Positions 1 through 64,000 of a stretch of DNA of 64,000 nt are shown here, in pieces. The stretch is from Gammaproteobacteria bacterium (GTDB lineage: Bacteria > Pseudomonadota > Gammaproteobacteria > GCA-001735895): positions 53,936 through 117,935 of the forward strand of contig JAJDOF010000099.1 in NCBI GenBank assembly GCA_022340305.1, given 5' to 3'. The notes under the pieces were generated by a model that made no database searches, was not told the origin of the DNA, and saw nothing but the letters and a program-made list of their open reading frames with translations. Numbering within the stretch: the stretch's first letter is position 1; each line of letters opens with the position of its first letter. The translations under genes were made by a program, and so were the position numbers.

Positions 1-488
1 TCGCGTTCCAGCAGGCGTTGAATGACGAACATCACATCGGGTCGACCGGCGTCGTATTCATCAAAAATCAGCGCGATCGGTCGTTGCAGCGACCAGGGCA
101 CGATGCCTTCCTGGAATTCGGTTACCTGGCGATCGTCGCGAATGACGATACTGTCCTTGCCAACCAGGTCGAGGCGACTGATGTGGCCATCGAGGTTGAC
201 GCGAATACAGGGCCAGTTCAGTCTTGCCGCCACCTGTTCGATGTGAGTCGACTTACCGGTACCGTGCAATCCCTGCAGCAGCACGCGACGGTTATGCGTA
301 AATCCGGCCAGGATCGCCAGCGTTACCTCGGGATTGAAATGATAGCCAGGGTCGATATCCGGAACCAGTTCGCTGCGCTCGGCAAAGGCCGGCACCTGCA
401 GCTTGCTGTCGATGTTGAAAACCTCGCGCGCGGATAGCTGCATATCCGGTTTGTCGGGCGTGTTTTCGCGCATTGCGGGTGCCTGCAT
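1..488 (-). CDS. cobS: Aerobic cobaltochelatase subunit CobS, N-terminal part (runs off the window)
   Basis: AAA+ ATPase subunit that, with CobT, powers CobN-catalysed cobalt insertion into hydrogenobyrinate diamide in aerobic cobalamin synthesis. It is absent from the ORF track because no stop lies in the window. I read 162 codons from ATG at 488. The translation has a Walker A GLHGTGKSTH near residue 75, and a Walker B followed by the CobS-typical LIFDEYDAGRPDVMFVIQRL near residue 137; that last string is the strongest family signature. The C-terminal half lies beyond base 1. A second in-frame ATG (M16) is a possible start, and the SD before M1 is weak. Its presence suggests an oxygen-dependent B12 pathway. 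No other cob gene is visible, so the operon would lie to the left. MoxR-type ATPases are the main alternative, but the DEYDAGRPD motif argues for CobS. Confidence 0.85.
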   Translation of the reverse strand, partial: MQAPAMRENTPDKPDMQLSAREVFNIDSKLQVPAFAERSELVPDIDPGYHFNPEVTLAILAGFTHNRRVLLQGLHGTGKSTHIEQVAARLNWPCIRVNLDGHISRLDLVGKDSIVIRDDRQVTEFQEGIVPWSLQRPIALIFDEYDAGRPDVMFVIQRLLER

Positions 489-631
489 GGTTATTTCCCG
501 GGGTCTCGGCCAAAGCGCGCCAGTATACCGGAATCGGGTAACCTGCGATAAGACCAGATCATGTTTTTCGGCTGGCCACGCCACCGAATCCTGCGTAACA
601 TTTCGGCTTTGATTGCTGTCCAGGAGTTTGC

Positions 632-1828
632 ATGAATTCATCAGGTCCACTCGACGGCTACCGGGTAATCGAATTGGGACAATTGTTGGCCGGTCCTTTC
701 GCCGGCTGCATGCTGGGCTATTTTGGTGCCGAAGTGATCAAGATCGAATCGCCGAAAGGGGGGGATCCGATTCGCAACTGGCGTGAAATGCGCGATGGAA
801 CCTCTTTGTGGTGGCGATCGCTGGCGCGCAACAAGAAATCGGTCACCATTGACCTGAAAAGTGCCCGGGGTATCGAACTGGTGCGCCGATTAATCGATAG
901 CGCGGATGTTGTCATCGAAAACTTCAGACCGGGTGTGGTGGAAAGCTGGGGTATCGGGCCAGAGGATTTCAGGCACAGCAATCCCGGACTGGTGTATGCA
1001 CGCATATCGGGTTATGGCCAGGATGGACCTTACGCGGCGCGACCGGGCTTCGCGTCGGTGTGTGAGGGGATGAGTGGCTTTCGTTATGTCAACGGTCATC
1101 CAGGCGAGGCGCCGGTGCGCCCGAATCTCAGTATCGGCGATACCATTTCGGGGATTCACGCCGCACTGGGTATCGCGCTGGCCCTGCTCGAGAAACAGCG
1201 TAGTGGCGAGGGCCAGGTTATCGATGTTGCGCTGGTGGAATCGATGTTCAATCTGATGGAAGCAGTGGTTCCTGAATATGATGGTAACGGCGTGGTGCGT
1301 CAGCCCTCGGGTAGCACGGTTACCGGCATCGTGCCGACCAATACCTATCGGTGCCGGGATGACAGGTACATCGTTATCGGTGGCAATGGTGATTCAATCT
1401 TCCAGCGCCTGATGATCGCTGCCGACAAACCGCAGCTGGCGGAAGACCCGCGTCTCGCGTCCAACCAGGGAAGGGTCGAACACGAGGCCGAGATCGATTC
1501 GGTGCTCGCCGCATGGTGCGCAGCGCAGGACTCGAAGGTATTGCTGGAAAAACTGGATGAGGCTCGGGTACCGGCAGGGCCGATCTATAATGTCGAAGAT
1601 ATGCTGAGCGATCCGCACTTTAACGCCAGGGGGTTGTTCGAAACGGTTGAAATCGATGGTAAGCCGCTTAAGATCCCAGCATTGCTGCCACGTATGTCGC
1701 GCACCCCGGGAAGTACGCGCTGGCCGGGCGCAGATCTCGGCAGTGCCAATCAGGAAGTGCTGGGAGATTTGCTGGGGCTCGACGAGGAGCAAATGAGTGA
1801 ACTTCGAGCGGCGGCGGTAATCTTATAA
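632..1828 (+). CDS. Class III (CaiB/BaiF family) CoA-transferase
   Basis: Family III CoA-transferase that moves CoA between an acyl-CoA donor and a carboxylic acid through an aspartyl-CoA intermediate in the cytoplasm. The 398-residue length is normal. The N-terminus has the family pattern LDGYRVIELGQLLAGPFAG and GAEVIKIESPKGGD. The expected catalytic aspartate is D170, in the string LSIGDTISGIHAALG. The GLVYARISGYGQDGP motif precedes it, and the C-terminal part with RVPAGPIYNVEDMLSDPHF is typical. The start is supported by AGGAG six bases before ATG. It is the first plus-strand gene after cobS, with no obvious metabolic partner nearby, so the acid accepted (succinate, itaconate, formate, carnitine-like and others) cannot be deduced. 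The family call is firm; substrate is unknown. Confidence 0.85.
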   Translation: MNSSGPLDGYRVIELGQLLAGPFAGCMLGYFGAEVIKIESPKGGDPIRNWREMRDGTSLWWRSLARNKKSVTIDLKSARGIELVRRLIDSADVVIENFRPGVVESWGIGPEDFRHSNPGLVYARISGYGQDGPYAARPGFASVCEGMSGFRYVNGHPGEAPVRPNLSIGDTISGIHAALGIALALLEKQRSGEGQVIDVALVESMFNLMEAVVPEYDGNGVVRQPSGSTVTGIVPTNTYRCRDDRYIVIGGNGDSIFQRLMIAADKPQLAEDPRLASNQGRVEHEAEIDSVLAAWCAAQDSKVLLEKLDEARVPAGPIYNVEDMLSDPHFNARGLFETVEIDGKPLKIPALLPRMSRTPGSTRWPGADLGSANQEVLGDLLGLDEEQMSELRAAAVIL

Positions 1829-1867
1829 GCGGGTTTGCCTGATCCGGCAGCCGCACACGGACATGGG

Positions 1868-2332
1868 ATGATTAGCATGCGCAATACACTGATTTTTTTG
1901 CTGGCTTTGACCATCACCAGCGCAACATCGAGCCTGGCAATCGCCGATGGTGGTGGCAGCAGCCGCGATTCGCGCCTGGCGCCCTGGCAAAAAATGATCG
2001 CTGCGGAAAAGTATGAAATGGCAATCGGGGAGCTGCAAAAGGCGTTGAGCAAGTCGCCTGACGATGCCGATGTACTCAATCTGCTGGCTTACAGCCAGCG
2101 TAAATTGCTGCGCTTTGACGAGGCCCTGGTCAACTACCAGAAAGCCTTGCAGATCGATCCAAAGCATCGCGGCGCCAACGAGTATCTGGGCGAGTTATAT
2201 CTGCAGTTAGGGCAACTGGATAAAGCGCTGGAGCGCCTAAAAGTGCTCGATGACGACTGTTTCTTCGGCTGCGAGGAATTCGATGATCTCAAAGAGGCTA
2301 TCGAACGCTATCGCAGTCAAAACGCGTCCTGA
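1868..2332 (+). CDS. Secreted TPR-repeat protein with a CX3C motif (copy 1)
   Basis: Small tetratricopeptide-repeat protein, 154 residues from the ATG at 1868. The track start at 1835 is a TTG that would add an unlikely hydrophilic leader. Residues 4-25 form a Sec-type signal peptide (hydrophobic LIFLLALTIT, then small residues), so it should be periplasmic or exported. About two to three TPR units follow, including DDADVLNLLAYSQRKLLRFDEAL and RGANEYLGELYLQLGQLDKA. The C-terminal part has a CFFGC (CX3C) pair. The next gene is clearly a paralog with the same layout and the same CX3C spacing, so the pair arose by tandem duplication. The function is not known. TPRs mediate protein contacts, and the two cysteines could form a disulfide or bind metal in the periplasm. 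An alternative start is ATG 1877. Confidence 0.7.
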   Translation: MISMRNTLIFLLALTITSATSSLAIADGGGSSRDSRLAPWQKMIAAEKYEMAIGELQKALSKSPDDADVLNLLAYSQRKLLRFDEALVNYQKALQIDPKHRGANEYLGELYLQLGQLDKALERLKVLDDDCFFGCEEFDDLKEAIERYRSQNAS

Positions 2333-2432
2333 GACGTAAAAAGTTCACATATCAGTCACTTAGGCGGGTTTTGCCTTGGAGTTGCGCGAGTGGCAGGCAT
2401 ATACTCGGCGCACTTAACCCGAGAGATGACCG

Positions 2433-2903
2433 ATGAAATCACATTTCCTGACCAGGCTGAACGCGACGTTGCTGGGGTTGGCCTTGCTGACGTTTTCCAC
2501 TGCCGGTTTCCCCGCGGGTGGTAATTATTCATCCTCCGTTGATCTTGAGCCGATCATGGATTTGCTGGCTCAGGGCAAGTATCAAACGGCGATCGACAGG
2601 CTGCACGATGCGCTCGATCTTGATCCGGATAACCCGGACGTGATGTCGCTGCTGGGCTACAGCTATCGCAAAACGCAAAACTATGAGAATGCCCAGACCT
2701 TTTACGAATGGGCGTTGCGAGCCGAGCCCGATCACCGGGGCGCCAATGAATATCTCGGTGAGCTTTACCTGGAGACCAACCAGTTGGACAAGGCGGTGGA
2801 GCAGTTGCAGATACTGGATAATCTTTGCCGCACCAATTGCAAGGAATATTCCAAGTTGAAGCAGATGATCGATTCTTTTCAACAGTCTGCCAGTAGTTCG
2901 TAA
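2433..2903 (+). CDS. Secreted TPR-repeat protein with a CX3C motif (copy 2)
   Basis: Paralog of the preceding gene, 156 residues, starting at ATG 2433 with a GAGAGATG-type SD just upstream. Residues 1-28 form a signal peptide (basic start KSHFLTRLNA, then LLGLALLTFSTAGFPAGG). TPR units follow, with NPDVMSLLGYSYRKTQNYENA and RGANEYLGELYLETNQLDKA almost matching copy 1. The C-terminal CX3C pair is CRTNC. About 100 bases separate the two copies, enough for a promoter of its own (TTGCCTTGGAG... and ATACT around 2372-2405 could be elements, but this is weak). Conservation of the cysteine pair between otherwise diverged copies implies a function. Nothing in the sequence identifies the partner protein. 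Confidence 0.75.
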   Translation: MKSHFLTRLNATLLGLALLTFSTAGFPAGGNYSSSVDLEPIMDLLAQGKYQTAIDRLHDALDLDPDNPDVMSLLGYSYRKTQNYENAQTFYEWALRAEPDHRGANEYLGELYLETNQLDKAVEQLQILDNLCRTNCKEYSKLKQMIDSFQQSASSS

Positions 2904-2929
2904 GACGTATTTCGTGATACGCTCGCACG

Positions 2930-3880
2930 GTGATTTATTACCGTGAACTGAACCTCGATCGAGCCAGCGAATCACGCAAGAGCCCTCGCTGGATTGAACA
3001 ACAATGGACGCGACAGCAATGTCGCGTCTTTGTTTTGAATAACGATAAAAGCCTGATGCGCTATCGTGATGGCGACCTTGTCACCCCTGAAGCCATGCAC
3101 TTGCCGCAATCCCGGGTCAGCGACCTGGTCGATGAGTTCGAGCGCCTGATCTTCCTTGGAATCGATCCCCATGGCCCTTTATTTGCGCTCGATGTTTCAC
3201 AGCATTCGGACGTTCTGTTGCAACCCTATCTCGGCGACGGTGAGTTTATCGATTTGCGCGACGTCGCGTGGCAGCTCGATGCGCAACAGGCGGCGCAACT
3301 CGCCTATGCGCGCGGGCTGGTGTTCTGGAATCGTCATCATCGCTTTTGCGGATTGTGCGGCAGTCCGACTCGGAGTGAATACGGCGGACATATGCGCCGT
3401 TGCAGCGACGAAAGTTGTGCACGCATGCACTTTCCACGTACCGATCCGGCTGTCATCATGCTGGTCGAAGATTGCTCTGACCCGCAACGGCCGCGTTGCC
3501 TGTTGGCGCGTAATTCGCGTTTTCCCAGTCGCATGATGTCGACGCTGGCGGGTTTTGTCGATCCGCTCGAAAGCCTGGAGGAAACGGTCGAGCGCGAAGT
3601 GTTTGAGGAATGCGGTATCCGCGTCGATCGGATCGAGTACCAGGCGTCTCAACCCTGGCCTTTTCCATCCTCGATCATGCTGGGATTTCGTGCGCGCGCC
3701 ATAAGCCTGGACATCGTTGTCGACGGTGTTGAAATCGACGAGGCTCACTGGTTTGACGCGCAACAACTGAAGACGTTTGGCGAATGGGGTGACGGTGGGG
3801 ATAACTACAGCCTGCCGCGGCGCGATTCGATTGCCCGTTTCCTGGTTAATAGCTGGATGGAAGAGGTGTTGCAGCGTTGA
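2930..3880 (+). CDS. nudC: NADH pyrophosphatase / NAD-RNA decapping Nudix hydrolase NudC
   Basis: Cytoplasmic Nudix enzyme that hydrolyses NAD(H) to NMN(H) and AMP and can remove NAD caps from RNA. The 316-residue form has an extra N-terminal Nudix-like domain compared with the E. coli enzyme (257 residues). Motifs in order are a zinc ribbon with CGLC and, 20 residues on, CSDESC (two Cys pairs); the domain start FPRTDPAVIML; a Nudix box GFVDPLESLEETVEREVFEECGI (shortened here: G-x5-E-x7-REVFEECGI); and SQPWPFPSSIMLGF, the element that separates NADH pyrophosphatases from other Nudix enzymes. The start is GTG 2930, 26 bases after the TPR gene. An internal ATG would remove part of the first domain. 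Family and specificity call are strong. Confidence 0.92.
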   Translation: MIYYRELNLDRASESRKSPRWIEQQWTRQQCRVFVLNNDKSLMRYRDGDLVTPEAMHLPQSRVSDLVDEFERLIFLGIDPHGPLFALDVSQHSDVLLQPYLGDGEFIDLRDVAWQLDAQQAAQLAYARGLVFWNRHHRFCGLCGSPTRSEYGGHMRRCSDESCARMHFPRTDPAVIMLVEDCSDPQRPRCLLARNSRFPSRMMSTLAGFVDPLESLEETVEREVFEECGIRVDRIEYQASQPWPFPSSIMLGFRARAISLDIVVDGVEIDEAHWFDAQQLKTFGEWGDGGDNYSLPRRDSIARFLVNSWMEEVLQR

Positions 3881-3923
3881 GGGATTGCAGCCATTGTTCG
3901 ATTCCGATCTCGCGGCACCGGGC

Positions 3924-4133
3924 TCATGCGCGGTTTACCTGGGTGTATAGCGCTTCATCGATGGCGTTATCGATGACCGGATAATGGCTCGTGGTTTGCA
4001 GTAGTGGCAGCTGCAGGCGGTCCCTGGCCTGCGACTCGCGGCGCCGTCTGCTGCAACCGTTTCGCACGCGACTGCCGTCGAAATTCAACGACCACCCGGT
4101 TACCTCACCGCACAGGGCCGGGCCTGGCCAGGG
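3924..4133 (-). pseudogene. Possible gene remnant downstream of the RND operon
   Basis: This covers the otherwise gene-free stretch 3881-4185. On the minus strand a frame is open for 69 codons (stop at 3924-3926, previous stop at 4134-4136), and its C-terminal part reads like real protein, for example LLQTTSHYPVIDNAIDEALY. There is no ATG; the only reasonable start is GTG at 4067. I do not recognise the family. It could be the tail of a gene whose front was lost when the RND operon arrived, or chance coding bias. The two overlapping plus-strand ORFs in the track are Arg/Cys-rich and look like shadows. Confidence 0.2.
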
Positions 4134-4185
4134 TTATTGCTTTCCGCGAGTGGATCGTGCTCGAGTCGGCTTGCCTGCGTGCTAA

Positions 4186-7100
4186 CTAGACCAGTTGCGA
4201 CGCTAGCAACGGTTCATCTTCATCGATGACTGCAGGTCGATGATCCCTGGCGAAGAAGGTGTAGATAACCGGCAGTACAAACAGGGTAAACAGGGTGCCG
4301 ATAGCGAAGCCGGAAACGATGGTAATGCCGATGGCCTGTCGACTGGCGGCCCCGGCGCCGGATGCGATGACCAGTGGCATGATGCCGATAATGGTCGAGA
4401 AAGACGTCATCAGAATAGGGCGCAGGCGTATCGATGCCGCTTTGATCACCGCCTGGCTCGGCGCAAGATTCTCGTTCTTCTGTATTTCATTGGCAAATTC
4501 GACAATCAGGATGCCGTGTTTGCTGACCAGGCCGATCAGGGTGATCAGGCCGACCTGGCTGTAAATATTCATCGACACCAGCCACAGGAACATGGGTACC
4601 AGGGCGCCGAACATGGCGAGCGGCACCGTGGTCAGGATGATCAGCGGATCACGCAGGCTCTCGTATTGCGCTGCCAGCACCAGGAATACCACGACGATCG
4701 CAAAACTGAAAGTCAGCGCGAGAACCGAACCCTCCTGGATCAACTGGCGCGACTGTCCCTGGTAATCGAAGCTGTAGCCGGCAGGTGCGACCTGGGCCGT
4801 GATGTCGCGCAGCACCTGTAGCGCTTCACCGAGCGGGACACCCGGAACCGCATCGATCTTGGCGGCGTTTTGTTGTTGAAACTGGACCAGTTCACGCGGT
4901 ACCACCTTGTAGTCGATATCGACCAGTGTCGACAAATTTATTTGTTCGCCACGGTTCGAATAGACGAAATACTGGCTGATATCTGCCAGGTCTTCACGGT
5001 CGCCACGCCTTGCCTGTGGAATTATCTTGTAACTGCGTCCAGCCAGGTTGAAGCGGCTGACATAACCCTCGGCGAGGATGATGCCGAGCGTCTGCCCGAT
5101 CTCGCGCATCGAAACGCCCATGGATTCGGCGCGTTTGCGATCGATGGTGACACGGATTTCCGGTTTGCTGAAATTGAAATCACTCTTGATAAAATAAAAC
5201 TTGCCGCTTGCGCGCGCCTTTTCCAGCACCTGTTGTACCACGCCGAAAAGCTGGTCGTAGCCCTGTTGGGTCTTGAGAATGAACTCAACCGGGGTATTGC
5301 CGCTCGCACCCGGTAGTGACGGTGGGTTGAAGGCAAAGCTTTGTAGCCCCGGTTGCTGGTCCAGTGCGGCCTGAATTCGCGGTATGATTTCCATTGCGCT
5401 CAATTTGCGTTGGTCCCAGGGAGTCAACAGCATGCCGGCAAAGGACACCGTCGAACCACCGAATCCGTTGGCCATGAATGAAGATTTATATTCGTCCTGG
5501 TAGCTGCGATAGATGTCGATATAGGGAGCCGTGTACTTGTTGAGGTAATCGATATTGGCGTGATCGGGCGGCTGCGAAAAGGTGAAGATAACACCCTGGT
5601 CTTCCTCGGGCGCGAGCTCGGTCTGGATGAATTGAAACATGGCGGTGAGCATGATGACCACGGCGACCACGAACACGATCGTCACCGAGCGCGTTTGTAG
5701 CGAGTTGGCGAGGAAGTTTTCGTAGCTGCGTTGCAGTCGCTCGAAACGGTGGTTGATGAAACGCGCATAGGCATTGTCGTCGATCGTGGGTTTTAGCACG
5801 CGCGAGCACATCATCGGCGACAGGGTCAGCGCGACGATGGTCGAAATGATGATAGTGCCGACCAGGGTAAAGGCGAACTCCTGAAACAGAATCCCGGTGA
5901 GTCCACCGAGCAGGCCGATGGGCGCATAGACCACGCATAATACAATCGAAGTCGCGATAACCGGTTTTGCGATTTCACGTGCACCTTGCAGTGCCGCCTC
6001 CATAGGCCGCAGGCCCTCACCGATATGTCGATAAATGTTTTCTACCACCAGGATGGCGTCGTCGACCAGCAGGCCAATCGCCATGACCATGGCGAGCAGC
6101 GTCAGCAGGTTGATCGAGTACCCCATCAGCTGCATGTAAAACAGCACACCGATGATCGACAGTGGGATCGTGACCAGCGGAATCAGGGTCGAGCGGAACG
6201 ATCCCAGGGACAGGAAGATGACGACGACAACGATGATCGCCGCCTGCGCCAGCGTGACGATAACCTCGTGAATCGAGGCTTCGATGAATTCAGTCGAGTC
6301 GTAGGCGATGGCGGCGTTAAGCCCCGGCGGAAATGATTTCTTCATCTTCTCCAGCTCGGCAGTTACCAGCTTGATGGTGGTGAGCGGGTTGCCGTCCGTG
6401 GTGCCGTTGATGCCGATGTAGATTGACGGTACGCCATCAAACATGATCAGCGAATCATAATTCTCGGCGCCGAGTTCGATGTCGGCAATATCACCGAGAC
6501 GCACCACGTTGTCGCCTTCCTCGCGGATCACGAAGCGTTCGAAAACCTGTGGATCTGCCGAATCGGTTACCGCATTGACGTCGGTTTGCACCAGATTGCC
6601 GCGCGTCTTGCCTGCCGCGGACTGGTAATTGTCGGCATTGATGGCGTTGACGATATCGGCGGCAGACACCTTGCGGGCGGCCATGCGGACCGGATCCATC
6701 CACACTCGCAGCGAGTAGGTTTTACCGCCAAGGATTTCGGCCTGGGCAACACCGTTGACGGTGGACAGGGCTGGCTGGATTGTGCGCAGCAGGTAATCGG
6801 TGATTTCGACATCGGAGAGCGTTGCACTGTAAAAGCTGTAGTAGGCGAGGGCAAAACCCTCCGCGGCCAGCTTGGCGATCACGGGATCTTCCGATTCGGC
6901 AGGCAATTCACCGCGAATCGATGACACCTTGGTGCTGACTTCGGTGAGCGCGACATCGGCATCGACGCCGAGTTTCATGTGTACCTCGACGGTCGAGACG
7001 CTGTTGCTGCTGCTGGAGCGCAGGAAGTCGATACCCTTGGTACTCGATACCACCTGTTGTATCGGGGTGGTCACGAAGCCCTGGATCAGCTCGGCGCTGG

Positions 7101-7257
7101 CGCCCGGGTAAGCCGTGGTTATGGTGATTACCGAAGTTTCGAGTTCGGGATACTGGCGCACCTGGGTGTTGAAGAAAGCCTGAACGCCGAGCAACACGAT
7201 CATCGTACTGATCACGAGCGACAGTACCGGGCGCTTGATGAAATAGTCGGTCAGCAC
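4186..7257 (-). CDS. RND multidrug efflux pump inner-membrane subunit (AcrB/MexB-type, HAE1)
   Basis: Proton-driven RND transporter, 1023 residues, the usual length for the HAE1 group; as a trimer it moves drugs or lipophilic compounds from periplasm and membrane to an outer-membrane channel. It starts MLTDYFIKRPVLSLVIS. It has the two-fold RND layout of 12 membrane helices with two large periplasmic loops (about residues 30-335 and 550-865). Proton-relay residues are visible: the Asp pair in GLLVDDAILVVENIYRHI in TM4, and Lys in VSKHGILIVEFANE in TM10. It lies six bases after its adaptor gene, so the two form an operon. No outer-membrane factor is present in the window, so a TolC encoded elsewhere is expected. 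Specific substrates cannot be read from sequence. No local regulator is visible. Confidence 0.93.
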   Translation of the reverse strand: MLTDYFIKRPVLSLVISTMIVLLGVQAFFNTQVRQYPELETSVITITTAYPGASAELIQGFVTTPIQQVVSSTKGIDFLRSSSSNSVSTVEVHMKLGVDADVALTEVSTKVSSIRGELPAESEDPVIAKLAAEGFALAYYSFYSATLSDVEITDYLLRTIQPALSTVNGVAQAEILGGKTYSLRVWMDPVRMAARKVSAADIVNAINADNYQSAAGKTRGNLVQTDVNAVTDSADPQVFERFVIREEGDNVVRLGDIADIELGAENYDSLIMFDGVPSIYIGINGTTDGNPLTTIKLVTAELEKMKKSFPPGLNAAIAYDSTEFIEASIHEVIVTLAQAAIIVVVVIFLSLGSFRSTLIPLVTIPLSIIGVLFYMQLMGYSINLLTLLAMVMAIGLLVDDAILVVENIYRHIGEGLRPMEAALQGAREIAKPVIATSIVLCVVYAPIGLLGGLTGILFQEFAFTLVGTIIISTIVALTLSPMMCSRVLKPTIDDNAYARFINHRFERLQRSYENFLANSLQTRSVTIVFVVAVVIMLTAMFQFIQTELAPEEDQGVIFTFSQPPDHANIDYLNKYTAPYIDIYRSYQDEYKSSFMANGFGGSTVSFAGMLLTPWDQRKLSAMEIIPRIQAALDQQPGLQSFAFNPPSLPGASGNTPVEFILKTQQGYDQLFGVVQQVLEKARASGKFYFIKSDFNFSKPEIRVTIDRKRAESMGVSMREIGQTLGIILAEGYVSRFNLAGRSYKIIPQARRGDREDLADISQYFVYSNRGEQINLSTLVDIDYKVVPRELVQFQQQNAAKIDAVPGVPLGEALQVLRDITAQVAPAGYSFDYQGQSRQLIQEGSVLALTFSFAIVVVFLVLAAQYESLRDPLIILTTVPLAMFGALVPMFLWLVSMNIYSQVGLITLIGLVSKHGILIVEFANEIQKNENLAPSQAVIKAASIRLRPILMTSFSTIIGIMPLVIASGAGAASRQAIGITIVSGFAIGTLFTLFVLPVIYTFFARDHRPAVIDEDEPLLASQLV

Positions 7258-7263
7258 AACGGG

Positions 7264-8412
7264 TTACTGCAGGGGGGACTGGTATTCGGCAACATCGTCG
7301 ACGATGGTTACCCGTAAACTTGGATAGAGCTTGAGCTGACCGGAAGTGACCACCAGGTCGCCGGCCTTGAGCCCACTCCTTATGCCGGCGACACCATTTT
7401 GACGATAGAGTACATCGACCTGGCGGGCCGCCAGTCGATAATCGGGCTGCGCGGTCTCCTCAGCGCCGGGTTGCTGTTCCAGGATATAGGCGGCTTCGCC
7501 ATAAATATTGTAGAAAATCGCCGTTTCGGGAACCGTCAATACTGCTACCTGTCGATACGAAATCAGGCTGATATCGGCAAACATACCGGGCGCCAGCAAG
7601 TTCCCGCTGTTGTCCACGACCGCGCGAATCGCCACGTTGCGCGTACTCCTGTCCAGTTGTGGATTCCAGGCTTCAACCCTGGCCTTGAAGAGTTGATCCG
7701 GGTAGGAGCGCACCTTGAACACCAGGGGCTGGTCGACGACCAGGTCATTGAAGTTGGCCTCGGGAAGGGTGAAATCGAGATAAAGGCGTTCCTGCGATAA
7801 CAGGGTGACGATGTTGTCACCGGGCGCGACGTATTCCCCGAGATCCACCTGGCGAATGCCCAGTCTGCCCGAAAACGGTGCATAGATTCGTTTCTTCGCC
7901 AGCGCCACCTGGGCAATTCTCACCTCGGCTTCGGAAATATCAACCAGCGCCGCCTGGGTATCGATATCGTTTTTGGTGACGAAGGACTGGTCGCGCAATT
8001 TGAGCAGGCGTTTGTACTGGCTGGTATCCGATGCCAGGCGCGCACGTGCTGCCTCGAGATTGGCCATTTCGGTACGGTTGTCCAGCTCAACCAGCAGGGT
8101 CTTTGCGGCGATCTTTTGCCCCGAATCGAAATTTATCGAGGTGATGACACCAGAGACTTCGGTGGTTACATCGACCCCCTGGAATGCCACCAGGCTGCCG
8201 ATTGCTGCGACCTGGCGGTCCCACTGCGCCGCTTCGGCGGTGGCTACGGTAACGCTGATCGGCGGGGGTGCCTGGCTGCCCTGGGCGATCTGTTGCTGTA
8301 TTTGCAGGTATTTTTGATAGCCCAGGGCACCGACGATGGCGGCGACCAGCAAAAGCACGAACAATAACCTGAGCCACAGCCGGGGTTTACGAGTTGAGAG
8401 TTGTTCTGACAC
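7264..8412 (-). CDS. RND efflux periplasmic adaptor (membrane fusion protein)
   Basis: Periplasmic adaptor of the HlyD/AcrA superfamily, 382 residues, linking the downstream RND pump to an outer-membrane channel. An N-terminal hydrophobic anchor (residues 11-30, LWLRLLFVLLLVAAIVGALG) holds it in the inner membrane; I see no lipobox cysteine. The order of elements is classic: first half-lipoyl with VSGVITSINFDSGQKIAAKTLL, an alpha-helical hairpin (about residues 115-175), second half-lipoyl KKRIYAPFSGRLGIRQVDLGEYV, then a beta-barrel with APGMFADISL and a membrane-proximal domain ending near GDLVVTSGQLKLYPSLRVTI. It is first in a two-gene operon. The 286 bases upstream (8413-8698) must hold its promoter but show no clear operator. 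Confidence 0.92.
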   Translation of the reverse strand: MSEQLSTRKPRLWLRLLFVLLLVAAIVGALGYQKYLQIQQQIAQGSQAPPPISVTVATAEAAQWDRQVAAIGSLVAFQGVDVTTEVSGVITSINFDSGQKIAAKTLLVELDNRTEMANLEAARARLASDTSQYKRLLKLRDQSFVTKNDIDTQAALVDISEAEVRIAQVALAKKRIYAPFSGRLGIRQVDLGEYVAPGDNIVTLLSQERLYLDFTLPEANFNDLVVDQPLVFKVRSYPDQLFKARVEAWNPQLDRSTRNVAIRAVVDNSGNLLAPGMFADISLISYRQVAVLTVPETAIFYNIYGEAAYILEQQPGAEETAQPDYRLAARQVDVLYRQNGVAGIRSGLKAGDLVVTSGQLKLYPSLRVTIVDDVAEYQSPLQ

Positions 8413-8555
8413 CTGATCCTGACCCTGATTTGCAGACCCGACGAATCAGGGCATGGACTGGCCCTGGAGCCTGGTTCATCGAGATTCGACACAAAGATTA
8501 CTGCGGGCGGCTAGTGTAAATGATTCGCGTGCGCGACAAAACCCTAATAATGGTT

Positions 8556-8690
8556 TTAGTCGCCGGGTTGATTGTGAAATTTAATATTACTGTCACCAAA
8601 CGACAGTTGGCGTGCGGCGACATCGAGTTCGCCGATTTTCTGTACAACGGCTATCTCTGCCAGGCCGATTTGCGCCAGGGAAACTCGCAT
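8556..8690 (-). CDS. Possible 44-residue ORF after the Rieske gene
   Basis: An ATG at 8690, eight bases after the stop of the Rieske gene, opens a 44-codon frame with a protein-like start (MRVSLAQIGLAEIAVV) and a hydrophilic tail. There is no convincing SD and I recognise no family. It could be a coupled small protein, or the remains of a longer gene in the 8413-8698 spacer. The spacer also contains an AAAACC-N8-GGTTTT inverted repeat at 8539-8558, which could act as a weak terminator. Confidence 0.15.
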   Translation of the reverse strand: MRVSLAQIGLAEIAVVQKIGELDVAARQLSFGDSNIKFHNQPGD

Positions 8691-8698
8691 CAGGCAGG

Positions 8699-9820
8699 TC
8701 AACCCGGTTGCAGTGCTGAATGCACCAGGCGATGAAAATGGTGCAAGGCATGTTCGCTTTCGCCCGGACTGGCTGGATTGACCATGTAGGCTCCCTGGTC
8801 GTAACTGAGCGATCGCAGGCCGCGCTGAACTGACTCGCACAGATCGATATCCTCGGGCGCCAGCACATTGGCTGCATATTCAGCTTTTGGCTGGTATATT
8901 TTGCCGTCGACGCTAAAGGAATGCCCGCCGAAATTGCAACGGTTAACACCAAGTGGTCGAACCACAAATACGCCGAGCTCATTCGAGCCGGGCATAACGT
9001 TAAAGGTGGTGTTGGGCCATAGATACCAGAAACAAGAGTGCTGGATACCGATGCCGGGATCGACTTCGTAAGCGGTATTTTCATATCGGATGTCGCCACC
9101 GAGCTGGCGCGACCAATGGGCAAAAACATCCGTCTGGTAGGTGTTCATGTCGATAATCGACGCAAAATCCTTATGTGCCGGGCGGCAGTGATAACATTCA
9201 ACGTAATTGTCGACCACGACCTTCCAGCCTGCTTCAATACGGGTTTCACCGAGCATATCGGCGCCCACGTACTGTAGTTCATCGAGGTAGGGAATATGCT
9301 CGCGGATGTCCTGTTCGAGGTCGCCGGCGATCGCCTGCAGGCTTTCACATTGATCATCCATATTGATGAACACAAACCCACAAAAGGTTTCCAGGCGGAT
9401 CCCGCGCAGGCAGAAGGCATTCTTATCGAACTCACTACGGTGCTCGCTAAGCGGCGCGCGTAGCAAATCGCCGCTGTTGCTGTAAGACCATGCGTGATAA
9501 GGGCATACGATAAGCTCGCGCAGGTTGCCGCCGCCTTGAAGTAATTCGTGCGCACGATGCCGACAGACATTGTAAAAAGCGCGCAACTGGTTGTCGCTGG
9601 AGCGAATGACGAAGAGGTTCTCGTCGCAAATCGTCAGTGTGAGGTAATCACCGGGGTCGGGCAGCATCGATTGATGCGCGACATACTGCCAGCTCTGGTA
9701 AAAAATCTGCCGCTTTTCCCGTTCGTAAATATCCTCTGACAGGTAGTACTCGGACGAGAGGGTAAATGAGGATTCGGGGCGCTCGTCTAAAGGTTTTTTT
9801 AGCGGTGGTAATGAAGACAT
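8699..9820 (-). CDS. Rieske-type quaternary-amine oxygenase, alpha subunit (GbcA/CntA-like)
   Basis: Oxygenase component of a two-component Rieske non-heme iron enzyme, 373 residues. The Rieske site is C86-x-H88 (NVCRHRAH) and C106-x2-H109 (CPYHAW). The mononuclear iron site has H211 and H216 in YVECYHCRPAH, with a further acid expected near APEDIDLCES. The residue that bridges the two metal sites is Glu (E208) rather than the Asp of naphthalene-type dioxygenases; as I recall, the carnitine (CntA) and related quaternary-ammonium oxygenases also use Glu. Together with the ProV-like ATPase gene 11 bases upstream on the same strand, this points to N-demethylation or hydroxylation of glycine betaine, carnitine or another betaine. 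The reductase partner (GbcB/CntB) is not in the window. Confidence 0.8.
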   Translation of the reverse strand: MSSLPPLKKPLDERPESSFTLSSEYYLSEDIYEREKRQIFYQSWQYVAHQSMLPDPGDYLTLTICDENLFVIRSSDNQLRAFYNVCRHRAHELLQGGGNLRELIVCPYHAWSYSNSGDLLRAPLSEHRSEFDKNAFCLRGIRLETFCGFVFINMDDQCESLQAIAGDLEQDIREHIPYLDELQYVGADMLGETRIEAGWKVVVDNYVECYHCRPAHKDFASIIDMNTYQTDVFAHWSRQLGGDIRYENTAYEVDPGIGIQHSCFWYLWPNTTFNVMPGSNELGVFVVRPLGVNRCNFGGHSFSVDGKIYQPKAEYAANVLAPEDIDLCESVQRGLRSLSYDQGAYMVNPASPGESEHALHHFHRLVHSALQPG

Positions 9821-9831
9821 AAAGCGAGTGC

Positions 9832-10863
9832 TCAGGAGCGAGTGTCCATGGCTTTCAGAATCAGCGACTGGTCGATCTCGCCGACGATCTGATTGTCGCT
9901 GTCGACCACGGCAAGGGGTCCGTTGGCAGCTATGGCGATATCGATCAGGGTATCCAGCTTGGCATTTTCACTGACCTTTTGTATACCGCTGGCAAGGGTA
10001 GCGTCGGACGCCGCGCGCATGATCTTGCCGACACTGAGCACCTTGTAGCGTGGCACATCTTCAGTGAAATCGCGCACATAATCGTCGACTGGATTGGCGA
10101 CAATTTCCTCGGGCGTACCGATTTGCGAAATCTCGCCATCTTTCATGATGGCAATGTGATCCCCCATTTTGATCGCTTCGAGGAAGTCGTGGGTGATAAA
10201 AATCATCGTTTTCTGTACCTCGGACTGGATCTTGATCAGTTCGTCCTGCATTTCGCGTCGAATCAATGGATCGAGCGCGCTGAACGGTTCATCGAAGATC
10301 AGGATTTCCGGATCTACGGCCATGGCCCGCGCCAGGCCGACGCGCTGCTGCATGCCCCCGGAAAGCTCGCGCGGATAATGATCCGCCCAGCCGTGCAGGC
10401 CGACTTTTTCGAGTACCTCCGTGGCCCTCTGGCGACGTTCTTTTTTGGGTACACCGCGTATTTCCAGCCCGAATGAAATGTTGTCGATGACTTTGCGATG
10501 CGGGAACAGGCCGAAATGCTGGAATACCATGCTCATGCGAAAGCGGCGCAGTTCAGTCAACTGCGCATCGTTATAATTCATGATGTCTTCGCCATCGATG
10601 ATCATTTCGCCCGCGGTCGGATCGATCAGGCGGGAGATACAACGCACCAGTGTCGACTTGCCGCTGCCCGATAAGCCCATGACGACGAAGGTTTCACCCT
10701 TTTTGATGGTAAAGGACACATCCTTGACGGCGATGACATGACCGGTCTGTTCCTGGACCTCGGCGCGCGACAGGCTGCGGTCTATGGTATCCAGGGTACG
10801 CTTCGGGTAGGTACCGAATATCTTCCAGATGTTGTTACAGATGATTTTGGGGCTATCGGACAT
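9832..10863 (-). CDS. proV: Glycine betaine/proline betaine-type ABC transporter ATPase (ProV/OpuAA-like)
   Basis: ATP-binding subunit of a quaternary-amine importer, 343 residues. ABC motifs are Walker [14 protein letters not shown], signature [14 protein letters not shown], and Walker [21 protein letters not shown], the last two in the form specific to ProV/OpuAA. The C-terminal 65 residues form a CBS-like regulatory region ([19 protein letters not shown]), which in homologs senses ionic strength or nucleotides. The gene is divergent from its permease and binding-protein genes and is followed directly by the Rieske oxygenase, so import and first catabolic step are co-transcribed. The shared 139-base divergent region (10864-11002) should contain both promoters; I see no obvious operator. 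Confidence 0.9.
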
Positions 10864-11002
10864 TAGTAATTCTCATTATTTTTGCCGCAACTGGCGACTA
10901 TCTTAGCCCGATCCCGAATGGCCTGCAATGGCGCAGACGTGTTGTTGCAGCGCCTCTAGATCGACGTTAAGCTAGGGCGATTGCAGGGAGGTGCACTGTT
11001 AC

Positions 11003-13135
11003 ATGAGCGCAGTAATCGACAACAGCCAGCCCGGCGGCTGGTTAAATAACCTGTGGGAAGAACACCGTGGCTGGGTGGTTAGCGTCGCGCTGTTTTCGCT
11101 GTCATTGATCATCTGGAAAATCTCCGGGGATGAGACCGTGTTTCCGGAAAACTGGAGCGCGGCTTTTCCGTTCTCCGAAAAGGTCGATGTGTTTGATGCC
11201 TGGATAAGACCCTATATTCAGCCGACCACGCGCGCCATCGCCGCGGGAGCCGTGTGGCTGTATGAAATCATGGTCGATTTCCTGACCTTTACCCAGTGGC
11301 AAGTTGTGTTCGTCATACTGGTGTTGCCGGCGTTTGGCTACGGCGGCCTGCGACTCGGATTGCTCGCTATCATCGCGGTCAGTTCCTGGCTGGTGCTCGA
11401 TTTCTGGGACGAATCGATGGAAACCCTCAGCCTGATGAGTATATCGATTCTGCTGTCTATCGTGATCGGCGTGTTAATGGGTATCGCTGCGTCGCAGAAC
11501 GACCGGGTCGAGGCAGTAATAAAACCCATTCTCGACACCATGCAAACCTTGCCCGCTTTCGTTTACCTGATTCCGGCTTTCTACCTGTTTGGTATCGGTC
11601 CACCCGGGGCGATCCTGGCAACCGTGATTTATGCATTACCCCCGGTGGTCAGGCTCACCAATCTCGGTATTCGGCAGGTGCCCGCCGGCATCGACGAGGC
11701 ATCCACCTCGTTTGGCGCGACGCGCATTCAGTCGTTGATCAAGGTCAAGTTGCCGCTGGCGATGCCCTCGATCAAGCTCGGTATCAACCAGACTGTCATG
11801 ATGGCGCTGGCGCTGGTGGTGCTGGCGACTTTCATCGGTTCGCCCGGTCTCGGCGACATCGTCTACCAGGGACTGGTGCGCCTCAACGTGGGCAAGGCGC
11901 TGGAGGGGGGACTTGCCATCGTGTTGATGGCGGTCATGCTCGACCGGGTTACTTACGCGATGGGGCATAACGATCACACCAGCGCGACTAACTACGATCA
12001 TGAGTTTCGTCTGTTTCCGCAGAGTATGGACAACGTAAAACCGATCCTCTTCCTCGAGTACGGTATCGACTGGCTGTGGCGGCAGATCGCCGCGCTGGGC
12101 ACCCTGGTTACTTCGCTGATAACCGCTGCAGTCTGTAAACTGGTTGCCCTCTACGATGCGGATTTCAGTGAGCGCCTGCGCGAAGTTCTAATGGCGCGCA
12201 GCTTTCTGATCGCGAGCCTGGTGTTGATCGGCCTGTTGTTGTTACTGGAAGCGTATAGCGATCTTTACGGCAACTTCCCGCGCGCCTGGGAATACCGCTT
12301 CCGCACCCCGGTTAACCAGTTCATGGATGAACTGGTTACCGATAAATTGTTTTATGCGATAACAACGGGGATCAAGGAAACGCTCTGGTATGGGCTGATC
12401 AACCCGTTGAACAGTTTTCTCAAAGGCTTGCCCTGGTGGTATACCACCGCGGTTTTTACCGTTGGCGCTTTCGTGTTCAGTGGCCGTGGACTTGCCGTCG
12501 TCACCTTTCTGGGGTTCCTGTTTATCGGCGCCGCTGACCTGTGGACTTTTGGCATGATTACCCTGACGACGGTTACCGTGTCGGTGTTGATCTGCTTCAT
12601 CATCGGCGTGCCACTTGGCATATTGTCCGCTTATAACAAGACGGCAGACGCCATAATTCGGCCGATACTCGACACTATGCAGACCATGCCGGTATTTGTT
12701 TACCTGGTGCCGGTAATCATGTTGTTCGGTGCCGGCCAGGTGCCGTCGGTCATCGCCACGGTTATCTACGCGCTGGCGCCATTGGTGCGTTGCACCACGC
12801 TCGGCATCCGCGAGTTACCGGTGGAAATCAACGAGGTGTCGAATTCATTCGGCGCCAACCTGGTGCAGACGCTCACCAAGGTCAAGATTCCGATGGCGAT
12901 ACCGGCGATCATGGTCGGTATCAACCAGGGCATCATGATGGCGCTGGCGATGGAAGTCGTGACACCGTTAATCGGCGGACAGGGTCTGGGCCTGCAGGTT
13001 TTCGATGGTATGAATCGCGCCAGTATCGGCATTTCGCTGGAAGCCGGGCTTGGTGTTGTAATGCTCGCCATCATTCTCGATCGACTCTCGCAGGCCTGGA
13101 CCAGAACTCAGCGTGAAGCGATGGGAATGGTCTAA
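11003..13135 (+). CDS. proW: Double-length betaine ABC permease (ProW-ProW fusion)
   Basis: Inner-membrane permease of 710 residues carrying two complete ProW-type transmembrane domains in one chain; usual ProW is about 280-350 residues. Start at ATG 11003 is chosen because GGGAGGTG sits about 10 bases upstream; the track GTG at 10991 overlaps that SD. Domain 1 has the coupling region ILDTMQTLPAFVYLIPAFYLFGIG and GIRQVPAGIDEASTSFGAT. Domain 2 repeats it as ILDTMQTMPVFVYLVPVIMLFGAG and GIRELPVEINEVSNSFGAN. A central segment (about residues 335-480) with more hydrophobic helices joins them. The fusion supplies both halves of the channel that normally come from a homodimer. The binding protein follows, and the ATPase is divergent. 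Confidence 0.9.
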   Translation: MSAVIDNSQPGGWLNNLWEEHRGWVVSVALFSLSLIIWKISGDETVFPENWSAAFPFSEKVDVFDAWIRPYIQPTTRAIAAGAVWLYEIMVDFLTFTQWQVVFVILVLPAFGYGGLRLGLLAIIAVSSWLVLDFWDESMETLSLMSISILLSIVIGVLMGIAASQNDRVEAVIKPILDTMQTLPAFVYLIPAFYLFGIGPPGAILATVIYALPPVVRLTNLGIRQVPAGIDEASTSFGATRIQSLIKVKLPLAMPSIKLGINQTVMMALALVVLATFIGSPGLGDIVYQGLVRLNVGKALEGGLAIVLMAVMLDRVTYAMGHNDHTSATNYDHEFRLFPQSMDNVKPILFLEYGIDWLWRQIAALGTLVTSLITAAVCKLVALYDADFSERLREVLMARSFLIASLVLIGLLLLLEAYSDLYGNFPRAWEYRFRTPVNQFMDELVTDKLFYAITTGIKETLWYGLINPLNSFLKGLPWWYTTAVFTVGAFVFSGRGLAVVTFLGFLFIGAADLWTFGMITLTTVTVSVLICFIIGVPLGILSAYNKTADAIIRPILDTMQTMPVFVYLVPVIMLFGAGQVPSVIATVIYALAPLVRCTTLGIRELPVEINEVSNSFGANLVQTLTKVKIPMAIPAIMVGINQGIMMALAMEVVTPLIGGQGLGLQVFDGMNRASIGISLEAGLGVVMLAIILDRLSQAWTRTQREAMGMV

Positions 13136-13265
13136 TTAAAGTCGGTTTAACGTGCCGTTTGATTCGCAGTTTGACCCTCGACAAGGGCCTTGCGGGGCAG
13201 TATCATCAGACGATTACGTTGAACCCGCCGTAAATAATAAACGCAATCCGAAGAGGAGAAATAAC

Positions 13266-14216
13266 ATGTCATTTAAATTAAAAACGGTGCTGGCATTTAC
13301 TGTCCTGGCACTGAGTCTGGGCGCCTTGCCCTCGGCACAGGCCGCCAAGCGACTGACCGCACCCGATCCGGACTGGACTGGTGGCGTGGTCACCTGCCGC
13401 ATCGCGGAGTACATCATGGAGAACGAATTCGGTTACAAGATAAAGACCATCACCATGCCGTCAGGCCCAGGTGTGTTTGAAGGCGTGCGTTCCGGCGATC
13501 TCGACTTCGCCTGCGAATCCTGGCCTTCCTACAATCCTGCCGGTGACAAGTATATTTCCGAATTCGGCGGCGACGGCTCGGTGGCCTACCTCGGTGCCAC
13601 CGGTATTGTCGGTAAGAGCGGTTACTTCGTGCCGCGCTATGTGATCGAAGGCGACGCGGCGCGAGGCATTCCGGCTTCGGCACCGAAGCTGAAATCCTAT
13701 AAAGACCTGAATCAGTATGGACATATGTTCAGAAGCCTGGAATCGGGCGATAAGGGTAACCTGATCGGCTGTCCCGTTGCGGCCTGGTTGTGTGAAGATC
13801 AGAAACGTCTGGACATGCTCGGAGTCGACTTCCACGCACAGGCTCTTGGCTCAGAAACGGCTCACTGGGCAGAAATGCAGGCCAAGTACAAGCGTGGCGA
13901 ACCTTTCATCGCTTATGCATGGGCTCCCCATTGGATACATGCCGCGCTCGACCTGGTGGAGATTGAATTGCCACCTTACGACGAAGCCAAGTGGCCTGCC
14001 ACTAACTGGGCCCAGGACATTACTCATTTTCACGGTAAAACCAGTCTTCCCGCCGAGCACCCGCAAGTAGCGACCCTATTGCAGAAGATGAATCTGACCA
14101 ATGATATGCAAGCCGGTATCATCTATGAAATCGACGTCAAAAAGCGCGATCTCGATGAGGTCGTCGAGGAGTGGATGGTCGCCAATGAGTCGGTCTGGCG
14201 TCAGTGGTTGCCATAA
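13266..14216 (+). CDS. proX: Betaine-type ABC substrate-binding protein (ProX/OpuAC family)
   Basis: Periplasmic binding protein, 316 residues from ATG 13266. The track starts upstream at GTG 13152, but AAGAGGAGA lies just before 13266 and a clean signal peptide begins there (KLKTVLAFTVLALSLGALPSAQA, cleavage after AQA). OpuAC-domain features include the early GVVTCRIAEYIMENEFGY, SGPGVFEGVRSGDLDFACESWPSY and a run of tryptophans (AHWAEMQ, YAWAPHWIHAALDL) that could form the aromatic cage for a quaternary ammonium. It pairs with the fused permease 130 bases upstream. Its ligand may be glycine betaine, proline betaine, carnitine, choline or TMAO; sequence alone does not settle this. A strong terminator follows. 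Confidence 0.88.
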   Translation: MSFKLKTVLAFTVLALSLGALPSAQAAKRLTAPDPDWTGGVVTCRIAEYIMENEFGYKIKTITMPSGPGVFEGVRSGDLDFACESWPSYNPAGDKYISEFGGDGSVAYLGATGIVGKSGYFVPRYVIEGDAARGIPASAPKLKSYKDLNQYGHMFRSLESGDKGNLIGCPVAAWLCEDQKRLDMLGVDFHAQALGSETAHWAEMQAKYKRGEPFIAYAWAPHWIHAALDLVEIELPPYDEAKWPATNWAQDITHFHGKTSLPAEHPQVATLLQKMNLTNDMQAGIIYEIDVKKRDLDEVVEEWMVANESVWRQWLP

Positions 14217-14250
14217 CCAGGGCTGCTTTACTAGCAAGGCATGAAATAAA

Positions 14251-14274
14251 AGGCTCCGTAAGGAGCCTTTTTTT
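14251..14274 (+). terminator. Rho-independent terminator after proX
   Basis: Seven-base-pair stem AGGCTCC / GGAGCCT with a GTAA loop, followed directly by seven T residues. It closes the proW-proX transcript and separates it from the sulfatase gene, which must use its own promoter in the short gap 14275-14308 or depend on read-through. Confidence 0.9.
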
Positions 14275-14308
14275 GAGGTGCGTTTCATCAGAGTTACTGT
14301 GAGCCATT

Positions 14309-15736
14309 ATGCCCAATAACCTGTTGATACTGATGTCGGACGAGCATACTCGTTCGGTCATGGGGGCCTATGGCAACAGCCTGGCGCATACTCCTGCACT
14401 CGATGGGCTTGCGAGCCGTGGCGTACGTTTCGATAATGCCTATACGCCTTCACCGATCTGCATCCCGGCGCGCGCCAGTTTTGCCACCGGTACAGCCGTT
14501 TTCGAACATCGCTGCTGGTCCTCGGCTGAACCCTATTACGGACAGCAGCAAAGCTGGATGCAGCGCCTGCGCGCGCGTGGCCATGAGGTGACGTCGATCG
14601 GTAAGCTGCACTACCGCTCGGCTGCCGACGACATCGGCTTCAGTGAGTCGTTACAACCGATGTACCTGGCCAATAGCGGTCGTGGCTGGGCGCAAGGTCT
14701 GCTACGAAAACCGATGACCGATTTTACCGATTCGGTCGAGCTCGCCGCAATCCTGGGACCCGGTGAAACCAGTTATACCCGGTACGATCGGGATATCACC
14801 GCCACGGCAGTAGCCTGGCTCAAGCGACAGCGACGGCAGGAAGAGCTGCCCTGGGTGCTGTTCGTCTCTTTCATTTGTCCGCATTTCCCGTTGTCGGCGC
14901 CGCAACGGTTTTTCGATCTATACCGTGACGTCGAACTACCACAACCGTTCGACCGTGATGACAGGTCGCGACTGAAGCATCCTGTGATCGATGCCATGCG
15001 CCGGTTTTGGGACTACGCCGATCACTTCGATACCGCCGGCGAAAGACTGGGACTGCAGAACTATTATGGGCTGTGCAGTTTTCTCGATGATAACGTGGCC
15101 CAGGTGTTGGCTGCTCTCGAGGCAAGTGGCCAGGCCGATAATACCCAGATTATCTACACCAGCGACCACGGTGACATGATCGGCAATCACGGCATCTGGG
15201 GAAAATCGTTTATGTACGAGGATTCAGTTGGAATCCCGATGACATTCAGCGGCCCCGGGATTAGCGCCTCGACTAACCCGACACCGGTGTCGCTCACCGA
15301 TCTCGCCAGCACCATCGAGCTCGCGGTGGGCGCCGGGATCAAACCCGCAAGCGCAGCCTGGCAGGGCAGGCCATTGCAGTCCTTCGTCGACGTACCCGAA
15401 CCCGAGCGTGTCGTGATCAGTGAGTATCACGATGGCGGCAGTCCCTGCGGTTTCTACATGCTGCGCAAGGGGCGCTGGAAGCTGGTCTATTTTGCCGAGG
15501 GTAACCCGCCGCTGTTATTCGATCTGCAGCAGGACCCAGGGGAGCTGAGTAATCTTGCCAACGATCCAGCACATGCAGCGACCTTGCAAGTCGTGACACA
15601 GGAACTGTATCGAATTCTTGATCCGCAAGCGGTCAACGAGCTGGCTTTCGCCGATCAGGCCAAAATGATCGCATCGCTGGGTGGAATGGAGCACATACTG
15701 GCGATGCCGAGTTTCAATCATACCCCGCTGGAATAG
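14309..15736 (+). CDS. Sulfatase-family hydrolase (formylglycine type)
   Basis: Alkaline-phosphatase-superfamily sulfatase of 475 residues. The C-x-P-x-R formylglycine signature is C51-IPAR, in SPICIPARASFATG, so it needs activation by a formylglycine-generating enzyme that is not visible here. Metal and active-site motifs are MSDEHTRSVMGAYGN at the N-terminus and YTSDHGDMIGNHGIWGKSFMYEDSVGIPM near residue 290. There is no signal peptide, so the enzyme is cytoplasmic, as is choline sulfatase BetC. Placement beside a betaine importer and Rieske oxygenase suggests choline-O-sulfate or another sulfated organic solute. The C-terminus, however, is not clearly of the BetC type, so aryl sulfatases or phosphonate monoester hydrolases remain possible. 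Confidence 0.82.
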   Translation: MPNNLLILMSDEHTRSVMGAYGNSLAHTPALDGLASRGVRFDNAYTPSPICIPARASFATGTAVFEHRCWSSAEPYYGQQQSWMQRLRARGHEVTSIGKLHYRSAADDIGFSESLQPMYLANSGRGWAQGLLRKPMTDFTDSVELAAILGPGETSYTRYDRDITATAVAWLKRQRRQEELPWVLFVSFICPHFPLSAPQRFFDLYRDVELPQPFDRDDRSRLKHPVIDAMRRFWDYADHFDTAGERLGLQNYYGLCSFLDDNVAQVLAALEASGQADNTQIIYTSDHGDMIGNHGIWGKSFMYEDSVGIPMTFSGPGISASTNPTPVSLTDLASTIELAVGAGIKPASAAWQGRPLQSFVDVPEPERVVISEYHDGGSPCGFYMLRKGRWKLVYFAEGNPPLLFDLQQDPGELSNLANDPAHAATLQVVTQELYRILDPQAVNELAFADQAKMIASLGGMEHILAMPSFNHTPLE

Positions 15737-15748
15737 CCTTTATCCAGG

Positions 15749-15877
15749 CTAGAGCTTGCTTAGTTCACCGATGGCGATGCCCTGTTCGCCGACAATTGCA
15801 TAGAGCAGGTATTTTGCTGATGCATCGCTGATCCAGTGGGGACAGCGGATCAGTGACGGTCCATTGATATTACCGCC
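15749..15877 (-). pseudogene. Fragment resembling a GH43-like protein
   Basis: Between the sulfatase and the ABC operon a minus-strand frame ends at 15749. Its last 42 codons read NINGPSLIRCPHWISD then KYLLYAIVGEQG. The string INGPSLIRxPxW followed by KYYLYFA is, as I remember it, the start of a family of five-bladed-propeller, GH43-like proteins. Here it is cut off after about 40 residues and has no start of its own; the frame simply runs back into the neighbouring ABC gene. I read it as a decayed remnant. It may instead be chance similarity. Confidence 0.3.
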
Positions 15878-15974
15878 AAGTAGCGCAAATGCGACAACAT
15901 CGATGAGTGGGCGATCGGACCAGGCAGCTGAAGTCGAACATGACCTGAGCCAGCTCAGCGCTAGGTGGCGCGAG

Positions 15975-17618
15975 TTAGTTGGTGGCCCTGGCCCCTTCGG
16001 CACGCGCCTTCAACAACCCCGTTAGCCAGTCGGGGTCCATCTCGGGGACCGACGATAACAGCAATTCGGTATATTCGGGGAAGGGTGGTGACAGAATTTC
16101 GCTCTTCATGCCCTGTTCGACGACCCGGCCCTGAAACATGACCACGATCTGATCCGAGATCGCTTTTACCGTGGCAATATCGTGGGTAATGAAGATATAG
16201 GTCAGGTTGAACTCGCGCTGCAGGCGCAACAACAGTTCGAGGATGCCTTTCTGCACGATCTGGTCCAGCGCCGAGGTGACTTCGTCGCAGATAATCAGTT
16301 CCGGGTCCGCGGCGAGTGCCCGGGCGATGCAGATGCGTTGTTTCTGACCCCCGGAAAGTTCGCCGGGATAGCGATCGATAAACGATTCGTTGAGCTCGAT
16401 CATCTCTACGAGTTCCATCAGGCGATCGTCACGTGCGCGGCCATGCAAGCCGAGATAAAACTCCAGCGGCCGGCCGATGATATCGCGCACCGTGTGGCGC
16501 GGATTCATCGCGGTATCGGCCATTTGATAAATCATCTGGATTTTCTGCAACTGGTCTACGCTGCGACCTTTGAGTGTCGGTGGCAGCGCCTTGCCGTTGA
16601 ACAGGATCTGTCCACTGGAGGGTGGCAGCAGCCCGGTAATGGCCCGCGCGGCGGTTGATTTGCCTGAACCCGACTCGCCGACGATGGCCACCGTCGATCC
16701 GCGTGGCACTTCGATGCTGACGTCGTGGAGCACCTTGGCACTGCCGGTATAGCTGGCATCAATATGATCAACCTTGAGGATGATATCGTCCGAGCGCTCT
16801 TCCTTTTTGTCAATCGAGCGCACCGACCACAGCGACCGGGTGTATTCCTTTTCCGGGCTCGACAGCATTTTGCGGGTTTCCGCATCTTCGATGGTCACGC
16901 CGTAACGCAGCACCTTGATGAAATCGGCCATTTGCGCAACCACCGCGAGATCGTGGGTAATGTAAATGGCAGCGGTATTGAACTGTTCGACGATGCGCCG
17001 CATCGAAGCCAGAACCTCGACCTGGGTGGTCACGTCGAGTGCCGTAGTTGGTTCGTCAAAAATAATCAGGTCGGGCCGTGCCGACATGGCCATCGCGGTC
17101 ATAACCCGCTGTAACTGGCCGCCGGACACCTGGTGCGGATAACGCTCGCCGATAGTATCGGGGTTCGGCAGTTGCAGGTCCCGATACAGTTTGCGCGCGT
17201 CGGCCCTGGCTTCGGCCTCGGGCTTGATGCCGCGGCGCACGGTCGCTTCGACGGTCTGTTCGATCAACTGGTGTGCCGGGTTGAAGGAGGCGGCCGCGGA
17301 TTGGGCGACGTAGGCGATGCGGGTACCGCGCAGGGCGCGTTTTTCCGCTGCGGACTTTTTCATCAAATCCATGCCATCGAAGATGATGCTGCCGCTGGTG
17401 ATGCGACAGCCGGCGCGTGCATAACCCATCGCCGCCAGTCCGAGTGTCGACTTGCCGGCACCGGATTCACCGATCAGGCCTAATATCTCACCACGGCGCA
17501 GCGTAATGTCGACGCCCTTGATGATTTCGTGCCAGCGGTCATCACTGTAACCATCGATAACGATATCGCGCATTTCCAGCAGAATGTCGCCTTTTTCCCC
17601 AGAATTTTTTTCACTCAT
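15975..17618 (-). CDS. Peptide/opine-type ABC transporter, fused dual ATPase (system 1)
   Basis: Single chain of 547 residues with two ABC ATPase domains, equivalent to DppD plus DppF. Domain 1 has Walker [15 protein letters not shown], signature VSGGQLQRV and Walker [13 protein letters not shown]. Domain 2 has [24 protein letters not shown] and [12 protein letters not shown]. It lacks the C-terminal cysteine-bearing oligopeptide tail that its paralog at 27611-29506 has. It is the last gene of a four-gene minus-strand operon (binding protein, DppB-, DppC-like permeases, ATPase). The gene 10 bases upstream is the DppC-like permease. Although the family is called peptide-type, members import opines, glutathione, nickel complexes and modified amino acids, so the ligand is open. 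Confidence 0.92.
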
Positions 17619-17628
17619 GCTTATCTAC

Positions 17629-18582
17629 TCAGTCCTTTAGACCGCTGGATTTATGCAAAAACCAGTCGACAACGAAATTAACGGCTACGGTTAGCAGGGC
17701 GATGGCGGCGGCCGGCAACATCGGCGTCATGGCGGCGGTGAAATCGTATTCGGCAAACTGTATCAGGCCGGCAGTTTCACGCACCATCGAGCCCCAGTCG
17801 GCGGTCGGCGGCTGTATGCCCACACCGAGGAAAGACAGCGCCGCGATGGTCAGGAACACAAAGCAGAAGCGCAAACCGAACTCGGCCACCAGCGGTGGCA
17901 TGATGTTCGGCAGAATCTCACGATACAGGATCCAGAACATCTTCTCACCGCGCAGCCTGGCCGCCTCGACGTAGTCCATCACCACGACGTTCAACGAAAC
18001 CGCACGTGCGATTCGAAATACGCGGGTCGAGTCGAGGACCGCGATGATAATAATCAGGTTGAGCGTGTTGGCGCCGAACATCGACAACAGAATCAAGGCG
18101 AAAATCAGACTGGGAATCGCCATCAAAACGTCCACCGAGCGACTCAGCAGGTTGTCGAGCCAGCCATTGTTATTGATCGCGGCGGTAATGCCGAGACCGC
18201 CACCGATAATGAAGGCGAACAAGGTGGTCACGAAAGCGATGCCGACCGTATTGCGGGCGCCGTAGATCAGTCGCGACATGACATCGCGTCCGAGCTGGTC
18301 GGTGCCGAAACGGAACTCCTCGCTCCAGGGTGCATAGGACATCGGGAATATCTCGGCTTCACCGTAGGGTGCGAGCAGCGGTGCGAAAACCGCGAAAATG
18401 ACGTAGATGCTAATCACCGTCAACCCGAACAGGGCGGTCGGAGGTGCGGACTTCAATCCGCGCCAGACATTCTGCGCAAAGGTTCGGCGCGCCTTGATTA
18501 CGCCAACTTCGGCGGCCGCCGAGTATCCCTGGTCGGCCAGTTCCGCCCCTTCGCTGGGTATTATGTCGTCTTTATCATTCAT
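17629..18582 (-). CDS. DppC-like ABC permease (system 1)
   Basis: Inner-membrane permease, 317 residues. An N-terminal OppC-type region precedes the first helix (PTALFGLTVISIYVIFAVFAPLLAPYGEAE), and the sequence FGTDQLGRDVMSRLIYGARN is the hallmark of DppC/OppC proteins. The coupling helix is in EAARLRGEKMFWILYREILPN, the EAA loop that touches the ATPase. Five to six membrane helices are expected. It starts with ATGA overlapping the stop of the DppB-like gene by four bases, which indicates translational coupling. It pairs with the DppB-like subunit to make the channel for binding protein 19679-21283. Confidence 0.93.
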   Translation of the reverse strand: MNDKDDIIPSEGAELADQGYSAAAEVGVIKARRTFAQNVWRGLKSAPPTALFGLTVISIYVIFAVFAPLLAPYGEAEIFPMSYAPWSEEFRFGTDQLGRDVMSRLIYGARNTVGIAFVTTLFAFIIGGGLGITAAINNNGWLDNLLSRSVDVLMAIPSLIFALILLSMFGANTLNLIIIIAVLDSTRVFRIARAVSLNVVVMDYVEAARLRGEKMFWILYREILPNIMPPLVAEFGLRFCFVFLTIAALSFLGVGIQPPTADWGSMVRETAGLIQFAEYDFTAAMTPMLPAAAIALLTVAVNFVVDWFLHKSSGLKD

Positions 18583-19562
18583 CGTGGGTGCAACAGCCGT
18601 GGGTTGGTGATAATGGAGATGATGTCGGCGAACAGGTTGAGCAGGATGTAGGTCGCGGCAAAGATCATCGCACAGCCCTGTACGACAGGGACATCACGTG
18701 TCGTCACCGCGTCCACCATCAACTGGCCGACCCCCGGATAGACAAACACCACTTCGACCACGACCACACCTACCACCAGGTAAGCGAGGTTGAAGGCGAT
18801 AACGGTGACGATGGGGGCCCAGGCATTGGGTAAGGCATGGCGCAGGATGATTTCTGATTTTGATGCCCCTTTCAAATCGGCCATCTCGATGTAGGGGCTT
18901 GCCATCAGGTTGATAATAGCGGCGCGCGTCATGCGCATCATGTGCGCGACGATAACCAGGGTCAGCGTCAACGCGGGCAGGGCGGTCAGGTAGACGCGTT
19001 CCCAGAATTCAGCGTCCGGGCTGATATTGGCCAACGACGGGAATATCTTGGTAAATGAAGATAGACCCAGAATCAACAGGTAGGCAACGAAAAATTCGGG
19101 AAACGAAATCGTGGTCAGGGTCAGTGCATTGACGGCGCGGTCATAAAAGGAATTTCGGTAAAGCGCCGCGGTAATACCGAGAAATAGCGCCAGCGGTACC
19201 GAGATAATGGCCGCCATCGATGCCAGGAAGAGGGTATTGGCGAGCCTTGGTGCCAGCAATTCGATCACCGGTCGCGAGCGATCAGAACCTCCCGATGAAC
19301 CGCGGCCTGAGAAAGAATTGCCCATATCGCCGGTCAGGATGCCGCCCAGCCAGTCGAAATACCGTTCGTGGATCGGCAGATCGAGACCGAGCTCCTTGCG
19401 AAATGCAGCCACGGTTTCCGGCAGGGCTGCCTGTCCGAGCACCGCTTCGCCAAAGTCACCCGGGAGGAATTCGATCGAGCTGAACAAGATTAACGAAACC
19501 ACGAACAGCGTGATCAGACCGAGCCCTAGCCGTTGCAGTATTGTGCGAATTACTGGATGCAC
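18579..19562 (-). CDS. DppB-like ABC permease (system 1)
   Basis: Inner-membrane permease of 327 residues. I take GTG 19562 as start because GGAGGGG lies seven bases before it; the track start at 19577 is a TTG that contains the SD itself. The first helix RLGLGLITLFVVSLILFSSIEFLPGD and the motif RKELGLDLPIHERYFDWLGGILTGDMG are typical of DppB. The EAA loop reads EMADLKGASKSEIILRHALPN. The ATG of dppC overlaps its stop. A long stem-loop separates it from the binding-protein gene upstream, consistent with lower expression of the membrane subunits. Confidence 0.92.
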   Translation of the reverse strand: MHPVIRTILQRLGLGLITLFVVSLILFSSIEFLPGDFGEAVLGQAALPETVAAFRKELGLDLPIHERYFDWLGGILTGDMGNSFSGRGSSGGSDRSRPVIELLAPRLANTLFLASMAAIISVPLALFLGITAALYRNSFYDRAVNALTLTTISFPEFFVAYLLILGLSSFTKIFPSLANISPDAEFWERVYLTALPALTLTLVIVAHMMRMTRAAIINLMASPYIEMADLKGASKSEIILRHALPNAWAPIVTVIAFNLAYLVVGVVVVEVVFVYPGVGQLMVDAVTTRDVPVVQGCAMIFAATYILLNLFADIISIITNPRLLHPR

Positions 19563-19635
19563 AGTGCCCCCCTCCAAGTTATCGAATATCAGGTTTGCGT
19601 ATCGATTGACGTTCAGCCTGTAAGCGAGTTATGAA

Positions 19636-19664
19636 GGGTAATGGGCCAATAAGGCCCATTACCC
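19636..19664 (-). other. Intercistronic stem-loop between binding protein and permease genes
   Basis: Perfect 12-bp inverted repeat (GGGTAATGGGCC / GGCCCATTACCC) with a five-base loop, 15 bases after the binding-protein stop on the minus strand. No U-tract follows on that strand. It probably protects the 3' end of the abundant binding-protein mRNA or partly attenuates read-through. The paralogous operon has a true terminator at the same place. Confidence 0.7.
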
Positions 19665-19678
19665 CCTTTGTTATTGCT

Positions 19679-21283
19679 TTATGCGAACCACCAGCGTTCG
19701 ATAGCCTTGGAACCGTCGTATTCCCAGTTGCCGGCGACCTGCTCATCGTGAGCAACCTTCTTGCTGACCGCGTGAATGTGGTTGGCGAACATCGGGATTA
19801 GCGCGCCACCGTCATCGTTCACCAGGCTCTGGCACTCGTAGTACATTTCGCGGCGCTTATTGGTATCCAGCTCAGAGCGGGCCGCAACCACCAGCTTGTT
19901 GAATTTATCGGCGGCCGGCCCGGTTCTCCAGTCGGTGTCGTTCCAGTTACCCTCGGCCACGTAAGCCGCGGTAAACATCCAGTCCTCGGTCGGACGGCCA
20001 CCCCAGTAACAGGCACACCAGGCTTTCTTGTTCCACACGTTCGACCAGTAGCCGTCCTTGGGCTCGCGCACGACATTGACGTTGAGTCCCGCCTTGCTGG
20101 CTGAATCCTTGATCAGCAGCGCGGCGTCGACGGCACCCGAGAAGGCGGCTTCGGAAGTGCCGAGATCGAGCTTAACGCCCTCCATACCGGCCTTCTTGAG
20201 GTGAAACCTGGCCTTGTCGGGATCGTAGGTGCGCTGTGGCATGACATCGTTGTGATAGGGGTTTGACAGCGATATCGGATGATCGTTGCCGATTGCGCCA
20301 TGACCCAGCAGGATCTTGCTCAATAGTGCTTCGCGATCCACCGACAGCTTGACCGCCATGCGCAGGTCATAGTTGTCGAACGGCGCCTGGGTGACGCGCA
20401 TCGGGAAGGTGTAATGCAAGGTACCTGTGACCTCGAGAATACTGAGGCTCGGGTTGCGACCGAGCAGGTGGACCGTTTTCGGGTCGACGCGATTGATGGC
20501 ATGCACTTCCTGGTTCATGACCGCGTTCTGGCGTGCGGTGGTGTCGACCAGTGCAATGATTTCGACTTCGTCAAAATGCGCCCGGCCTGCCTTGAAGTAA
20601 TTCGGGTTGCGCTTGAAGGTGGCGCGCACGCCCGGCTCGAAACGGTCGATGATATAACCACCGGTACCGAAGCCAGCCTGCCAGTCCGCCTTGCCTTCGA
20701 AATTGGGCAAGATCGCAAAGTGGTAGTCACTGAGGATGACCGGGAAGTCAGCGTTACCGGCACTCAGCGTGAAGGTTACCTCGTGGGTACCGGTTTTCTT
20801 CATCTCGGTTATCGGGTCGAGCAATGACTTGCCCGCCGACTTCGAATCTTCACCACGGTGATGGTTCAGCGACGCAATGACGTCGTCGGCAGTCATCGAT
20901 TTACCGTTATGAAATTCGACCCCCTTGCGCAGCTTGATGACCCATTGGGTGGCATCCTTGTTGGCATCAAAGGATTCCGCCAGCTCCGGCACCAGCTTCC
21001 CGGTGTTGTCGGTTTCGAACAGTTGGTTGGCGTAGGCGAATACGGTATTGGTCATAAATCCGTTTTCATGGCTACCGGGATCGAGCGAATCGGTCGTCGA
21101 GCCATGTGCGCTGCCCATCACGAAACTGCCGCCGCGCTTGGGCATGGCCGCGTGCACCGATTGAGTCAACAAACTGGCCGCAAACGGGGCTGCGAGGCCC
21201 AGCGCGCCGGCACGTCGGATAAATTCACGGCGATCGAGTCTGCCTTCTTTCGCTGCTTTCTCGAGATCTTTGATATCTGTCAT
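19679..21283 (-). CDS. Peptide/opine-type ABC substrate-binding protein, Tat-exported (system 1)
   Basis: Family-5 (SBP_bac_5) binding protein of 534 residues. The N-terminus has a twin-arginine signal: DRREFIRRAGALGLAAPFAA, then an Ala-rich stretch ending in SVHAA, so it is exported folded. Conserved family pieces include LVPELAESFDANKDATQWVIKL, VEFHNGKSMTADDVIASLNHH and TYDPDKARFHLKKAGM. The start has a good SD (GAGGAAAG). It is first in the operon with the DppB/DppC-like permeases and the dual ATPase. It is a paralog of 31603-33231, which has the same motifs and also a Tat signal. Its neighbours (MttB-like and TMADH-like genes) suggest an N-methylated ligand rather than an ordinary peptide; that is inference. 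Confidence 0.9.
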   Translation of the reverse strand: MTDIKDLEKAAKEGRLDRREFIRRAGALGLAAPFAASLLTQSVHAAMPKRGGSFVMGSAHGSTTDSLDPGSHENGFMTNTVFAYANQLFETDNTGKLVPELAESFDANKDATQWVIKLRKGVEFHNGKSMTADDVIASLNHHRGEDSKSAGKSLLDPITEMKKTGTHEVTFTLSAGNADFPVILSDYHFAILPNFEGKADWQAGFGTGGYIIDRFEPGVRATFKRNPNYFKAGRAHFDEVEIIALVDTTARQNAVMNQEVHAINRVDPKTVHLLGRNPSLSILEVTGTLHYTFPMRVTQAPFDNYDLRMAVKLSVDREALLSKILLGHGAIGNDHPISLSNPYHNDVMPQRTYDPDKARFHLKKAGMEGVKLDLGTSEAAFSGAVDAALLIKDSASKAGLNVNVVREPKDGYWSNVWNKKAWCACYWGGRPTEDWMFTAAYVAEGNWNDTDWRTGPAADKFNKLVVAARSELDTNKRREMYYECQSLVNDDGGALIPMFANHIHAVSKKVAHDEQVAGNWEYDGSKAIERWWFA

Positions 21284-21548
21284 TTCTGCTTTCCTCAGGT
21301 AATAGAACTGGATGTCCCTGTCAGGGATCTTTTTAAAATGAGAAGTTTGTTAATTGTCTTAACGATGCGGTTAAGCGCACTTCGATCATGGACCTTTGTA
21401 ACATAAGAGGGGGTTGGGTATCAATTAAATAGGGCTCGGGCGGAATTGTATCCCGATTTATGGAGCGCCCGATTGTGGATGATTTCGGGGTGGTCTAGTC
21501 CACTCGATGCGCCGTTATGCGCTGGACTCGACCCGTCGCCAGAGGAAA

Positions 21549-23078
21549 TTACGCAGCATTGTGGATTTCCAGTTTACGCCTGGCGACATAATCCTGTAAC
21601 GCCTCGTCGATAGCCGGGTCGATCCCGGGTTGTTGGTACTCCTTAAGGAGTTGTTTCCATACCTGGTTAGCGCGCTGTTCGGTGTTGACTGAACCCGCCT
21701 CCAGCCAGGACTCGTGATTGCTCCAGTTTGATAACAGTGGCGCGTAAAAGGCATCCTCATAACGCGCCATGGTATGCGGACTGCCGAAAAAGTGTCCCCC
21801 GGGTCCGACTTCGCGAATTGCATCGCGCGCCAGTGTCTCGCGATTCACCTCGAAGGGCTCGAGGCTGGCCGCGACCATCTGCAACACTTCGGCATCTATG
21901 ATCAGCTTTTCCAGTGAGGCGGTAAGTCCGCCGTGTAGCCAGCCGGCCGCATGTTTGATCATGTTGGCCTGACCGCTAATCGCGCCCCATAGCGACAGGC
22001 AGCTTTCATAGGCGGCCTGGGCATCCGGGCAGTTGGCCGCGTTGACATTACTCGAACGAAACGGCACGCCGAGACGCCGTGCGAGTTGCCCGGAAGCCTG
22101 GGCGGCTTGCAGGTACTCCGGTGTACCGAAGGCCGGCGACCCTGTCTTCATGTCGACATTGGAGGTGAATCCACCGTAGAGTACCGGAGCGCCGGGCCGC
22201 ACGATCTGGGTCAGCGCGATTCCCGCCATGGCTTCGGCATGCTGCAGTGCCAGCGCCCCGGCCAGGGTTACCGGCGCCATGGCGCCGGCCAGTGTGAACG
22301 GCGTGATCGCCACGGCCTGCCCATGCTCGGCCAGCGTCATCAAACCTTCGGCCATCGGAATATCCAGCTGTAGCGGAGTATTGGTGTTGATGATGCCGCA
22401 TAACGCCGGCGCGGCGACCAGGTCTGAGCCGCATTTGCCGAGACTGAGCGCCACCATATTGATTGCGTCCATGGTTTGTGCGCGACCCATGGTCCAGGGC
22501 ACCCAGTTCTTGTCGAGCAGCGTGCACTGGGCGTAAAACAGGTCCAGGTGGCGGCTTGGCGCGGGCAAGTCCATGGCCTCGAAGCCGCCGCCACCGTCCT
22601 GGTGGAGGATATCCAGGCTCTGCACCAGGCGCATGAAATCGCACATTTCGGCGTAGCTTCCACTGCGCCGCCCCCGCTCACTGTCCATGACGTAGGCGGG
22701 TCCACCGACCGAGGTAAAAATGACATGCCCATTATCGATGCGCAGGCTTTTCGCCGGATTTCTGGCCTCCAGCGTGAAACCCGCCGGCGCCTGCGCAGTC
22801 AGCGACTCGATTAGCTCAGACTCGAAGCGAACTCGCTGCGTTGCAGTGTCTACCGCGAACCCCGCCTGTGCATAGCGCCCGCGTGCAGCGTCCGACAAAA
22901 TAGTCATGCCGGTTTCCTGCAGGATCGACAGGGCCGCCTGGTGAATGCTCTCGACGGCATCCTTGCTGAGCAGTTCCGTAGGCGAGTTCCGATAACGCAA
23001 TGACTTCCAGGGTGATTGCGTTATCGATCCTGAGACGCGTTCCTTGCGCGCATTGCGACGCCGGGTTTTGCGAATCAC
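21549..23078 (-). CDS. MttB-family methyltransferase, non-pyrrolysine (COG5598 type)
   Basis: Homolog of trimethylamine:corrinoid methyltransferase without a pyrrolysine codon: the 509-codon frame is uninterrupted. I place the start at GTG 23078, which overlaps the upstream stop as GTGA and gives the RKTRRRNARKER start common in this family; the track start (23147) would overlap the upstream gene by 73 bases. The protein has the family opening LSKDAVESIHQAALSILQETGM, a barrel with FTSVGGPAYVMDSERGRR, HQDGGGGFEAMDLPAPSRH, and LYGGFTSNVDMKTGSPAFGTPE. Characterised relatives demethylate glycine betaine, proline betaine or carnitine onto a corrinoid protein; many aerobic-bacterial members have no assigned substrate. 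No corrinoid protein gene is visible. Function is therefore predicted only as demethylation of a quaternary or tertiary amine. Confidence 0.88.
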   Translation of the reverse strand: MIRKTRRRNARKERVSGSITQSPWKSLRYRNSPTELLSKDAVESIHQAALSILQETGMTILSDAARGRYAQAGFAVDTATQRVRFESELIESLTAQAPAGFTLEARNPAKSLRIDNGHVIFTSVGGPAYVMDSERGRRSGSYAEMCDFMRLVQSLDILHQDGGGGFEAMDLPAPSRHLDLFYAQCTLLDKNWVPWTMGRAQTMDAINMVALSLGKCGSDLVAAPALCGIINTNTPLQLDIPMAEGLMTLAEHGQAVAITPFTLAGAMAPVTLAGALALQHAEAMAGIALTQIVRPGAPVLYGGFTSNVDMKTGSPAFGTPEYLQAAQASGQLARRLGVPFRSSNVNAANCPDAQAAYESCLSLWGAISGQANMIKHAAGWLHGGLTASLEKLIIDAEVLQMVAASLEPFEVNRETLARDAIREVGPGGHFFGSPHTMARYEDAFYAPLLSNWSNHESWLEAGSVNTEQRANQVWKQLLKEYQQPGIDPAIDEALQDYVARRKLEIHNAA

Positions 23079-25141
23079 GGGTGGCTCCGAGAGGGATTCT
23101 GCCGCGGGGGCAACGCTTGCTGCAGGACCGCGCGTTCGCGTCGGCACAACAAGGTGGCAGGGTCTTCATCGAATTCCCGGGCGAACTTGTGGCCCGAGTA
23201 AACCGCATCGGCAATGCTGCTGGGCACCAGGCAATCGCCAATGCGGGTTGCGCCGATGTCGAGCTCTGCAAACAGGTCGCTGTTGGCACTGCGCCCGGTA
23301 ACCAGCACCAAGTGGTCAAATGCGTGGCGGTACTTGTTATTACTGTAGATGTGGCGAGTGTGCAGTTCCTGGCCGTCGACGTGATCGATGAGTTGGGTAA
23401 ACACCGCTTCGATACCCATGCCGAGCAATTTTGATTGAATGAAATCCTGCTCGTCAGTCATCACGGTCCAGCTCGAGATCATCGCCTGTGGCGTCAGATA
23501 AGTGACTTCCAGGCCCGCGGCCAGAAACTTCTCGGCGAGTGCACCGCCCATCACGTAATGCTCATCGTCGTAGATCAGCACGCGTCCCGAGAGCTTCGCC
23601 CCGGCGAAAATATCATCGGGGGTATGAATGCATTCGGACTGTTCGATAGTGACGGGATGCTGCAAGTTCAGGCCCTGACCGTCTCGGCGCCAATGGCTGC
23701 CCTCGGCAACCACTACGGCATCGGCTCCAAATGCAACAATGTCAGGGGCTGTCAGCCGATTGTCCAGAAAGACTTCGACATTGCTCATCTGTGACAACAG
23801 GTAGGCGCGATAGTCGCGCACTCGAATCCAGTTTTGCAGGCCGGGCAGGGATGCCTCGTCAACGACGCGTCCACCCAGCTGTGCAGACGCTTCAGCCAGC
23901 GTGACCTGGTAGCCACGGCGCCCCAGGCTCGACGCCGCCTCCAGTCCGGCCGGACCGCCACCGACGACCAGGATCGAGGCCTCGGACTTCGCGGGATTAA
24001 TGATTTCCGGATGCCATCCACGCCGCCATTCCTCGCCCATGGTGGGATTTTGTGTACAGCGCAAAGGTGAGGCTTCATTGTTGGCTGAACGACAGATATT
24101 GCAGCCGATGCACTCGCGGATTTCATCCTCGCGTCCCGCGGCAATTTTGTTTGGCAGGAATGGATCGGCAATCGATGGGCGCGCGGCGCCGATGAAATCC
24201 TGCACACCACGCCTGATCTGGCTGACCATGGTATCCGGCGAAGTAAAGCGACCAACACTGACGACCGGCTTCGAAGTCAACGACTTGACGATAGCGGCGT
24301 ATTGTTCCTGGTAGCCCTGTGCGGAAAAACGCGAACTGCAGGAATCGTTACCGAGGCGCCCACCCAGTGCGATATCCCAGAGGTCGGGCAGTTCTGCCAG
24401 CATCTCGACTATCTGGCGTCCTTCGCCAGCGGCCTCGATTCCATCTGCGCCGTGCAGTTCGTCGATGGCCAGACGCACCGCGACCGCACAGTGTTCGCCG
24501 ACGGCTGCACGTGTATCCTCAATCAGCTCCCGCAGCAAGCGGCAACGGTTTTCGAGCGAGCCACCGTATTCGTCCTGGCGCTGGTTGGATACCGGCGAAA
24601 GGAATTGAAACGGCAGGTAGTCGTGTCCCGCGTAAACGTAGATGATGTCGAATCCCGCCTGCTGCGCACGCAGCGCGGCGTCCCGATGCCAACTCCTGAA
24701 GGCGGTAATATCTTCAAGTTCCATTCCTTTCACCTGGGCAGGATTGGCATGTTTCGCGGATACCGCAGTCGGGGCCAGCGAAACTTCGCGCGTGCCACGG
24801 TTATTCGAATGCCGACCACCATGCCACAATTCAATACCCGCCAGTGACCCATGTCGATGAATCGCTGCGCAGGTAATTTCGAGTTGTTGCATGTCTTCAT
24901 CGTCCCACAGGCTCAGATAGGCATAGGGAGTTTCATCTGAGCTCGGATGAATCGAGCAATACTCGGTGCACACGACACCCCAGCCGCCCTCGGCCTTGGT
25001 CGCACGCAGGGCGGCTGAACTGTTTGGTTTCATATTGCCCATGCCGGTAGCGTGCGGTGTTTGATAAAATCGGTTGGGTGCGGTAACCGGGCCGATGCGC
25101 AGCGGTTCGAACAGAATATCGTAACGAGGATTTCGCGGCAT
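23075..25141 (-). CDS. Trimethylamine dehydrogenase-like flavoprotein (OYE family, FMN/4Fe-4S/FAD-type; DgcA-like)
   Basis: Oxidative N-demethylase of 688 residues, close to TMADH and Pseudomonas DgcA in size and layout. Residues 1-340 form an Old Yellow Enzyme barrel (ELWHGGRHSNNRGTR, YVYAGHDYLPFQFL, DEYGGSLENR). A 4Fe-4S site follows: CIGCNIC, then Cys in LRCTQNPTMGEEWRRGWHPE. The last half is a nucleotide-binding domain pair (ILVVGGGPAGLEAASSLGRRGY; RVLIYDDEHYVMGGALAEKF). Y61 and the Trp in PDLWDIALGG match two cage residues of TMADH. The cysteine that binds FMN covalently in TMADH (PHCIG) is Ala31 here (PHATG), and the third cage Trp seems to be Asn. The substrate is probably a methylated amino acid or amine other than trimethylamine. 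It is translationally coupled to the MttB-like gene and divergent from tetR. Confidence 0.85.
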   Translation of the reverse strand: MPRNPRYDILFEPLRIGPVTAPNRFYQTPHATGMGNMKPNSSAALRATKAEGGWGVVCTEYCSIHPSSDETPYAYLSLWDDEDMQQLEITCAAIHRHGSLAGIELWHGGRHSNNRGTREVSLAPTAVSAKHANPAQVKGMELEDITAFRSWHRDAALRAQQAGFDIIYVYAGHDYLPFQFLSPVSNQRQDEYGGSLENRCRLLRELIEDTRAAVGEHCAVAVRLAIDELHGADGIEAAGEGRQIVEMLAELPDLWDIALGGRLGNDSCSSRFSAQGYQEQYAAIVKSLTSKPVVSVGRFTSPDTMVSQIRRGVQDFIGAARPSIADPFLPNKIAAGREDEIRECIGCNICRSANNEASPLRCTQNPTMGEEWRRGWHPEIINPAKSEASILVVGGGPAGLEAASSLGRRGYQVTLAEASAQLGGRVVDEASLPGLQNWIRVRDYRAYLLSQMSNVEVFLDNRLTAPDIVAFGADAVVVAEGSHWRRDGQGLNLQHPVTIEQSECIHTPDDIFAGAKLSGRVLIYDDEHYVMGGALAEKFLAAGLEVTYLTPQAMISSWTVMTDEQDFIQSKLLGMGIEAVFTQLIDHVDGQELHTRHIYSNNKYRHAFDHLVLVTGRSANSDLFAELDIGATRIGDCLVPSSIADAVYSGHKFAREFDEDPATLLCRRERAVLQQALPPRQNPSRSHP

Positions 25142-25169
25142 GTTGACAGTCTCTCGTCATATGGCTTTA

Positions 25170-25199
25170 GTTGAACGATCGTATAACAAGAGTTATCCT
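25170..25199 (+). promoter_or_regulatory. tetR promoter with overlapping operator palindromes
   Basis: The 90-bp divergent gap holds an 18-bp palindrome GTTGAACGATCGTATAAC (25170-25187; 7 of 9 pairs are Watson-Crick) and an overlapping ATAAC-AAGA-GTTAT repeat (25183-25196). A plausible sigma-70 promoter for tetR, TTGAAC-17 bp-TATCCT, is laid across both. Binding of the TetR protein here would block its own transcription and probably that of the flavoprotein-mttB operon. Motifs are seen directly; regulator assignment is inference. Confidence 0.5.
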
Positions 25200-25231
25200 G
25201 CTGCAATCACTTTCAATTCGGAAGCGTAAAC

Positions 25232-25867
25232 ATGGCAGAAAACAGCGCGGTGAAGCAGGTGTTCAGTCGAAAATCGGCATTCGATCGGCGCGCAGAGCTG
25301 GTTGCCGCGGGTATCGTTTGCCTTGGCGAGGGCGGCATGGCGGGGTTTACTGTCGACAAAATCTGCAAGCAGGCTGGAATCTCGCGCGGGCTGATCAATC
25401 ATCATTTCAACACCAAGGATGAATTACTGAGCTGTATCTATGCCCATATGACCGATCACCTGGTGCAGGAAGACGACGGTGGGCCTGCGACTGAATTTCT
25501 GGCCAGAATCATTGAGGTCAGTTTCGATGAAGCCAGTTTCAATCGATCAAATCTGCGTGCCTGGCTGTCGATCTGGGGACAGGTAAGCAGCAATCACGCC
25601 CTCAACGAGTTGCATAAACAGCGCTACCATCGCTACCGGGAGAGTATTAAATCCGTGTTGATGCGGATTTCCGCAACCACGACGCTGCAGGCTGACGCAG
25701 ACAGTGTGGCGCGCCAGTTGATCGCATTGATCGATGGCCTGTGGCTCGAGTACTGTTTACACTCGGACAGCTTTTCGCTGTCCGCCGCGAGAACCGATTG
25801 TTACCAGTTTCTTGCGGCCTATGGTGTCACCCTCGAATTACCCGTTAACGTCATTCCGGAGGTTTGA
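25232..25867 (+). CDS. TetR-family repressor, BetI-like
   Basis: Transcriptional repressor of 211 residues. The N-terminal helix-turn-helix is FTVDKICKQAGISRGLINHHFNTKDELL (about residues 38-65), and the C-terminal ligand domain has LRAWLSIWGQ and LIALIDGLWLEY, both typical of the BetI subgroup (TetR_C_6). BetI proteins respond to choline or related amines. The gene is divergent from the flavoprotein-mttB operon across a 90-bp operator region and is followed without a gap by an MFS transporter. It most likely controls this locus in response to the amine substrate or a demethylation product. The family is clear; the ligand is unknown. Confidence 0.85.
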   Translation: MAENSAVKQVFSRKSAFDRRAELVAAGIVCLGEGGMAGFTVDKICKQAGISRGLINHHFNTKDELLSCIYAHMTDHLVQEDDGGPATEFLARIIEVSFDEASFNRSNLRAWLSIWGQVSSNHALNELHKQRYHRYRESIKSVLMRISATTTLQADADSVARQLIALIDGLWLEYCLHSDSFSLSAARTDCYQFLAAYGVTLELPVNVIPEV

Positions 25868-27148
25868 GTGCCGCGTCGCCCCGTCACATTTAGTGCCGCG
25901 CTGGCATCGTCCTGGGCGATTTTGCTGGGTTTCGGCATACTCATGTTGGGAGACGGCCTGCAGGGAACCCTGCTAGCGATACGCGCCGATCTCGAGGGAT
26001 TCTCGACGACGCTGACCGGCCTGGTCATGTCGACTTTTTACCTCGGATTTCTGCTCGGTTCGTTGCTGACACCGCGCATCACCATCAAGGTCGGGCACAT
26101 TCGCGTGTTCGCGGCCTTTGCGGCACTGTCTTCGGCGGCGATCCTGGTGCACGCGCTGGTGGTCAGCGTGCCGGTGTGGATGGCGATGCGCCTGCTCAGC
26201 GGTTTTTGTTTTGCCGGGCTGTACATCGTGGCCGAGAGCTGGTTGAACGATCGCGCCACCAATGAAACCCGCGGCAAGTTGTTATCGATGTACATGGTGG
26301 TTACTTACATGGGTGTCGGTGCCGGGCAGTTATTGCTGAACCTGGCCAACCCGCTCGAGTTTCCGCTGTTTATTCTTACCTCGATTCTCATTTCAGTCGC
26401 CGTGGTGCCATTACTGTTGTCTGCCGGTTCGCCGCCAACCTTTCACGACTCGGTGCGCATCAGCCTGCTGGCACTTTTTCGTCTGACTCCGCTTGGTATC
26501 ATCAGCATGTTCACGGTCGGCCTGGTGACGGCGACCTTTTTCGCACTCGGTCCGGTTTATGCACAGCGCATCGGACTGAGTATTCGCGACATCTCGTATT
26601 TTATGACGGCATCCGTGGTGGGAACCGTGCTGTTACAGGGGCCTATCGGCGCGCTGTCAGATCGTTATGATCGACGCACGGTATTGACGCTGGTCACGAT
26701 TTTTACCGCGCTGTCGGCATTGCTGTGTATTCCTGCCGAACAATATTCGACGACGGCCCTGTTCTTTGCGGTTGCGCTATTCGGCGGCCTGGCATTTCCG
26801 CTGTATTCCATCTGTATCGCGTATACCAATGATCATCTCGAACCCAGGCAGATGATCGCAGCGAGCGGTGCCCTGGTGATGGTGGGAGGCTTCGGAGCGA
26901 TCACCGGGCCGTTGCTGTTTGCCGTCATTATGGATGCTTACGGGTACCAGTCCCTGTTCTGGTCGATCGCAGCCATTCATGGATTGACGGGACTGTTTGC
27001 CATTTACCGCATGTGCCGCAGCGCACCGGTGCCGCTGGAGCGCCAGTGGCCGAGCACCACGACCGCGGTACATCCGTCGGGTTCAGCAATCGAGTCGATC
27101 CAGCAATACACCAGTGAAGAGTACGATAGTGCCGGTGAACAGCGCTGA
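25868..27148 (+). CDS. MFS transporter, YcaD-like (copy 1)
   Basis: Major facilitator of 426 residues with about 12 membrane helices. The GTG start directly follows the tetR stop, with GGAGG eight bases upstream, so the two are co-translated. The first half carries GHIRVFAAFAALSSAAILVHALV, RLLSGFCFAGLYIVAESWLND and NETRGKLLSMYMVVTYMGVGAGQ, a pattern shared with E. coli YcaD and with the paralog at 33502. The second half has GPIGALSDRYDRRTVL, the usual inter-helix signature. Direction and cargo are unknown. Its position suggests export or uptake of an intermediate in amine catabolism. The family call is firm. Confidence 0.85.
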   Translation: MPRRPVTFSAALASSWAILLGFGILMLGDGLQGTLLAIRADLEGFSTTLTGLVMSTFYLGFLLGSLLTPRITIKVGHIRVFAAFAALSSAAILVHALVVSVPVWMAMRLLSGFCFAGLYIVAESWLNDRATNETRGKLLSMYMVVTYMGVGAGQLLLNLANPLEFPLFILTSILISVAVVPLLLSAGSPPTFHDSVRISLLALFRLTPLGIISMFTVGLVTATFFALGPVYAQRIGLSIRDISYFMTASVVGTVLLQGPIGALSDRYDRRTVLTLVTIFTALSALLCIPAEQYSTTALFFAVALFGGLAFPLYSICIAYTNDHLEPRQMIAASGALVMVGGFGAITGPLLFAVIMDAYGYQSLFWSIAAIHGLTGLFAIYRMCRSAPVPLERQWPSTTTAVHPSGSAIESIQQYTSEEYDSAGEQR

Positions 27149-27149
27149 T

Positions 27150-27179
27150 CGCAGGGCCTGCTGGCAGGAGCGCCCTGCG
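27150..27179. other. Compound stem-loop between convergent genes
   Basis: An 8-bp inverted repeat CGCAGGGC / GCCCTGCG encloses a smaller CCTGC-TG-GCAGG hairpin, right after the MFS stop and before the end of the DUF3461 gene. There is no T-run on either side, so any termination would be factor-dependent. Confidence 0.35.
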
Positions 27180-27190
27180 GTCATAACGGT

Positions 27191-27574
27191 TTACAACTGA
27201 TCGATCAGAGACTGGATATACTCGGTACGCAGCGAGATGTCTTCCTGCAACAGCCGCATTTCTTCGCGCAATAAAGCTTTCAGGTCCTTACCCTGAGCTT
27301 GTTTCAGTTTCAGCTCTTCGAGTTCGGCGAGGGCTTCGCGGAAGGCAGGGGTACTCTTGAACAGTGTTTCGGTTCTGCGAGTTCCGCTGTCGACCATCAC
27401 CGATTCTCTCACCTGCGGGAACTTGTAACGGCGAATAACGGGCAATATCGAGCCCTTTTTACGATTGTAGGCGACCTGCAGAACGTCGGTTTTGCCGACC
27501 GTATAGACTGTGAATTTTTCGATTTCCTCGGGATGTCGTATGCCCATCTCGGTCAATTTTGGATAGTTGCTCAT
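27191..27574 (-). CDS. DUF3461 family protein
   Basis: Small cytoplasmic protein of 127 residues belonging to DUF3461, a family found in gammaproteobacteria with no known function. The pattern is a short N-terminal YPKLTEMGIRHPEEIEKFTVY, a basic beta-rich stretch (LQVAYNRKKGSILPVIRRYKFPQ), then a helical, probably coiled-coil C-terminus (LAELEELKLKQAQGKDLKALL). It stands alone on the minus strand, 36 bases before the second ABC operon, and differs from its metabolic neighbours, so it is probably a core gene interrupted by the catabolic island. The AGGAT upstream of ATG is a modest SD. Confidence 0.8.
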   Translation of the reverse strand: MSNYPKLTEMGIRHPEEIEKFTVYTVGKTDVLQVAYNRKKGSILPVIRRYKFPQVRESVMVDSGTRRTETLFKSTPAFREALAELEELKLKQAQGKDLKALLREEMRLLQEDISLRTEYIQSLIDQL

Positions 27575-27610
27575 GTATTTATCCTGGGTTTGATTGGTTC
27601 TGCAGAGGGA

Positions 27611-29506
27611 TTATGGCACGTGAATCTGGGGATCGTCATGCCCCAGCTTTTCGTAACCCAACAGAATTCTCTGCGCATCGGCTTCGGCCTGCTGCAAATC
27701 CTCAAGCGTCAGGTGACAGGCGATCTGATGGCCGTTTTCGAGCTCCAGTGTCGGCGGTATCAGTGTCTGACAGGTCCCTTCGATGGCCAGCGGACAACGA
27801 TTGTAAAATGGACAACCTTTAGCCGTAATTTCAACCCCGCGGGCGATGCCGACCGCCATTTCGCGTCTTTTCATCGTGTCTTCGAGCCAGCCGATGCGCA
27901 TCTCCGGCACCGAGCTGATCAACAGCCGGGTATAGGGATGGAAGGGAGGTTCGAGCACTTCATCCGTCGGCCCTTGTTCCACCACGCGCCCGGCATAAAG
28001 CACGACGATTTCATCGGCGAACGAGGCCACCGTGGACAGGTCGTGGCTGATGAAGACGAACGATACGCCGGTCTTGTCGCGCAGGCTGGTCAGCAGCTTG
28101 ATCACGTTGGCGCCCACGATGCTGTCGAGCGCCGAAGTCACCTCGTCGCAAAGCATCACTTCCGGGCTCGCCGCGAGCGCGCGTGCCAGGTTGATGCGCT
28201 GCTTTTGGCCCCCGGAAAGCTCCATCGGGTAACGATTCGCGAAAGCGGCCGGCAACTCGACCATTTCCAGTATTTCAGCAACCTTGGCATGCTTTTCACG
28301 ACCGGTAAGCCCGTGATAAAACTCGAGCGGCCGGCCGATAATATTGCCGATTAATTGTTTGGGGTTGAGCGCCGTATCGGCCATCTGAAAGACAAATTGT
28401 ACCTTCTGCAATTCGTCGAGATTACGATTTTTTAACGCGCCCTCGAGTGTCTTGCCGTCGAGGATGATGTCACCGCGCGCAGGTTGCAGCATACCCGCCA
28501 TGACGCGCGCCAGTGTCGATTTACCACAGCCTGACTCACCGATTACACCGACCACGTGTCCGTTTTTGACACTGACATTGATGTCCTTGAGAATCGGTAT
28601 TACGGGTTCGCCGTCGACAATACCGCCGTAACCAGCCGTCATGTTCCTGACTTCAATGTTATCGATGACACGATCGTGATCGCCGCTGGCATCGACGCCC
28701 ATACCGGATTCGGGCCTGGGACGAACCGCTTCCATCAGGCGTTTGGTATAGGCATGGGTCGGGTGGTTGATAATCTGGTCAGCCGAACCTTGCTCCATGA
28801 TTTCACCGCGATAGAGCACGACGATGTGGTCGGCGATCTGCGCGACCACCGCTAGATCGTGGGTGACGTAGATGGCCGCAGAATTTTCCTCGCGTATTAC
28901 TTTCTTGAAGGCCTTGAGCACCTCGATCTGGGTGGTGACGTCGAGCGCAGTGGTGGGCTCGTCCAGCACCATCAGGTCGGGTTTTCCGCACAGCGCCATG
29001 GCGGCCATCAACCGTTGTAACTGTCCGCCCGACACCTGGTGCGGATAACGTAAACCGATGCGGTCGGCACCGGGTAGCTCGAGCGCATGATACAGCTCGA
29101 GTGCACGTTTGGTCGCTTCTTCCTGGTTGAGGCGGCCGTGCAGGACGGCTGATTCAGTGACCTGTTCACCGATAGTGATTGCCGGGTTGAAAGTGGCTGC
29201 TGCGCTTTGCGCGAGATAGGCGACGTTTCCGCCACGAATTTCGCGCTGCTCCAGCGGTGCCATGGTGAGTACATCCTTGCCGTAAAGCTTTGCCTGGCCA
29301 CCGGTAAAATGCAGCCCGGGCTTGGTATAGGCCAGCGATGCCAGCGAAATGGTGGTTTTACCCGAACCGGATTCGCCGATCAGGGCGACAACTTCGCCCT
29401 TGTGGATGTCGAAGCTGACGCCGCGCACGATCGGCACTTCGACGCCTTCGTCGTCATAGGCGCTAATGCGCAGGTCTACTACTTCAAATAATTTTTCTTT
29501 GGCCAT
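27611..29506 (-). CDS. Peptide/opine-type ABC transporter, fused dual ATPase (system 2)
   Basis: Two-domain ATPase, 631 residues from ATG 29506, which lies four bases after the DppC-like stop; the track start would overlap that gene. Domain 1 has [23 protein letters not shown] and [12 protein letters not shown]. Domain 2 has [24 protein letters not shown] and [12 protein letters not shown]. Unlike system 1, it keeps the C-terminal oligopeptide-transporter tail with four cysteines ([16 protein letters not shown], then IACHL), which in some relatives binds an iron-sulfur cluster. Gene order and motifs match the system-1 operon, so the two arose by duplication. The ligand is unknown. Confidence 0.92.
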
Positions 29507-29510
29507 CGTG

Positions 29511-30434
29511 TTACACCATTTTCTTCGCGAGACTACCGCCGGACTTGGCGGAAATATCATCGACAATCAGGTTGACCGCGATGGTAAAGGAAGCGATCGC
29601 CAGTGCTGGCCAGATCGCCGCGTAAGAGCCGTAGGTCAGGCCCCCCAGGTTGCCGCGCACCATGCTACCCCAGTCGGAAGCCGGTGGCTGCACGCCGAGA
29701 CCGAGAAAGCTCAGGCTGGAAATGAACAGCACTACAAAGACCAGGCGCAGGCCGAAGTCGGTGGCCAGCGGCATGGCGGCATTCGGCAGTACTTCAGCGC
29801 GGATAATCCACCAGATACCCTCGCCACGGGTTTGCGCGGCCTCGACAAAATCCTGCACCATGATGTCCTGGCCGAGCGCACGCGCGATGCGAAACACGCT
29901 GGTAGCATAGATGACCGCCGCCGTGCCGATGAGGATGGGTATCGACGATCCCAGCGCCGCGATCACGATCAGGCCGAGCATGATCGTCGGTAGCGCGAGT
30001 ATCGCGTCGTTGACCCGGCTTATTCCCATGTCGATCCAGCCCCCCTTGACTGCGGCAAGAATGCCGAGCGTGATACCGATCAAGTAGGCAATCAGCGTGG
30101 CCGCCAGCGAAATGCCGATAGTGTTGCGCGCGCCATACAGAATTCGCGACAGGGTGTCCCGGCTGAGATAATCAGTGCCGAGATAGAAGGATCCATATTC
30201 GCCGGAGTAGGCGGGTAGAAAACTGTCATCGCCTTCCATGTCCATTTCGTGAAACGGTGCGATACTCGGGCCAATTACGCAGATGATCAACCAGAAGGCG
30301 ACCACGGCGGAGGAGACGTAACCGACCCAGGTCAGGCGAAATTTTCGTTTTGGCGGGGAATCCGGTAACTCCGCAAAGGAGTCCAGTTCGGCGATGACTT
30401 CTTCTTCTTTCTTGCTGGTTACTTGTTGAGTCAT
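29511..30434 (-). CDS. DppC-like ABC permease (system 2)
   Basis: Permease of 307 residues with a long cytoplasmic N-terminus rich in Glu and Lys, a first helix YVSSAVVAFWLIICVIGPSIAPF, and the DppC hallmark LGTDYLSRDTLSRILYGARN. The EAA loop is EAAQTRGEGIWWIIRAEVLPN. The C-terminus has FLGLGVQPPASDWGSMV, also present almost unchanged in system 1. It lies 17 bases after the DppB-like gene and four before the ATPase, in a compact operon. It forms the channel with 30452-31402. Confidence 0.92.
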   Translation of the reverse strand: MTQQVTSKKEEEVIAELDSFAELPDSPPKRKFRLTWVGYVSSAVVAFWLIICVIGPSIAPFHEMDMEGDDSFLPAYSGEYGSFYLGTDYLSRDTLSRILYGARNTIGISLAATLIAYLIGITLGILAAVKGGWIDMGISRVNDAILALPTIMLGLIVIAALGSSIPILIGTAAVIYATSVFRIARALGQDIMVQDFVEAAQTRGEGIWWIIRAEVLPNAAMPLATDFGLRLVFVVLFISSLSFLGLGVQPPASDWGSMVRGNLGGLTYGSYAAIWPALAIASFTIAVNLIVDDISAKSGGSLAKKMV

Positions 30435-30451
30435 GGTTATATCCTCTCAAA

Positions 30452-31402
30452 CTATTTCGGATTGCGCAGGCGCGGGTTGGACAGGATCGAGCCGATATCC
30501 GCCAGCAGAATCAGGACAACGTAGGTGCCGCAAAAAATCATCGCGCAGGCCTGCACCAGCGGCAGATCCCGGGTTTGCACGCCGTCGATCATCAGCTTGG
30601 CGAGCCCGGGGTAGGCGAAGATGGTTTCGACGATGACCACGCCGCTGACCAGGTAGGCCAGGTTCAGCGCGATGACGTTGATGATCGGGCCGATCGCGTT
30701 GTAGAACGCGTGGCGCATGATGATACGGCCGCGTGGCACGCCTTTCAGGATAGCCATTTCGATATAGGGCGAACTCATGACGTTGAGAATGCCGGCGCGG
30801 GTCATGCGGATCATTTGCGCCGATACCACGATGACCAGGGTGATCAACGGCATCGCCAGGGCTTTCATCAGTTCCCAGAAGCTTTCCTCGCCAGTCATGT
30901 AGGCCGTCGACGGCAGCCAGTGCAGTTCGACCGCGAGAACCAGTACGGCTATCGTGGCGATGAAAAATTCGGGTACCGAAATCAGGCTCAGGGTGCCGAA
31001 AGTCACGATTCGATCGAGCCAGGTACCGGGATGCATGGCGGCCCAAAGGCCGAGTGCGATTGAAATCGGGATCGAGATCACCGACACCCAGCCGGCCATC
31101 ATCAGGGTATTGCCGAGACGGCCACCGATCAGGCTGGAAATGGTTGCGCCGCCGGCCTTGGAGATACCGAGGTCGCCGACTGCCATGTCGCCCAGCCAGC
31201 TGAAATAGCGTACATACCAGGGTTGATCCAGGCCGAGTTCGGCGCGCAGCGCCGCCAGTGTTTCAGGTGTTGCCGATTGTCCGAGCACGATCTCGGCGAC
31301 ATCGCCTGGCAGTATGCTGGTGGCGACGAATATGATCACCGAAACAACCCACAGGGTTGCAAAGCCGATGCCGATTCGCTGCATGACCATTCTTGTCATC
31401 AT
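30452..31402 (-). CDS. DppB-like ABC permease (system 2)
   Basis: Permease of 316 residues. It begins MMTRMVMQRIGIGFATLWVVSVIIFVATSILPGDVAE, which fits the DppB first helix; any of three nearby ATGs could be the start. The motif LRAELGLDQPWYVRYFSWLGDMAVGDLG matches the conserved first periplasmic region. The EAA loop reads EMAILKGVPRGRIIMRHAFYN. It is separated from its binding-protein gene by about 200 bases that include a strong terminator, so it needs read-through or its own promoter. Confidence 0.92.
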   Translation of the reverse strand: MMTRMVMQRIGIGFATLWVVSVIIFVATSILPGDVAEIVLGQSATPETLAALRAELGLDQPWYVRYFSWLGDMAVGDLGISKAGGATISSLIGGRLGNTLMMAGWVSVISIPISIALGLWAAMHPGTWLDRIVTFGTLSLISVPEFFIATIAVLVLAVELHWLPSTAYMTGEESFWELMKALAMPLITLVIVVSAQMIRMTRAGILNVMSSPYIEMAILKGVPRGRIIMRHAFYNAIGPIINVIALNLAYLVSGVVIVETIFAYPGLAKLMIDGVQTRDLPLVQACAMIFCGTYVVLILLADIGSILSNPRLRNPK

Positions 31403-31538
31403 TGGATGTTCCCCCGGTATTATTGTCTTATGGACTCTTAAGTATCCACTCTGTAATTAATCGTTCGCTCCGTGAACCTTTGATACGATGATGCCGGTTG
31501 TTACGATTACGATCGACATCTGGAAATTTCTGCCAGGC

Positions 31539-31576
31539 AAAAAATAAGGCCTGTATAAACCAGTTATACAGGCCTT
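31539..31576 (-). terminator. Terminator/attenuator after binding protein 2
   Basis: Perfect 13-bp stem (AAGGCCTGTATAA / TTATACAGGCCTT) with loop of five, followed on the minus strand by ATTTTTT. It sits between the stop of the binding-protein gene (31603) and the permease genes, so most transcripts should end here and only a fraction continue, giving excess binding protein. Confidence 0.85.
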
Positions 31577-31602
31577 CTCAGGATGGCTAATGCAATTTTC
31601 GA

Positions 31603-33231
31603 CTATGCCAGCCAGACATACTCGGGCCATTCAGACCCGCCGACCTGGCCCGTTGGTACATTGGGTATACCCATGACATTGTTGGCGAGGCCGTCGTTGA
31701 CGTTGGAAAACGCCGGAATCACCATACCGCTTTCATTGTGAACCAGGGTTTGCATTTCGCAGTAATACTGGTGACGTTTTGCGGGGTCGGTTTCCGCGAG
31801 CGCCAATTTCAGCAACTCACCCATGCGATCGTTGTTCCAGTAGGTATCATTCCACGCAGCACCCGGCGCGAACTGGATCCCCAGCTGAATATTTGCGGTC
31901 GGCCGCATGTTCCAGGAAACCACGTTGAGCGGCTCTTTCATCCAGACCGCGCCCCAGTAACCGTCAGTCGGTACCTTCTTCAGTTTCAGGTCGAAGCCGA
32001 TCTTGGCGCAGTTGGCCTGTGCAGTCAGGCAGGCATCCTCGATACCCGACATGACCGGGGCGACGAAAAGCTCGGCGGAGCTGTAGCCCGACTTCTTGAA
32101 GTGAAACTTGGCCTTGTCCGGATCGTACGGGCGTATCGGCAGTTCACTGCAATAATCGGCGCCGTGCGCGGTCGCGATCGGGTGGTCGTTACCGACAGTG
32201 CCCTTACCCTTGAGGACGCGCTTGACGATGCGTTCCCGATCCTGGATGTACTTCATGCCGAGGACGAAATCGTTGTTGTTACCGGGCGCGGAATTTTTCA
32301 GACAACAGATGCCCATTTGCAGCCCCGCCGGAATCGACAGCAGCTTGGCGGTGCTCGAGCTTTCAATCTGGCGGAACGCCTGGGGTTCGACATTCGCGAC
32401 AATTTGCATATCGCCGGCCAGTAACGCATTCACGCGCGCCACCGGGTCGGTGATCGCGGTAATTTCGACCGCATCGAGATTGGGCCCGTCGCGGAAGTAA
32501 TTTTTGTTCCTGACGTGAATCGACTTCACCCCGGGCTGGAAAGATTCCATCACGAAGGGGCCCGTGCCGATACCGCCGCCGGTGGAACCCTCCTGCACGA
32601 CCTTGGCCTGGTACAGGCCCATGAGCCCCGGCAAGTCGGCATTGGGCGAACTCAAGATCGCCTTGACTTCCAGCGGACCGGTTTTTTTCCACTCCGAAAC
32701 CGATTCCAGCAACGACTTGATGACCGATTTTGAATTCTCGCCCTGATGGCGCCTCATGCTGTAAACCACGTCGTCCGCGGTTAACTTCTTACCATCGTGA
32801 AAGGTGACGCCGTCGCGGATCTTGAAGGTCCACTCGGTGGCGTTCTGGTTGGGCTCGAAGGATTCTGCAAGATCAGGATTGGCCACCAGGCCTTCGCCGA
32901 TCTGGCACAGGCTGTTATAGGTGACACGGCCGCGCGTGTAGTCGATGGTCGAGGTGAACACGATCGGATCGAGCGTATCGTTGGGACCGTGCAGGTTGGA
33001 GGCCATGCGTAGCGAACCGCCTTTCTTCGGCGTGGCAGCCATGACCGACTTGCCATTGGTCAGTAATTGCTCGGCCACGGTCAGTGAGACACCCGTTACC
33101 ATGGCGAGTTTGAGCGCGTCGCGACGGGTAACCGGACCACTGCCGCCCTTTACCATTTTGTCTACCAGGTCCTTGTCAGCCTGGCTGAGATCCCGAAAAT
33201 TGAGTCCGGGTGGGGACTTATCGTCTTTCAT
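31603..33231 (-). CDS. Peptide/opine-type ABC substrate-binding protein, Tat-type signal (system 2)
   Basis: SBP_bac_5 protein of 542 residues. The start follows TGAGGAGC. The long N-terminus ends in a twin-arginine signal, VTRRDALKLAMVTGVSLTVA, with likely cleavage near SVMAA. Family motifs include VANPDLAESFEPNQNATEWTF, VTFHDGKKLTADDVVYSMRRH and PYDPDKAKFHFKKSGY. It aligns along its whole length with 19679-21283 (for example TADDV, GENSKS/GEDSKS, TGPFVMESFQPGVK versus TGGYIIDRFEPGVR), so the pair are paralogs with diverged pockets. It is transcribed divergently from an MFS gene that is itself a paralog of the MFS at 25868. Confidence 0.9.
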   Translation of the reverse strand: MKDDKSPPGLNFRDLSQADKDLVDKMVKGGSGPVTRRDALKLAMVTGVSLTVAEQLLTNGKSVMAATPKKGGSLRMASNLHGPNDTLDPIVFTSTIDYTRGRVTYNSLCQIGEGLVANPDLAESFEPNQNATEWTFKIRDGVTFHDGKKLTADDVVYSMRRHQGENSKSVIKSLLESVSEWKKTGPLEVKAILSSPNADLPGLMGLYQAKVVQEGSTGGGIGTGPFVMESFQPGVKSIHVRNKNYFRDGPNLDAVEITAITDPVARVNALLAGDMQIVANVEPQAFRQIESSSTAKLLSIPAGLQMGICCLKNSAPGNNNDFVLGMKYIQDRERIVKRVLKGKGTVGNDHPIATAHGADYCSELPIRPYDPDKAKFHFKKSGYSSAELFVAPVMSGIEDACLTAQANCAKIGFDLKLKKVPTDGYWGAVWMKEPLNVVSWNMRPTANIQLGIQFAPGAAWNDTYWNNDRMGELLKLALAETDPAKRHQYYCEMQTLVHNESGMVIPAFSNVNDGLANNVMGIPNVPTGQVGGSEWPEYVWLA

Positions 33232-33501
33232 GTTTGCTCCTCAGATTGTCAATAGCTGTCAGTCTTATTTTAATAGTGAACCATGAACCCCGGCTTAATT
33301 TGCCAATTGGTTCTAACAACGGCAATCTGGGTATGCCACTAACAGGGATCTCAAGGTCTCCGCTAGACTAATAGCAAGGCATTTTATTGTCAAAGGCTGT
33401 TGTTCGACATCGCCGCAGAATATCGGGATCGGGGGGTGATATCGGTTTGCGATTGGTTTAGAGTAGCCCCATTCCGGGATTCGCCCGGTGCTGGATCGCT
33501 A

Positions 33502-34791
33502 GTGTTCAAAACTCTCGGTACCCTCGGCTCGATTCTGTTCAGCTATGGCCTGTTGCTGCTGGCCAATGGCCTGTTTGGCAGCCTGCTCGGCGTGCGCACC
33601 CAGGTCGAGGGCTTTTCAGCAAATCTGACCGGCCTCGTCGTTGCCGCCTATTTTAGCGGTTTACTGCTCGGTGGCCTGTATGCGGCCCAGGTGGTGACTC
33701 GCGTTGGGCACATCCGTTCCTTTGCGGCGTTTGCGTCGTTGATGTCAGCGTCGGCATTGATGCATCCCCTGTATGTCGATGGCTATGCGTGGATGGGATT
33801 TCGCCTGGTTGCGGGTTTCTGTATGGCGGGCATGATCATGGTCACCGAGAGCTGGTTGAACGAGACCGCAAGCAACAAGACCCGCGGCAAGATCCTGTCG
33901 ATCTACATGATTACCAATTACTTCGCCGCCGGCTGTGGAAACTTTTTACTGACTGCAGGTGATCCCTCGGAATTCGAGTTGTTCAGCCTGGCGTCCATTA
34001 TCTTCTCGTTATCCCTGGTGCCGGTGCTGTTGACTCGCGCCAGTGCCCCGGCACCTGCCCATGCCGAGCGCATGCATGTCTGGCAGCTGTATCGAATTGC
34101 CCCGCTCGGTGTGGTTGGCGTTTTTTGCTGCGGACTGGTCAACGCCAGTATCAACGGGCTTGGCTCCGTGTTTGCGACCAATAGCGGGTTCGACAGCCAG
34201 CAGCTGGCGACCTTCATGGCGGTGATGGTGATGAGTGGCCTGATCCTGCAATGGCCGATCGGAATACTGTCGGATCGTATCGGCCGCGGACCGTTACTGG
34301 TCTACATACCGTTGATCGTTGCGCTGGCAGCGGTGTGGCAGATCTATGCCGAGGGCTACCAGGCTTTGCTGCTCGGCGCCGGGTTTCTGGGCGCCTTCGT
34401 ATTCACGCTCTACTCGTTGTCGGCTGCCACAGCCAACGATCGGGTGACTTCGAACCAGCGCGTACAGGTGGCTGGTGCATTGCTGATAACCTATGGTGCG
34501 GGTGCGATTATCGGTCCCATTGTTGCCAGCCAGTTCATGAGTCTGCTGGGCCCGCGAGGCCTGTTCTTCTATATCGTTTTAATCGAGATCGTGCTTTGCA
34601 GCTTCTCCATCATCACCCGCAAGCAGCGCGTGGGTAGCCCGGATAAGCGCAAGCCCTACGTCGTGCTGCCTTCGAGCCAGGCAACGTCGAACCAGCTTTA
34701 CGTGTCAGCCCACGAGGAAAATCCGGATACGGTTACCCTGGCAGACGACGGAGACCCCGTGGAATGGAAGGCGCCCGACAAAGATGAGTGA
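33502..34791 (+). CDS. MFS transporter, YcaD-like (copy 2)
   Basis: Major facilitator of about 429 residues if started at GTG 33502. The track start at TTG 33400 adds 34 residues that do not look like protein, but no clear SD supports either. It shares with copy 1 the strings GHIRSFAAFASL, RLVAGFCMAGMIMVTESWLNE and NKTRGKILSIYMITNYFAAG, and it has a longer hydrophilic C-tail (about 60 residues, rich in Asp and Pro). GILSDRIGRGPLLVY is the second-half MFS signature. It heads a run of three transporter genes and overlaps the MATE gene by eight bases. Cargo is unknown. Confidence 0.82.
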   Translation: MFKTLGTLGSILFSYGLLLLANGLFGSLLGVRTQVEGFSANLTGLVVAAYFSGLLLGGLYAAQVVTRVGHIRSFAAFASLMSASALMHPLYVDGYAWMGFRLVAGFCMAGMIMVTESWLNETASNKTRGKILSIYMITNYFAAGCGNFLLTAGDPSEFELFSLASIIFSLSLVPVLLTRASAPAPAHAERMHVWQLYRIAPLGVVGVFCCGLVNASINGLGSVFATNSGFDSQQLATFMAVMVMSGLILQWPIGILSDRIGRGPLLVYIPLIVALAAVWQIYAEGYQALLLGAGFLGAFVFTLYSLSAATANDRVTSNQRVQVAGALLITYGAGAIIGPIVASQFMSLLGPRGLFFYIVLIEIVLCSFSIITRKQRVGSPDKRKPYVVLPSSQATSNQLYVSAHEENPDTVTLADDGDPVEWKAPDKDE

Positions 34792-36127
34792 AGGGCGGGG
34801 TGGCTTCGAGATAACACACCGCAAGGTCTGGATGCTCGCCGGGCCAATCATTCTGTCCAATATTTCAGTCCCCCTGGTGGGCGCGGTCGACACCGCGGTC
34901 GTCGGTCACCTACCCGGTCCCGAAGCGATCGGTGCGGTCGCGATCGGCGCGTTGATCTTCAGCTTCCTCTACTGGGGTTTCGGTTTCCTGCGCATGGGCA
35001 CCACCGGTTTTGTCGCGCAGGCCTTCGGTGCCGGTGACTGGAACAGTCTTGCCGATACCTTGATGCGCGTGCTGATGCTGGCGCTGCTGTTGGGCGCTTT
35101 CACGATCCTCATTGCTACGCCGATAATCCAGCTGGCATTCTATCTGATCGACAGCAGTGCCGAGGTCGAAGGGCTGGCAAGCGATTACGCTGTGATTCGT
35201 ATCTTCAGCGCCCCGGCGGTGCTTTGCCTGTACGCGTTTAGCGGAATATTTATCGGCATGCACAATACGCGAGCCGCTTTCGTGTTGCAGTTGATCCTGA
35301 ACATCAGCAACGTGTTACTCGACCTGTTGTTCGTGCTCGGTTTCGGCTGGGGTGTGGAGGGCGTGGCAGCGGCGTCGGTGATTGCCGAATACCTGGCGAT
35401 GCTGAGCGGTTTTTACCTGTTGCGGCATCGGCTTCGCGATGCCTATGAACGTTACGATCGTGCGCGTCTACTGGAGCGAAGTGCATTAACGCAATTGTTT
35501 ACCGCAAATGGCAATATATTTGTGCGCACCCTGTGCATGTTGTTCGCGTTCAGTTATTTCACCGCCAAAAGCGCGGGGCAGGGCGAGGTGATTCTCGCTG
35601 CTAATGCGATACTGATGCATATGCAAAGCATCATGGCGTACGGCCTGGATGGGTTTGCCCATGCCGTCGAGGCGCTCGCTGGCAGTGCGTATGGCGCCGG
35701 TAAAAAACAGGCGTTCCGTCGAGCGGTGATTTTAACCAGTGCCTGGGCCGCGTTCGTCGCTTTGCTGGCGGCGCTTGTTTACTGGTTGCTCGGTGAATCC
35801 ATTGTCGCCCTGTTTACCAATATCGATGCGGTCGTCGAAAGCGCCCTGCATTACCTGCCGTGGATGATTGCTGCGCCGTTAATTTCGGTGTGGAGTTTTC
35901 AGCTCGATGGCATCTTCATCGGTAGCGGACACACCCGTGAAATGCGCAACGCGATGATCGTTTCGACGCTGGCTTACCTTGCCATGCTGCAGCTGACGAT
36001 TCCGCTACTGGGCAACCACGGTCTGTTCCTCGGACTGGCATTTTTTATGTTGATGCGCGCCTTGTCGCTGCTTTTCTACTATCGTGGCATCGAGGCCGCG
36101 ATTGGCCGCAGGGCAACCACCGGCTGA
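34784..36127 (+). CDS. MATE-family efflux transporter
   Basis: Multidrug and toxin extrusion (MATE) antiporter, 447 residues with 12 predicted membrane helices, in the DinF-like branch. It opens with HRKVWMLAGPIILSNISVPLVGAVDTAVVGHL, the standard first-helix pair of MATE proteins, and the FGFLRMGTTGFVAQAFGAGD motif follows. The second repeat begins around residue 235 with FTANGNIFVRTLCMLFAFSYF and has FAHAVEALAGSAYGAG. It exports cationic compounds using sodium or proton gradients. The start codon lies inside the end of the preceding MFS gene, so the two are translationally coupled. No regulator is adjacent. Confidence 0.9.
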   Translation: MSEGRGGFEITHRKVWMLAGPIILSNISVPLVGAVDTAVVGHLPGPEAIGAVAIGALIFSFLYWGFGFLRMGTTGFVAQAFGAGDWNSLADTLMRVLMLALLLGAFTILIATPIIQLAFYLIDSSAEVEGLASDYAVIRIFSAPAVLCLYAFSGIFIGMHNTRAAFVLQLILNISNVLLDLLFVLGFGWGVEGVAAASVIAEYLAMLSGFYLLRHRLRDAYERYDRARLLERSALTQLFTANGNIFVRTLCMLFAFSYFTAKSAGQGEVILAANAILMHMQSIMAYGLDGFAHAVEALAGSAYGAGKKQAFRRAVILTSAWAAFVALLAALVYWLLGESIVALFTNIDAVVESALHYLPWMIAAPLISVWSFQLDGIFIGSGHTREMRNAMIVSTLAYLAMLQLTIPLLGNHGLFLGLAFFMLMRALSLLFYYRGIEAAIGRRATTG

Positions 36128-36158
36128 TGAATCCTGGCTCGCACCACCGTCATCGGCC

Positions 36159-37424
36159 ATGTGTCAAGCAACTGCCTTATCGGGACGTAACTTGACCGCC
36201 GCCAGCGCCAACAAGCAGCATCGTTTTTTGCTGGTCGCTCTGTTCCTCGGGCATTTGACCAACGATTGGGTGGCCGGGACCCTGTGGCTGCTGGCGCCAG
36301 CCATTGCAGTCAGCATGGGTCTCGGGCCTGTCGAGGTCGGCCTGATCCTCACCATTAACGGTATCGGCGCAGGCCTGGCCTATATACCCGCGGGCATCAT
36401 CTCGGATCGTTCGACCCGGCCCGGCCTGTTGATGTTGTTGAGCTTCTGGTGGGTCGCGATCGGCTACCTGAGCGCCACGCTCGCGCCCGGGTTCTGGGGT
36501 GTCACCCTGTTGCTCGCCTTCGCCGTTATGGGCGATGCTTTCTGGCACCCCATTGCAACCGGGGTGTTGGTCAAGGAGATGCCGGCGAGGCGCGCACAGG
36601 TGCTCGGTATCCATGCGGTCGGCGGCAGTATCGGCGCCGAGGTGATTGCCCCGCTCAGCAGTGGATTCCTGCTGGGATTTTTCGATTGGCAGACGACGCT
36701 GCAAATTCTCGCCTTGCCGGCCCTGATCATGGGTATCCTGTTTATTCCGGTCGCACAACGTATCAGCCGCGACAGCCCCGGTGAAGTCAGCCCGATCGAT
36801 TTTCGCGGGCTCGCGCGGCAGTGGTTCAAGCCGGCCGGCATTGCGCTGATGCTGGTATTGATCCTTTACAACATGGCGCTGATTGCGCAGCTGGCGATGG
36901 CGCCGTTGTATTTTCAGCGCGAACACGGTTTGTCGCCTTTCGTTGCGGGCTCGATCTTCGCCGGTATTTTGCTGTTGGGATCACTGTTCCAGCCCTTTTT
37001 CGGCAAATATTCCGATGGCCGGGGGCGCAAACCGATGATTCTACTGGTGCTTTTCGGCGCCAGCTTTTGCGCATTGTTTGCCGGCCTCAGTGACAGCCTC
37101 TACTGGGCGATCCTGGGATTATTGCCTGCAGTGGCGATGCTCACCGCGGTGCGCCCGGTGATCCTGGCGGCGGCGGTGGAGTTCAGCGGTAAAGCCGAGG
37201 CCACCACGCTCGGCATCGTATTTACCGTACTCGACGGTGTCGGTATGTTCGGTGCCCTGCTGGCGGGAATGGTGGGCGAGTTCGAACTGCGTTATGCCTT
37301 CATCATGGCTGCGGGGATGGCGTTGTCAGCCGCTCTCGTGTGCCTGTTCCTGAACTTCGCGATCACTGCTGCCAGCCGGGATGAACCGCTTATCGCCACA
37401 GTCGCTAATCCAGCTGATCCCTGA
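36159..37424 (+). CDS. MFS transporter, fosmidomycin-resistance (Fsr)-like
   Basis: Major facilitator, 421 residues from ATG 36159. The track start (GTG 36084) lies inside the MATE gene; TTG 36192 is another possibility. The first helix FLLVALFLGHLTNDWVAGTLWLLAPAIAV, with the HxxND element, and GPVEVGLILTINGIGAGLAYIPAGIISDRSTR recall Fsr-type exporters. The central loop carries RQWFKPAGIALMLVLILYNMAL, and the second half has GKYSDGRGRKPMILL. Third in a three-exporter run. Its 3' end overlaps the convergent phosphoribosyltransferase gene by 20 bases. The substrate is unknown. Confidence 0.78.
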   Translation: MCQATALSGRNLTAASANKQHRFLLVALFLGHLTNDWVAGTLWLLAPAIAVSMGLGPVEVGLILTINGIGAGLAYIPAGIISDRSTRPGLLMLLSFWWVAIGYLSATLAPGFWGVTLLLAFAVMGDAFWHPIATGVLVKEMPARRAQVLGIHAVGGSIGAEVIAPLSSGFLLGFFDWQTTLQILALPALIMGILFIPVAQRISRDSPGEVSPIDFRGLARQWFKPAGIALMLVLILYNMALIAQLAMAPLYFQREHGLSPFVAGSIFAGILLLGSLFQPFFGKYSDGRGRKPMILLVLFGASFCALFAGLSDSLYWAILGLLPAVAMLTAVRPVILAAAVEFSGKAEATTLGIVFTVLDGVGMFGALLAGMVGEFELRYAFIMAAGMALSAALVCLFLNFAITAASRDEPLIATVANPADP

Positions 37425-37968
37425 TAATGGCGTAAAGTTCAGCTCGATTGGCGGCAACCTCATCGACACTGAGACCTTCCAGCGAATGTGGATACTTGAG
37501 CCAGCGCGCGGTTTCGTGGAGATAGTAGTCAGGTACCCGGCTACTCAGGTTGCGTGCGGGCTTGTAGTAAGGCACTGCCACGCGAATGTCGTGCGGTGTA
37601 TTGAGTCGCGCTTTCTCCTGCAGGTGCTTGATTACCGCATCGATGGTCAGGCCCGTGTCGAAAACATCGTCGACGATCAGCAGGCGATCCTCGCGCCTGC
37701 AGTTTTCGACCAGGTAATTCATGCCGTGAATGCGAATTTCATGGGAGCGCCCGTCGATGCCGCTGTAGGAAGAGGTGCGAATGGCGATGTGATCGGTTTC
37801 GATGCCATACCAGGTGAGCAGTTCCTGTATTGCAATCCCCATCGGTACACCACCGCGCCAGATCGCGACCATGAATGACGGGCGAAAACCATCTTTGATA
37901 ATCGCGGCGCCTAGGCGGAACGAATCTTCGAGTAATTGTTGCGCCGATATATAGTGTTTTTCACTCAT
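37405..37968 (-). CDS. Phosphoribosyltransferase-domain protein (copy A)
   Basis: Type-I phosphoribosyltransferase fold, 187 residues from ATG 37968 (MSEKHYISAQQLLEDSFRLG). The longer track start would overlap the divergent gene. The PRPP-binding loop is LLIVDDVFDTGLT, preceded by the hydrophobic strand and the IWRGGVPMG element. Relatives are annotated as hypoxanthine- or xanthine-guanine PRTases, but the C-terminal half (PDYYLHETARWLKYPHSLEGLS) is of a less-studied branch. It is a clear paralog of the divergent neighbour, with starts only about 50 bases apart. It probably acts on a purine base or has a regulatory role; specificity is not readable. Confidence 0.8.
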   Translation of the reverse strand: MSEKHYISAQQLLEDSFRLGAAIIKDGFRPSFMVAIWRGGVPMGIAIQELLTWYGIETDHIAIRTSSYSGIDGRSHEIRIHGMNYLVENCRREDRLLIVDDVFDTGLTIDAVIKHLQEKARLNTPHDIRVAVPYYKPARNLSSRVPDYYLHETARWLKYPHSLEGLSVDEVAANRAELYAIIRDQLD

Positions 37969-38017
37969 CTCGCGTGCATTAACCCAGGTCAATTGGTAGG
38001 CTTCGCCAGAATAGCAT

Positions 38018-38617
38018 ATGAGTTTCAAAGGGATGCAAAAACGCTTTATCGAGGAACAGGAGTTGCTGGAGGATTCCTACCGCCTGGCGCGGCAGATTTA
38101 CCTGAGTGGATTCCGCCCCGACTTTATTGTCGGCGTCTGGCGGGGTGGTTCCACGGTCGGTATTTATGTTCAGGAATGCCTGCAGTATCTCGGTGTGAAG
38201 ACCGACCACATCGCGGTTCGTACCTCTTATCGTGGCCGTGATGATTATTTTCGACAACTGCAGCAGGGCATTGAGATGCGCGCTCATGGACTGCAATACC
38301 TGTACGAGAACCTTAATGCGGACGATGCGCTGCTAATCGTCGACGATGTATACAGTACCGGGCGCAACGTCAGGGCGATCGTCAATCGACTCCAGCAAAA
38401 AAACAAGCGCAACATGCCATCCGCGGTGCGCATCGCGGCGCCGTATTATCGTTGCGTGGCCGATCGCAACGATGCCCCGCCCGATTACTTTCTGCAACAA
38501 ACCGAGGACTGGCTGGTACTTCCCTACGAATTGACCGGCATCAGTCGTGCCGAGATGGCCGCACACAAGTCGTGGATACTTCCCTTGCTCGACGAACTCA
38601 AACCCAACTGGCAATAG
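38018..38617 (+). CDS. Phosphoribosyltransferase-domain protein (copy B)
   Basis: Second PRTase-fold protein, 199 residues. It shares with copy A the order QELLEDSYRLARQIYLSGFRPDFIV, VWRGGSTVGIYVQE, KTDHIAVRTS, the PRPP loop LLIVDDVYSTGRN, RIAAPYYR, and PDYFLQQTEDWLVLPYELTGIS. The loop has Tyr-Ser where copy A has Phe-Asp, which may change the base or PRPP handling. It is transcribed away from copy A and is followed after eight bases by the aminotransferase gene. Both copies could form a heteromer or act on different bases. The function beyond PRTase is unknown. Confidence 0.8.
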   Translation: MSFKGMQKRFIEEQELLEDSYRLARQIYLSGFRPDFIVGVWRGGSTVGIYVQECLQYLGVKTDHIAVRTSYRGRDDYFRQLQQGIEMRAHGLQYLYENLNADDALLIVDDVYSTGRNVRAIVNRLQQKNKRNMPSAVRIAAPYYRCVADRNDAPPDYFLQQTEDWLVLPYELTGISRAEMAAHKSWILPLLDELKPNWQ

Positions 38618-38625
38618 TCAACAGC

Positions 38626-39798
38626 ATGAAATTTTCTTCGCTAACCGATCGCGTCAAAGGCAGTGCCGCCGACGCCTGGGATTTGCACTACGAGGCCAAG
38701 CAGGCCAGGGCGCGCGGCGAGGACGTCATCATTCTGAGTGTTGGCGATCCTGACTTCGCCACACCCGAGCGCGTGATCGAGCGGGCGTCGCAAGCGATGC
38801 GCGATGGTGACACCCATTACACCTCTATTCTGGGGCATAGCGAGTTGCGCGAGGCGATTGCCGAACGGCATCGGCAGAGCAGTGGGCAGCAGATCGATAT
38901 CAACCAGGTCATTACCACGTCGGGTGCACAAAACGCGTTATTCGCCTGCTCATTGTGCCTGCTCGAGGCTGGCGACGAGGCGATCGTACTGCAACCCATG
39001 TATGTCACCTACGAAGCGACGATACAGGCCCCCGGGGCAACGCTGGTGCCGGTAGTGCTGCACGCAGAGCACGGTTTCCGGCTGGATCGCGAAACCCTGC
39101 AGAATGCGATTTCCGAGCGAACGCGCGCTATTTTCTATGCGTCACCCAGCAACCCGACCGGCGTGGCGCTTAATCGTGAAGAGCTCGAATTGATTGCCGA
39201 GGTAGCCAGGCGACATGACCTGTGGGTCGTTGCTGACGAAGTCTATGCCGATTTCCTCTATGCTGAACCCTTTCAGCACATCGCGGCTCTGCCCGGTATG
39301 GCGGAACGCGTGATTACCATCGGCAGCCTGTCGAAATCCTATGCCATGAGCGGCTGGCGGGTTGGCTGGGCCATCGCACCGCCGCCAATGATCGCCAATA
39401 TGGAAAAACTCGCATTGTGCATGCTCTACGGTTTGCCGGGTTTTATTCAACAGGCCGGTGCCGAGGCCCTGAAACACTGCGCGCAAGACTTGCAGTCCAT
39501 GCGGGAAATTTACCGCCAGCGGCGCGATTTTTTGTTCGCGGCATTCAGCGCGATCCCCGGGCTCGAACCGCTATTGCCCGAGGCAGGTATGTTCATGATG
39601 GTAAAGGTAACCGGCAGTGGTTATACGGCGGCCGATTTTTCCCGGGCTCTCTACCAGGCAAGCGGAGTATCGGTGCTCGATGCTACCGCGTTCGGCGCGA
39701 GCGCCGCGGGATATGTGCGGGTTTCTTACACGGTATCCGAGGCTGATTTGAGGGAAGCCTGCAAGCGCATTCAATCTTTCATGGAAAATCTGCAATGA
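38626..39798 (+). CDS. aruH: Class I/II PLP aminotransferase, arginine:pyruvate transaminase-like (AruH)
   Basis: PLP-dependent aminotransferase of 390 residues from ATG 38626; the track extends upstream through a PRTase shadow. It opens KFSSLTDRVKGSAADAWDLHYEA, very like Pseudomonas AruH, with SVGDPDFATPE. Active-site motifs are SPSNPTGVALN, VADEVYADFLY and the PLP lysine in GSLSKSYAMSGWRVGW. The AruH-like LALCMLYGLPGFIQQAG is also present. AruH converts L-arginine plus pyruvate to 2-ketoarginine and alanine; aspartate or other amino-acid transaminase activity is possible. It overlaps tag by four bases (ATGA) and leads a plus-strand gene run. Confidence 0.8.
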   Translation: MKFSSLTDRVKGSAADAWDLHYEAKQARARGEDVIILSVGDPDFATPERVIERASQAMRDGDTHYTSILGHSELREAIAERHRQSSGQQIDINQVITTSGAQNALFACSLCLLEAGDEAIVLQPMYVTYEATIQAPGATLVPVVLHAEHGFRLDRETLQNAISERTRAIFYASPSNPTGVALNREELELIAEVARRHDLWVVADEVYADFLYAEPFQHIAALPGMAERVITIGSLSKSYAMSGWRVGWAIAPPPMIANMEKLALCMLYGLPGFIQQAGAEALKHCAQDLQSMREIYRQRRDFLFAAFSAIPGLEPLLPEAGMFMMVKVTGSGYTAADFSRALYQASGVSVLDATAFGASAAGYVRVSYTVSEADLREACKRIQSFMENLQ

Positions 39799-40376
39799 CA
39801 CAGGATGCTATCAAGCGTTGCTGGTGGTGTGGCGACGATGAACTCTACCAGCATTATCACGATCACGAATGGGGCACGCCGCTGCACGACGATCGAGAAT
39901 TGTTTGAATTCCTCTGTCTCGAAGGCGCGCAGGCGGGCCTGAGCTGGATCACCATTTTGCGCAAGCGCGAACACTACCGCGAGGTGTTCGATAATTTCGA
40001 TGCCGACAGGATAGCGCGCTACGATGACGCGAAAATCGCTGCCCTGTTGCAGGATCCCGGCATTGTGCGCAATCGTCTCAAGGTCAACGGCTTCGTCAAA
40101 AATGCGCGTGCTTATCTCGAGATGCGGCAGCAAGGCTTGACGCTGGATTCCTACCTGTGGAATTTTGTCGATGGTGAGCCGCTGCAAAACAGGCGCACGA
40201 CGATGGCCGACGTACCGGCCACTACAGCGCTGTCGGACGCGATGGCGAAGGATTTGAAAAAACGCGGCTTTACCTTTGTCGGCAGCACCATATGTTACGC
40301 CTTCATGCAGGCCGCCGGATTGGTGAACGATCATCTGACCGATTGTTTTCGCCACCCGCAATTAACCGGGGATTGA
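39795..40376 (+). CDS. tag: DNA-3-methyladenine glycosylase I
   Basis: Base-excision repair enzyme that removes 3-methyladenine from alkylated DNA. The length, 193 residues, is normal for Tag. The zinc ligands are visible at both ends: RCWWCGDDELYQHYHDHEWG at the start and CYAFMQAAGLVNDHLTDCFRH at the end. Other signatures are LEGAQAGLSWITILRKRE and RNRLKVNGFVKNA. It is coupled to the aminotransferase gene by an ATGA overlap, which is an odd partner for repair and probably reflects chance operon packing, unless N-methylated substrates cause alkylation stress. Confidence 0.95.
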   Translation: MTQDAIKRCWWCGDDELYQHYHDHEWGTPLHDDRELFEFLCLEGAQAGLSWITILRKREHYREVFDNFDADRIARYDDAKIAALLQDPGIVRNRLKVNGFVKNARAYLEMRQQGLTLDSYLWNFVDGEPLQNRRTTMADVPATTALSDAMAKDLKKRGFTFVGSTICYAFMQAAGLVNDHLTDCFRHPQLTGD

Positions 40377-40377
40377 T

Positions 40378-41196
40378 ATGTCGCTGCAGGCGCAAGTCGA
40401 ATTTCTGGCCGAACGGGTTGAACGGCCAATCTATTATGCCTCGAGTGCCGGGCGCAACGCTGCTCACCATATTGATCAACCGATGGAGATGGTAACCGTC
40501 GAGGTAAACGACGCCCGATTGCGCAGTGATAACGCGCAGTGTGACGAATTCGGCATGCACCCTTCAGGCTTTAAGCTGCTGGAGCTGCCAACCCGGGTGC
40601 GAAATTTTCTGGACCAGGATGAGGTCAGGTCAGTATACGAAATTGAGATCGAGGCTTTTCTGAAGTCCCTTACCGGGTGTTACCGGGTACATATATTCGA
40701 TCATACGGTACGCGCGTCTGATGCCGGGTTACGCGAGCAGAAGCAGGTGCGCGAACCGGCGCAGCTGGTACACAATGATTACACCTCCCATTCCGGTTTG
40801 GTCTGCCTGCGCGAAAATCTCGGTGCCGATGCCGAAAAGCTCGCGCACGGACGGTTTCAGATCGTCAATGTTTGGCGGCCGCTGGTCGATCCGGTCGAAG
40901 ACTATCCACTGGCTTTGTGTGATGCGCGCAGTCTCGATCCGTCAGACCTGATCGATAGCGAGCGTCGCGCCCCGAATCATACGGGCGAAATTCAACTCGC
41001 CGTGTACGCCGCTGATCAGCGCTGGTATTACTATTCCGCGATGCGCCCACCGGAGGTGCTGGTATTCAAAACTTTCGACTCCATAGACGGCGGGGTGCAT
41101 CCCTGCAGTATACATAGCGCGATCCACCTGCCAGGTGCGCCAGTTGATGCCAAACCGCGGGAAAGTGTCGAAACCAGGGCTTTTGTCTTTTACTGA
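40378..41196 (+). CDS. CmcJ/NvfI-family oxidoreductase
   Basis: Protein of 272 residues with the CmcJ/NvfI pattern, a family related to cephamycin 7-alpha-hydroxylation component CmcJ and the fungal dioxygenase NvfI. Seen in order: YRVHIFDHTVRASD, an H-x-D element in AQLVHNDYTSHSG, the family string RFQIVNVWRPLVDPVEDYPLALCDARSL, YYYSAMRPPEVLVFKTFDS, and a second His in HSAIHLPGAP. The H-x-D plus distal H would suit a non-heme Fe(II)/2-oxoglutarate site. It begins one base after tag. There is no antibiotic cluster here, so it probably modifies a small acid or amine. Confidence 0.75.
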   Translation: MSLQAQVEFLAERVERPIYYASSAGRNAAHHIDQPMEMVTVEVNDARLRSDNAQCDEFGMHPSGFKLLELPTRVRNFLDQDEVRSVYEIEIEAFLKSLTGCYRVHIFDHTVRASDAGLREQKQVREPAQLVHNDYTSHSGLVCLRENLGADAEKLAHGRFQIVNVWRPLVDPVEDYPLALCDARSLDPSDLIDSERRAPNHTGEIQLAVYAADQRWYYYSAMRPPEVLVFKTFDSIDGGVHPCSIHSAIHLPGAPVDAKPRESVETRAFVFY

Positions 41197-41360
41197 CGAA
41201 CTTTCCCGCGCAAGCGGTCGACCAATCTGCGTGCAAATGCCACTGCCACCGTGCCCGGCGACAGGACCCTCACGGTCACTGTTGACGTCTGCCGACAATG
41301 GTCTTGTTTTTAGGTCGATAAACCGACAAAGTAGCGAAGCGTGAATCGAGGAGCAAGGTT

Positions 41361-42500
41361 ATGACAGGGTCAGAATCAAGAGAATCGGTATTAATCAGTT
41401 TGTGGGATGCGGCCATCGAGGCAGTTTCCGGTTACCAGGCGGTGGCTAACGCATTGAAAGCCGATTCGACGTTTCGACCCGATCAGATTATCGCCGTGGG
41501 CAAGGCTGCAGCGGGCATGTGTCTCGGTGCGCTGGACAATCTACCGGCCTGCGATGCGCTGGTGGTTACCAAGTACGGCCATGCCGATGCGCAACTGCAG
41601 GATCGTGAGGGTGTCACCATCCTCGAAGCCGGACATCCTATCCCCGATCAGAATTCGCTCACCGCCGGCCACGTTTTGCTCGAGCGGACTTTCACCATGC
41701 AGCCCGATAGCCGACTGTTAATGCTGGTTTCAGGCGGGGCCTCGGCACTCGCCGAAGCGTTGCCGGCCGGTATGTCGCTCGATGACCTGCAGACCAGGAC
41801 TGACGAAATGATTGCCAGTGGTAACACCATCGCGGAGATTAATGCCTGGCGTAAGCAGAATTCGTTGATCAAGGATGGCAAATTGATCGAAGCCTTCAAA
41901 GGCGCCGAACTGCGGGTTTACGCCATCTCGGACGTCGAGGGCGACGCCATCGATACCATCGGCTCCGGCCTGGGTGACTGTCATCGTGCGAGCGTGCTGG
42001 CGCGTTCGAAGGTGATCGCTTCCAATCGGATTGCGCGGGATCAAGTAGGCAAAACGGCGATCGAACTGGGCCTGGTGGTCAATGTCAACGAGGAGACACT
42101 GTATGGTGATCTGTTCGAACTCGCCGCTGTGATCGGCGATACCCTGCGTAATGCCGAGCCCGGGGTCTATCTGTGGGGTGGTGAGCCCACCGTCGTACTG
42201 CCCGCTAATCCTGGCAAGGGTGGGCGTAACCAGAGTCTGGCGCTTGCGGTAGCCGAGCATCTTGCCGGACTCGAGCATATCAGTTTACTGGTGGCCGGTA
42301 CCGACGGTAGCGACGGGCCGACGACCGCGGCAGGCGGAATTGTGGATGGTAGCACCTGGAGTGATCCGCGCGCGGCGCGCGCTGCCCTGCAGCAGGCCGA
42401 TGCTGGAAGCTATCTGCAACAACAGGACGCGTTATTCGTCACCGGTCCTACGAACACCAATGTCATGGACCTCGCCATCGCCATCGTCGACGCGGTATAA
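41361..42500 (+). CDS. Glycerate 2-kinase (GckA/TtuD, DUF4147-MOFRL type)
   Basis: Kinase of 379 residues making 2-phosphoglycerate from D-glycerate. The start has GAGGAGC upstream. The N-terminal domain has IIAVGKAAAGMCLGAL, VVTKYGHA, EAGHPIPDQNSL and LLMLVSGGASALAEALP. The MOFRL domain has GGEPTVVLP, GGRNQSLALAVAEHL, LVAGTDGSDGPTTAAGGIVDG and a final GPTNTNVMDLAIAI, all diagnostic. Older databases label this family hydroxypyruvate reductase. Near glyoxylate-related genes it could channel glyoxylate-derived glycerate into lower glycolysis. About 165 non-coding bases separate it from the CmcJ-family gene. Confidence 0.9.
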   Translation: MTGSESRESVLISLWDAAIEAVSGYQAVANALKADSTFRPDQIIAVGKAAAGMCLGALDNLPACDALVVTKYGHADAQLQDREGVTILEAGHPIPDQNSLTAGHVLLERTFTMQPDSRLLMLVSGGASALAEALPAGMSLDDLQTRTDEMIASGNTIAEINAWRKQNSLIKDGKLIEAFKGAELRVYAISDVEGDAIDTIGSGLGDCHRASVLARSKVIASNRIARDQVGKTAIELGLVVNVNEETLYGDLFELAAVIGDTLRNAEPGVYLWGGEPTVVLPANPGKGGRNQSLALAVAEHLAGLEHISLLVAGTDGSDGPTTAAGGIVDGSTWSDPRAARAALQQADAGSYLQQQDALFVTGPTNTNVMDLAIAIVDAV

Positions 42501-42548
42501 GCGCAACCACGCGAACCGGGTAAACCCCATGCCTGCAGCTGATCAAAT

Positions 42549-44036
42549 ATGACTTACCGAATCTTAAGCGCCGAGATCGCGCATGAAACCAATACCTTCA
42601 GCCGCCTGGTGACCGACCAGCAGGCGTTTCGCGACCGCTATTTCTATGCTGGCGAAGAAGCCCTGTTGCAACGTGCCCAGGCGAATACCGAACTGGCCGG
42701 TTTTGTCGAAGTGGCGCAGGCATCTGACTGGCAGCTCGAGCACCTGCACAGCGCTGCAGCCGGACCCTCGGGCAAGGTAACCCGGGCCGCATTCGACTGG
42801 CTGTGCGATCCCATTGTCGAGGCGGCAAGCGCGAACCACTACGATGGAATCCTGCTGGGCTTGCACGGTGCGATGGTGACCGATTTCTGTGATGACGGTG
42901 AGGGTGAAATATTGCGACGCCTGCGAGACGTCTGCGGCCCGCAAATACCGATTGCAATCACGCTCGATTTACACGCCAATGTCAGCGAGGCGATGTGCGA
43001 GCTGGCCGATATCATCGTGTCCTATAAAACCTATCCGCATGTCGATATGCGCGCTGCCGGCAGGCACGCCGCGCGTTTGCTGCAGGCCACGCTGCAGGGA
43101 GATATCCACCCACAGACCATACGCGTCAGTTGTCCGATGCTGGAAGAGGTCAATGGCGGCCGTACCGATGTCGGGCCGATGATCGAGCGCCTGCGCCTGG
43201 CCTGCGACTGGGAGCAGCGCGCCGACGCGCATGCGGTCAGCATCAATGGCGGATTTGCCAGCGCCGACATCGCCGCAGTCGGACCGACCGTACTGGTCAC
43301 CGGTGAAGGCGATATGGACGTTCATCGAGCCTTCGCCGCAGGGCTTGCGGACGATATCTGGCAGCGTCGCAACGAAGTGATCAACGACTATCTTGAAGTC
43401 GATGCGGCCGCCGCCATCGCGCTTCAGTTCGACGCCAGGGAGGGTCCTCTGGTCATCGCGGACTATGCGGACAACCCGGGCGCGGGCGCCTATGGCGACG
43501 CCACCAACCTGTTGCGCGCGCTGCTGGCAGCGGGGGTGTCGAATGCCTGTTTCGGACCCATGGTCGATGGTGCAACGGTGCAGGCGATGTGGAAATATGA
43601 GCCGGGCGCTATTGTGGAAATACAGCTGGGCGGCAAAATCGATCCGGCGCATGGTGGCGGTCCGCTCACCCTGCAGGCCGAGTTGCTGTTAAAGAGCGAT
43701 GGTGACTATACCGGCAAGGGATCGATGATCGGCGGCTTGCGGCGTAGCTTCGGCCCCACCGTGGTGGTACGCGTGGCCGGTATCGAAATACTGGTGACCA
43801 CGCTTGCTGCGCAAATGCTGGATTTGCAGCAGTTCAGAAGTTTCGCCATCGAGCCGACCTCAAAGTCGGTGGTGGCGTTGAAATCGATGCAGCACTTCCG
43901 CGCCGATTTCGAGCCGATCGCCGCGCGCGTCATCGTTTGCGACAGCGGCGCCCTGTGCACCCCGCGTTATCGCCTGCTCGAATATCGTCGCGTGCCGCGT
44001 CCGATCTTCCCGCTCGACGCTGAGCTCGATTGCTGA
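42549..44036 (+). CDS. mlrC: M81-family metallopeptidase (MlrC-like)
   Basis: Zinc-dependent protein of 495 residues related to microcystinase C. It starts YRILSAEIAHETNTFS, as most members do. Metal-site candidates are in ITLDLHANVSEAMCELAD and SYKTYPHVDMRAAGRHAA. The C-terminal MlrC domain holds GPLVIADYADNPGAGAYGDATNLLRAL and the GGLRRSFGPTVVVRVAGIEIL segment. Despite the name, most members occur in organisms not exposed to microcystin and probably hydrolyse other small peptides or amidated compounds. It follows the glycerate kinase by 48 bases and is convergent with prpE. Confidence 0.88.
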   Translation: MTYRILSAEIAHETNTFSRLVTDQQAFRDRYFYAGEEALLQRAQANTELAGFVEVAQASDWQLEHLHSAAAGPSGKVTRAAFDWLCDPIVEAASANHYDGILLGLHGAMVTDFCDDGEGEILRRLRDVCGPQIPIAITLDLHANVSEAMCELADIIVSYKTYPHVDMRAAGRHAARLLQATLQGDIHPQTIRVSCPMLEEVNGGRTDVGPMIERLRLACDWEQRADAHAVSINGGFASADIAAVGPTVLVTGEGDMDVHRAFAAGLADDIWQRRNEVINDYLEVDAAAAIALQFDAREGPLVIADYADNPGAGAYGDATNLLRALLAAGVSNACFGPMVDGATVQAMWKYEPGAIVEIQLGGKIDPAHGGGPLTLQAELLLKSDGDYTGKGSMIGGLRRSFGPTVVVRVAGIEILVTTLAAQMLDLQQFRSFAIEPTSKSVVALKSMQHFRADFEPIAARVIVCDSGALCTPRYRLLEYRRVPRPIFPLDAELDC

Positions 44037-44102
44037 TCCCCGGTCAGGCAGTCGCCGCCGTGCAGCAAGCAGATGTGGGCTATCGGCATTGACAGGGCAG
44101 GG

Positions 44103-45971
44103 TTACAACAATGCCTTGATTTCATCGAGTGCGGCCGGATCTTCGATGGTCGACGGCAACAGGTATTCGTCGCCGTCGACAATGGCGCGCAGGGTCTTGC
44201 GCAGAATCTTGCCGGAGCGGGTTTTAGGTAGCCGCGCTACCACCAGCGCCTGCTTGAAGGCGGCAACCGCACCGATATCCTGGCGCACCATGGCAATGAC
44301 CTCGTCGACGATTTGCTCGGGTTTTGCACCCGCGCTATTTTTCAGGACGACGAAACCCATCGGTAACTGCCCCTTGAGCTCGTCGCGTCGGCCGATAACG
44401 GCACACTCGGCAACCATCGGATGCTTGCCGACTATCTCTTCCATCTCACCGGTAGACAGGCGGTGTCCGGCAACGTTGATCACATCGTCGACGCGTCCCA
44501 TGATGAACAAATAGCCATCCTCGTCAAAATAGCCGCCATCACCAGTGCTGAAATATCCCGGGTAAGTTTCCAGGTAATTGCTTTTGAAGCGTTCGACATC
44601 ACCCCAGATGGTGGTAAGACAGCTCGGTGGCAGCGGTAGCTTGATAGCGATAAATCCCTGCTCATTGGCGCCGAGTTGCCTGCCCGAGTCGTCAAGAATC
44701 TGGACATTGAATCCAGGCACCGGCACCGTCGACGAGCCGGGCTTGACCGGCATTGACTCGAGGCCATGCATATTGGCAGCGATTGACCAGCCTGTTTCCG
44801 TTTGCCACCAGTGATCGAGCACCGGGACATGGAAGCTGTCCGCTAGCCATTCATAAGTCGGTGGATCGAGACGCTCACCGGCAGCGAAAATCGTCTGCAG
44901 GCAGGAAATATCGTATTGCCGCGCGAGCTCTGCCTGCGGATCTTCCTTCTTGATCGCACGAAACGCGGTCGGCGCGGTGAACAGGGCTTTCACTCGATGC
45001 TCGGAAATCACCCGCCAGAAGGCACCGGCATCGGGCGTCATGATCGGTTTGCCCTCGTAGAGCACCGTGGTACAGCCGTGAATCAGCGGCCCATAGACAA
45101 TGTAAGAGTGTCCCACAACCCAGCCGACGTCAGACGCCGCCCAGAAGACTTCGCCGGGCTGCATGTCATAAATTGCGGTCATGCTGTATTTCATCGCGAC
45201 CGCGTGCCCACCGTTGTCGCGCACCACGCCCTTGGGTTTGCCGGTAGTGCCCGAGGTGTAAAGAATGTACAGCGGATCGCTACCTTTAACCGGCACGCAA
45301 TCCGCCGGTGCGGCGGCTTCGAGTGCCTGCTGCCAGTCGACGTCGCGACCGTTCTTCATCTCGGCCTGCGCCTGCGGGCGTTGCAGCAGGATGCAACTGG
45401 CTGGCTTGTGCTGCGCCATGTCGATGGCACTATCGACGATTGGCTTGTATTCGACGACACGGTTGACTTCGATACCGCAGGAGGCGGTCAACAACACTTT
45501 GGGAGTGGCATCATTGAGACGTACGGCCAGTTCAAGTGGGGCAAAGCCACCGAAGACAACCGAGTGCACGGCGCCGAGTCGAGCACAGGCCAGCATCGAG
45601 ATCAATGCTTCCGGAATCATCGGCAGATAAATTACGACACGATCTCCCTTGCCGACTCCGTGATTGCTGAGCATACCGGCGCAAAGTGCCACCGCATCGC
45701 GTAATTCACGGTAGCTGTACTTTTTCTGTTGCCCGGTAACCGGCGAATCATAGATGAGTGCAGTCTGCTGCGCGCGGCCATTGTTGACATGGAAATCGAG
45801 CGCCAGGTAGCAGGTGTTCAGCTCGGCATCGGCAAACCAGTGATGTATACCCTGTTCATCCTGGGTCAATACTTCGCTCGCCGGCTTGAACCAGTCGAGA
45901 TCCCGCGCTTTATCGGCCCAGAAGCCAGCGGGATCATCGATCGAAGCACGGTACTCCTCCTTATACGTCAT
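44103..45971 (-). CDS. prpE: Propionyl-CoA synthetase
   Basis: AMP-forming acyl-CoA synthetase of 622 residues, matching PrpE length and sequence. Motifs are the phosphate loop YILYTSGTTGKPKGVVRDNGG, WAASDVGWVVGHSYIVYGPL, DHWWQTETGWSIA, the hinge GRVDDVINVAGHRLSTGEMEE, and the acetylatable Lys in [12 protein letters not shown]. The short N-terminus (YKEEYRASIDDPAGFWADKA) is of PrpE type. It activates propionate, made for instance from odd-chain or methylated compounds. The start has GAGGGGG upstream. No methylcitrate genes are visible. The region before it has twin palindromes and a perfect TATAAT -10 element. Confidence 0.93.
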   Translation of the reverse strand: MTYKEEYRASIDDPAGFWADKARDLDWFKPASEVLTQDEQGIHHWFADAELNTCYLALDFHVNNGRAQQTALIYDSPVTGQQKKYSYRELRDAVALCAGMLSNHGVGKGDRVVIYLPMIPEALISMLACARLGAVHSVVFGGFAPLELAVRLNDATPKVLLTASCGIEVNRVVEYKPIVDSAIDMAQHKPASCILLQRPQAQAEMKNGRDVDWQQALEAAAPADCVPVKGSDPLYILYTSGTTGKPKGVVRDNGGHAVAMKYSMTAIYDMQPGEVFWAASDVGWVVGHSYIVYGPLIHGCTTVLYEGKPIMTPDAGAFWRVISEHRVKALFTAPTAFRAIKKEDPQAELARQYDISCLQTIFAAGERLDPPTYEWLADSFHVPVLDHWWQTETGWSIAANMHGLESMPVKPGSSTVPVPGFNVQILDDSGRQLGANEQGFIAIKLPLPPSCLTTIWGDVERFKSNYLETYPGYFSTGDGGYFDEDGYLFIMGRVDDVINVAGHRLSTGEMEEIVGKHPMVAECAVIGRRDELKGQLPMGFVVLKNSAGAKPEQIVDEVIAMVRQDIGAVAAFKQALVVARLPKTRSGKILRKTLRAIVDGDEYLLPSTIEDPAALDEIKALL

Positions 45972-46037
45972 TAGTTACCCCCTCAAGCGGTTTATTAAGA
46001 TGAATTCAAACCCGAGTGAAATCATAACCCAATGGTG

Positions 46038-46116
46038 ATTGTTGACAATACCCGTATTTTAATGGGCAATATTCGAATAAATAATCATTAAAGTCTTAAT
46101 ATTGTCGACAATTATA
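46038..46116 (-). promoter_or_regulatory. prpE control region with twin operator palindromes
   Basis: Two near-identical 12-bp palindromes, ATTGTTGACAAT (46038-46049) and ATTGTCGACAAT (46101-46112), have centres 63 bp apart, six helical turns. Between them, almost at the midpoint, lies TATTCGAATA (46070-46079). The upstream palindrome overlaps a perfect minus-strand -10 element, TATAAT (46111-46116), though no good -35 is seen. The layout fits a dimeric regulator, perhaps GntR/FadR type, binding both sites with looping. Confidence 0.55.
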
Positions 46117-46122
46117 GTCAAG

Positions 46123-47043
46123 TCACTTCGGTTCCCGGCCAAATGACTCATTCATGATCTCGATAAATCGCTGCGCTGGAGCGGACAGGAATTTCCCCTT
46201 GCGCGTGACGATGCCGTAGCTGCGCCTGGGGAAGTACTGATCGACCGGGATAACGCTCATCGAGCTGCGATCCTGCTCGGTGATGCAAACGTCGGTTACA
46301 ATCGAAATACCCTGCCCGAGACTGACATAGCGCTTGATGACTTCCCAGCCGCCGGCTTCGAGCGTGACGCGGAAATTGACATTGTGCTGGGCGAAAACCA
46401 TTTTCACGATGTGCCAGGTGCTGAGATGGCGAGGCGGCAGGATCAGACCATATTTGCCGATATCCACAAGCGTAATCTGCTCCATCTGCGCAAGCGGATG
46501 GCCGAGCGGGGTAATGACCACGGGTCGATAGGTGACGATCGGGTCATATACCAGGTCGTCGGGCACTTCCAGCATCGAACCTACCGCGAAATCGACGCTG
46601 TCGGTACGCAGCATTTCCATACCATTGCGCCCGGTTTCATTGGCAAGGCGCAGTTTGATAGCGGGGTACTGTTGGGAAAATTTACCCACCGGTTCGGGTA
46701 GCACGTACAAAATGGTGGACTCACCCGCGGCGATGTTGAGTTCGCCTGATGTCAGGTTACCGCAATGGGCGTCAAAGGTTTCCTTGAGCCGGTCGATCCC
46801 CTGGACATGCGGCAGGCACAAATCGTAGAGGATACTACCCTCGGTTGTCAGACTGAGTTTCGGGCCGCTGCGCTCGAACAGCAGCGTATCCATTTCTTCT
46901 TCGAGGGCATGAATTTGTAATGAAATGGTTGGCTGGCTGGCAAACAGCGATTCCGCTGCTTTCGTCATGCTGCCAAGCTTTGCTGTCTGGCAAAATGCAC
47001 GTAGCTTTTTCAGGTGATTCTGCTTGTAGTATGAATTGGCCAT
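46123..47043 (-). CDS. LysR-family transcriptional regulator (CysB-like branch)
   Basis: LysR-type regulator of 306 residues. The winged helix-turn-helix reads LRAFCQTAKLGSMTKAAESLFASQPTISLQI (about residues 13-43). The effector domain (residues 93-295) includes ELNIAAGESTILYVLPEP, LILPPRHLSTWHIV and SLGQGISIVTDVCI, as in the CysB/Cbl-type subgroup. It lies directly upstream of prpE on the same strand and divergent from aceA, so it probably regulates one or both in response to a carbon-source metabolite. The LTTR motif found 24 bases before its start suggests autoregulation. The effector is unknown. Confidence 0.88.
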   Translation of the reverse strand: MANSYYKQNHLKKLRAFCQTAKLGSMTKAAESLFASQPTISLQIHALEEEMDTLLFERSGPKLSLTTEGSILYDLCLPHVQGIDRLKETFDAHCGNLTSGELNIAAGESTILYVLPEPVGKFSQQYPAIKLRLANETGRNGMEMLRTDSVDFAVGSMLEVPDDLVYDPIVTYRPVVITPLGHPLAQMEQITLVDIGKYGLILPPRHLSTWHIVKMVFAQHNVNFRVTLEAGGWEVIKRYVSLGQGISIVTDVCITEQDRSSMSVIPVDQYFPRRSYGIVTRKGKFLSAPAQRFIEIMNESFGREPK

Positions 47044-47066
47044 GATGGGTTCCGCAATGCCGAATT

Positions 47067-47081
47067 ATTGGTTAATTCAAT
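47067..47081. promoter_or_regulatory. LysR-type (T-N11-A) binding motif near lysR start
   Basis: ATTG-GTTAATT-CAAT, an inverted repeat of LTTR form, lies 24 bases upstream of lysR. Two more TCAATG copies follow at 47095-47100 and 47108-47113. This covers part of the 358-bp divergent gap 47044-47401. Nearer aceA, a TATATT sequence around 47291 could be a -10 element. A degenerate copy of the prpE palindrome lies at 47162-47171 (ATGTCGACCA). Confidence 0.4.
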
Positions 47082-47401
47082 GCAGAAATCAAACTCAATG
47101 CGTTTATTCAATGGGGCTGGACCGGGGCAGGCAATTACCTGGGTCGTTCATTGCACGAAAAATGTCGACCAATCGGTAGATTCAGCCTTGTAATAGCAGC
47201 AGAATATCAGGATTCGGGAATGCCTGGCATCATTGCATAATCTTATAGACTTGATTGAGTAAACAGGCATTTTACATGGCTCAAGCGCTGTATATTAGAT
47301 AGCCTGTGTCGCTGCGTCCGATGCCAGATGGGGCGCGACAACACCCGCTGATTTTCTGACCGATGCAATTTTGCCACCCATTTTTTTGAGAGATAAGTGT
47401 T

Positions 47402-48706
47402 ATGACGAGAGACGAGCAAATCGCCGCCCTGGAACGGGACTGGCAGGAAAACCCACGCTGGAATAATCTGACTCGAGGATACAGCGCGACCGACGTGGTG
47501 CGCTTGCGTGGCTCCGTGCAGCCGGAAAACACCCTGGCGCGAATGGGTGCGGAAAAGCTCTGGGCCCAGGTCAATGGCGCGGCGAGAAAGGGTTATGTCA
47601 ACAGCATGGGGGCGATAACCGGTGGTCAGGCGATGCAGCAGGCGAAAGCCGGCATCGAGGCGATCTATCTGTCGGGCTGGCAGGTTGCCGCCGACGGTAA
47701 CACTTCGGAAACCATGTATCCGGACCAGTCGCTTTACGCTTATGATTCGGTTCCTGCAATGGTTCGACGTATCAATAATACCTTTCGCCGCGCCGATGAG
47801 ATCCAGTGGAGCCGCGGCGTCAATCCCGGTGATGCAAATTTCGTCGATTATTTCCTGCCGATCGTGGCTGATGCTGAAGCTGGTTTCGGCGGTGTACTGA
47901 ACGCCTTTGAACTGATGAAGAACATGATTGGCGCCGGTGCCGCGGGCGTGCATTTCGAGGACCAGCTCGCTGCCGTCAAGAAATGCGGGCATATGGGGGG
48001 CAAAGTCCTGATACCGACCCAGGAAGCCGTGCAGAAGCTGATCGCCGCGCGCCTGGCCGCCGATGTCATGGGAGTTCCCACCGTATTGCTCGCGCGCACC
48101 GATGCCGAGGCTGCTAACCTGCTGACCTCGGATGTCGATGATAACGATAAGCCATTTCTCACCGGAAAACGTACTGGCGAAGGCTTCTACTGCGTCAAGA
48201 ACGGACTCGAACAAGCCATCTCACGCGGTGTCTCCTACGCAAAGTATGCCGATATGGTGTGGTGTGAGACCGGGACTCCAGACCTCGGGTTTGCGCGCGA
48301 ATGGGCCGAGGCGGTGCGTGCCGTGCATCCCGGTAAACTGCTGGCTTATAACTGCTCGCCGTCCTTCAACTGGAAGAAAAACCTCGACGACAAGACCATT
48401 GCCGAATTCCAGGACAAGCTTGCCGAAATGGGATACAAGTACCAGTTCATCACGCTCGCTGGTATCCATAACATGTGGTACAACATGTTCGACCTGGCAT
48501 ACGATTATGCGCGCGGCGAAGGTATGAAACACTACGTCGAAAAAGTGCAGGAACCTGAATTTGCCGCGGCCGACAAAGGTTATAGTTTTGTATCGCACCA
48601 GCAGGAAGTCGGTGCCGGTTATTTCGACGATGTCACCACCACGATTCAGGGTGGCGCTTCGTCGGTCACGGCGATGAGCGGTTCAACCGAGGAAGATCAG
48701 TTCTAG
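47402..48706 (+). CDS. aceA: Isocitrate lyase
   Basis: Glyoxylate-shunt enzyme splitting isocitrate into succinate and glyoxylate; 434 residues, the same size as E. coli AceA. The catalytic loop KKCGHMGGKVLIPTQEA has the active-site Cys, and the metal-site strings DAEAGFGGVLNAFELMK and HFEDQLAA are present. The opening RDEQIAALERDWQENPRWNN and the KLLAYNCSPSFNWKKNLDD motif are also typical. It supports growth on acetate, with acs and aceK nearby. Malate synthase is not in the window. The start has GAGAGA upstream. A 10-bp stem-loop follows. Confidence 0.97.
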   Translation: MTRDEQIAALERDWQENPRWNNLTRGYSATDVVRLRGSVQPENTLARMGAEKLWAQVNGAARKGYVNSMGAITGGQAMQQAKAGIEAIYLSGWQVAADGNTSETMYPDQSLYAYDSVPAMVRRINNTFRRADEIQWSRGVNPGDANFVDYFLPIVADAEAGFGGVLNAFELMKNMIGAGAAGVHFEDQLAAVKKCGHMGGKVLIPTQEAVQKLIAARLAADVMGVPTVLLARTDAEAANLLTSDVDDNDKPFLTGKRTGEGFYCVKNGLEQAISRGVSYAKYADMVWCETGTPDLGFAREWAEAVRAVHPGKLLAYNCSPSFNWKKNLDDKTIAEFQDKLAEMGYKYQFITLAGIHNMWYNMFDLAYDYARGEGMKHYVEKVQEPEFAAADKGYSFVSHQQEVGAGYFDDVTTTIQGGASSVTAMSGSTEEDQF

Positions 48707-48731
48707 TATCGCTTTGACCTGGACCCGTCAT

Positions 48732-48756
48732 GCGCACAGGGAAATGCCCTGTGCGC
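48732..48756 (+). other. Stem-loop after aceA
   Basis: Perfect 10-bp stem GCGCACAGGG / CCCTGTGCGC with a five-base loop, 25 bases after the aceA stop. No T-run follows, so it is an mRNA-stabilising hairpin or factor-dependent terminator rather than a classical intrinsic one. Confidence 0.55.
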
Positions 48757-48827
48757 TCGTTGGCTGAGCGGCTCAGATCCCATGTGGTTACCAACATGAC
48801 GCTGGTTTCGCCCGGCGGAGATGCCCG

Positions 48828-49307
48828 ATGACATTCAAGACAGCTGATTTATCCGATGCACACGAAGGCAGGGTGCAGGTCGTGCATCCCGGCCTGGTCA
48901 ATTTCGGTGGTCGGACCCGGTTTCACGGTGAGATAGTGACCATCAGGGCGCGAGGTGATTATTCACGCGTACGCGAACTGGTCAGGTCAGCCGGTAACGG
49001 CAAGGTGCTGGTAGTTGATAATGACGCATCGATGCAGGTAGCCGTGCTGGGAGACCTGTTGGCGGCGGCGGGCCAGGAAAATGGTTGGCAGGGTGTCGTC
49101 GTTAATGGCTGTATTCGCGACTCGGCAGATATTGGTGGAATGGAAATCGGTGTCAGGGCGCTCGCCAGCGTGCCGGCACGCGGTAGCAGCACGGATCCCG
49201 GCGCGGTCAATGTCGAGCTGACGTTCCTTGGCGCGGTGTTTCGCCCTGGCGAGTATCTCTACAGCGACGAGGATGGCATCTTGGTGTCGGCGCAAGCGCT
49301 GCTTTGA
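48828..49307 (+). CDS. RraA-like protein (RNase E regulator / HMG-aldolase fold)
   Basis: RraA-family protein of 159 residues, same length as E. coli RraA (161). It opens TFKTADLSDAHEGRVQVVHPG, with NFGGRTRFHGEIVTIRARGD, NGKVLVVDNDAS, and GWQGVVVNGCIRDSADIGGMEIG. RraA binds RNase E and lowers its activity. The same fold also includes oxaloacetate decarboxylase and 4-hydroxy-4-methyl-2-oxoglutarate aldolase; the retained Arg and Asp in GCIRDSADI mean enzyme activity is possible. It lies between aceA and convergent aceK. A good SD (GGAGATG) precedes the ATG. I leave the symbol empty because regulator and enzyme cannot be told apart. Confidence 0.85.
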   Translation: MTFKTADLSDAHEGRVQVVHPGLVNFGGRTRFHGEIVTIRARGDYSRVRELVRSAGNGKVLVVDNDASMQVAVLGDLLAAAGQENGWQGVVVNGCIRDSADIGGMEIGVRALASVPARGSSTDPGAVNVELTFLGAVFRPGEYLYSDEDGILVSAQALL

Positions 49308-49325
49308 GCCGAGATTTCCCGGCTC
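49306..49325. terminator. Short stem-loop shared by two convergent stops
   Basis: GAGCCG-N8-CGGCTC spans the end of the RraA-like gene and the last bases of aceK, so both transcripts would carry it at their 3' ends. A six-pair stem without a long T-run; a weak bidirectional terminator at best. Confidence 0.3.
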
Positions 49326-51072
49326 ATTGTTGTTGGCGCAGGAAGCGAATTTTTTTGGGGTAGGGGAAAACGTCCTCGAATATTCCCGCTTTGATATTTT
49401 CCTGCTTCTGAATCCAGAATGCGGGATCGAGCAGGTCGCGGTGATATTTCAGGAACACCTGGCGCACTTTATTGTCGGCAAACAAAAAAGTTGAGAACTG
49501 CTCTGGAAACACATCGTTGGCACCGATGCTGTACCAGGGTTCGGCAGCCATTTCGTCTTCCGGGTATAGCGCTTCGGGTATTTCGCGAAAATTGCATTCG
49601 GTCAGGTAACAGATCTCATCGTAGTCATAGAACACCACGCGCCCCTGTCCTTGCCCGGTAACGCCGAAATTTTTCAGTAACAGGTCACCGGGAAAGATGT
49701 TCGCGGCCGCCAGTTCCTTGATAGCTTCTCCATAACCTTTCATCAGGCGTTCAAGATATTTTCCCTGCGCTTGCAGTACCGCGAGATTGAGCGGTTCCAT
49801 GCGGCGCTCGATATAAAGGTGTTTGATGATGATCTGGTCGCCTTCCTCGGCAATGCTGTCGGCGCAGGTTTCGTAGAGCTCTTCCAGCAGGTCGGCGGAA
49901 AAACGCGCGCGCGGCATGGCGACGTGTGAATACTCGAGCACGTCGGACATGCGGCCCACGCGATCGTGCATCTTGACCAGCCGATAAGTATCCTGCACCT
50001 GTTGGCGGGTAGTTTTCTTCGGTGGCGGGAAGCGATCGCGAATCACCTTGAACACATAGGGGTAGGACGGCAGGGTGAACACCGCCATCACCATACCCTT
50101 GATCCCGGGGGCAAAAATCAATTCATCTTCGGAATGTTTCAGGTGGTGCAGATATTCACGGTAGAACACTGTTTTACCCTGCTTGTGAAATCCGATTGCG
50201 GAGTAAAATGACTCCTTGTTGCGGTTCGGCATCAGGCGTCTTAAAAAAGTCACGATCGATGACGGCACCGGGTGATCGACCATGAAGTACTTGTAAGAGA
50301 ATTCGAACAGGCGATTCAGACCCTGGGTACCGATGATAATGGCATCGGCATAGATCGTCCTGTCGGCGCTGTTCAACAACGGTATCGCAAATGGAATATC
50401 CTTGTTTGAATTGAGGGCCCGGCCGACGATATAAGCGGCTTTGTTGCGAAAGAATATGCTGCTGATGACCTGGAACTGAAAGTTCAGGTGAGCGTGTCGC
50501 GGCCGTGCAAAGGGATACTGGATCAGGGTCTTGATAATATTGCGTACGTCGCGATTGATGTCTTCAAACGGCAAGTTTAAGCCACTGTCGAGCAGCACCT
50601 GTTTGATCGATGCGCGGAACCCGCGCTTGGCGGGATAGTAGACATGATAGGAGGGTTTATCCGAATCGATAAATTCGGTGGATACGGCGCTGCGCACGAA
50701 GATGTAATCATTGCCGAAATAGTCGCGATGAAACAACGCGCAGAAAACCGAGTTATAAAATGATTCGGCAAGTTCAGGTTGCAGATGATTTCCAATTAAC
50801 AACACGTACTCGCGCTTCACTGCAAACCAGAGTTGACTGTCGAAAGGCTCCAGTAAAAACTGTTTTTGTAAATCCCGAATCGCGTCTTTCACGCGGATAT
50901 CATAAAACTCGATACGCTCCCTTGAAGCCTTGCGTTCGGCTTCCCAGTCGGCATTTTCGAAACGCTCGCGTGCGCCACTGGTGATGCTGCTGAATATGGT
51001 GAAATGGCGATTGAAACCGTTGAGAATGGTATCGGCAATTTGCGCTGGTTGGCCCCTTTCCATGGTTTGCAT
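49324..51072 (-). CDS. aceK: Isocitrate dehydrogenase kinase/phosphatase
   Basis: Bifunctional enzyme that phosphorylates and inactivates isocitrate dehydrogenase during growth on acetate, forcing isocitrate into the shunt, and reverses this otherwise. It has 582 residues, as expected. The regulatory domain comes first; the kinase part starts near residue 320 with FAPGIKGMVMAVFTLPSYPYVFKVI, the AceK ATP-binding region, followed by KMHDRVGRMSDVLEYSHVAMPRARF. The catalytic region includes NIFPGDLLLKNFGV and RVVFYDYDEICYLTECNFR. In enterobacteria it is in one operon with aceA; here it is convergent with aceA and the rraA-like gene, and follows a short membrane-protein pair. SD GGGGAG precedes the ATG. 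Confidence 0.97.
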   Translation of the reverse strand: MQTMERGQPAQIADTILNGFNRHFTIFSSITSGARERFENADWEAERKASRERIEFYDIRVKDAIRDLQKQFLLEPFDSQLWFAVKREYVLLIGNHLQPELAESFYNSVFCALFHRDYFGNDYIFVRSAVSTEFIDSDKPSYHVYYPAKRGFRASIKQVLLDSGLNLPFEDINRDVRNIIKTLIQYPFARPRHAHLNFQFQVISSIFFRNKAAYIVGRALNSNKDIPFAIPLLNSADRTIYADAIIIGTQGLNRLFEFSYKYFMVDHPVPSSIVTFLRRLMPNRNKESFYSAIGFHKQGKTVFYREYLHHLKHSEDELIFAPGIKGMVMAVFTLPSYPYVFKVIRDRFPPPKKTTRQQVQDTYRLVKMHDRVGRMSDVLEYSHVAMPRARFSADLLEELYETCADSIAEEGDQIIIKHLYIERRMEPLNLAVLQAQGKYLERLMKGYGEAIKELAAANIFPGDLLLKNFGVTGQGQGRVVFYDYDEICYLTECNFREIPEALYPEDEMAAEPWYSIGANDVFPEQFSTFLFADNKVRQVFLKYHRDLLDPAFWIQKQENIKAGIFEDVFPYPKKIRFLRQQQ

Positions 51073-51090
51073 CGATTGACTCCCCGAGTT

Positions 51091-51534
51091 TTATGGTTTG
51101 CGTGACGGTATGGCGAGCCGCTGGCGTTTTCCCCACGGATTTTTGCGACTGATACCGAGCATACCCGCGATTCCGGTTTCGTTATACTGTGGCTGGTAGT
51201 TGTTGACGACACTAATAAAATACTCGTCCAGCGATACCAGTCGGCAAGTTTCGGTGATTTTCAGGAATTGGCGCAGCAACATTAGCGAGGTCACGAAGGC
51301 AATCGTGGTGCCGGGATAAGTCGCCAGAAAATTGAAGCCCCGTTTTTCGGCGAGCCCGACACTGCCAAAAAAGCTCCATGAGGTTGCGTAGACACCGATC
51401 GACAGGGTCCACACCAGCGCATGACGGGCCACCGCGTGTGCTACCCAGCCGCGAGCGGTCGCCGTGGTGTCGATGAATCGCAGCCCGAGGTAAAGGACTC
51501 CGACCGGGAACAGCTGCCACGGCTCAGACTGCAT
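51091..51534 (-). pseudogene. N-terminal fragment of a sodium:solute symporter (CbrA-type)
   Basis: An open frame of 147 residues from ATG 51534; the track start upstream is a Cys-rich artefact. It has three membrane segments: LFPVGVLYLGLRFI, LVWTLSIGVYATSWSFFGSVG, and TIAFVTSLMLLRQFLKI. The middle part YATSWSFFGSVG, then LVSLDEYFIS, aligns with the N-terminus of SSS-family transporters and the transporter half of CbrA-type histidine kinases, which are 450 or more residues long. Here the protein ends after about 100 aligned residues with a basic tail. It is either a truncated gene or a small derivative. It overlaps the preceding small membrane-protein gene by 11 bases and precedes aceK by 18. 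Confidence 0.5.
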
Positions 51535-51745
51535 GTTTGCGCAGCAGGCATTGCATCCAGCAGGACAACAAAATAATGCCGAACCAGGCGAGGTAAGGCG
51601 GGTACCAGGGTGCGTCGATCGCCAACCAGGTGCCGGACAGGGGCGGCAGTAACAGCAGCAAAGCAATCAACACCACGACGATGGCAATTTCAGTGGGGCG
51701 AAAAGCGGACGAAATCAGTGACAAAGTGTTACCTTCGGTGACCAC
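51524..51745 (-). CDS. Small two-helix membrane protein upstream of the symporter fragment
   Basis: A 73-residue protein with two strong membrane helices (TEIAIVVVLIALLLLLPPLSG and YLAWFGIILLSCWMQCLL) and few charges. The layout is that of the small partner proteins (DUF3311/DUF485-like) encoded just before sodium:solute symporters, and its stop overlaps the start of the symporter-like frame. I cannot assign it to a named family. It opens the minus-strand transcript that includes aceK and is divergent from acs across 200 bases, which fits acetate-linked expression. Confidence 0.5.
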   Translation of the reverse strand: MVTEGNTLSLISSAFRPTEIAIVVVLIALLLLLPPLSGTWLAIDAPWYPPYLAWFGIILLSCWMQCLLRKHAV

Positions 51746-51944
51746 AGGTGATTCAAAATCCTGTCGAAGTGTTACTTATCGTGACGATCAGGTCAATTCA
51801 GAGCGGAAATCGATTGATATGGGTCAAATTTGAGCCCGGTGGCATCCCTGGCACGAGCCAACGTCTTGTCGCTGGGCTAGCTTTATGTAAGCATATCAAC
51901 GCCGTTAATTAAGAATATTGATAATCAAATCCGAGGAAGGCGTC

Positions 51945-53891
51945 ATGTCAGAAAGCAAAATCTATCCAGTTCCCGAGGAATTTGCCGCGCAGGCGAATAT
52001 CACCGCAGCCCAATATGACGAAATGTATCGCCAGTCGGTCGAGGATCCAGAGGGATTCTGGTCGGAGCAGGCGGAGACCTACCTGTCCTGGTTCAAGCCC
52101 TGGAATACCGTGTGTGACTGGAGTTTCGCCAGGGAAGACCTGCACATCAACTGGTTTGCCGGCGGTGAGCTCAATGTGTCGTATAACTGCCTGGATCGGC
52201 ATCTTGCGACCCGGGGTGACCAGGTCGCGATCATCTGGGAATCAGACAACCCGGAAAAGCATCGCAACATTACCTATGCCGAACTGCATGAAGAAGTCTG
52301 CAAGTTTTCCAACGTGCTGAAGGCGCAGGGCGTCAACAAGGGGGATCGGGTTTCGATATACATGCCGATGATACCCGAGGCTGCCGTGGCCATGTTGGCC
52401 TGTACTCGAATCGGTGCGATGCATTCGGTTGTCTTTGGCGGCTTTTCACCCGATGCATTGCGCGATCGTATCCAGGATTCCGATTGCCAGGTGGTCATTA
52501 CCGCCGACCAGTCGGTGCGCGGCGGCAAGCGCGTTCCCCTGAAGGAAAATGCGGACAAGGCAGTCAATCAATGCCCCAATGTAAAGAGCGTGATCGTGGT
52601 GCAACGCGGGGGAGAACCCGTGCAGTGGACCGCGGGCCGCGATGTCTGGTACCACGAAGCCATGGCAAACGCCTCTGCAGACTGCGAGCCGGAAATGATG
52701 GACGCCGAGGATCCGCTGTTTATCCTCTATACCTCGGGTTCGACCGGCAAACCAAAGGGTGTCTTGCACACCACCGGTGGTTATCTGTTGCAGGCGGCGA
52801 TGACTCACAAGCTGGTTTTCGACTACAAGGATGGCGAAGTTTACTGGTGTACCGCCGATGTCGGCTGGGTTACCGGGCATACCTATATCGTCTATGGGCC
52901 GCTGGCCAACGGTGCGACCACGCTGATGTTCGAGGGGATACCCACCTATCCCGATATATCGCGTTTCTGGCAGGTTTGTGACAAGCACAATGTATCTATT
53001 TTTTATACCGCGCCAACTGCTATCCGTGCCCTGATGGGTGCCGGTGATGAACCCGTGACCAGGACCTCGCGAAAGTCCCTGCGCCTGCTCGGCACGGTCG
53101 GTGAACCGATTAATCCAGAGGCCTGGTTGTGGTATCACAACGTGGTCGGTAACGGGCGTTGTCCGATTGTCGATACCTGGTGGCAGACGGAAACCGGCGC
53201 GCACATGTTGACGCCACTGCCGGGTGTGACTGCCACCAAACCCGGTTCGGCCACCTTTCCCTTCTTTGGCGTGCAGCCGCTACTGCTTGACGACCAGGGC
53301 AACGAGATCGAGGGTAATCCGGCGGAAGGCAACCTCGCCATACGCGCACCCTGGCCGGCGATGATGCGTTCGGTCTACGGCGATCACGAGCGTTTTTACG
53401 AAACTTATTTTGCACTGTTCAAGGGTTATTATTTTACCGGGGACGGTGCGCGGCGCGATGCCGATGGTTACTACTGGATTACCGGGCGGGTCGACGATGT
53501 GCTCAACGTGTCCGGCCACCGTCTCGGCACTGCCGAGATCGAGTCGGCACTGGTCAAGCACCCGAAAGTCGCTGAAGCCGCCGTGGTCGGCTATCCGCAT
53601 GACATTACCGGGCAGGGCATTTACGCCTATGTGACCCTGATGGCCGGCGAAACGGGTGACGATGAATTGAAGCAGGCACTGGTTGGCCTGGTGCGCTCGG
53701 AAATCGGACCCATCGCCAAGGTGAATATCATCCAGTGGGCGCCCGGATTGCCGAAAACCCGATCGGGCAAGATCATGCGGCGCATCTTGCGCAAGGTCGC
53801 CGCGAACGAGCTCGACAGCCTCGGTGATACCTCGACGCTGGCCGATCCCGGCGTGGTCGAAAATCTGATCGACAACCGGTTGAACAAGTAG
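51945..53891 (+). CDS. acs: Acetyl-CoA synthetase (AMP-forming)
   Basis: Converts acetate, ATP and CoA to acetyl-CoA. I take ATG 51945 (648 residues) because GAGGAAGG precedes it; the track start adds nine unlikely residues. Motifs are [61 protein letters not shown], the hinge [20 protein letters not shown], and [16 protein letters not shown] containing the regulatory acetylated lysine. A perfect TTGAT-A-ATCAA palindrome (51918-51928) sits just before the SD and could be a regulator site. Together with aceA and aceK it forms the acetate-use set. A strong terminator follows. Confidence 0.97.
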
Positions 53892-53913
53892 TCGATACCC
53901 GCTGTGTGGCAAA

Positions 53914-53939
53914 AACCCCGCGGTGGCGGGGTTTTTTTT
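53914..53939 (+). terminator. Rho-independent terminator after acs
   Basis: Stem AACCCCGC / GCGGGGTT with a GGTG loop, then eight T residues. A textbook intrinsic terminator, 23 bases after the acs stop. Confidence 0.95.
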
Positions 53940-54058
53940 GTCTGCTTTACTGCGCGCGGTGGTATGTGCTCAGTGGATGCGACTGTCAGCCTGATCGGTT
54001 GCGAGCACTGGCAGGCGACCTCGAGTCCAGCGATGCCGCCTGTTTTTAGCTATTGCAA

Positions 54059-54101
54059 GTTCTCATTATATTCTCTAAACTCGCTGAGAATAAAATGAGA
54101 A
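54059..54101 (+). promoter_or_regulatory. Candidate LexA operator: concentric palindrome before lexA
   Basis: Two inverted repeats share one centre: outer arms TTCTCATT (54060-54067) / AATGAGAA (54094-54101), and inner arms TATTCTC (54069-54075) / GAGAATA (54086-54092). Each half is itself a direct repeat, GTTC-N7-ATTC on the left (54059-54073) and CTTC-N7-ATTC on the opposite strand. This resembles the alphaproteobacterial LexA box GTTC-N7-GTTC. No CTGT-N8-ACAG box is present. It ends 11 bases before the lexA ATG, so it could also fold as an mRNA hairpin that hides the SD. Confidence 0.55.
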
Positions 54102-54112
54102 GGGTTTGAAAA

Positions 54113-54712
54113 ATGCTGACCTCCCAGGAACAGAAAACATTGCAGTTCATCCGCAACTATCTGGCACACAATGGTTATGCACCGAAGTTCAAGGAAATCG
54201 GAATGGCCATCGGGGTGAATTCACAGGGCACTATCCACCGTTACGTACAGGCGCTCGAGGACAAGGGTTACATCGATCGAATCAAAGGCAACTCGCGCGG
54301 CATGAGCCTGGTTGATTTGCCGTTGGTAAGCCCACCGACGATTCCACTGGTTGGCAGGATCGCGGCCGGACTGCCACTCGAAGCGATCGAGGATCAGCAG
54401 GAACTGAACCTCGCCGAGATGTTCATGGGCCCCGAGTTGTTTGCGTTGCGCGTCACCGGTGATTCGATGGTCGATGCCGGAATTCTTGATGAAGACTATG
54501 TCATTATCCGCAAACAACAGGTGGCCCGGGACGGGGATATCGTGGTGGCGATGATCGATAAGTCGGAAGCGACGCTAAAGCGTTTCAAGCGCAAGAGTGA
54601 AGATCAGATCGCGCTGATTCCGGAAAACCAGTACATGGAGCCGATGATTTATGCCGCAGAACGGGTCAGTATCCATGGAGTGCTGGTCGGGCAGCTCAGA
54701 AACTATCGTTAG
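54113..54712 (+). CDS. lexA: LexA repressor with an atypical recognition helix
   Basis: SOS-response repressor of 199 residues. The self-cleavage machinery is intact: cleavage site A85-G86 in GRIAAGLPLE, catalytic S118 in RVTGDSMVDAG, and K156 in EATLKRFKR. The DNA-binding domain is EIGMAIGVNSQGTIHRYVQALEDKGYI (residues 28-54). The recognition helix SQGTIHRYVQAL differs from the E. coli SPNAAEEHLKAL and is closer to the alphaproteobacterial pattern SxSGIHRLxxAL, so its operator should also differ; the palindrome upstream is the candidate. The gene stands alone, convergent with suhB. sulA or imuAB genes are not adjacent. Confidence 0.92.
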   Translation: MLTSQEQKTLQFIRNYLAHNGYAPKFKEIGMAIGVNSQGTIHRYVQALEDKGYIDRIKGNSRGMSLVDLPLVSPPTIPLVGRIAAGLPLEAIEDQQELNLAEMFMGPELFALRVTGDSMVDAGILDEDYVIIRKQQVARDGDIVVAMIDKSEATLKRFKRKSEDQIALIPENQYMEPMIYAAERVSIHGVLVGQLRNYR

Positions 54713-54773
54713 TACCTGATCGGCATGGAGGCGACAGCGCGGCCGTGTGCCAGGCGTGCACCGGCCTGGTAAA

Positions 54774-55562
54774 TCAACTTTTTCCGGTCAATTCGAGCGT
54801 TCGCAACAGATCGCCGATGATGCGCGGATTACCCGCAACTATCGCCCCCGTGTCGAGATAACAGGAATCACCACTGAAATCGGTCACCAGGCCGCCCGCC
54901 TCGCGCACGATCAGCGCCCCGGCGGCCAGGTCCCAGGGCTGGAGTCCGGATTCCCAGTAGCCATCCAGCCGACCTGCCGCTACGTAGGCAAGGTCGAGGG
55001 CAGCGGATCCCGCACGCCTGACATCGCTTGCCCTGGCAAAGAAAGCGGAAAAGGTTTTCAGGAATTCGTCGAGTTGTTCAGGGTGCCGGAAGGGGAAGCC
55101 GGTTGCCAGCAAGGCGCCCTGGGCGGTTTTAAGGCCTGCGACGCGAATGCGCCGATTGTTCAGCGTGGCGCCGTCGCCACGACTGGCGCAGAAAGTTTCC
55201 TGTTTGTATGGATCGTAGATAACCGCGTGCTGCAGTCGGCCCTCGTTTTCGCAGGCGATGGATACCGCGTAATGAGGGAATCCGTGCAGATAATTAGTGG
55301 TACCGTCGAGGGGATCGATGATCCAGCGAAAAGCTTCGCGACCCTCGATGACGCCCGATTCCTCTGCCAGAATACCGTGGCCCGGAAAGGCTTTGAGTAA
55401 TTCCTCTATAATCAGCGATTCCGCTTGTCGATCGACCTCAGTGACAAAATCATTGAGTGCTTTTACTTCGACCTTTAAGTCGGGTAATTTGTTGATCTTG
55501 CGAACGATGAAATCGCCCGCCTTGTGGGCCGCTCGAATCGCGATATTGAGCATTGGTTGCAT
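54774..55562 (-). CDS. suhB: Inositol-1-monophosphatase SuhB
   Basis: Magnesium-dependent phosphatase of 262 residues from ATG 55562 (MQPMLNIAIRAAHKAGD, as in E. coli SuhB); the track start would read through the trmJ promoter region. Motifs are ILAEESG, WIIDPLDGTTNYLHGFPHYAVSIA, and RAGSAALDLAYVAAGRLDGYWE, then QPWDLAAGALIVREAGG, which complete the metal and substrate site. SuhB also joins the Nus-factor complex in rRNA antitermination in E. coli. It is divergent from trmJ, with 97 bases between the starts, the same arrangement as in enterobacteria. Confidence 0.95.
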   Translation of the reverse strand: MQPMLNIAIRAAHKAGDFIVRKINKLPDLKVEVKALNDFVTEVDRQAESLIIEELLKAFPGHGILAEESGVIEGREAFRWIIDPLDGTTNYLHGFPHYAVSIACENEGRLQHAVIYDPYKQETFCASRGDGATLNNRRIRVAGLKTAQGALLATGFPFRHPEQLDEFLKTFSAFFARASDVRRAGSAALDLAYVAAGRLDGYWESGLQPWDLAAGALIVREAGGLVTDFSGDSCYLDTGAIVAGNPRIIGDLLRTLELTGKS

Positions 55563-55659
55563 GGGGGTACGGCGTGCTGGGAAAGGCGCGCAGTCTAGCA
55601 AACGACCCCCCAATAGACCAGCATAAACGGTTCCACCCACGAGGCCGAGGCGCCAATCG

Positions 55660-56382
55660 ATGAAATTGCAGAATATCCGTATCGTCATGGTTGCCACTAC
55701 TCATCCTGGCAATGTCGGGGCCGCGGCGCGCGCCATGCACAATATGTGCATCGGCCGCCTGGCACTGGTCGACCCGCAGTGTCCGATCGGCGACATAGCC
55801 TATGCGCGCGCCTCCGGTGCCAATGTCATTCTCGATAATCGCGAGACCTATGCCGATCTGCGCTCAGCGATTGCCGACTGTAGCCAGGTGATCGCGACTA
55901 CCGCACGCCGGCGATCGCTGCCCTGGCCAGAACTTACCCCGCAGGAAATGGCCGAAAGTGTGTTTGCACTCGACGATAGCAGGCAGGTTGCGCTGGTATT
56001 TGGGCGAGAACACTCGGGTCTCAGCAATGACGAGTTACAAATGTGTAATCAGATGGTGTGTATTCCGACCAATCCGGAGTTCAGCTCACTCAACGTGGCA
56101 TCGGCAATCCAGGTGATGTGTTATGAAATATACCGCTATCAAACCACGCCATACGCAGTCCCTGCGCCGAGCGGGCAGGATCTGCCCGCGTCCAGTGGCG
56201 AGGTCGAAGGCTATATCGAGCATTTGCGACAAACCCTCGACGACTGTGGATTCCTCAACCCGCAGCAGCCCGAGATGATCATGCAACGCTTGCGACGTCT
56301 CTACCTGCGCAGCGAACTGACCCACAATGAAATCAATATTTTACGCGGCATACTCAGTGCGTTTGGCAAGCAGAGGGATTGA
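55660..56382 (+). CDS. trmJ: tRNA (cytidine/uridine-2'-O)-methyltransferase TrmJ
   Basis: SPOUT-family methyltransferase, 240 residues, that methylates the ribose of position 32 in several tRNAs. It starts MKLQNIRIVMVATTHPGNVGAAARAM, and the AdoMet trefoil-knot motifs are VALVFGREHSGLSNDEL and FSSLNVASAIQVMCYEIYR. The C-terminal helical part, RLYLRSELTHNEINILRGILSA, is TrmJ-specific. In enterobacteria it lies directly before iscR; here a CpxP-CpxRA module is placed between them. SD is weak (GAGGCG, 9 bases upstream). Confidence 0.95.
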   Translation: MKLQNIRIVMVATTHPGNVGAAARAMHNMCIGRLALVDPQCPIGDIAYARASGANVILDNRETYADLRSAIADCSQVIATTARRRSLPWPELTPQEMAESVFALDDSRQVALVFGREHSGLSNDELQMCNQMVCIPTNPEFSSLNVASAIQVMCYEIYRYQTTPYAVPAPSGQDLPASSGEVEGYIEHLRQTLDDCGFLNPQQPEMIMQRLRRLYLRSELTHNEINILRGILSAFGKQRD

Positions 56383-56385
56383 TTG

Positions 56386-56410
56386 TTACAAAAACTTACA
56401 AAACGTTACA
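56386..56410 (+). promoter_or_regulatory. Three phased TTACA repeats, likely CpxR-type site
   Basis: TTACA occurs at 56386, 56396 and 56406, exactly 10 bp apart and so on one face of the helix, about 70 bp before the cpxP-like start. On the opposite strand each is TGTAA. OmpR-family regulators, including CpxR (GTAAA-N5-GTAAA), bind such tandem half-sites. The regulator is encoded 640 bases downstream, which suggests autoregulation. Confidence 0.6.
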
Positions 56411-56481
56411 TTAGCGAAAAGCTTTAGTTTGCCGTAGTCCCTAGTATCTGTCTGCGAATCAACCAACTACGGAGACAATCC

Positions 56482-56934
56482 ATGAAAATATCCACTCGCA
56501 TCATTACCGCCGTTTTGCTCGTTGCAGCCAGTTCCAGCGCCGTTTATGCCTTTAGCAAGCACGGTGACTGGGGCATGAGCAGCGCCGAAAAAGTCGAGTT
56601 CATCAGTGAGCGGGTCACACGCAAACTCGATCTTGACGATGTGCAACGGCAGAAATTCACCGAACTGGCGGAGCTGGTCAACGACACGCTGCAGGAAGTC
56701 AAACCAGGCCGCGAACAGCGTCTCGATGAAATCACCAGCCTGTTAGAGGATCCGAGTTTCAACCAGGCGCGGGCGCTTGAACTGGTCCAGCAAAAAACTC
56801 AACTGGTGAACGAAAAAGCACCTTTGGTAATCGCTTCGCTGGCAAGTTTCCTGGACACATTATCCATCGAACAAAAGCAGCAATTACGGGAGTTCATGCA
56901 GCAGCGGCATGAACATCATCGACACCAGCATTAA
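56482..56934 (+). CDS. CpxP/Spy-family periplasmic protein
   Basis: Periplasmic envelope-stress protein of 150 residues. A signal peptide (KISTRIITAVLLVAASSSAVYA) is followed by an all-helical body of the LTxxQ type: EFISERVTRKLDLDDVQRQKF, then LSIEQKQQLREFMQQ. The C-terminus is His-rich (RHEHHRHQH) and could bind copper, zinc or nickel. Homologs either chaperone unfolded proteins (Spy) or inhibit the CpxA sensor and sense metals (CpxP, CnrX-like). Being first before the response-regulator and kinase genes, with a phased repeat array in front, it is probably the feedback or sensing component of that system. Confidence 0.82.
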   Translation: MKISTRIITAVLLVAASSSAVYAFSKHGDWGMSSAEKVEFISERVTRKLDLDDVQRQKFTELAELVNDTLQEVKPGREQRLDEITSLLEDPSFNQARALELVQQKTQLVNEKAPLVIASLASFLDTLSIEQKQQLREFMQQRHEHHRHQH

Positions 56935-56979
56935 AGTCCCTTTCGACTTCGGCCGCTATCGCCGTAGACGTAACCTCCC

Positions 56980-57012
56980 ACAGCGCGGCTTCTCATGCAG
57001 AAGCCGCGCTGT
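56980..57012 (+). other. Intercistronic hairpin between cpxP-like and cpxR-like genes
   Basis: Perfect 14-bp stem ACAGCGCGGCTTCT / AGAAGCCGCGCTGT with a five-base loop. No T-run follows. It would separate a highly expressed cpxP-like message from the regulator genes by partial termination or processing. Confidence 0.6.
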
Positions 57013-57043
57013 ACAATAGCGATATTATGGGCTGAGAAGCACG

Positions 57044-57706
57044 ATGCGGAAAATACTGCTGATTGACGACGACGAGAAACTGGCACAGCCGCTACAGCAG
57101 TATTTTGCCCGCTTCGATTTGTCGCTGCACAATGAAACCCATCCGTTATCGGCAATCGAGCGGATACAGCATGAAGCTTTCGATTTGCTCATCCTCGACG
57201 TGATGTTGCCCGAGATCGATGGTTTCGAGACCTGCAAACGCATAAGGCGCCAGAGCGATATTCCGATTATCATGTTGACGGCACGTGGCGAGGTAATGGA
57301 CCGCGTCGTCGGCCTCGAGCTGGGTGCCGATGATTACCTGCCAAAACCCTTCGACCCACGCGAGCTGGTGGCGCGGGTGCAGAATATCCTGCGCCGCAAT
57401 CAATCGGCCCAGGCAGTGATTTACCAATGGAGTGACCTGCAACTCGACATCGAGGCAAAGCAGTTACGGCGAAATGACGAAGTCGTTCCACTGACGGCTG
57501 CCGAATTCAGCCTGCTGTCGCTATTGGCGCAAAATCAGCACAGGATTCTGTCGCGCGATGAAATCATGCGCGAGTTACGTGGCATCGATGCTGATATTTT
57601 CAGTCGCGCTATCGACGTGCTGGTGAGCCGATTACGCAGCAAGCTGCAACAACCCGAGTTAATCCGCACCGTGCGGGGTCTCGGTTACCAACTGGTGCCA
57701 CGTTGA
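57044..57706 (+). CDS. cpxR: OmpR-family response regulator, CpxR-like
   Basis: Response regulator of 220 residues. Receiver domain: acidic DDDE near residue 8-11, phospho-acceptor Asp in LLILDVMLPEIDG, Thr in MLTARGE, Lys in DDYLPKPFDP. The C-terminal winged helix includes LTAAEFSLLSLLAQNQHRILSRDEIMREL and a recognition region RAIDVLVSRLRSKL, with RTVRGLGYQLV at the end. Sequence and the CpxP-like neighbour point to the Cpx envelope-stress system. The stop codon overlaps the kinase start (TGATG). The phased TTACA repeats upstream of the cpxP-like gene are its probable target. Confidence 0.87.
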   Translation: MRKILLIDDDEKLAQPLQQYFARFDLSLHNETHPLSAIERIQHEAFDLLILDVMLPEIDGFETCKRIRRQSDIPIIMLTARGEVMDRVVGLELGADDYLPKPFDPRELVARVQNILRRNQSAQAVIYQWSDLQLDIEAKQLRRNDEVVPLTAAEFSLLSLLAQNQHRILSRDEIMRELRGIDADIFSRAIDVLVSRLRSKLQQPELIRTVRGLGYQLVPR

Positions 57707-59010
57707 TGCTGGATTACCTGGCGACCAAATGGCAAAGCCTGGTATTCCGGCTGTTGTTATATTTTACGCTGTCGATACTGGCGCTTGCGGTAATACTCGC
57801 CATCAGCTTTTCGCAACGTTTGCGTCCCCATGTTCAGCAGCAGGTTCTGCCAAACATCGAGCGCTACCTGGACTACCTGATCAGCGACATCGGCAATCCA
57901 CCAGACCTGGTCGTGGCCCAACAGCTTGCCGATGACTTACCCTTCGAGATCAGGATCGAAGGGCAGGGCAGTAACTGGGCATCGAGTCCTGCGATAAAGC
58001 CGATTTCAAGCTATCGCTTCGAGGCGGCGCCGCCGCCTTACGATCATGTTCATTACAGCCATCAGCGACGTACAGAACTGCTGTTGATCAAGCGCAATGG
58101 ATTGCAGTACCTGTTCGTCGTCGAAGACAGTTTTCGACGCGGGGCGGAACGCCGTCACGGCTTGCTGTTCATCGGTCTGGCGGCCATCTTGCTGGTTTTA
58201 TACCTCGGAATCCGTAGATTATTTCGCCCGATTGCAGTGATGTCGGAGCAGGTTCGCAGAATCGGCGAGGGCGATTTACAGCAATCCGTCGAAGTGGAGA
58301 ACAAAGGGGAGTTGGGTTTGCTCGCGGCAGGGATCAATCGCATGTCGCGGCAAATAAAATCAATGCTGGAGAGCAAGTCGGGGTTGTTGCTCGCCATCAG
58401 CCATGAATTGCGTTCACCGTTGACGCGTATGCGGGTCAACCTGGAGTTACTCGATGACGACGAGCTGCGCCACAAACTGGTTGATGATACCCGCGAGATG
58501 GAAACGCTGATTGGCGCTATCCTCGAGTCGGAGAAGTTGAATTCCAGCCATGCACCGCTGTCGCTGAGCCAGGTCCAGTTGGTGGAACTGATTGAGGAGG
58601 TGGTGGCGAATCACCCGCAGCACAATCGAATCGACATGCGGCTGACGCCCATCGAGCTCGCCGTCGACGAGCTGCGTTGCAAACTCTTGCTCAAGAATCT
58701 GATTGACAATGCCCTGCAGTATTCGCGGGATCCCGAAGCGCACATAACAATCGAATTACGCAGTGAGCAGGACGCGGCAATTCTGCAGGTCGTCGACCAG
58801 GGCATCGGCATCGCAGCCGCCGACATACCGCGGTTAACCGAAGCCTTCTACCGCCCCGATAGCGCCCGCCAGCGCAACACCGGCGGTTATGGTCTTGGCC
58901 TGTATTTATGCCAGTTGATCGTCGCCGCTCATGGGGGTGTTTTACGCATCGAAAGCGAGCCCGGGAAGGGCACCCGGGTTGTTGTCAGCCTGCCTGTTGA
59001 TAATAGTTGA
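57706..59010 (+). CDS. cpxA: Sensor histidine kinase, CpxA-like
   Basis: Membrane histidine kinase of 434 residues from ATG 57706. TM1 is about residues 12-33 (VFRLLLYFTLSILALAVILAIS), a periplasmic sensor loop of about 110 residues follows, TM2 is about 150-168, then HAMP (RRLFRPIAVMSEQVRRIGEGDLQ). The phospho-acceptor His is in LLLAISHELRSPLTRMRVNLE. The ATPase domain has the N box LLKNLIDNALQYS, G1 VVDQGIGIAAAD, and G2 GGYGLGLYLCQLIVAAHGG. The periplasmic loop is where a CpxP-like inhibitor would act. Its last codons overlap the IscR-box of the next operon. Confidence 0.87.
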   Translation: MLDYLATKWQSLVFRLLLYFTLSILALAVILAISFSQRLRPHVQQQVLPNIERYLDYLISDIGNPPDLVVAQQLADDLPFEIRIEGQGSNWASSPAIKPISSYRFEAAPPPYDHVHYSHQRRTELLLIKRNGLQYLFVVEDSFRRGAERRHGLLFIGLAAILLVLYLGIRRLFRPIAVMSEQVRRIGEGDLQQSVEVENKGELGLLAAGINRMSRQIKSMLESKSGLLLAISHELRSPLTRMRVNLELLDDDELRHKLVDDTREMETLIGAILESEKLNSSHAPLSLSQVQLVELIEEVVANHPQHNRIDMRLTPIELAVDELRCKLLLKNLIDNALQYSRDPEAHITIELRSEQDAAILQVVDQGIGIAAADIPRLTEAFYRPDSARQRNTGGYGLGLYLCQLIVAAHGGVLRIESEPGKGTRVVVSLPVDNS

Positions 59011-59034
59011 CCATTTTAGTCAGGATTGTATACT
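59003..59034 (+). promoter_or_regulatory. isc operon promoter with type-1 IscR box
   Basis: A sigma-70 promoter TTGACC (59007-59012), 16 bp, TATACT (59029-59034) lies 30 bases before iscR. Over its -35, at 59003-59027, is a sequence matching 22 of 25 positions of the E. coli type-1 IscR consensus as I remember it (ATA-S-YY-GAC-TRWWWYA-GTC-RR-S-TAT). This implies autoregulation by IscR. The box overlaps the end of the cpxA-like gene. Confidence 0.75.
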
Positions 59035-59063
59035 GACCTGGTTTTACGCAACCTGTCTATTCC

Positions 59064-59522
59064 ATGCGATTGTCCACTAAAAGCCGATACGCGGTCACTT
59101 CACTGCTCGATCTTGTCATGCACTCGGATCAGGGCCCGGTTTCGCTTGCCGATATTTCGGTTCGGCAAGGAATCTCGTTGTCTTATCTGGAGCAACTGTT
59201 TGCCAAGATGCGCCGTAACAAGCTGGTGGTGAGCACGCGTGGACCCGGTGGCGGCTATAGCCTGGGCAGTTCACCCGATCAGGTCTGTATCGCCGACGTG
59301 ATCAACGCGGTGGATGAGGTCATGCAGATAGCAGACAAGGATGTTAACAATGGCCCGGTCGACTATGAGCCCTGCCTCACCGAGCAGTTATGGGAAGAGC
59401 TGAGTGCCGAGATCGAACTTTATCTGACCACCATCTCGCTTGCCGACATGATGCAGAACGACGAAGTCCGGGAACTTTCCCGGGTTCATGATTTACGCCA
59501 GAATCACTCCGGTTTACAGTAG
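59064..59522 (+). CDS. iscR: Rrf2-family regulator IscR, lacking most Fe-S ligands
   Basis: Regulator of iron-sulfur cluster genes, 152 residues. The DNA-binding part is nearly that of E. coli IscR (RQGISLSYLEQLFAKMRRNK, RGPGGGYSLG), and residue numbers correspond without gaps. The cluster ligands do not: C92 is Lys, C98 is Pro, H107 is Glu, and only C104 (in YEPCLTEQLWEEL) remains. A [2Fe-2S] cluster of the E. coli type is therefore unlikely; the protein may work as permanent apo-IscR or bind a cluster differently. The C-terminus is about ten residues shorter than in E. coli. It heads the isc operon with a type-1 IscR box in its promoter; iscS begins five bases later. Confidence 0.93.
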   Translation: MRLSTKSRYAVTSLLDLVMHSDQGPVSLADISVRQGISLSYLEQLFAKMRRNKLVVSTRGPGGGYSLGSSPDQVCIADVINAVDEVMQIADKDVNNGPVDYEPCLTEQLWEELSAEIELYLTTISLADMMQNDEVRELSRVHDLRQNHSGLQ

Positions 59523-59526
59523 CAAA

Positions 59527-60675
59527 ATGCCGGTATATCTCGATCACAATGCAACCTCGCCGATGCACCCGGAAGTGGTGGAAGCGATGATGCCGTTTCT
59601 GCAGCATCCTCCCGCTAATCCTTCGAGCCTGCACAGTAACGGCCGGATGGCGCGTTCCGCGGTGGAAACGGCGCGAGACCAGGTGGCAGGTTTGTTGCAT
59701 TGTCCCGCTGCCGACGTGGTGTTTACCTCCGGCGGTACCGAGGCCAACAACCTGTTGCTGAAAGGCTACGTGGATCGCCACGATCCCAGGCCCGTGGTTA
59801 GCAGCGAGATCGAGCATCCCAGTGTTTTGCAGCCGCTGCAGCAATTGCAGGCCGAAGGTTTCGACGTAAGGCTGCTGAAATCTGACCCCAGCGGACAGAT
59901 CGATCTGCCCGCTGCGAAAGCATTGCTGGCCGTAGCGAACCCCCAGCTGCTGTCGATCATTTACGCGAATAATGAGACCGGGGTCATTCAACCCGTGGAA
60001 GCAATCGCCACTATGGTCGATCGCGATGCCTGCCTGCTGCACAGCGATGCTACGCAGGCCGTCGGCAAGCTTGATATTGATTTGTCGCAACTGGATCTTG
60101 ACGCTATCAGTTTTTCGGCCCACAAGTTGCGCGGGCCCCAGGGAGTTGGCGCCCTGGTGGTCAAGCGCAAGCCCCGCAACCTGCTGATCAGTGGTGGAGA
60201 CCAGGAAAACCGGCGGCGCGGCGGTACCGAAAATGTTGTCGGTATTGTCGGCCTGGGCAAGGCGGCCGAACTCGCCGGCCTTGAAATGGATCAACGCCGG
60301 CACTATCTCGCTCAATTACGGGACGTATTTGAAGCAAGGCTCGCGAGCATACCGGGTAGCGTTGTTTTTGGACAGCAGTCGCCGCGACTACCCAACACGA
60401 CATACTTCGCGCTGCCTTACTATCACGGCGAAACGCTGTTGATGGAACTGGATCGTGCAGGTTTCGCGCTTTCCAGCGGCTCGGCCTGCCACAGCATGGT
60501 CACCGAACCGAGTCATGTGTTAACAGCGATGGCAATCGACGACAGTCTTGCCCTGAATGCGATCCGGGTGAGTTTTGGTATGAGTAACAGTTTGCAGGAT
60601 GTTGAAGCACTGTTCACAAAACTTCAGGATCTGGTAAACAAGCTGCCTGCGGTTATGCGTCAGGCGGCGGGATAA
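59527..60675 (+). CDS. iscS: Cysteine desulfurase, IscS/NifS group I, short C-terminus
   Basis: PLP enzyme, 382 residues from ATG 59527 ([20 protein letters not shown]), that takes sulfur from L-cysteine as persulfide. The track start lies inside iscR. PLP motifs are [30 protein letters not shown] and the lysine in [15 protein letters not shown]. The persulfide Cys, near residue 321, is on the [17 protein letters not shown] loop. Only 61 residues follow it, against 76 in E. coli IscS, so the C-terminal extension that docks IscU in E. coli is missing. The sequence is nearer NifS-like enzymes than enterobacterial IscS (404 residues). I keep the iscS symbol for its operon position. Confidence 0.88.
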
Positions 60676-60686
60676 TAGAGGCAGTC

Positions 60687-61010
60687 ATGGGAATTCAACT
60701 TAGCGATACAGCCGCAACACGCGTGCAGCATTTTCTCGACAACCGCGGCAAGGGCATCGGCCTGCGGCTGGGCGTAAAAACGACGGGTTGTTCGGGTCTT
60801 GCCTACGTCATTGAATTTGTCGACGAGTTGCGCGAAGACGATGAAGTTTTCGAGACCAAGGGCGTCAAGGTAGTGGTGGACAGGAAAAGCCTGGTGTTCC
60901 TCGATGGTACCGAGGTCGATTTTGCCAAGGCCGGGCTCAACGAGGGATTTCAATTCAAAAATCCTAACGCCAAGGATGCCTGTGGTTGCGGCGAGAGCTT
61001 CACTGTCTGA
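60687..61010 (+). CDS. iscA: A-type iron-sulfur carrier IscA
   Basis: A-type carrier that receives clusters or iron and passes them to target proteins. It has 107 residues, exactly E. coli IscA length, and nearly the same sequence: [52 protein letters not shown]. The three ligand cysteines are in GCSGLAY and the terminal DACGCGESF. It follows iscS by 11 bases. In enterobacteria the iscU gene lies here between iscS and iscA; no coding space remains for it. ATG is preceded by AGAGGC. Confidence 0.96.
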
Positions 61011-61025
61011 AGTATTCAACCTTAG

Positions 61026-61565
61026 ATGCAGTCCCCCGATCTCAATCAAAACTACTTTGAATTGTTTGGCTTGCCGGCAGCCTTCGCGCTCGATCGCGCC
61101 CGGTTGCTGGCGGCACAGCAACGTCTGCAATCGAGCTATCATCCCGATCGTCACGTGAATGATAACGATCGGGACAGACGGTTGTCGGTGCAGGTTGCAT
61201 CCTGGATCAATCAGGCCTACGAGACCCTGCAGGACCCGGTTAAGCGTTCCCGCTATTTGCTGGAAATCAGCGGTGCCGATATCCCTGATGATTCGACCAC
61301 GACCGCAGATACCGAGTTTTTAATGGAGCAGATAGAGTTGCGCGAAGCAGTTGAGGCTTGCCGTGAGGCAACGGATGGACTGGAGCAATGTCAGCAAATT
61401 GAAAATCGGCTGACCCAGCGCGCTGGCGAGCTCGCCGACGAATTTGTCGACCGCTTCGAGGCCGATGACCTCGCTGGCGCCGTTGTACTGAGCCGCAAAA
61501 TGCAATTCATTCAGCGCATACAACAGCAGCTGGATGAGCTTCAGTTCGAGCTCGAGGGACTGTAG
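61026..61565 (+). CDS. hscB: J-domain co-chaperone HscB
   Basis: Co-chaperone of HscA, 179 residues. The N-terminal J-domain (NYFELFGLPAAFALDRARL ... SYHPDRHVND) has the HPD motif that stimulates the Hsp70 ATPase. The C-terminal three-helix part, from about residue 85 (EFLMEQIELREAVEACRE), is the region that binds IscU in E. coli. ELxELREAVE-like sequence is kept here even though iscU is absent from the operon. It is 15 bases after iscA and abuts hscA. The SD is weak. Confidence 0.94.
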   Translation: MQSPDLNQNYFELFGLPAAFALDRARLLAAQQRLQSSYHPDRHVNDNDRDRRLSVQVASWINQAYETLQDPVKRSRYLLEISGADIPDDSTTTADTEFLMEQIELREAVEACREATDGLEQCQQIENRLTQRAGELADEFVDRFEADDLAGAVVLSRKMQFIQRIQQQLDELQFELEGL

Positions 61566-63437
61566 ATGGCATTGTTGCAGATATCCGAACCGGGCCAGTC
61601 GACTGCCCCGCACCAACACCGCTTTGCGGTCGGTATCGACCTGGGTACCACTAATTCCCTGGCGGCGACTGTGCGCAGTGGCGAAGCCGTTTGCCTCGCG
61701 GACGAGCAGGGCCGCAAATTATTGCCCTCGGTGGTTCATTTCGCTGCAGGCGATAAATTGCTGGGTTATGAAGCCCTCGCCATGCAGGCCAACGACCCGC
61801 TGAATACGATTGCATCGATTAAACGTTTGATGGGGCGCGCCAGTGAAGATGTTTCGCGACTCGGCAATACCTTGCCCTATGAAACTGTTATCCCGGCCGG
61901 GAGCAAGGTCCCGCGTATCCGTACCCGCAGCGGTGATTTCAGTGCCGTGGAAATTTCGGCCGAAATTCTAAGGGTACTCGCGCAGCGGGCGGCACAAAGC
62001 GTCGGTGACGAGCTGGACGGCGTAGTCATCACGGTCCCGGCTTATTTCGATGACGCGCAACGCCAGGCGACGCGCGATGCCGCGACACTCGCCGGGCTGA
62101 AGCTCTATCGCTTGCTCAATGAACCGACCGCAGCCGCCGTCGCCTACGGGCTGGATCAAAACAACGATGGCACGGTCGCAGTTTATGATCTCGGCGGTGG
62201 CACCTTCGATATCTCGGTATTGCGACTCAACAAGGGCGTTTTCGAGGTTCTGGCAACGGGTGGAGATTCATCGCTCGGTGGTGACGATATGGATCATGCC
62301 ATCGGTGAATGGATAATATCCGCAGCCGGCTTTGTCGAAATCGATGCGCGTCTTGCACGCCGAATCTTAATCGCGGCACGCAAGGCCAAGGAATCCCTGA
62401 CCGAGGCCGAATCCGCAGAGATTTCAATCGCTGACCGGCAACATAATTGGTCAGGAACACTAATCAGGAGTAATTTCGAAGGGCTGGTCAAAGGCCTGCT
62501 GACACGAACCCTGACAGCCTGTCGTCGCACGCTGCGCGATGCCGGGCTCAAGGCGACGGATATCGATGAAGTCATCATGGTCGGTGGCTCCACCCGGGTA
62601 CCGCTGGTACAGTCGATGGTGGGCGAGCTGTTTGCTCGCAAACCGATGTGTGATCTTGACCCCGATGAGGTTGTCGCGCTCGGTGCTGCAATCCAGGCAG
62701 ATGTCCTGGCGGGGAACAAACCCGATAGCGAGATGTTGCTGCTGGATGTGCTGCCACTGTCGCTCGGCATCGAAACCATGGGCGGTCTGAGTGAAAAAAT
62801 CATTACCCGCAACACGGCCATTCCGGTGTCGCGCGCACAGGAATTCACCACCTTCAAGGATGGCCAGACGGCGATGTCGATTCACGTGGTGCAGGGTGAG
62901 CGTGAGCTGGTTTCCGATTGTCGTTCGCTGGCCCGCTTCGAGTTGCGCGGATTTCCGCCAATGACCGCCGGCGCCGCTCGCATCCGGGTGACCTACCAGG
63001 TCGATGCGGATGGCTTGATGTCGGTAACTGCAGAGGAAGCAACCAGCGGTATTGCTGCCGAAATTGTAGTCAAACCATCTTATGGCCTGACCGATGGCGA
63101 AATCGAGTCGATGCTGCGTGCTTCGATGGAACATGCCCGGGACGACATCGAGTTGCGCATGCACAAAGAGCAACAGGTCGAGGCGAGCCGGGTCATCGAG
63201 GCGATTGATGCGGCGCTGGTGAATGACGGCGAACAGCTGTTGAACCCGAAGGAACGTAAACTGATTGTCGAGCATCGCGATGCCCTGGCGACAGCGCTCG
63301 AGTCTGCCACGACCGAGGAGCTGAAACGTTTGATTCGAGCAGTGGAACAGGCGAGCGAATTTTACGTGGCGCGACGAATGAATCAAAGTGTCCGGCAGGC
63401 ACTTACCGGTAAACAAATTGACGAGGTTGATGTTTGA
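61566..63437 (+). CDS. hscA: Hsp70-type chaperone HscA
   Basis: Specialised Hsp70 for iron-sulfur biogenesis, 623 residues (E. coli 616). The ATPase domain carries [51 protein letters not shown], and [11 protein letters not shown]. The substrate-binding domain begins after the linker [17 protein letters not shown], and the lid is helical to the end. In E. coli its only good client is IscU, through an LPPVK motif. Here it must use an IscU encoded elsewhere or another client. It starts directly after the hscB stop and overlaps fdx by one base. Confidence 0.95.
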
Positions 63438-63775
63438 TGACGAGGCTGACTATTTTGCCCCACGATGAAATCTGTCCGCAGGGAGCCGTGATCGAAGTCG
63501 AACCCGGGGTTAGTCTGTGCGATGCGATGCTCAGCAACGGTATCGAGATCGAACACGCCTGTGAGAAGTCCTGTGCCTGTACCACCTGCCACGTATATGT
63601 GCGCCAGGGACTGGATTCACTTGAAGAAGCGACTGACGACGAAGATGATTACCTCGATAAAGCCTGGGGCCTGGACATGGATTCGCGGCTCAGCTGTCAG
63701 GCTATCGTTGCCGACGAACCGCTCACCATCGAAATCCCCCGGTACACGATTAACATGGTTTCAGAAAACCACTAG
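63437..63775 (+). CDS. fdx: Adrenodoxin-type [2Fe-2S] ferredoxin
   Basis: Electron carrier for cluster assembly, 112 residues from ATG 63437 (the track TTG is one codon earlier). The ligands are visible as C-x5-C-x2-C in EHACEKSCACTTCHVYV, with the fourth Cys in SRLSCQAIVADEPL. The acidic stretch EEATDDEDDYLDKAWGLD is typical of ISC ferredoxins and contacts IscS. It donates electrons for persulfide reduction during assembly. It overlaps hscA at TGATG and is followed by iscX after 15 bases. Confidence 0.95.
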   Translation: MTRLTILPHDEICPQGAVIEVEPGVSLCDAMLSNGIEIEHACEKSCACTTCHVYVRQGLDSLEEATDDEDDYLDKAWGLDMDSRLSCQAIVADEPLTIEIPRYTINMVSENH

Positions 63776-63790
63776 CAGGAGGAACAACCT

Positions 63791-63991
63791 ATGAGCCTGA
63801 AATGGACCGATACCCTGGACATTGCCATCGAGTTGGCGGAGCGACACGATGATGTAGACCCGCAATTCGTCCGCTTCACGGATCTGCATGCCTGGGTCTG
63901 TGCACTCGACGACTTCGACGACGCCCCCGAGCACTCCAACGAAAAGATTCTGGAAGCCATTCAGATGGCCTGGATTGACGAAGCCGACTGA
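63791..63991 (+). CDS. iscX: Iron-sulfur assembly accessory protein IscX
   Basis: Small acidic protein of 66 residues, the last gene of the isc operon. It starts MSLKWTDTLDIAIELAERHDD and contains VRFTDLHAWVCALDDFDD and EKILEAIQMAWIDE, all IscX hallmarks. IscX binds iron and the IscS active-site region, tuning desulfurase activity. A very strong SD, AGGAGGAAC, precedes the ATG. Nine bases remain to the window end, so whether the operon continues is not seen. Confidence 0.95.
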   Translation: MSLKWTDTLDIAIELAERHDDVDPQFVRFTDLHAWVCALDDFDDAPEHSNEKILEAIQMAWIDEAD

Positions 63992-64000
63992 TTGAATAAT

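Follow-up and report, generated by a model that had tools for sequence, protein, structure and literature searches.

An IscR paralog without three of the four [2Fe-2S] ligands heads one of two isc operons and may share their control with a canonical IscR

IscR is the textbook example of a regulator whose DNA-binding specificity is switched by an iron–sulfur cluster. The window studied here, by which we mean the whole stretch of 64,000 nucleotides that was analysed, carries an isc operon headed by an IscR-like gene whose product has kept one of the four [2Fe-2S] ligands. A preliminary description of this DNA reported the loss of the other three, regarded it as substitution in place, and pointed to a good type-1 IscR box in front of the operon. 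How can a protein of this kind serve such a box? In Pseudomonas aeruginosa, the exchanges C92A, C98A, C104A, and H107A each abolish the binding of IscR to the isc promoter in vitro (PMC6599224), and in E. coli, apo-IscR and ligand mutants do not bind type-1 isc promoters (PMC12594620). In this paper, the window protein, encoded by iscR', is called IscRb, the canonical IscR encoded elsewhere in the same genome is called IscRa, and the window operon is called operon B. The features of operon B are collected in Table 1.

The codons of iscR' confirmed that three ligands are lost and Cys104 is kept (K92, P98, C104, E107), and the alignment of the window ORF with E. coli IscR ran without a gap over residues 1–140, in agreement with substitution rather than insertion or deletion. 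By sequence, the best PDB match of IscRb was E. coli IscR (4hf1, E = 1e-37). The AlphaFold2 model of IscRb had the IscR fold, with 4hf1, 4hf2, 4chu, and 4hf0 as the nearest PDB entries found by Foldseek. The Rrf2 winged-helix domain spans the entire protein, and the superfamily profiles were matched above their cut-offs (PF02082, 117.6 bits against 30; TIGR00738, 128.4 bits against 73.3). The TIGR02010 equivalog gave 164.1 bits against a cut-off of 207.55 bits, and the Cys3His IscRa of the same genome was also below it (199.7 bits), so that this cut-off does not discriminate between the two proteins of the window's genome. Like IscR, IscRb is encoded at the head of an isc operon whose promoter has a type-1 box, and it lacks the set Cys92/Cys98/Cys104/His107 that defines a functional [2Fe-2S] IscR. 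Both its sequence and its fold make IscRb a homologue of the Rrf2/IscR proteins, and it departs from functional IscR in this ligand set.

Table 1. Promoter elements, ligand codons, and genes of operon B, with positions counted from the first nucleotide of the window.
Feature	Position	Strand	Basis
Type-1 IscR box of operon B, ATAGTTGACCATTTTAGTCAGGATT	59003..59027	+	consensus match and conservation
-35 element TTGACC, within the box, 100% conserved	59007..59012	+	consensus-only assignment
-10 element TATACT, 100% conserved, 16 bp spacing from -35	59029..59034	+	consensus-only assignment
iscR' (IscRb), Rrf2/IscR paralog, 152 aa, without three of four [2Fe-2S] ligands	59064..59522	+	ORF and alignment
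Codon 92, AAG, Lys replacing ligand Cys92; Lys or Arg in 37/37 orthologues	59337..59339	+	
Codon 98, CCG, Pro replacing ligand Cys98; variable (S/A/P/G/T) among orthologues	59355..59357	+	
Codon 104, TGC, Cys104 kept, invariant; immediately N-terminal to predicted dimerisation helix 105-121	59373..59375	+	
Codon 107, GAG, Glu replacing ligand His107; invariant among orthologues	59382..59384	+	
NifS/IscS-like cysteine desulfurase, under the IscS and NifS equivalog cut-offs	59527..60675	+	profile scores
iscA	60687..61010	+	TIGR02011
hscB	61026..61565	+	TIGR00714
hscA	61566..63437	+	TIGR01991
fdx (ISC ferredoxin)	63437..63775	+	TIGR02007
iscX	63791..63991	+	TIGR03412

Operon B has the order iscR'–nifS-like–iscA–hscB–hscA–fdx–iscX, and downstream of iscR' (59527–63991) the NifS-like desulfurase stands in place of the standard IscS. 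In two relatives (G012, locus L030, and G023, locus L046), the nifS-like gene is cleanly missing and iscR'–iscA–hscB–hscA–fdx remains. The iscU gene is absent from the window operon, and the only IscU found in the genome lies in the IscRa operon on another contig. Between trmJ and iscR' there are genes for a CpxP-like small protein, a response regulator of the OmpR type, and a histidine kinase (56482–59010). Many relatives keep this set next to operon B, and the 3' end of the histidine kinase gene extends into the type-1 box.

We rejected the assumption that the genome holds a single IscR. At a separate locus of the window's genome, a draft that is 86% complete, a canonical IscR with Cys92, Cys98, Cys104, and His107 was found (contig labelled C75), followed by a full iscS and then iscU. 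Among 41 genomes of the order, IscRb was present in 37, IscRa in 35, and both in 32; most genomes of the order are drafts, and those missing IscRa or IscRb are drafts that are mostly fragmented or incomplete. The canonical IscU sits with IscRa wherever it was mapped and never in operon B, and the split architecture is present in every sampled genome of the order. The isc system of this lineage comprises two operons, one for the scaffold (iscSU) and one for chaperones and carriers (iscA–hscBA–fdx), each with its own IscR at the head. The paradox drawn in the preliminary description between lost ligands and a type-1 box presupposed one IscR and cannot stand as argued, since a canonical IscRa with a box of the same type is encoded in the same genome. 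It largely dissolves because a canonical [2Fe-2S]-IscR can act on the operon B box in trans. IscRa is the expected cluster-dependent repressor, because single ligand mutants lose isc promoter binding (PMC6599224). Binding of a cluster-free IscRb homodimer to the box is not the default expectation, because three ligands are lost and Glu43, which accounts for the exclusion of apo-IscR from type-1 sites (PMC5411485; PMC3899308), is retained.

The box itself is as good as first described. It matched 22 of 25 positions of the published consensus, and the maximum in 200 shuffles of the upstream sequence was 18. The 37 operon B promoters have the sequence AATA[GC]TTGACCAxxtTaGTCaGgaTTGTATACT in common, and their mean column identity rises from 0.60 and 0.54 in the flanks to 0.95 in the box and 1.00 in GTATACT. 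The promoters of operon A, the IscRa operon, carry the near-palindromic ATTCCTGACTaaatTAGTCaGGAAT, which scored above shuffles in most genomes. We searched eight genomes for one pattern fitting the boxes of both operons and allowed at most two mismatches; in the window's genome, this pattern matched exactly at the two isc promoters only. Relatives in the other two genera have a second box-like sequence just upstream of the operon B box. The second genus (L049, L050, L051, L052, and L056) shows two tandem type-1 boxes before operon B, and the window's genus shows one.

The alignment of IscR proteins from related genomes, which had been proposed as a check, gave [KR]-x-C-E at the ligand positions in all 37 IscRb rows, where x is a small residue or Pro, and CCCH in all 21 full-length IscRa rows. 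The genomes with IscRb span three genera, and the Olavius algarvensis Gamma 3 endosymbiont is among the relatives. A sequencing or assembly error as the source of the ligand loss was rejected, because the same pattern occurs in 37 genomes. The median dN/dS of IscRb was 0.022 in the DNA-binding domain, 0.024 in residues 104–130, and 0.19 in the loop 85–103, and that of the IscRa loop 85–103 was 0.008; these values are rough, with dS near saturation. Judged from these ratios, the DNA-binding domain of IscRb is under strong purifying selection, and IscRb is very probably functional, because selection is strong in both functional domains and the gene heads one of the two isc operons. That IscRb is a decaying duplicate without remaining function is scarcely credible. 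In favour of decay, its ligands were lost while a functional paralog exists, and ligand-less IscR copies occur sporadically in other gammaproteobacteria. Against decay, the 37 genomes of the three genera retain IscRb, both of its functional domains have a dN/dS of about 0.02, and the gene persists in relatives that have lost the neighbouring nifS-like gene. Pseudogene decay was rejected by the dN/dS values.

Which sites could such a protein bind? The DNA-contact residues Ser40, Glu43, Gln44, and Arg59 of the recognition helix and wing are invariant in IscRa and IscRb. By the logic of E. coli, a ligand-less IscR with Glu43 binds type-2 and not type-1 sites, and IscRb might be a permanently apo-like protein dedicated to type-2 sites elsewhere, with the type-1 box of operon B left to IscRa alone. 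The SUF system is the main type-2 target in E. coli. In the order, SUF genes were found in 4 of the 41 genomes and not in the other 37, so most of these genomes lack the SUF target that apo-IscR usually has, and we consider a dedicated type-2 role fairly unlikely. IscRb could regulate genes outside the two isc operons through type-2 or other sites. Because the boxes are near-exclusive to the two isc promoters, the DNA-binding domain is intact, and SUF is generally absent, these two promoters are the likeliest place of IscRb action.

The replaced ligands may have a structural meaning of their own. In E. coli IscR, positions 92 and 107 bind the same cluster and hence lie close together. In IscRb, position 92 is always basic although the surrounding loop is relaxed, and it is accompanied by Glu107 in 37/37 orthologues. 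A Lys/Arg92–Glu107 staple might replace the cluster and close the loop, so that an IscRb homodimer would bind the type-1 boxes and give iron-independent basal repression; the conserved box and DNA-contact residues would fit. The AlphaFold2 models, however, gave no ordered loop: residues 90–97 of IscRb were below pLDDT 50, and the mean over residues 91–100 was 50 in IscRb and only slightly better, 61, in the canonical IscRa control, a low confidence at which the models are mute on a contact between Lys92 and Glu107. In addition, the staple would have to overcome the retained Glu43, which blocks apo-IscR at type-1 sites, and position 92 could equally touch the DNA backbone, as was proposed for Lys95 of E. 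coli IscR (PMC5411485). We regard the staple as quite unlikely. The broader proposal that IscRb is a natural cluster-independent type-1 IscR, either through the Lys/Arg92–Glu107 pair as a structural substitute for the cluster or by pairing with [2Fe-2S]-IscRa in asymmetric heterodimers that fit the asymmetry of the operon B box, is conceivable but doubtful. On this proposal, the lineage would have divided Fe–S sensing and repression between two IscR proteins.

The retained ligand deserves the same attention. Cys104 is the only invariant Cys of IscRb, it stands directly after an invariant Glu-Pro, and in the AlphaFold2 model the helix 105–121 begins right after it. In the monothiol repressors SifR and YwnA, the one conserved Cys caps the same dimerisation helix at its N-terminus (PMC9218516), and Cys104 of IscRb matches this position. 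Like Cys102 of SifR, Cys104 might react with electrophiles, oxidants, or persulfide and release the DNA. Such a sensor would be compatible with a co-regulator acting beside IscRa and would name its signal, but the whole segment 104–110 is conserved, EPCLT is also found in some canonical IscR proteins, so that Cys104 may be merely ancestral, and IscRb is not close to SifR in sequence. This role seems rather improbable to us.

An unusual cluster must also be weighed. In Rhodobacter sphaeroides, a cluster can be reconstituted on the IscR, whose only Cys is Cys142, and repression is iron-dependent (PMC4618611). By analogy with that protein, IscRb, which retains Cys104 and an acidic residue at the His107 position, may still bind an Fe–S cluster through unusual ligands. 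The R. sphaeroides Cys, however, lies at a different, non-canonical position. Moreover, one lost ligand already abolishes promoter binding in vitro in P. aeruginosa (PMC6599224), a complete sensor is available in trans, and constraint on the IscRb loop is relaxed; the retention of a cluster is very unlikely. A cluster held by Cys75 together with Cys104 had been named as an example, and this candidate was weakened, since C75 is confined to the window's genus and missing from the two others, whereas C104 is invariant.

The position of operon B gives a hint of its origin. It is flanked by trmJ, which also flanks the canonical iscR in many other gammaproteobacteria, and by this shared neighbour operon B is seen to occupy the ancestral isc site. 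Next to IscRa lies a different conserved gene, and two genomes of another family (f39) have a relative of that gene beside iscR. In one of these two genomes (G204), the IscR at the ancestral site is ligand-less too (L190). This suggests that once iscR is also present at another place, the copy at the old site is free to lose its ligands. In the tree, IscRa and IscRb each formed one clade on a long branch, without support for placing one relative to the other.

When one genome of each GTDB species was scanned for DNA encoding PCLTEQLW, IscR came from this gammaproteobacterial lineage only, the other matches not being IscR, and all 26 closest IscR proteins outside the order retain CCCH. We surveyed ligand loss outside the order in 20 further genomes without the standard motif spacing. 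The survey returned the IscR of G204 (L190/L210, G204:C59:832-1272), which has a shortened loop with only C104 left and adjoins iscA. It belongs to another gammaproteobacterial family, has Ser at 107, and lies downstream of trmJ and a serine acetyltransferase-like gene; this ligand-less IscR beside iscA is a second case of the same kind as IscRb. One other genome of the survey had two ligand-less IscR copies (L207 and L209), and single ligand changes appeared as CYCH, CCCK, and CCCW. Two IscR copies of one genome have none of the four ligands (L212, G390:C3, 155-604 and 9864-10304), the first beside iscU, and this genome has a canonical IscR on another contig (L213). At the locus equivalent to that of IscRa in G407 (L216, 1501-1980), the IscR has Arg for Cys92 and keeps Cys98, Cys104, and His107, and no iscS or iscU was recognised directly downstream. 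Our searches of the open-access literature yielded no account of a ligand-less paralog accompanying a canonical IscR.

Of the roles considered, we hold it most likely that IscRb co-regulates the two isc operons without a cluster, as a partner or competitor of IscRa. More specifically, it seems somewhat better than an even prospect that IscRb is a cluster-free paralog peculiar to this lineage, which sits at the ancestral isc locus and acts with canonical IscRa on both operons. In this co-regulation, IscRa would sense the Fe–S status and repress both operons through their type-1 boxes. IscRb, without the usual [2Fe-2S] sensing, would use these boxes too, independently of a cluster and either together with IscRa or in competition with it, possibly in an IscRa/IscRb heterodimer or by occupying one half-site. 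The effect might be to set the basal level of operon B or to damp its response, and a possible thiol switch is Cys104, which is invariant and caps the dimerisation helix at its N-terminus. One sensor-repressor of the cell appears to have become two, a copy that senses and a copy without a cluster, with DNA switches in common. A naturally cluster-free IscR whose DNA-contact residues are intact, held by strong selection beside a normal copy and in front of boxes of the same near-exclusive type, would be a natural experiment on the role of the cluster in type-1 binding.

Several known systems resemble IscRb in part. The canonical IscR of E. coli and P. aeruginosa shares with IscRb its fold (4hf0, 4hf1), about 48% identity, identical recognition helix and wing contacts, and the position at the head of an isc operon with a type-1 box overlapping the promoter. 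In contrast, IscRb has three of the four ligands replaced, a full canonical copy alongside, and an operon without iscU or the standard iscS. The single-Cys IscR of Rhodobacteraceae, of which the D. shibae protein has a structure (PDB 7zpn), also heads Fe–S assembly genes, lacks Cys3His, and has one Cys in its C-terminal part (PMC4618611). In R. sphaeroides, this Cys is at the new position 142 and the protein recognises the Iron-Rhodo-box, whereas IscRb has Cys104 of the classical site, a type-1 box, and, in the window protein, no Cys in the tail. IscRb lies outside the Rhodobacteraceae class, which is defined by a single C-terminal Cys at 142, since its invariant Cys is 104. A canonical copy accompanies IscRb, and no second canonical IscR is described for the Rhodobacteraceae case in the part of the source covered (PMC4618611). 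SifR and YwnA resemble IscRb in that their Cys follows a Pro-containing motif (PMC9218516), but the motif is HxxPNPxC in these repressors and [YF]EPC in IscRb, they are not orthologous to it, and their regulon is catechol/quinone and iron uptake. The laboratory IscR mutants C92A, 3CA, and H107A (PMC6599224, PMC12594620) are, as we expect of IscRb, cluster-free with an intact DNA-binding domain; these mutants are artificial and do not bind type-1 isc promoters, whereas IscRb has a conserved Lys or Arg at 92 and Glu at 107 in place of alanine.
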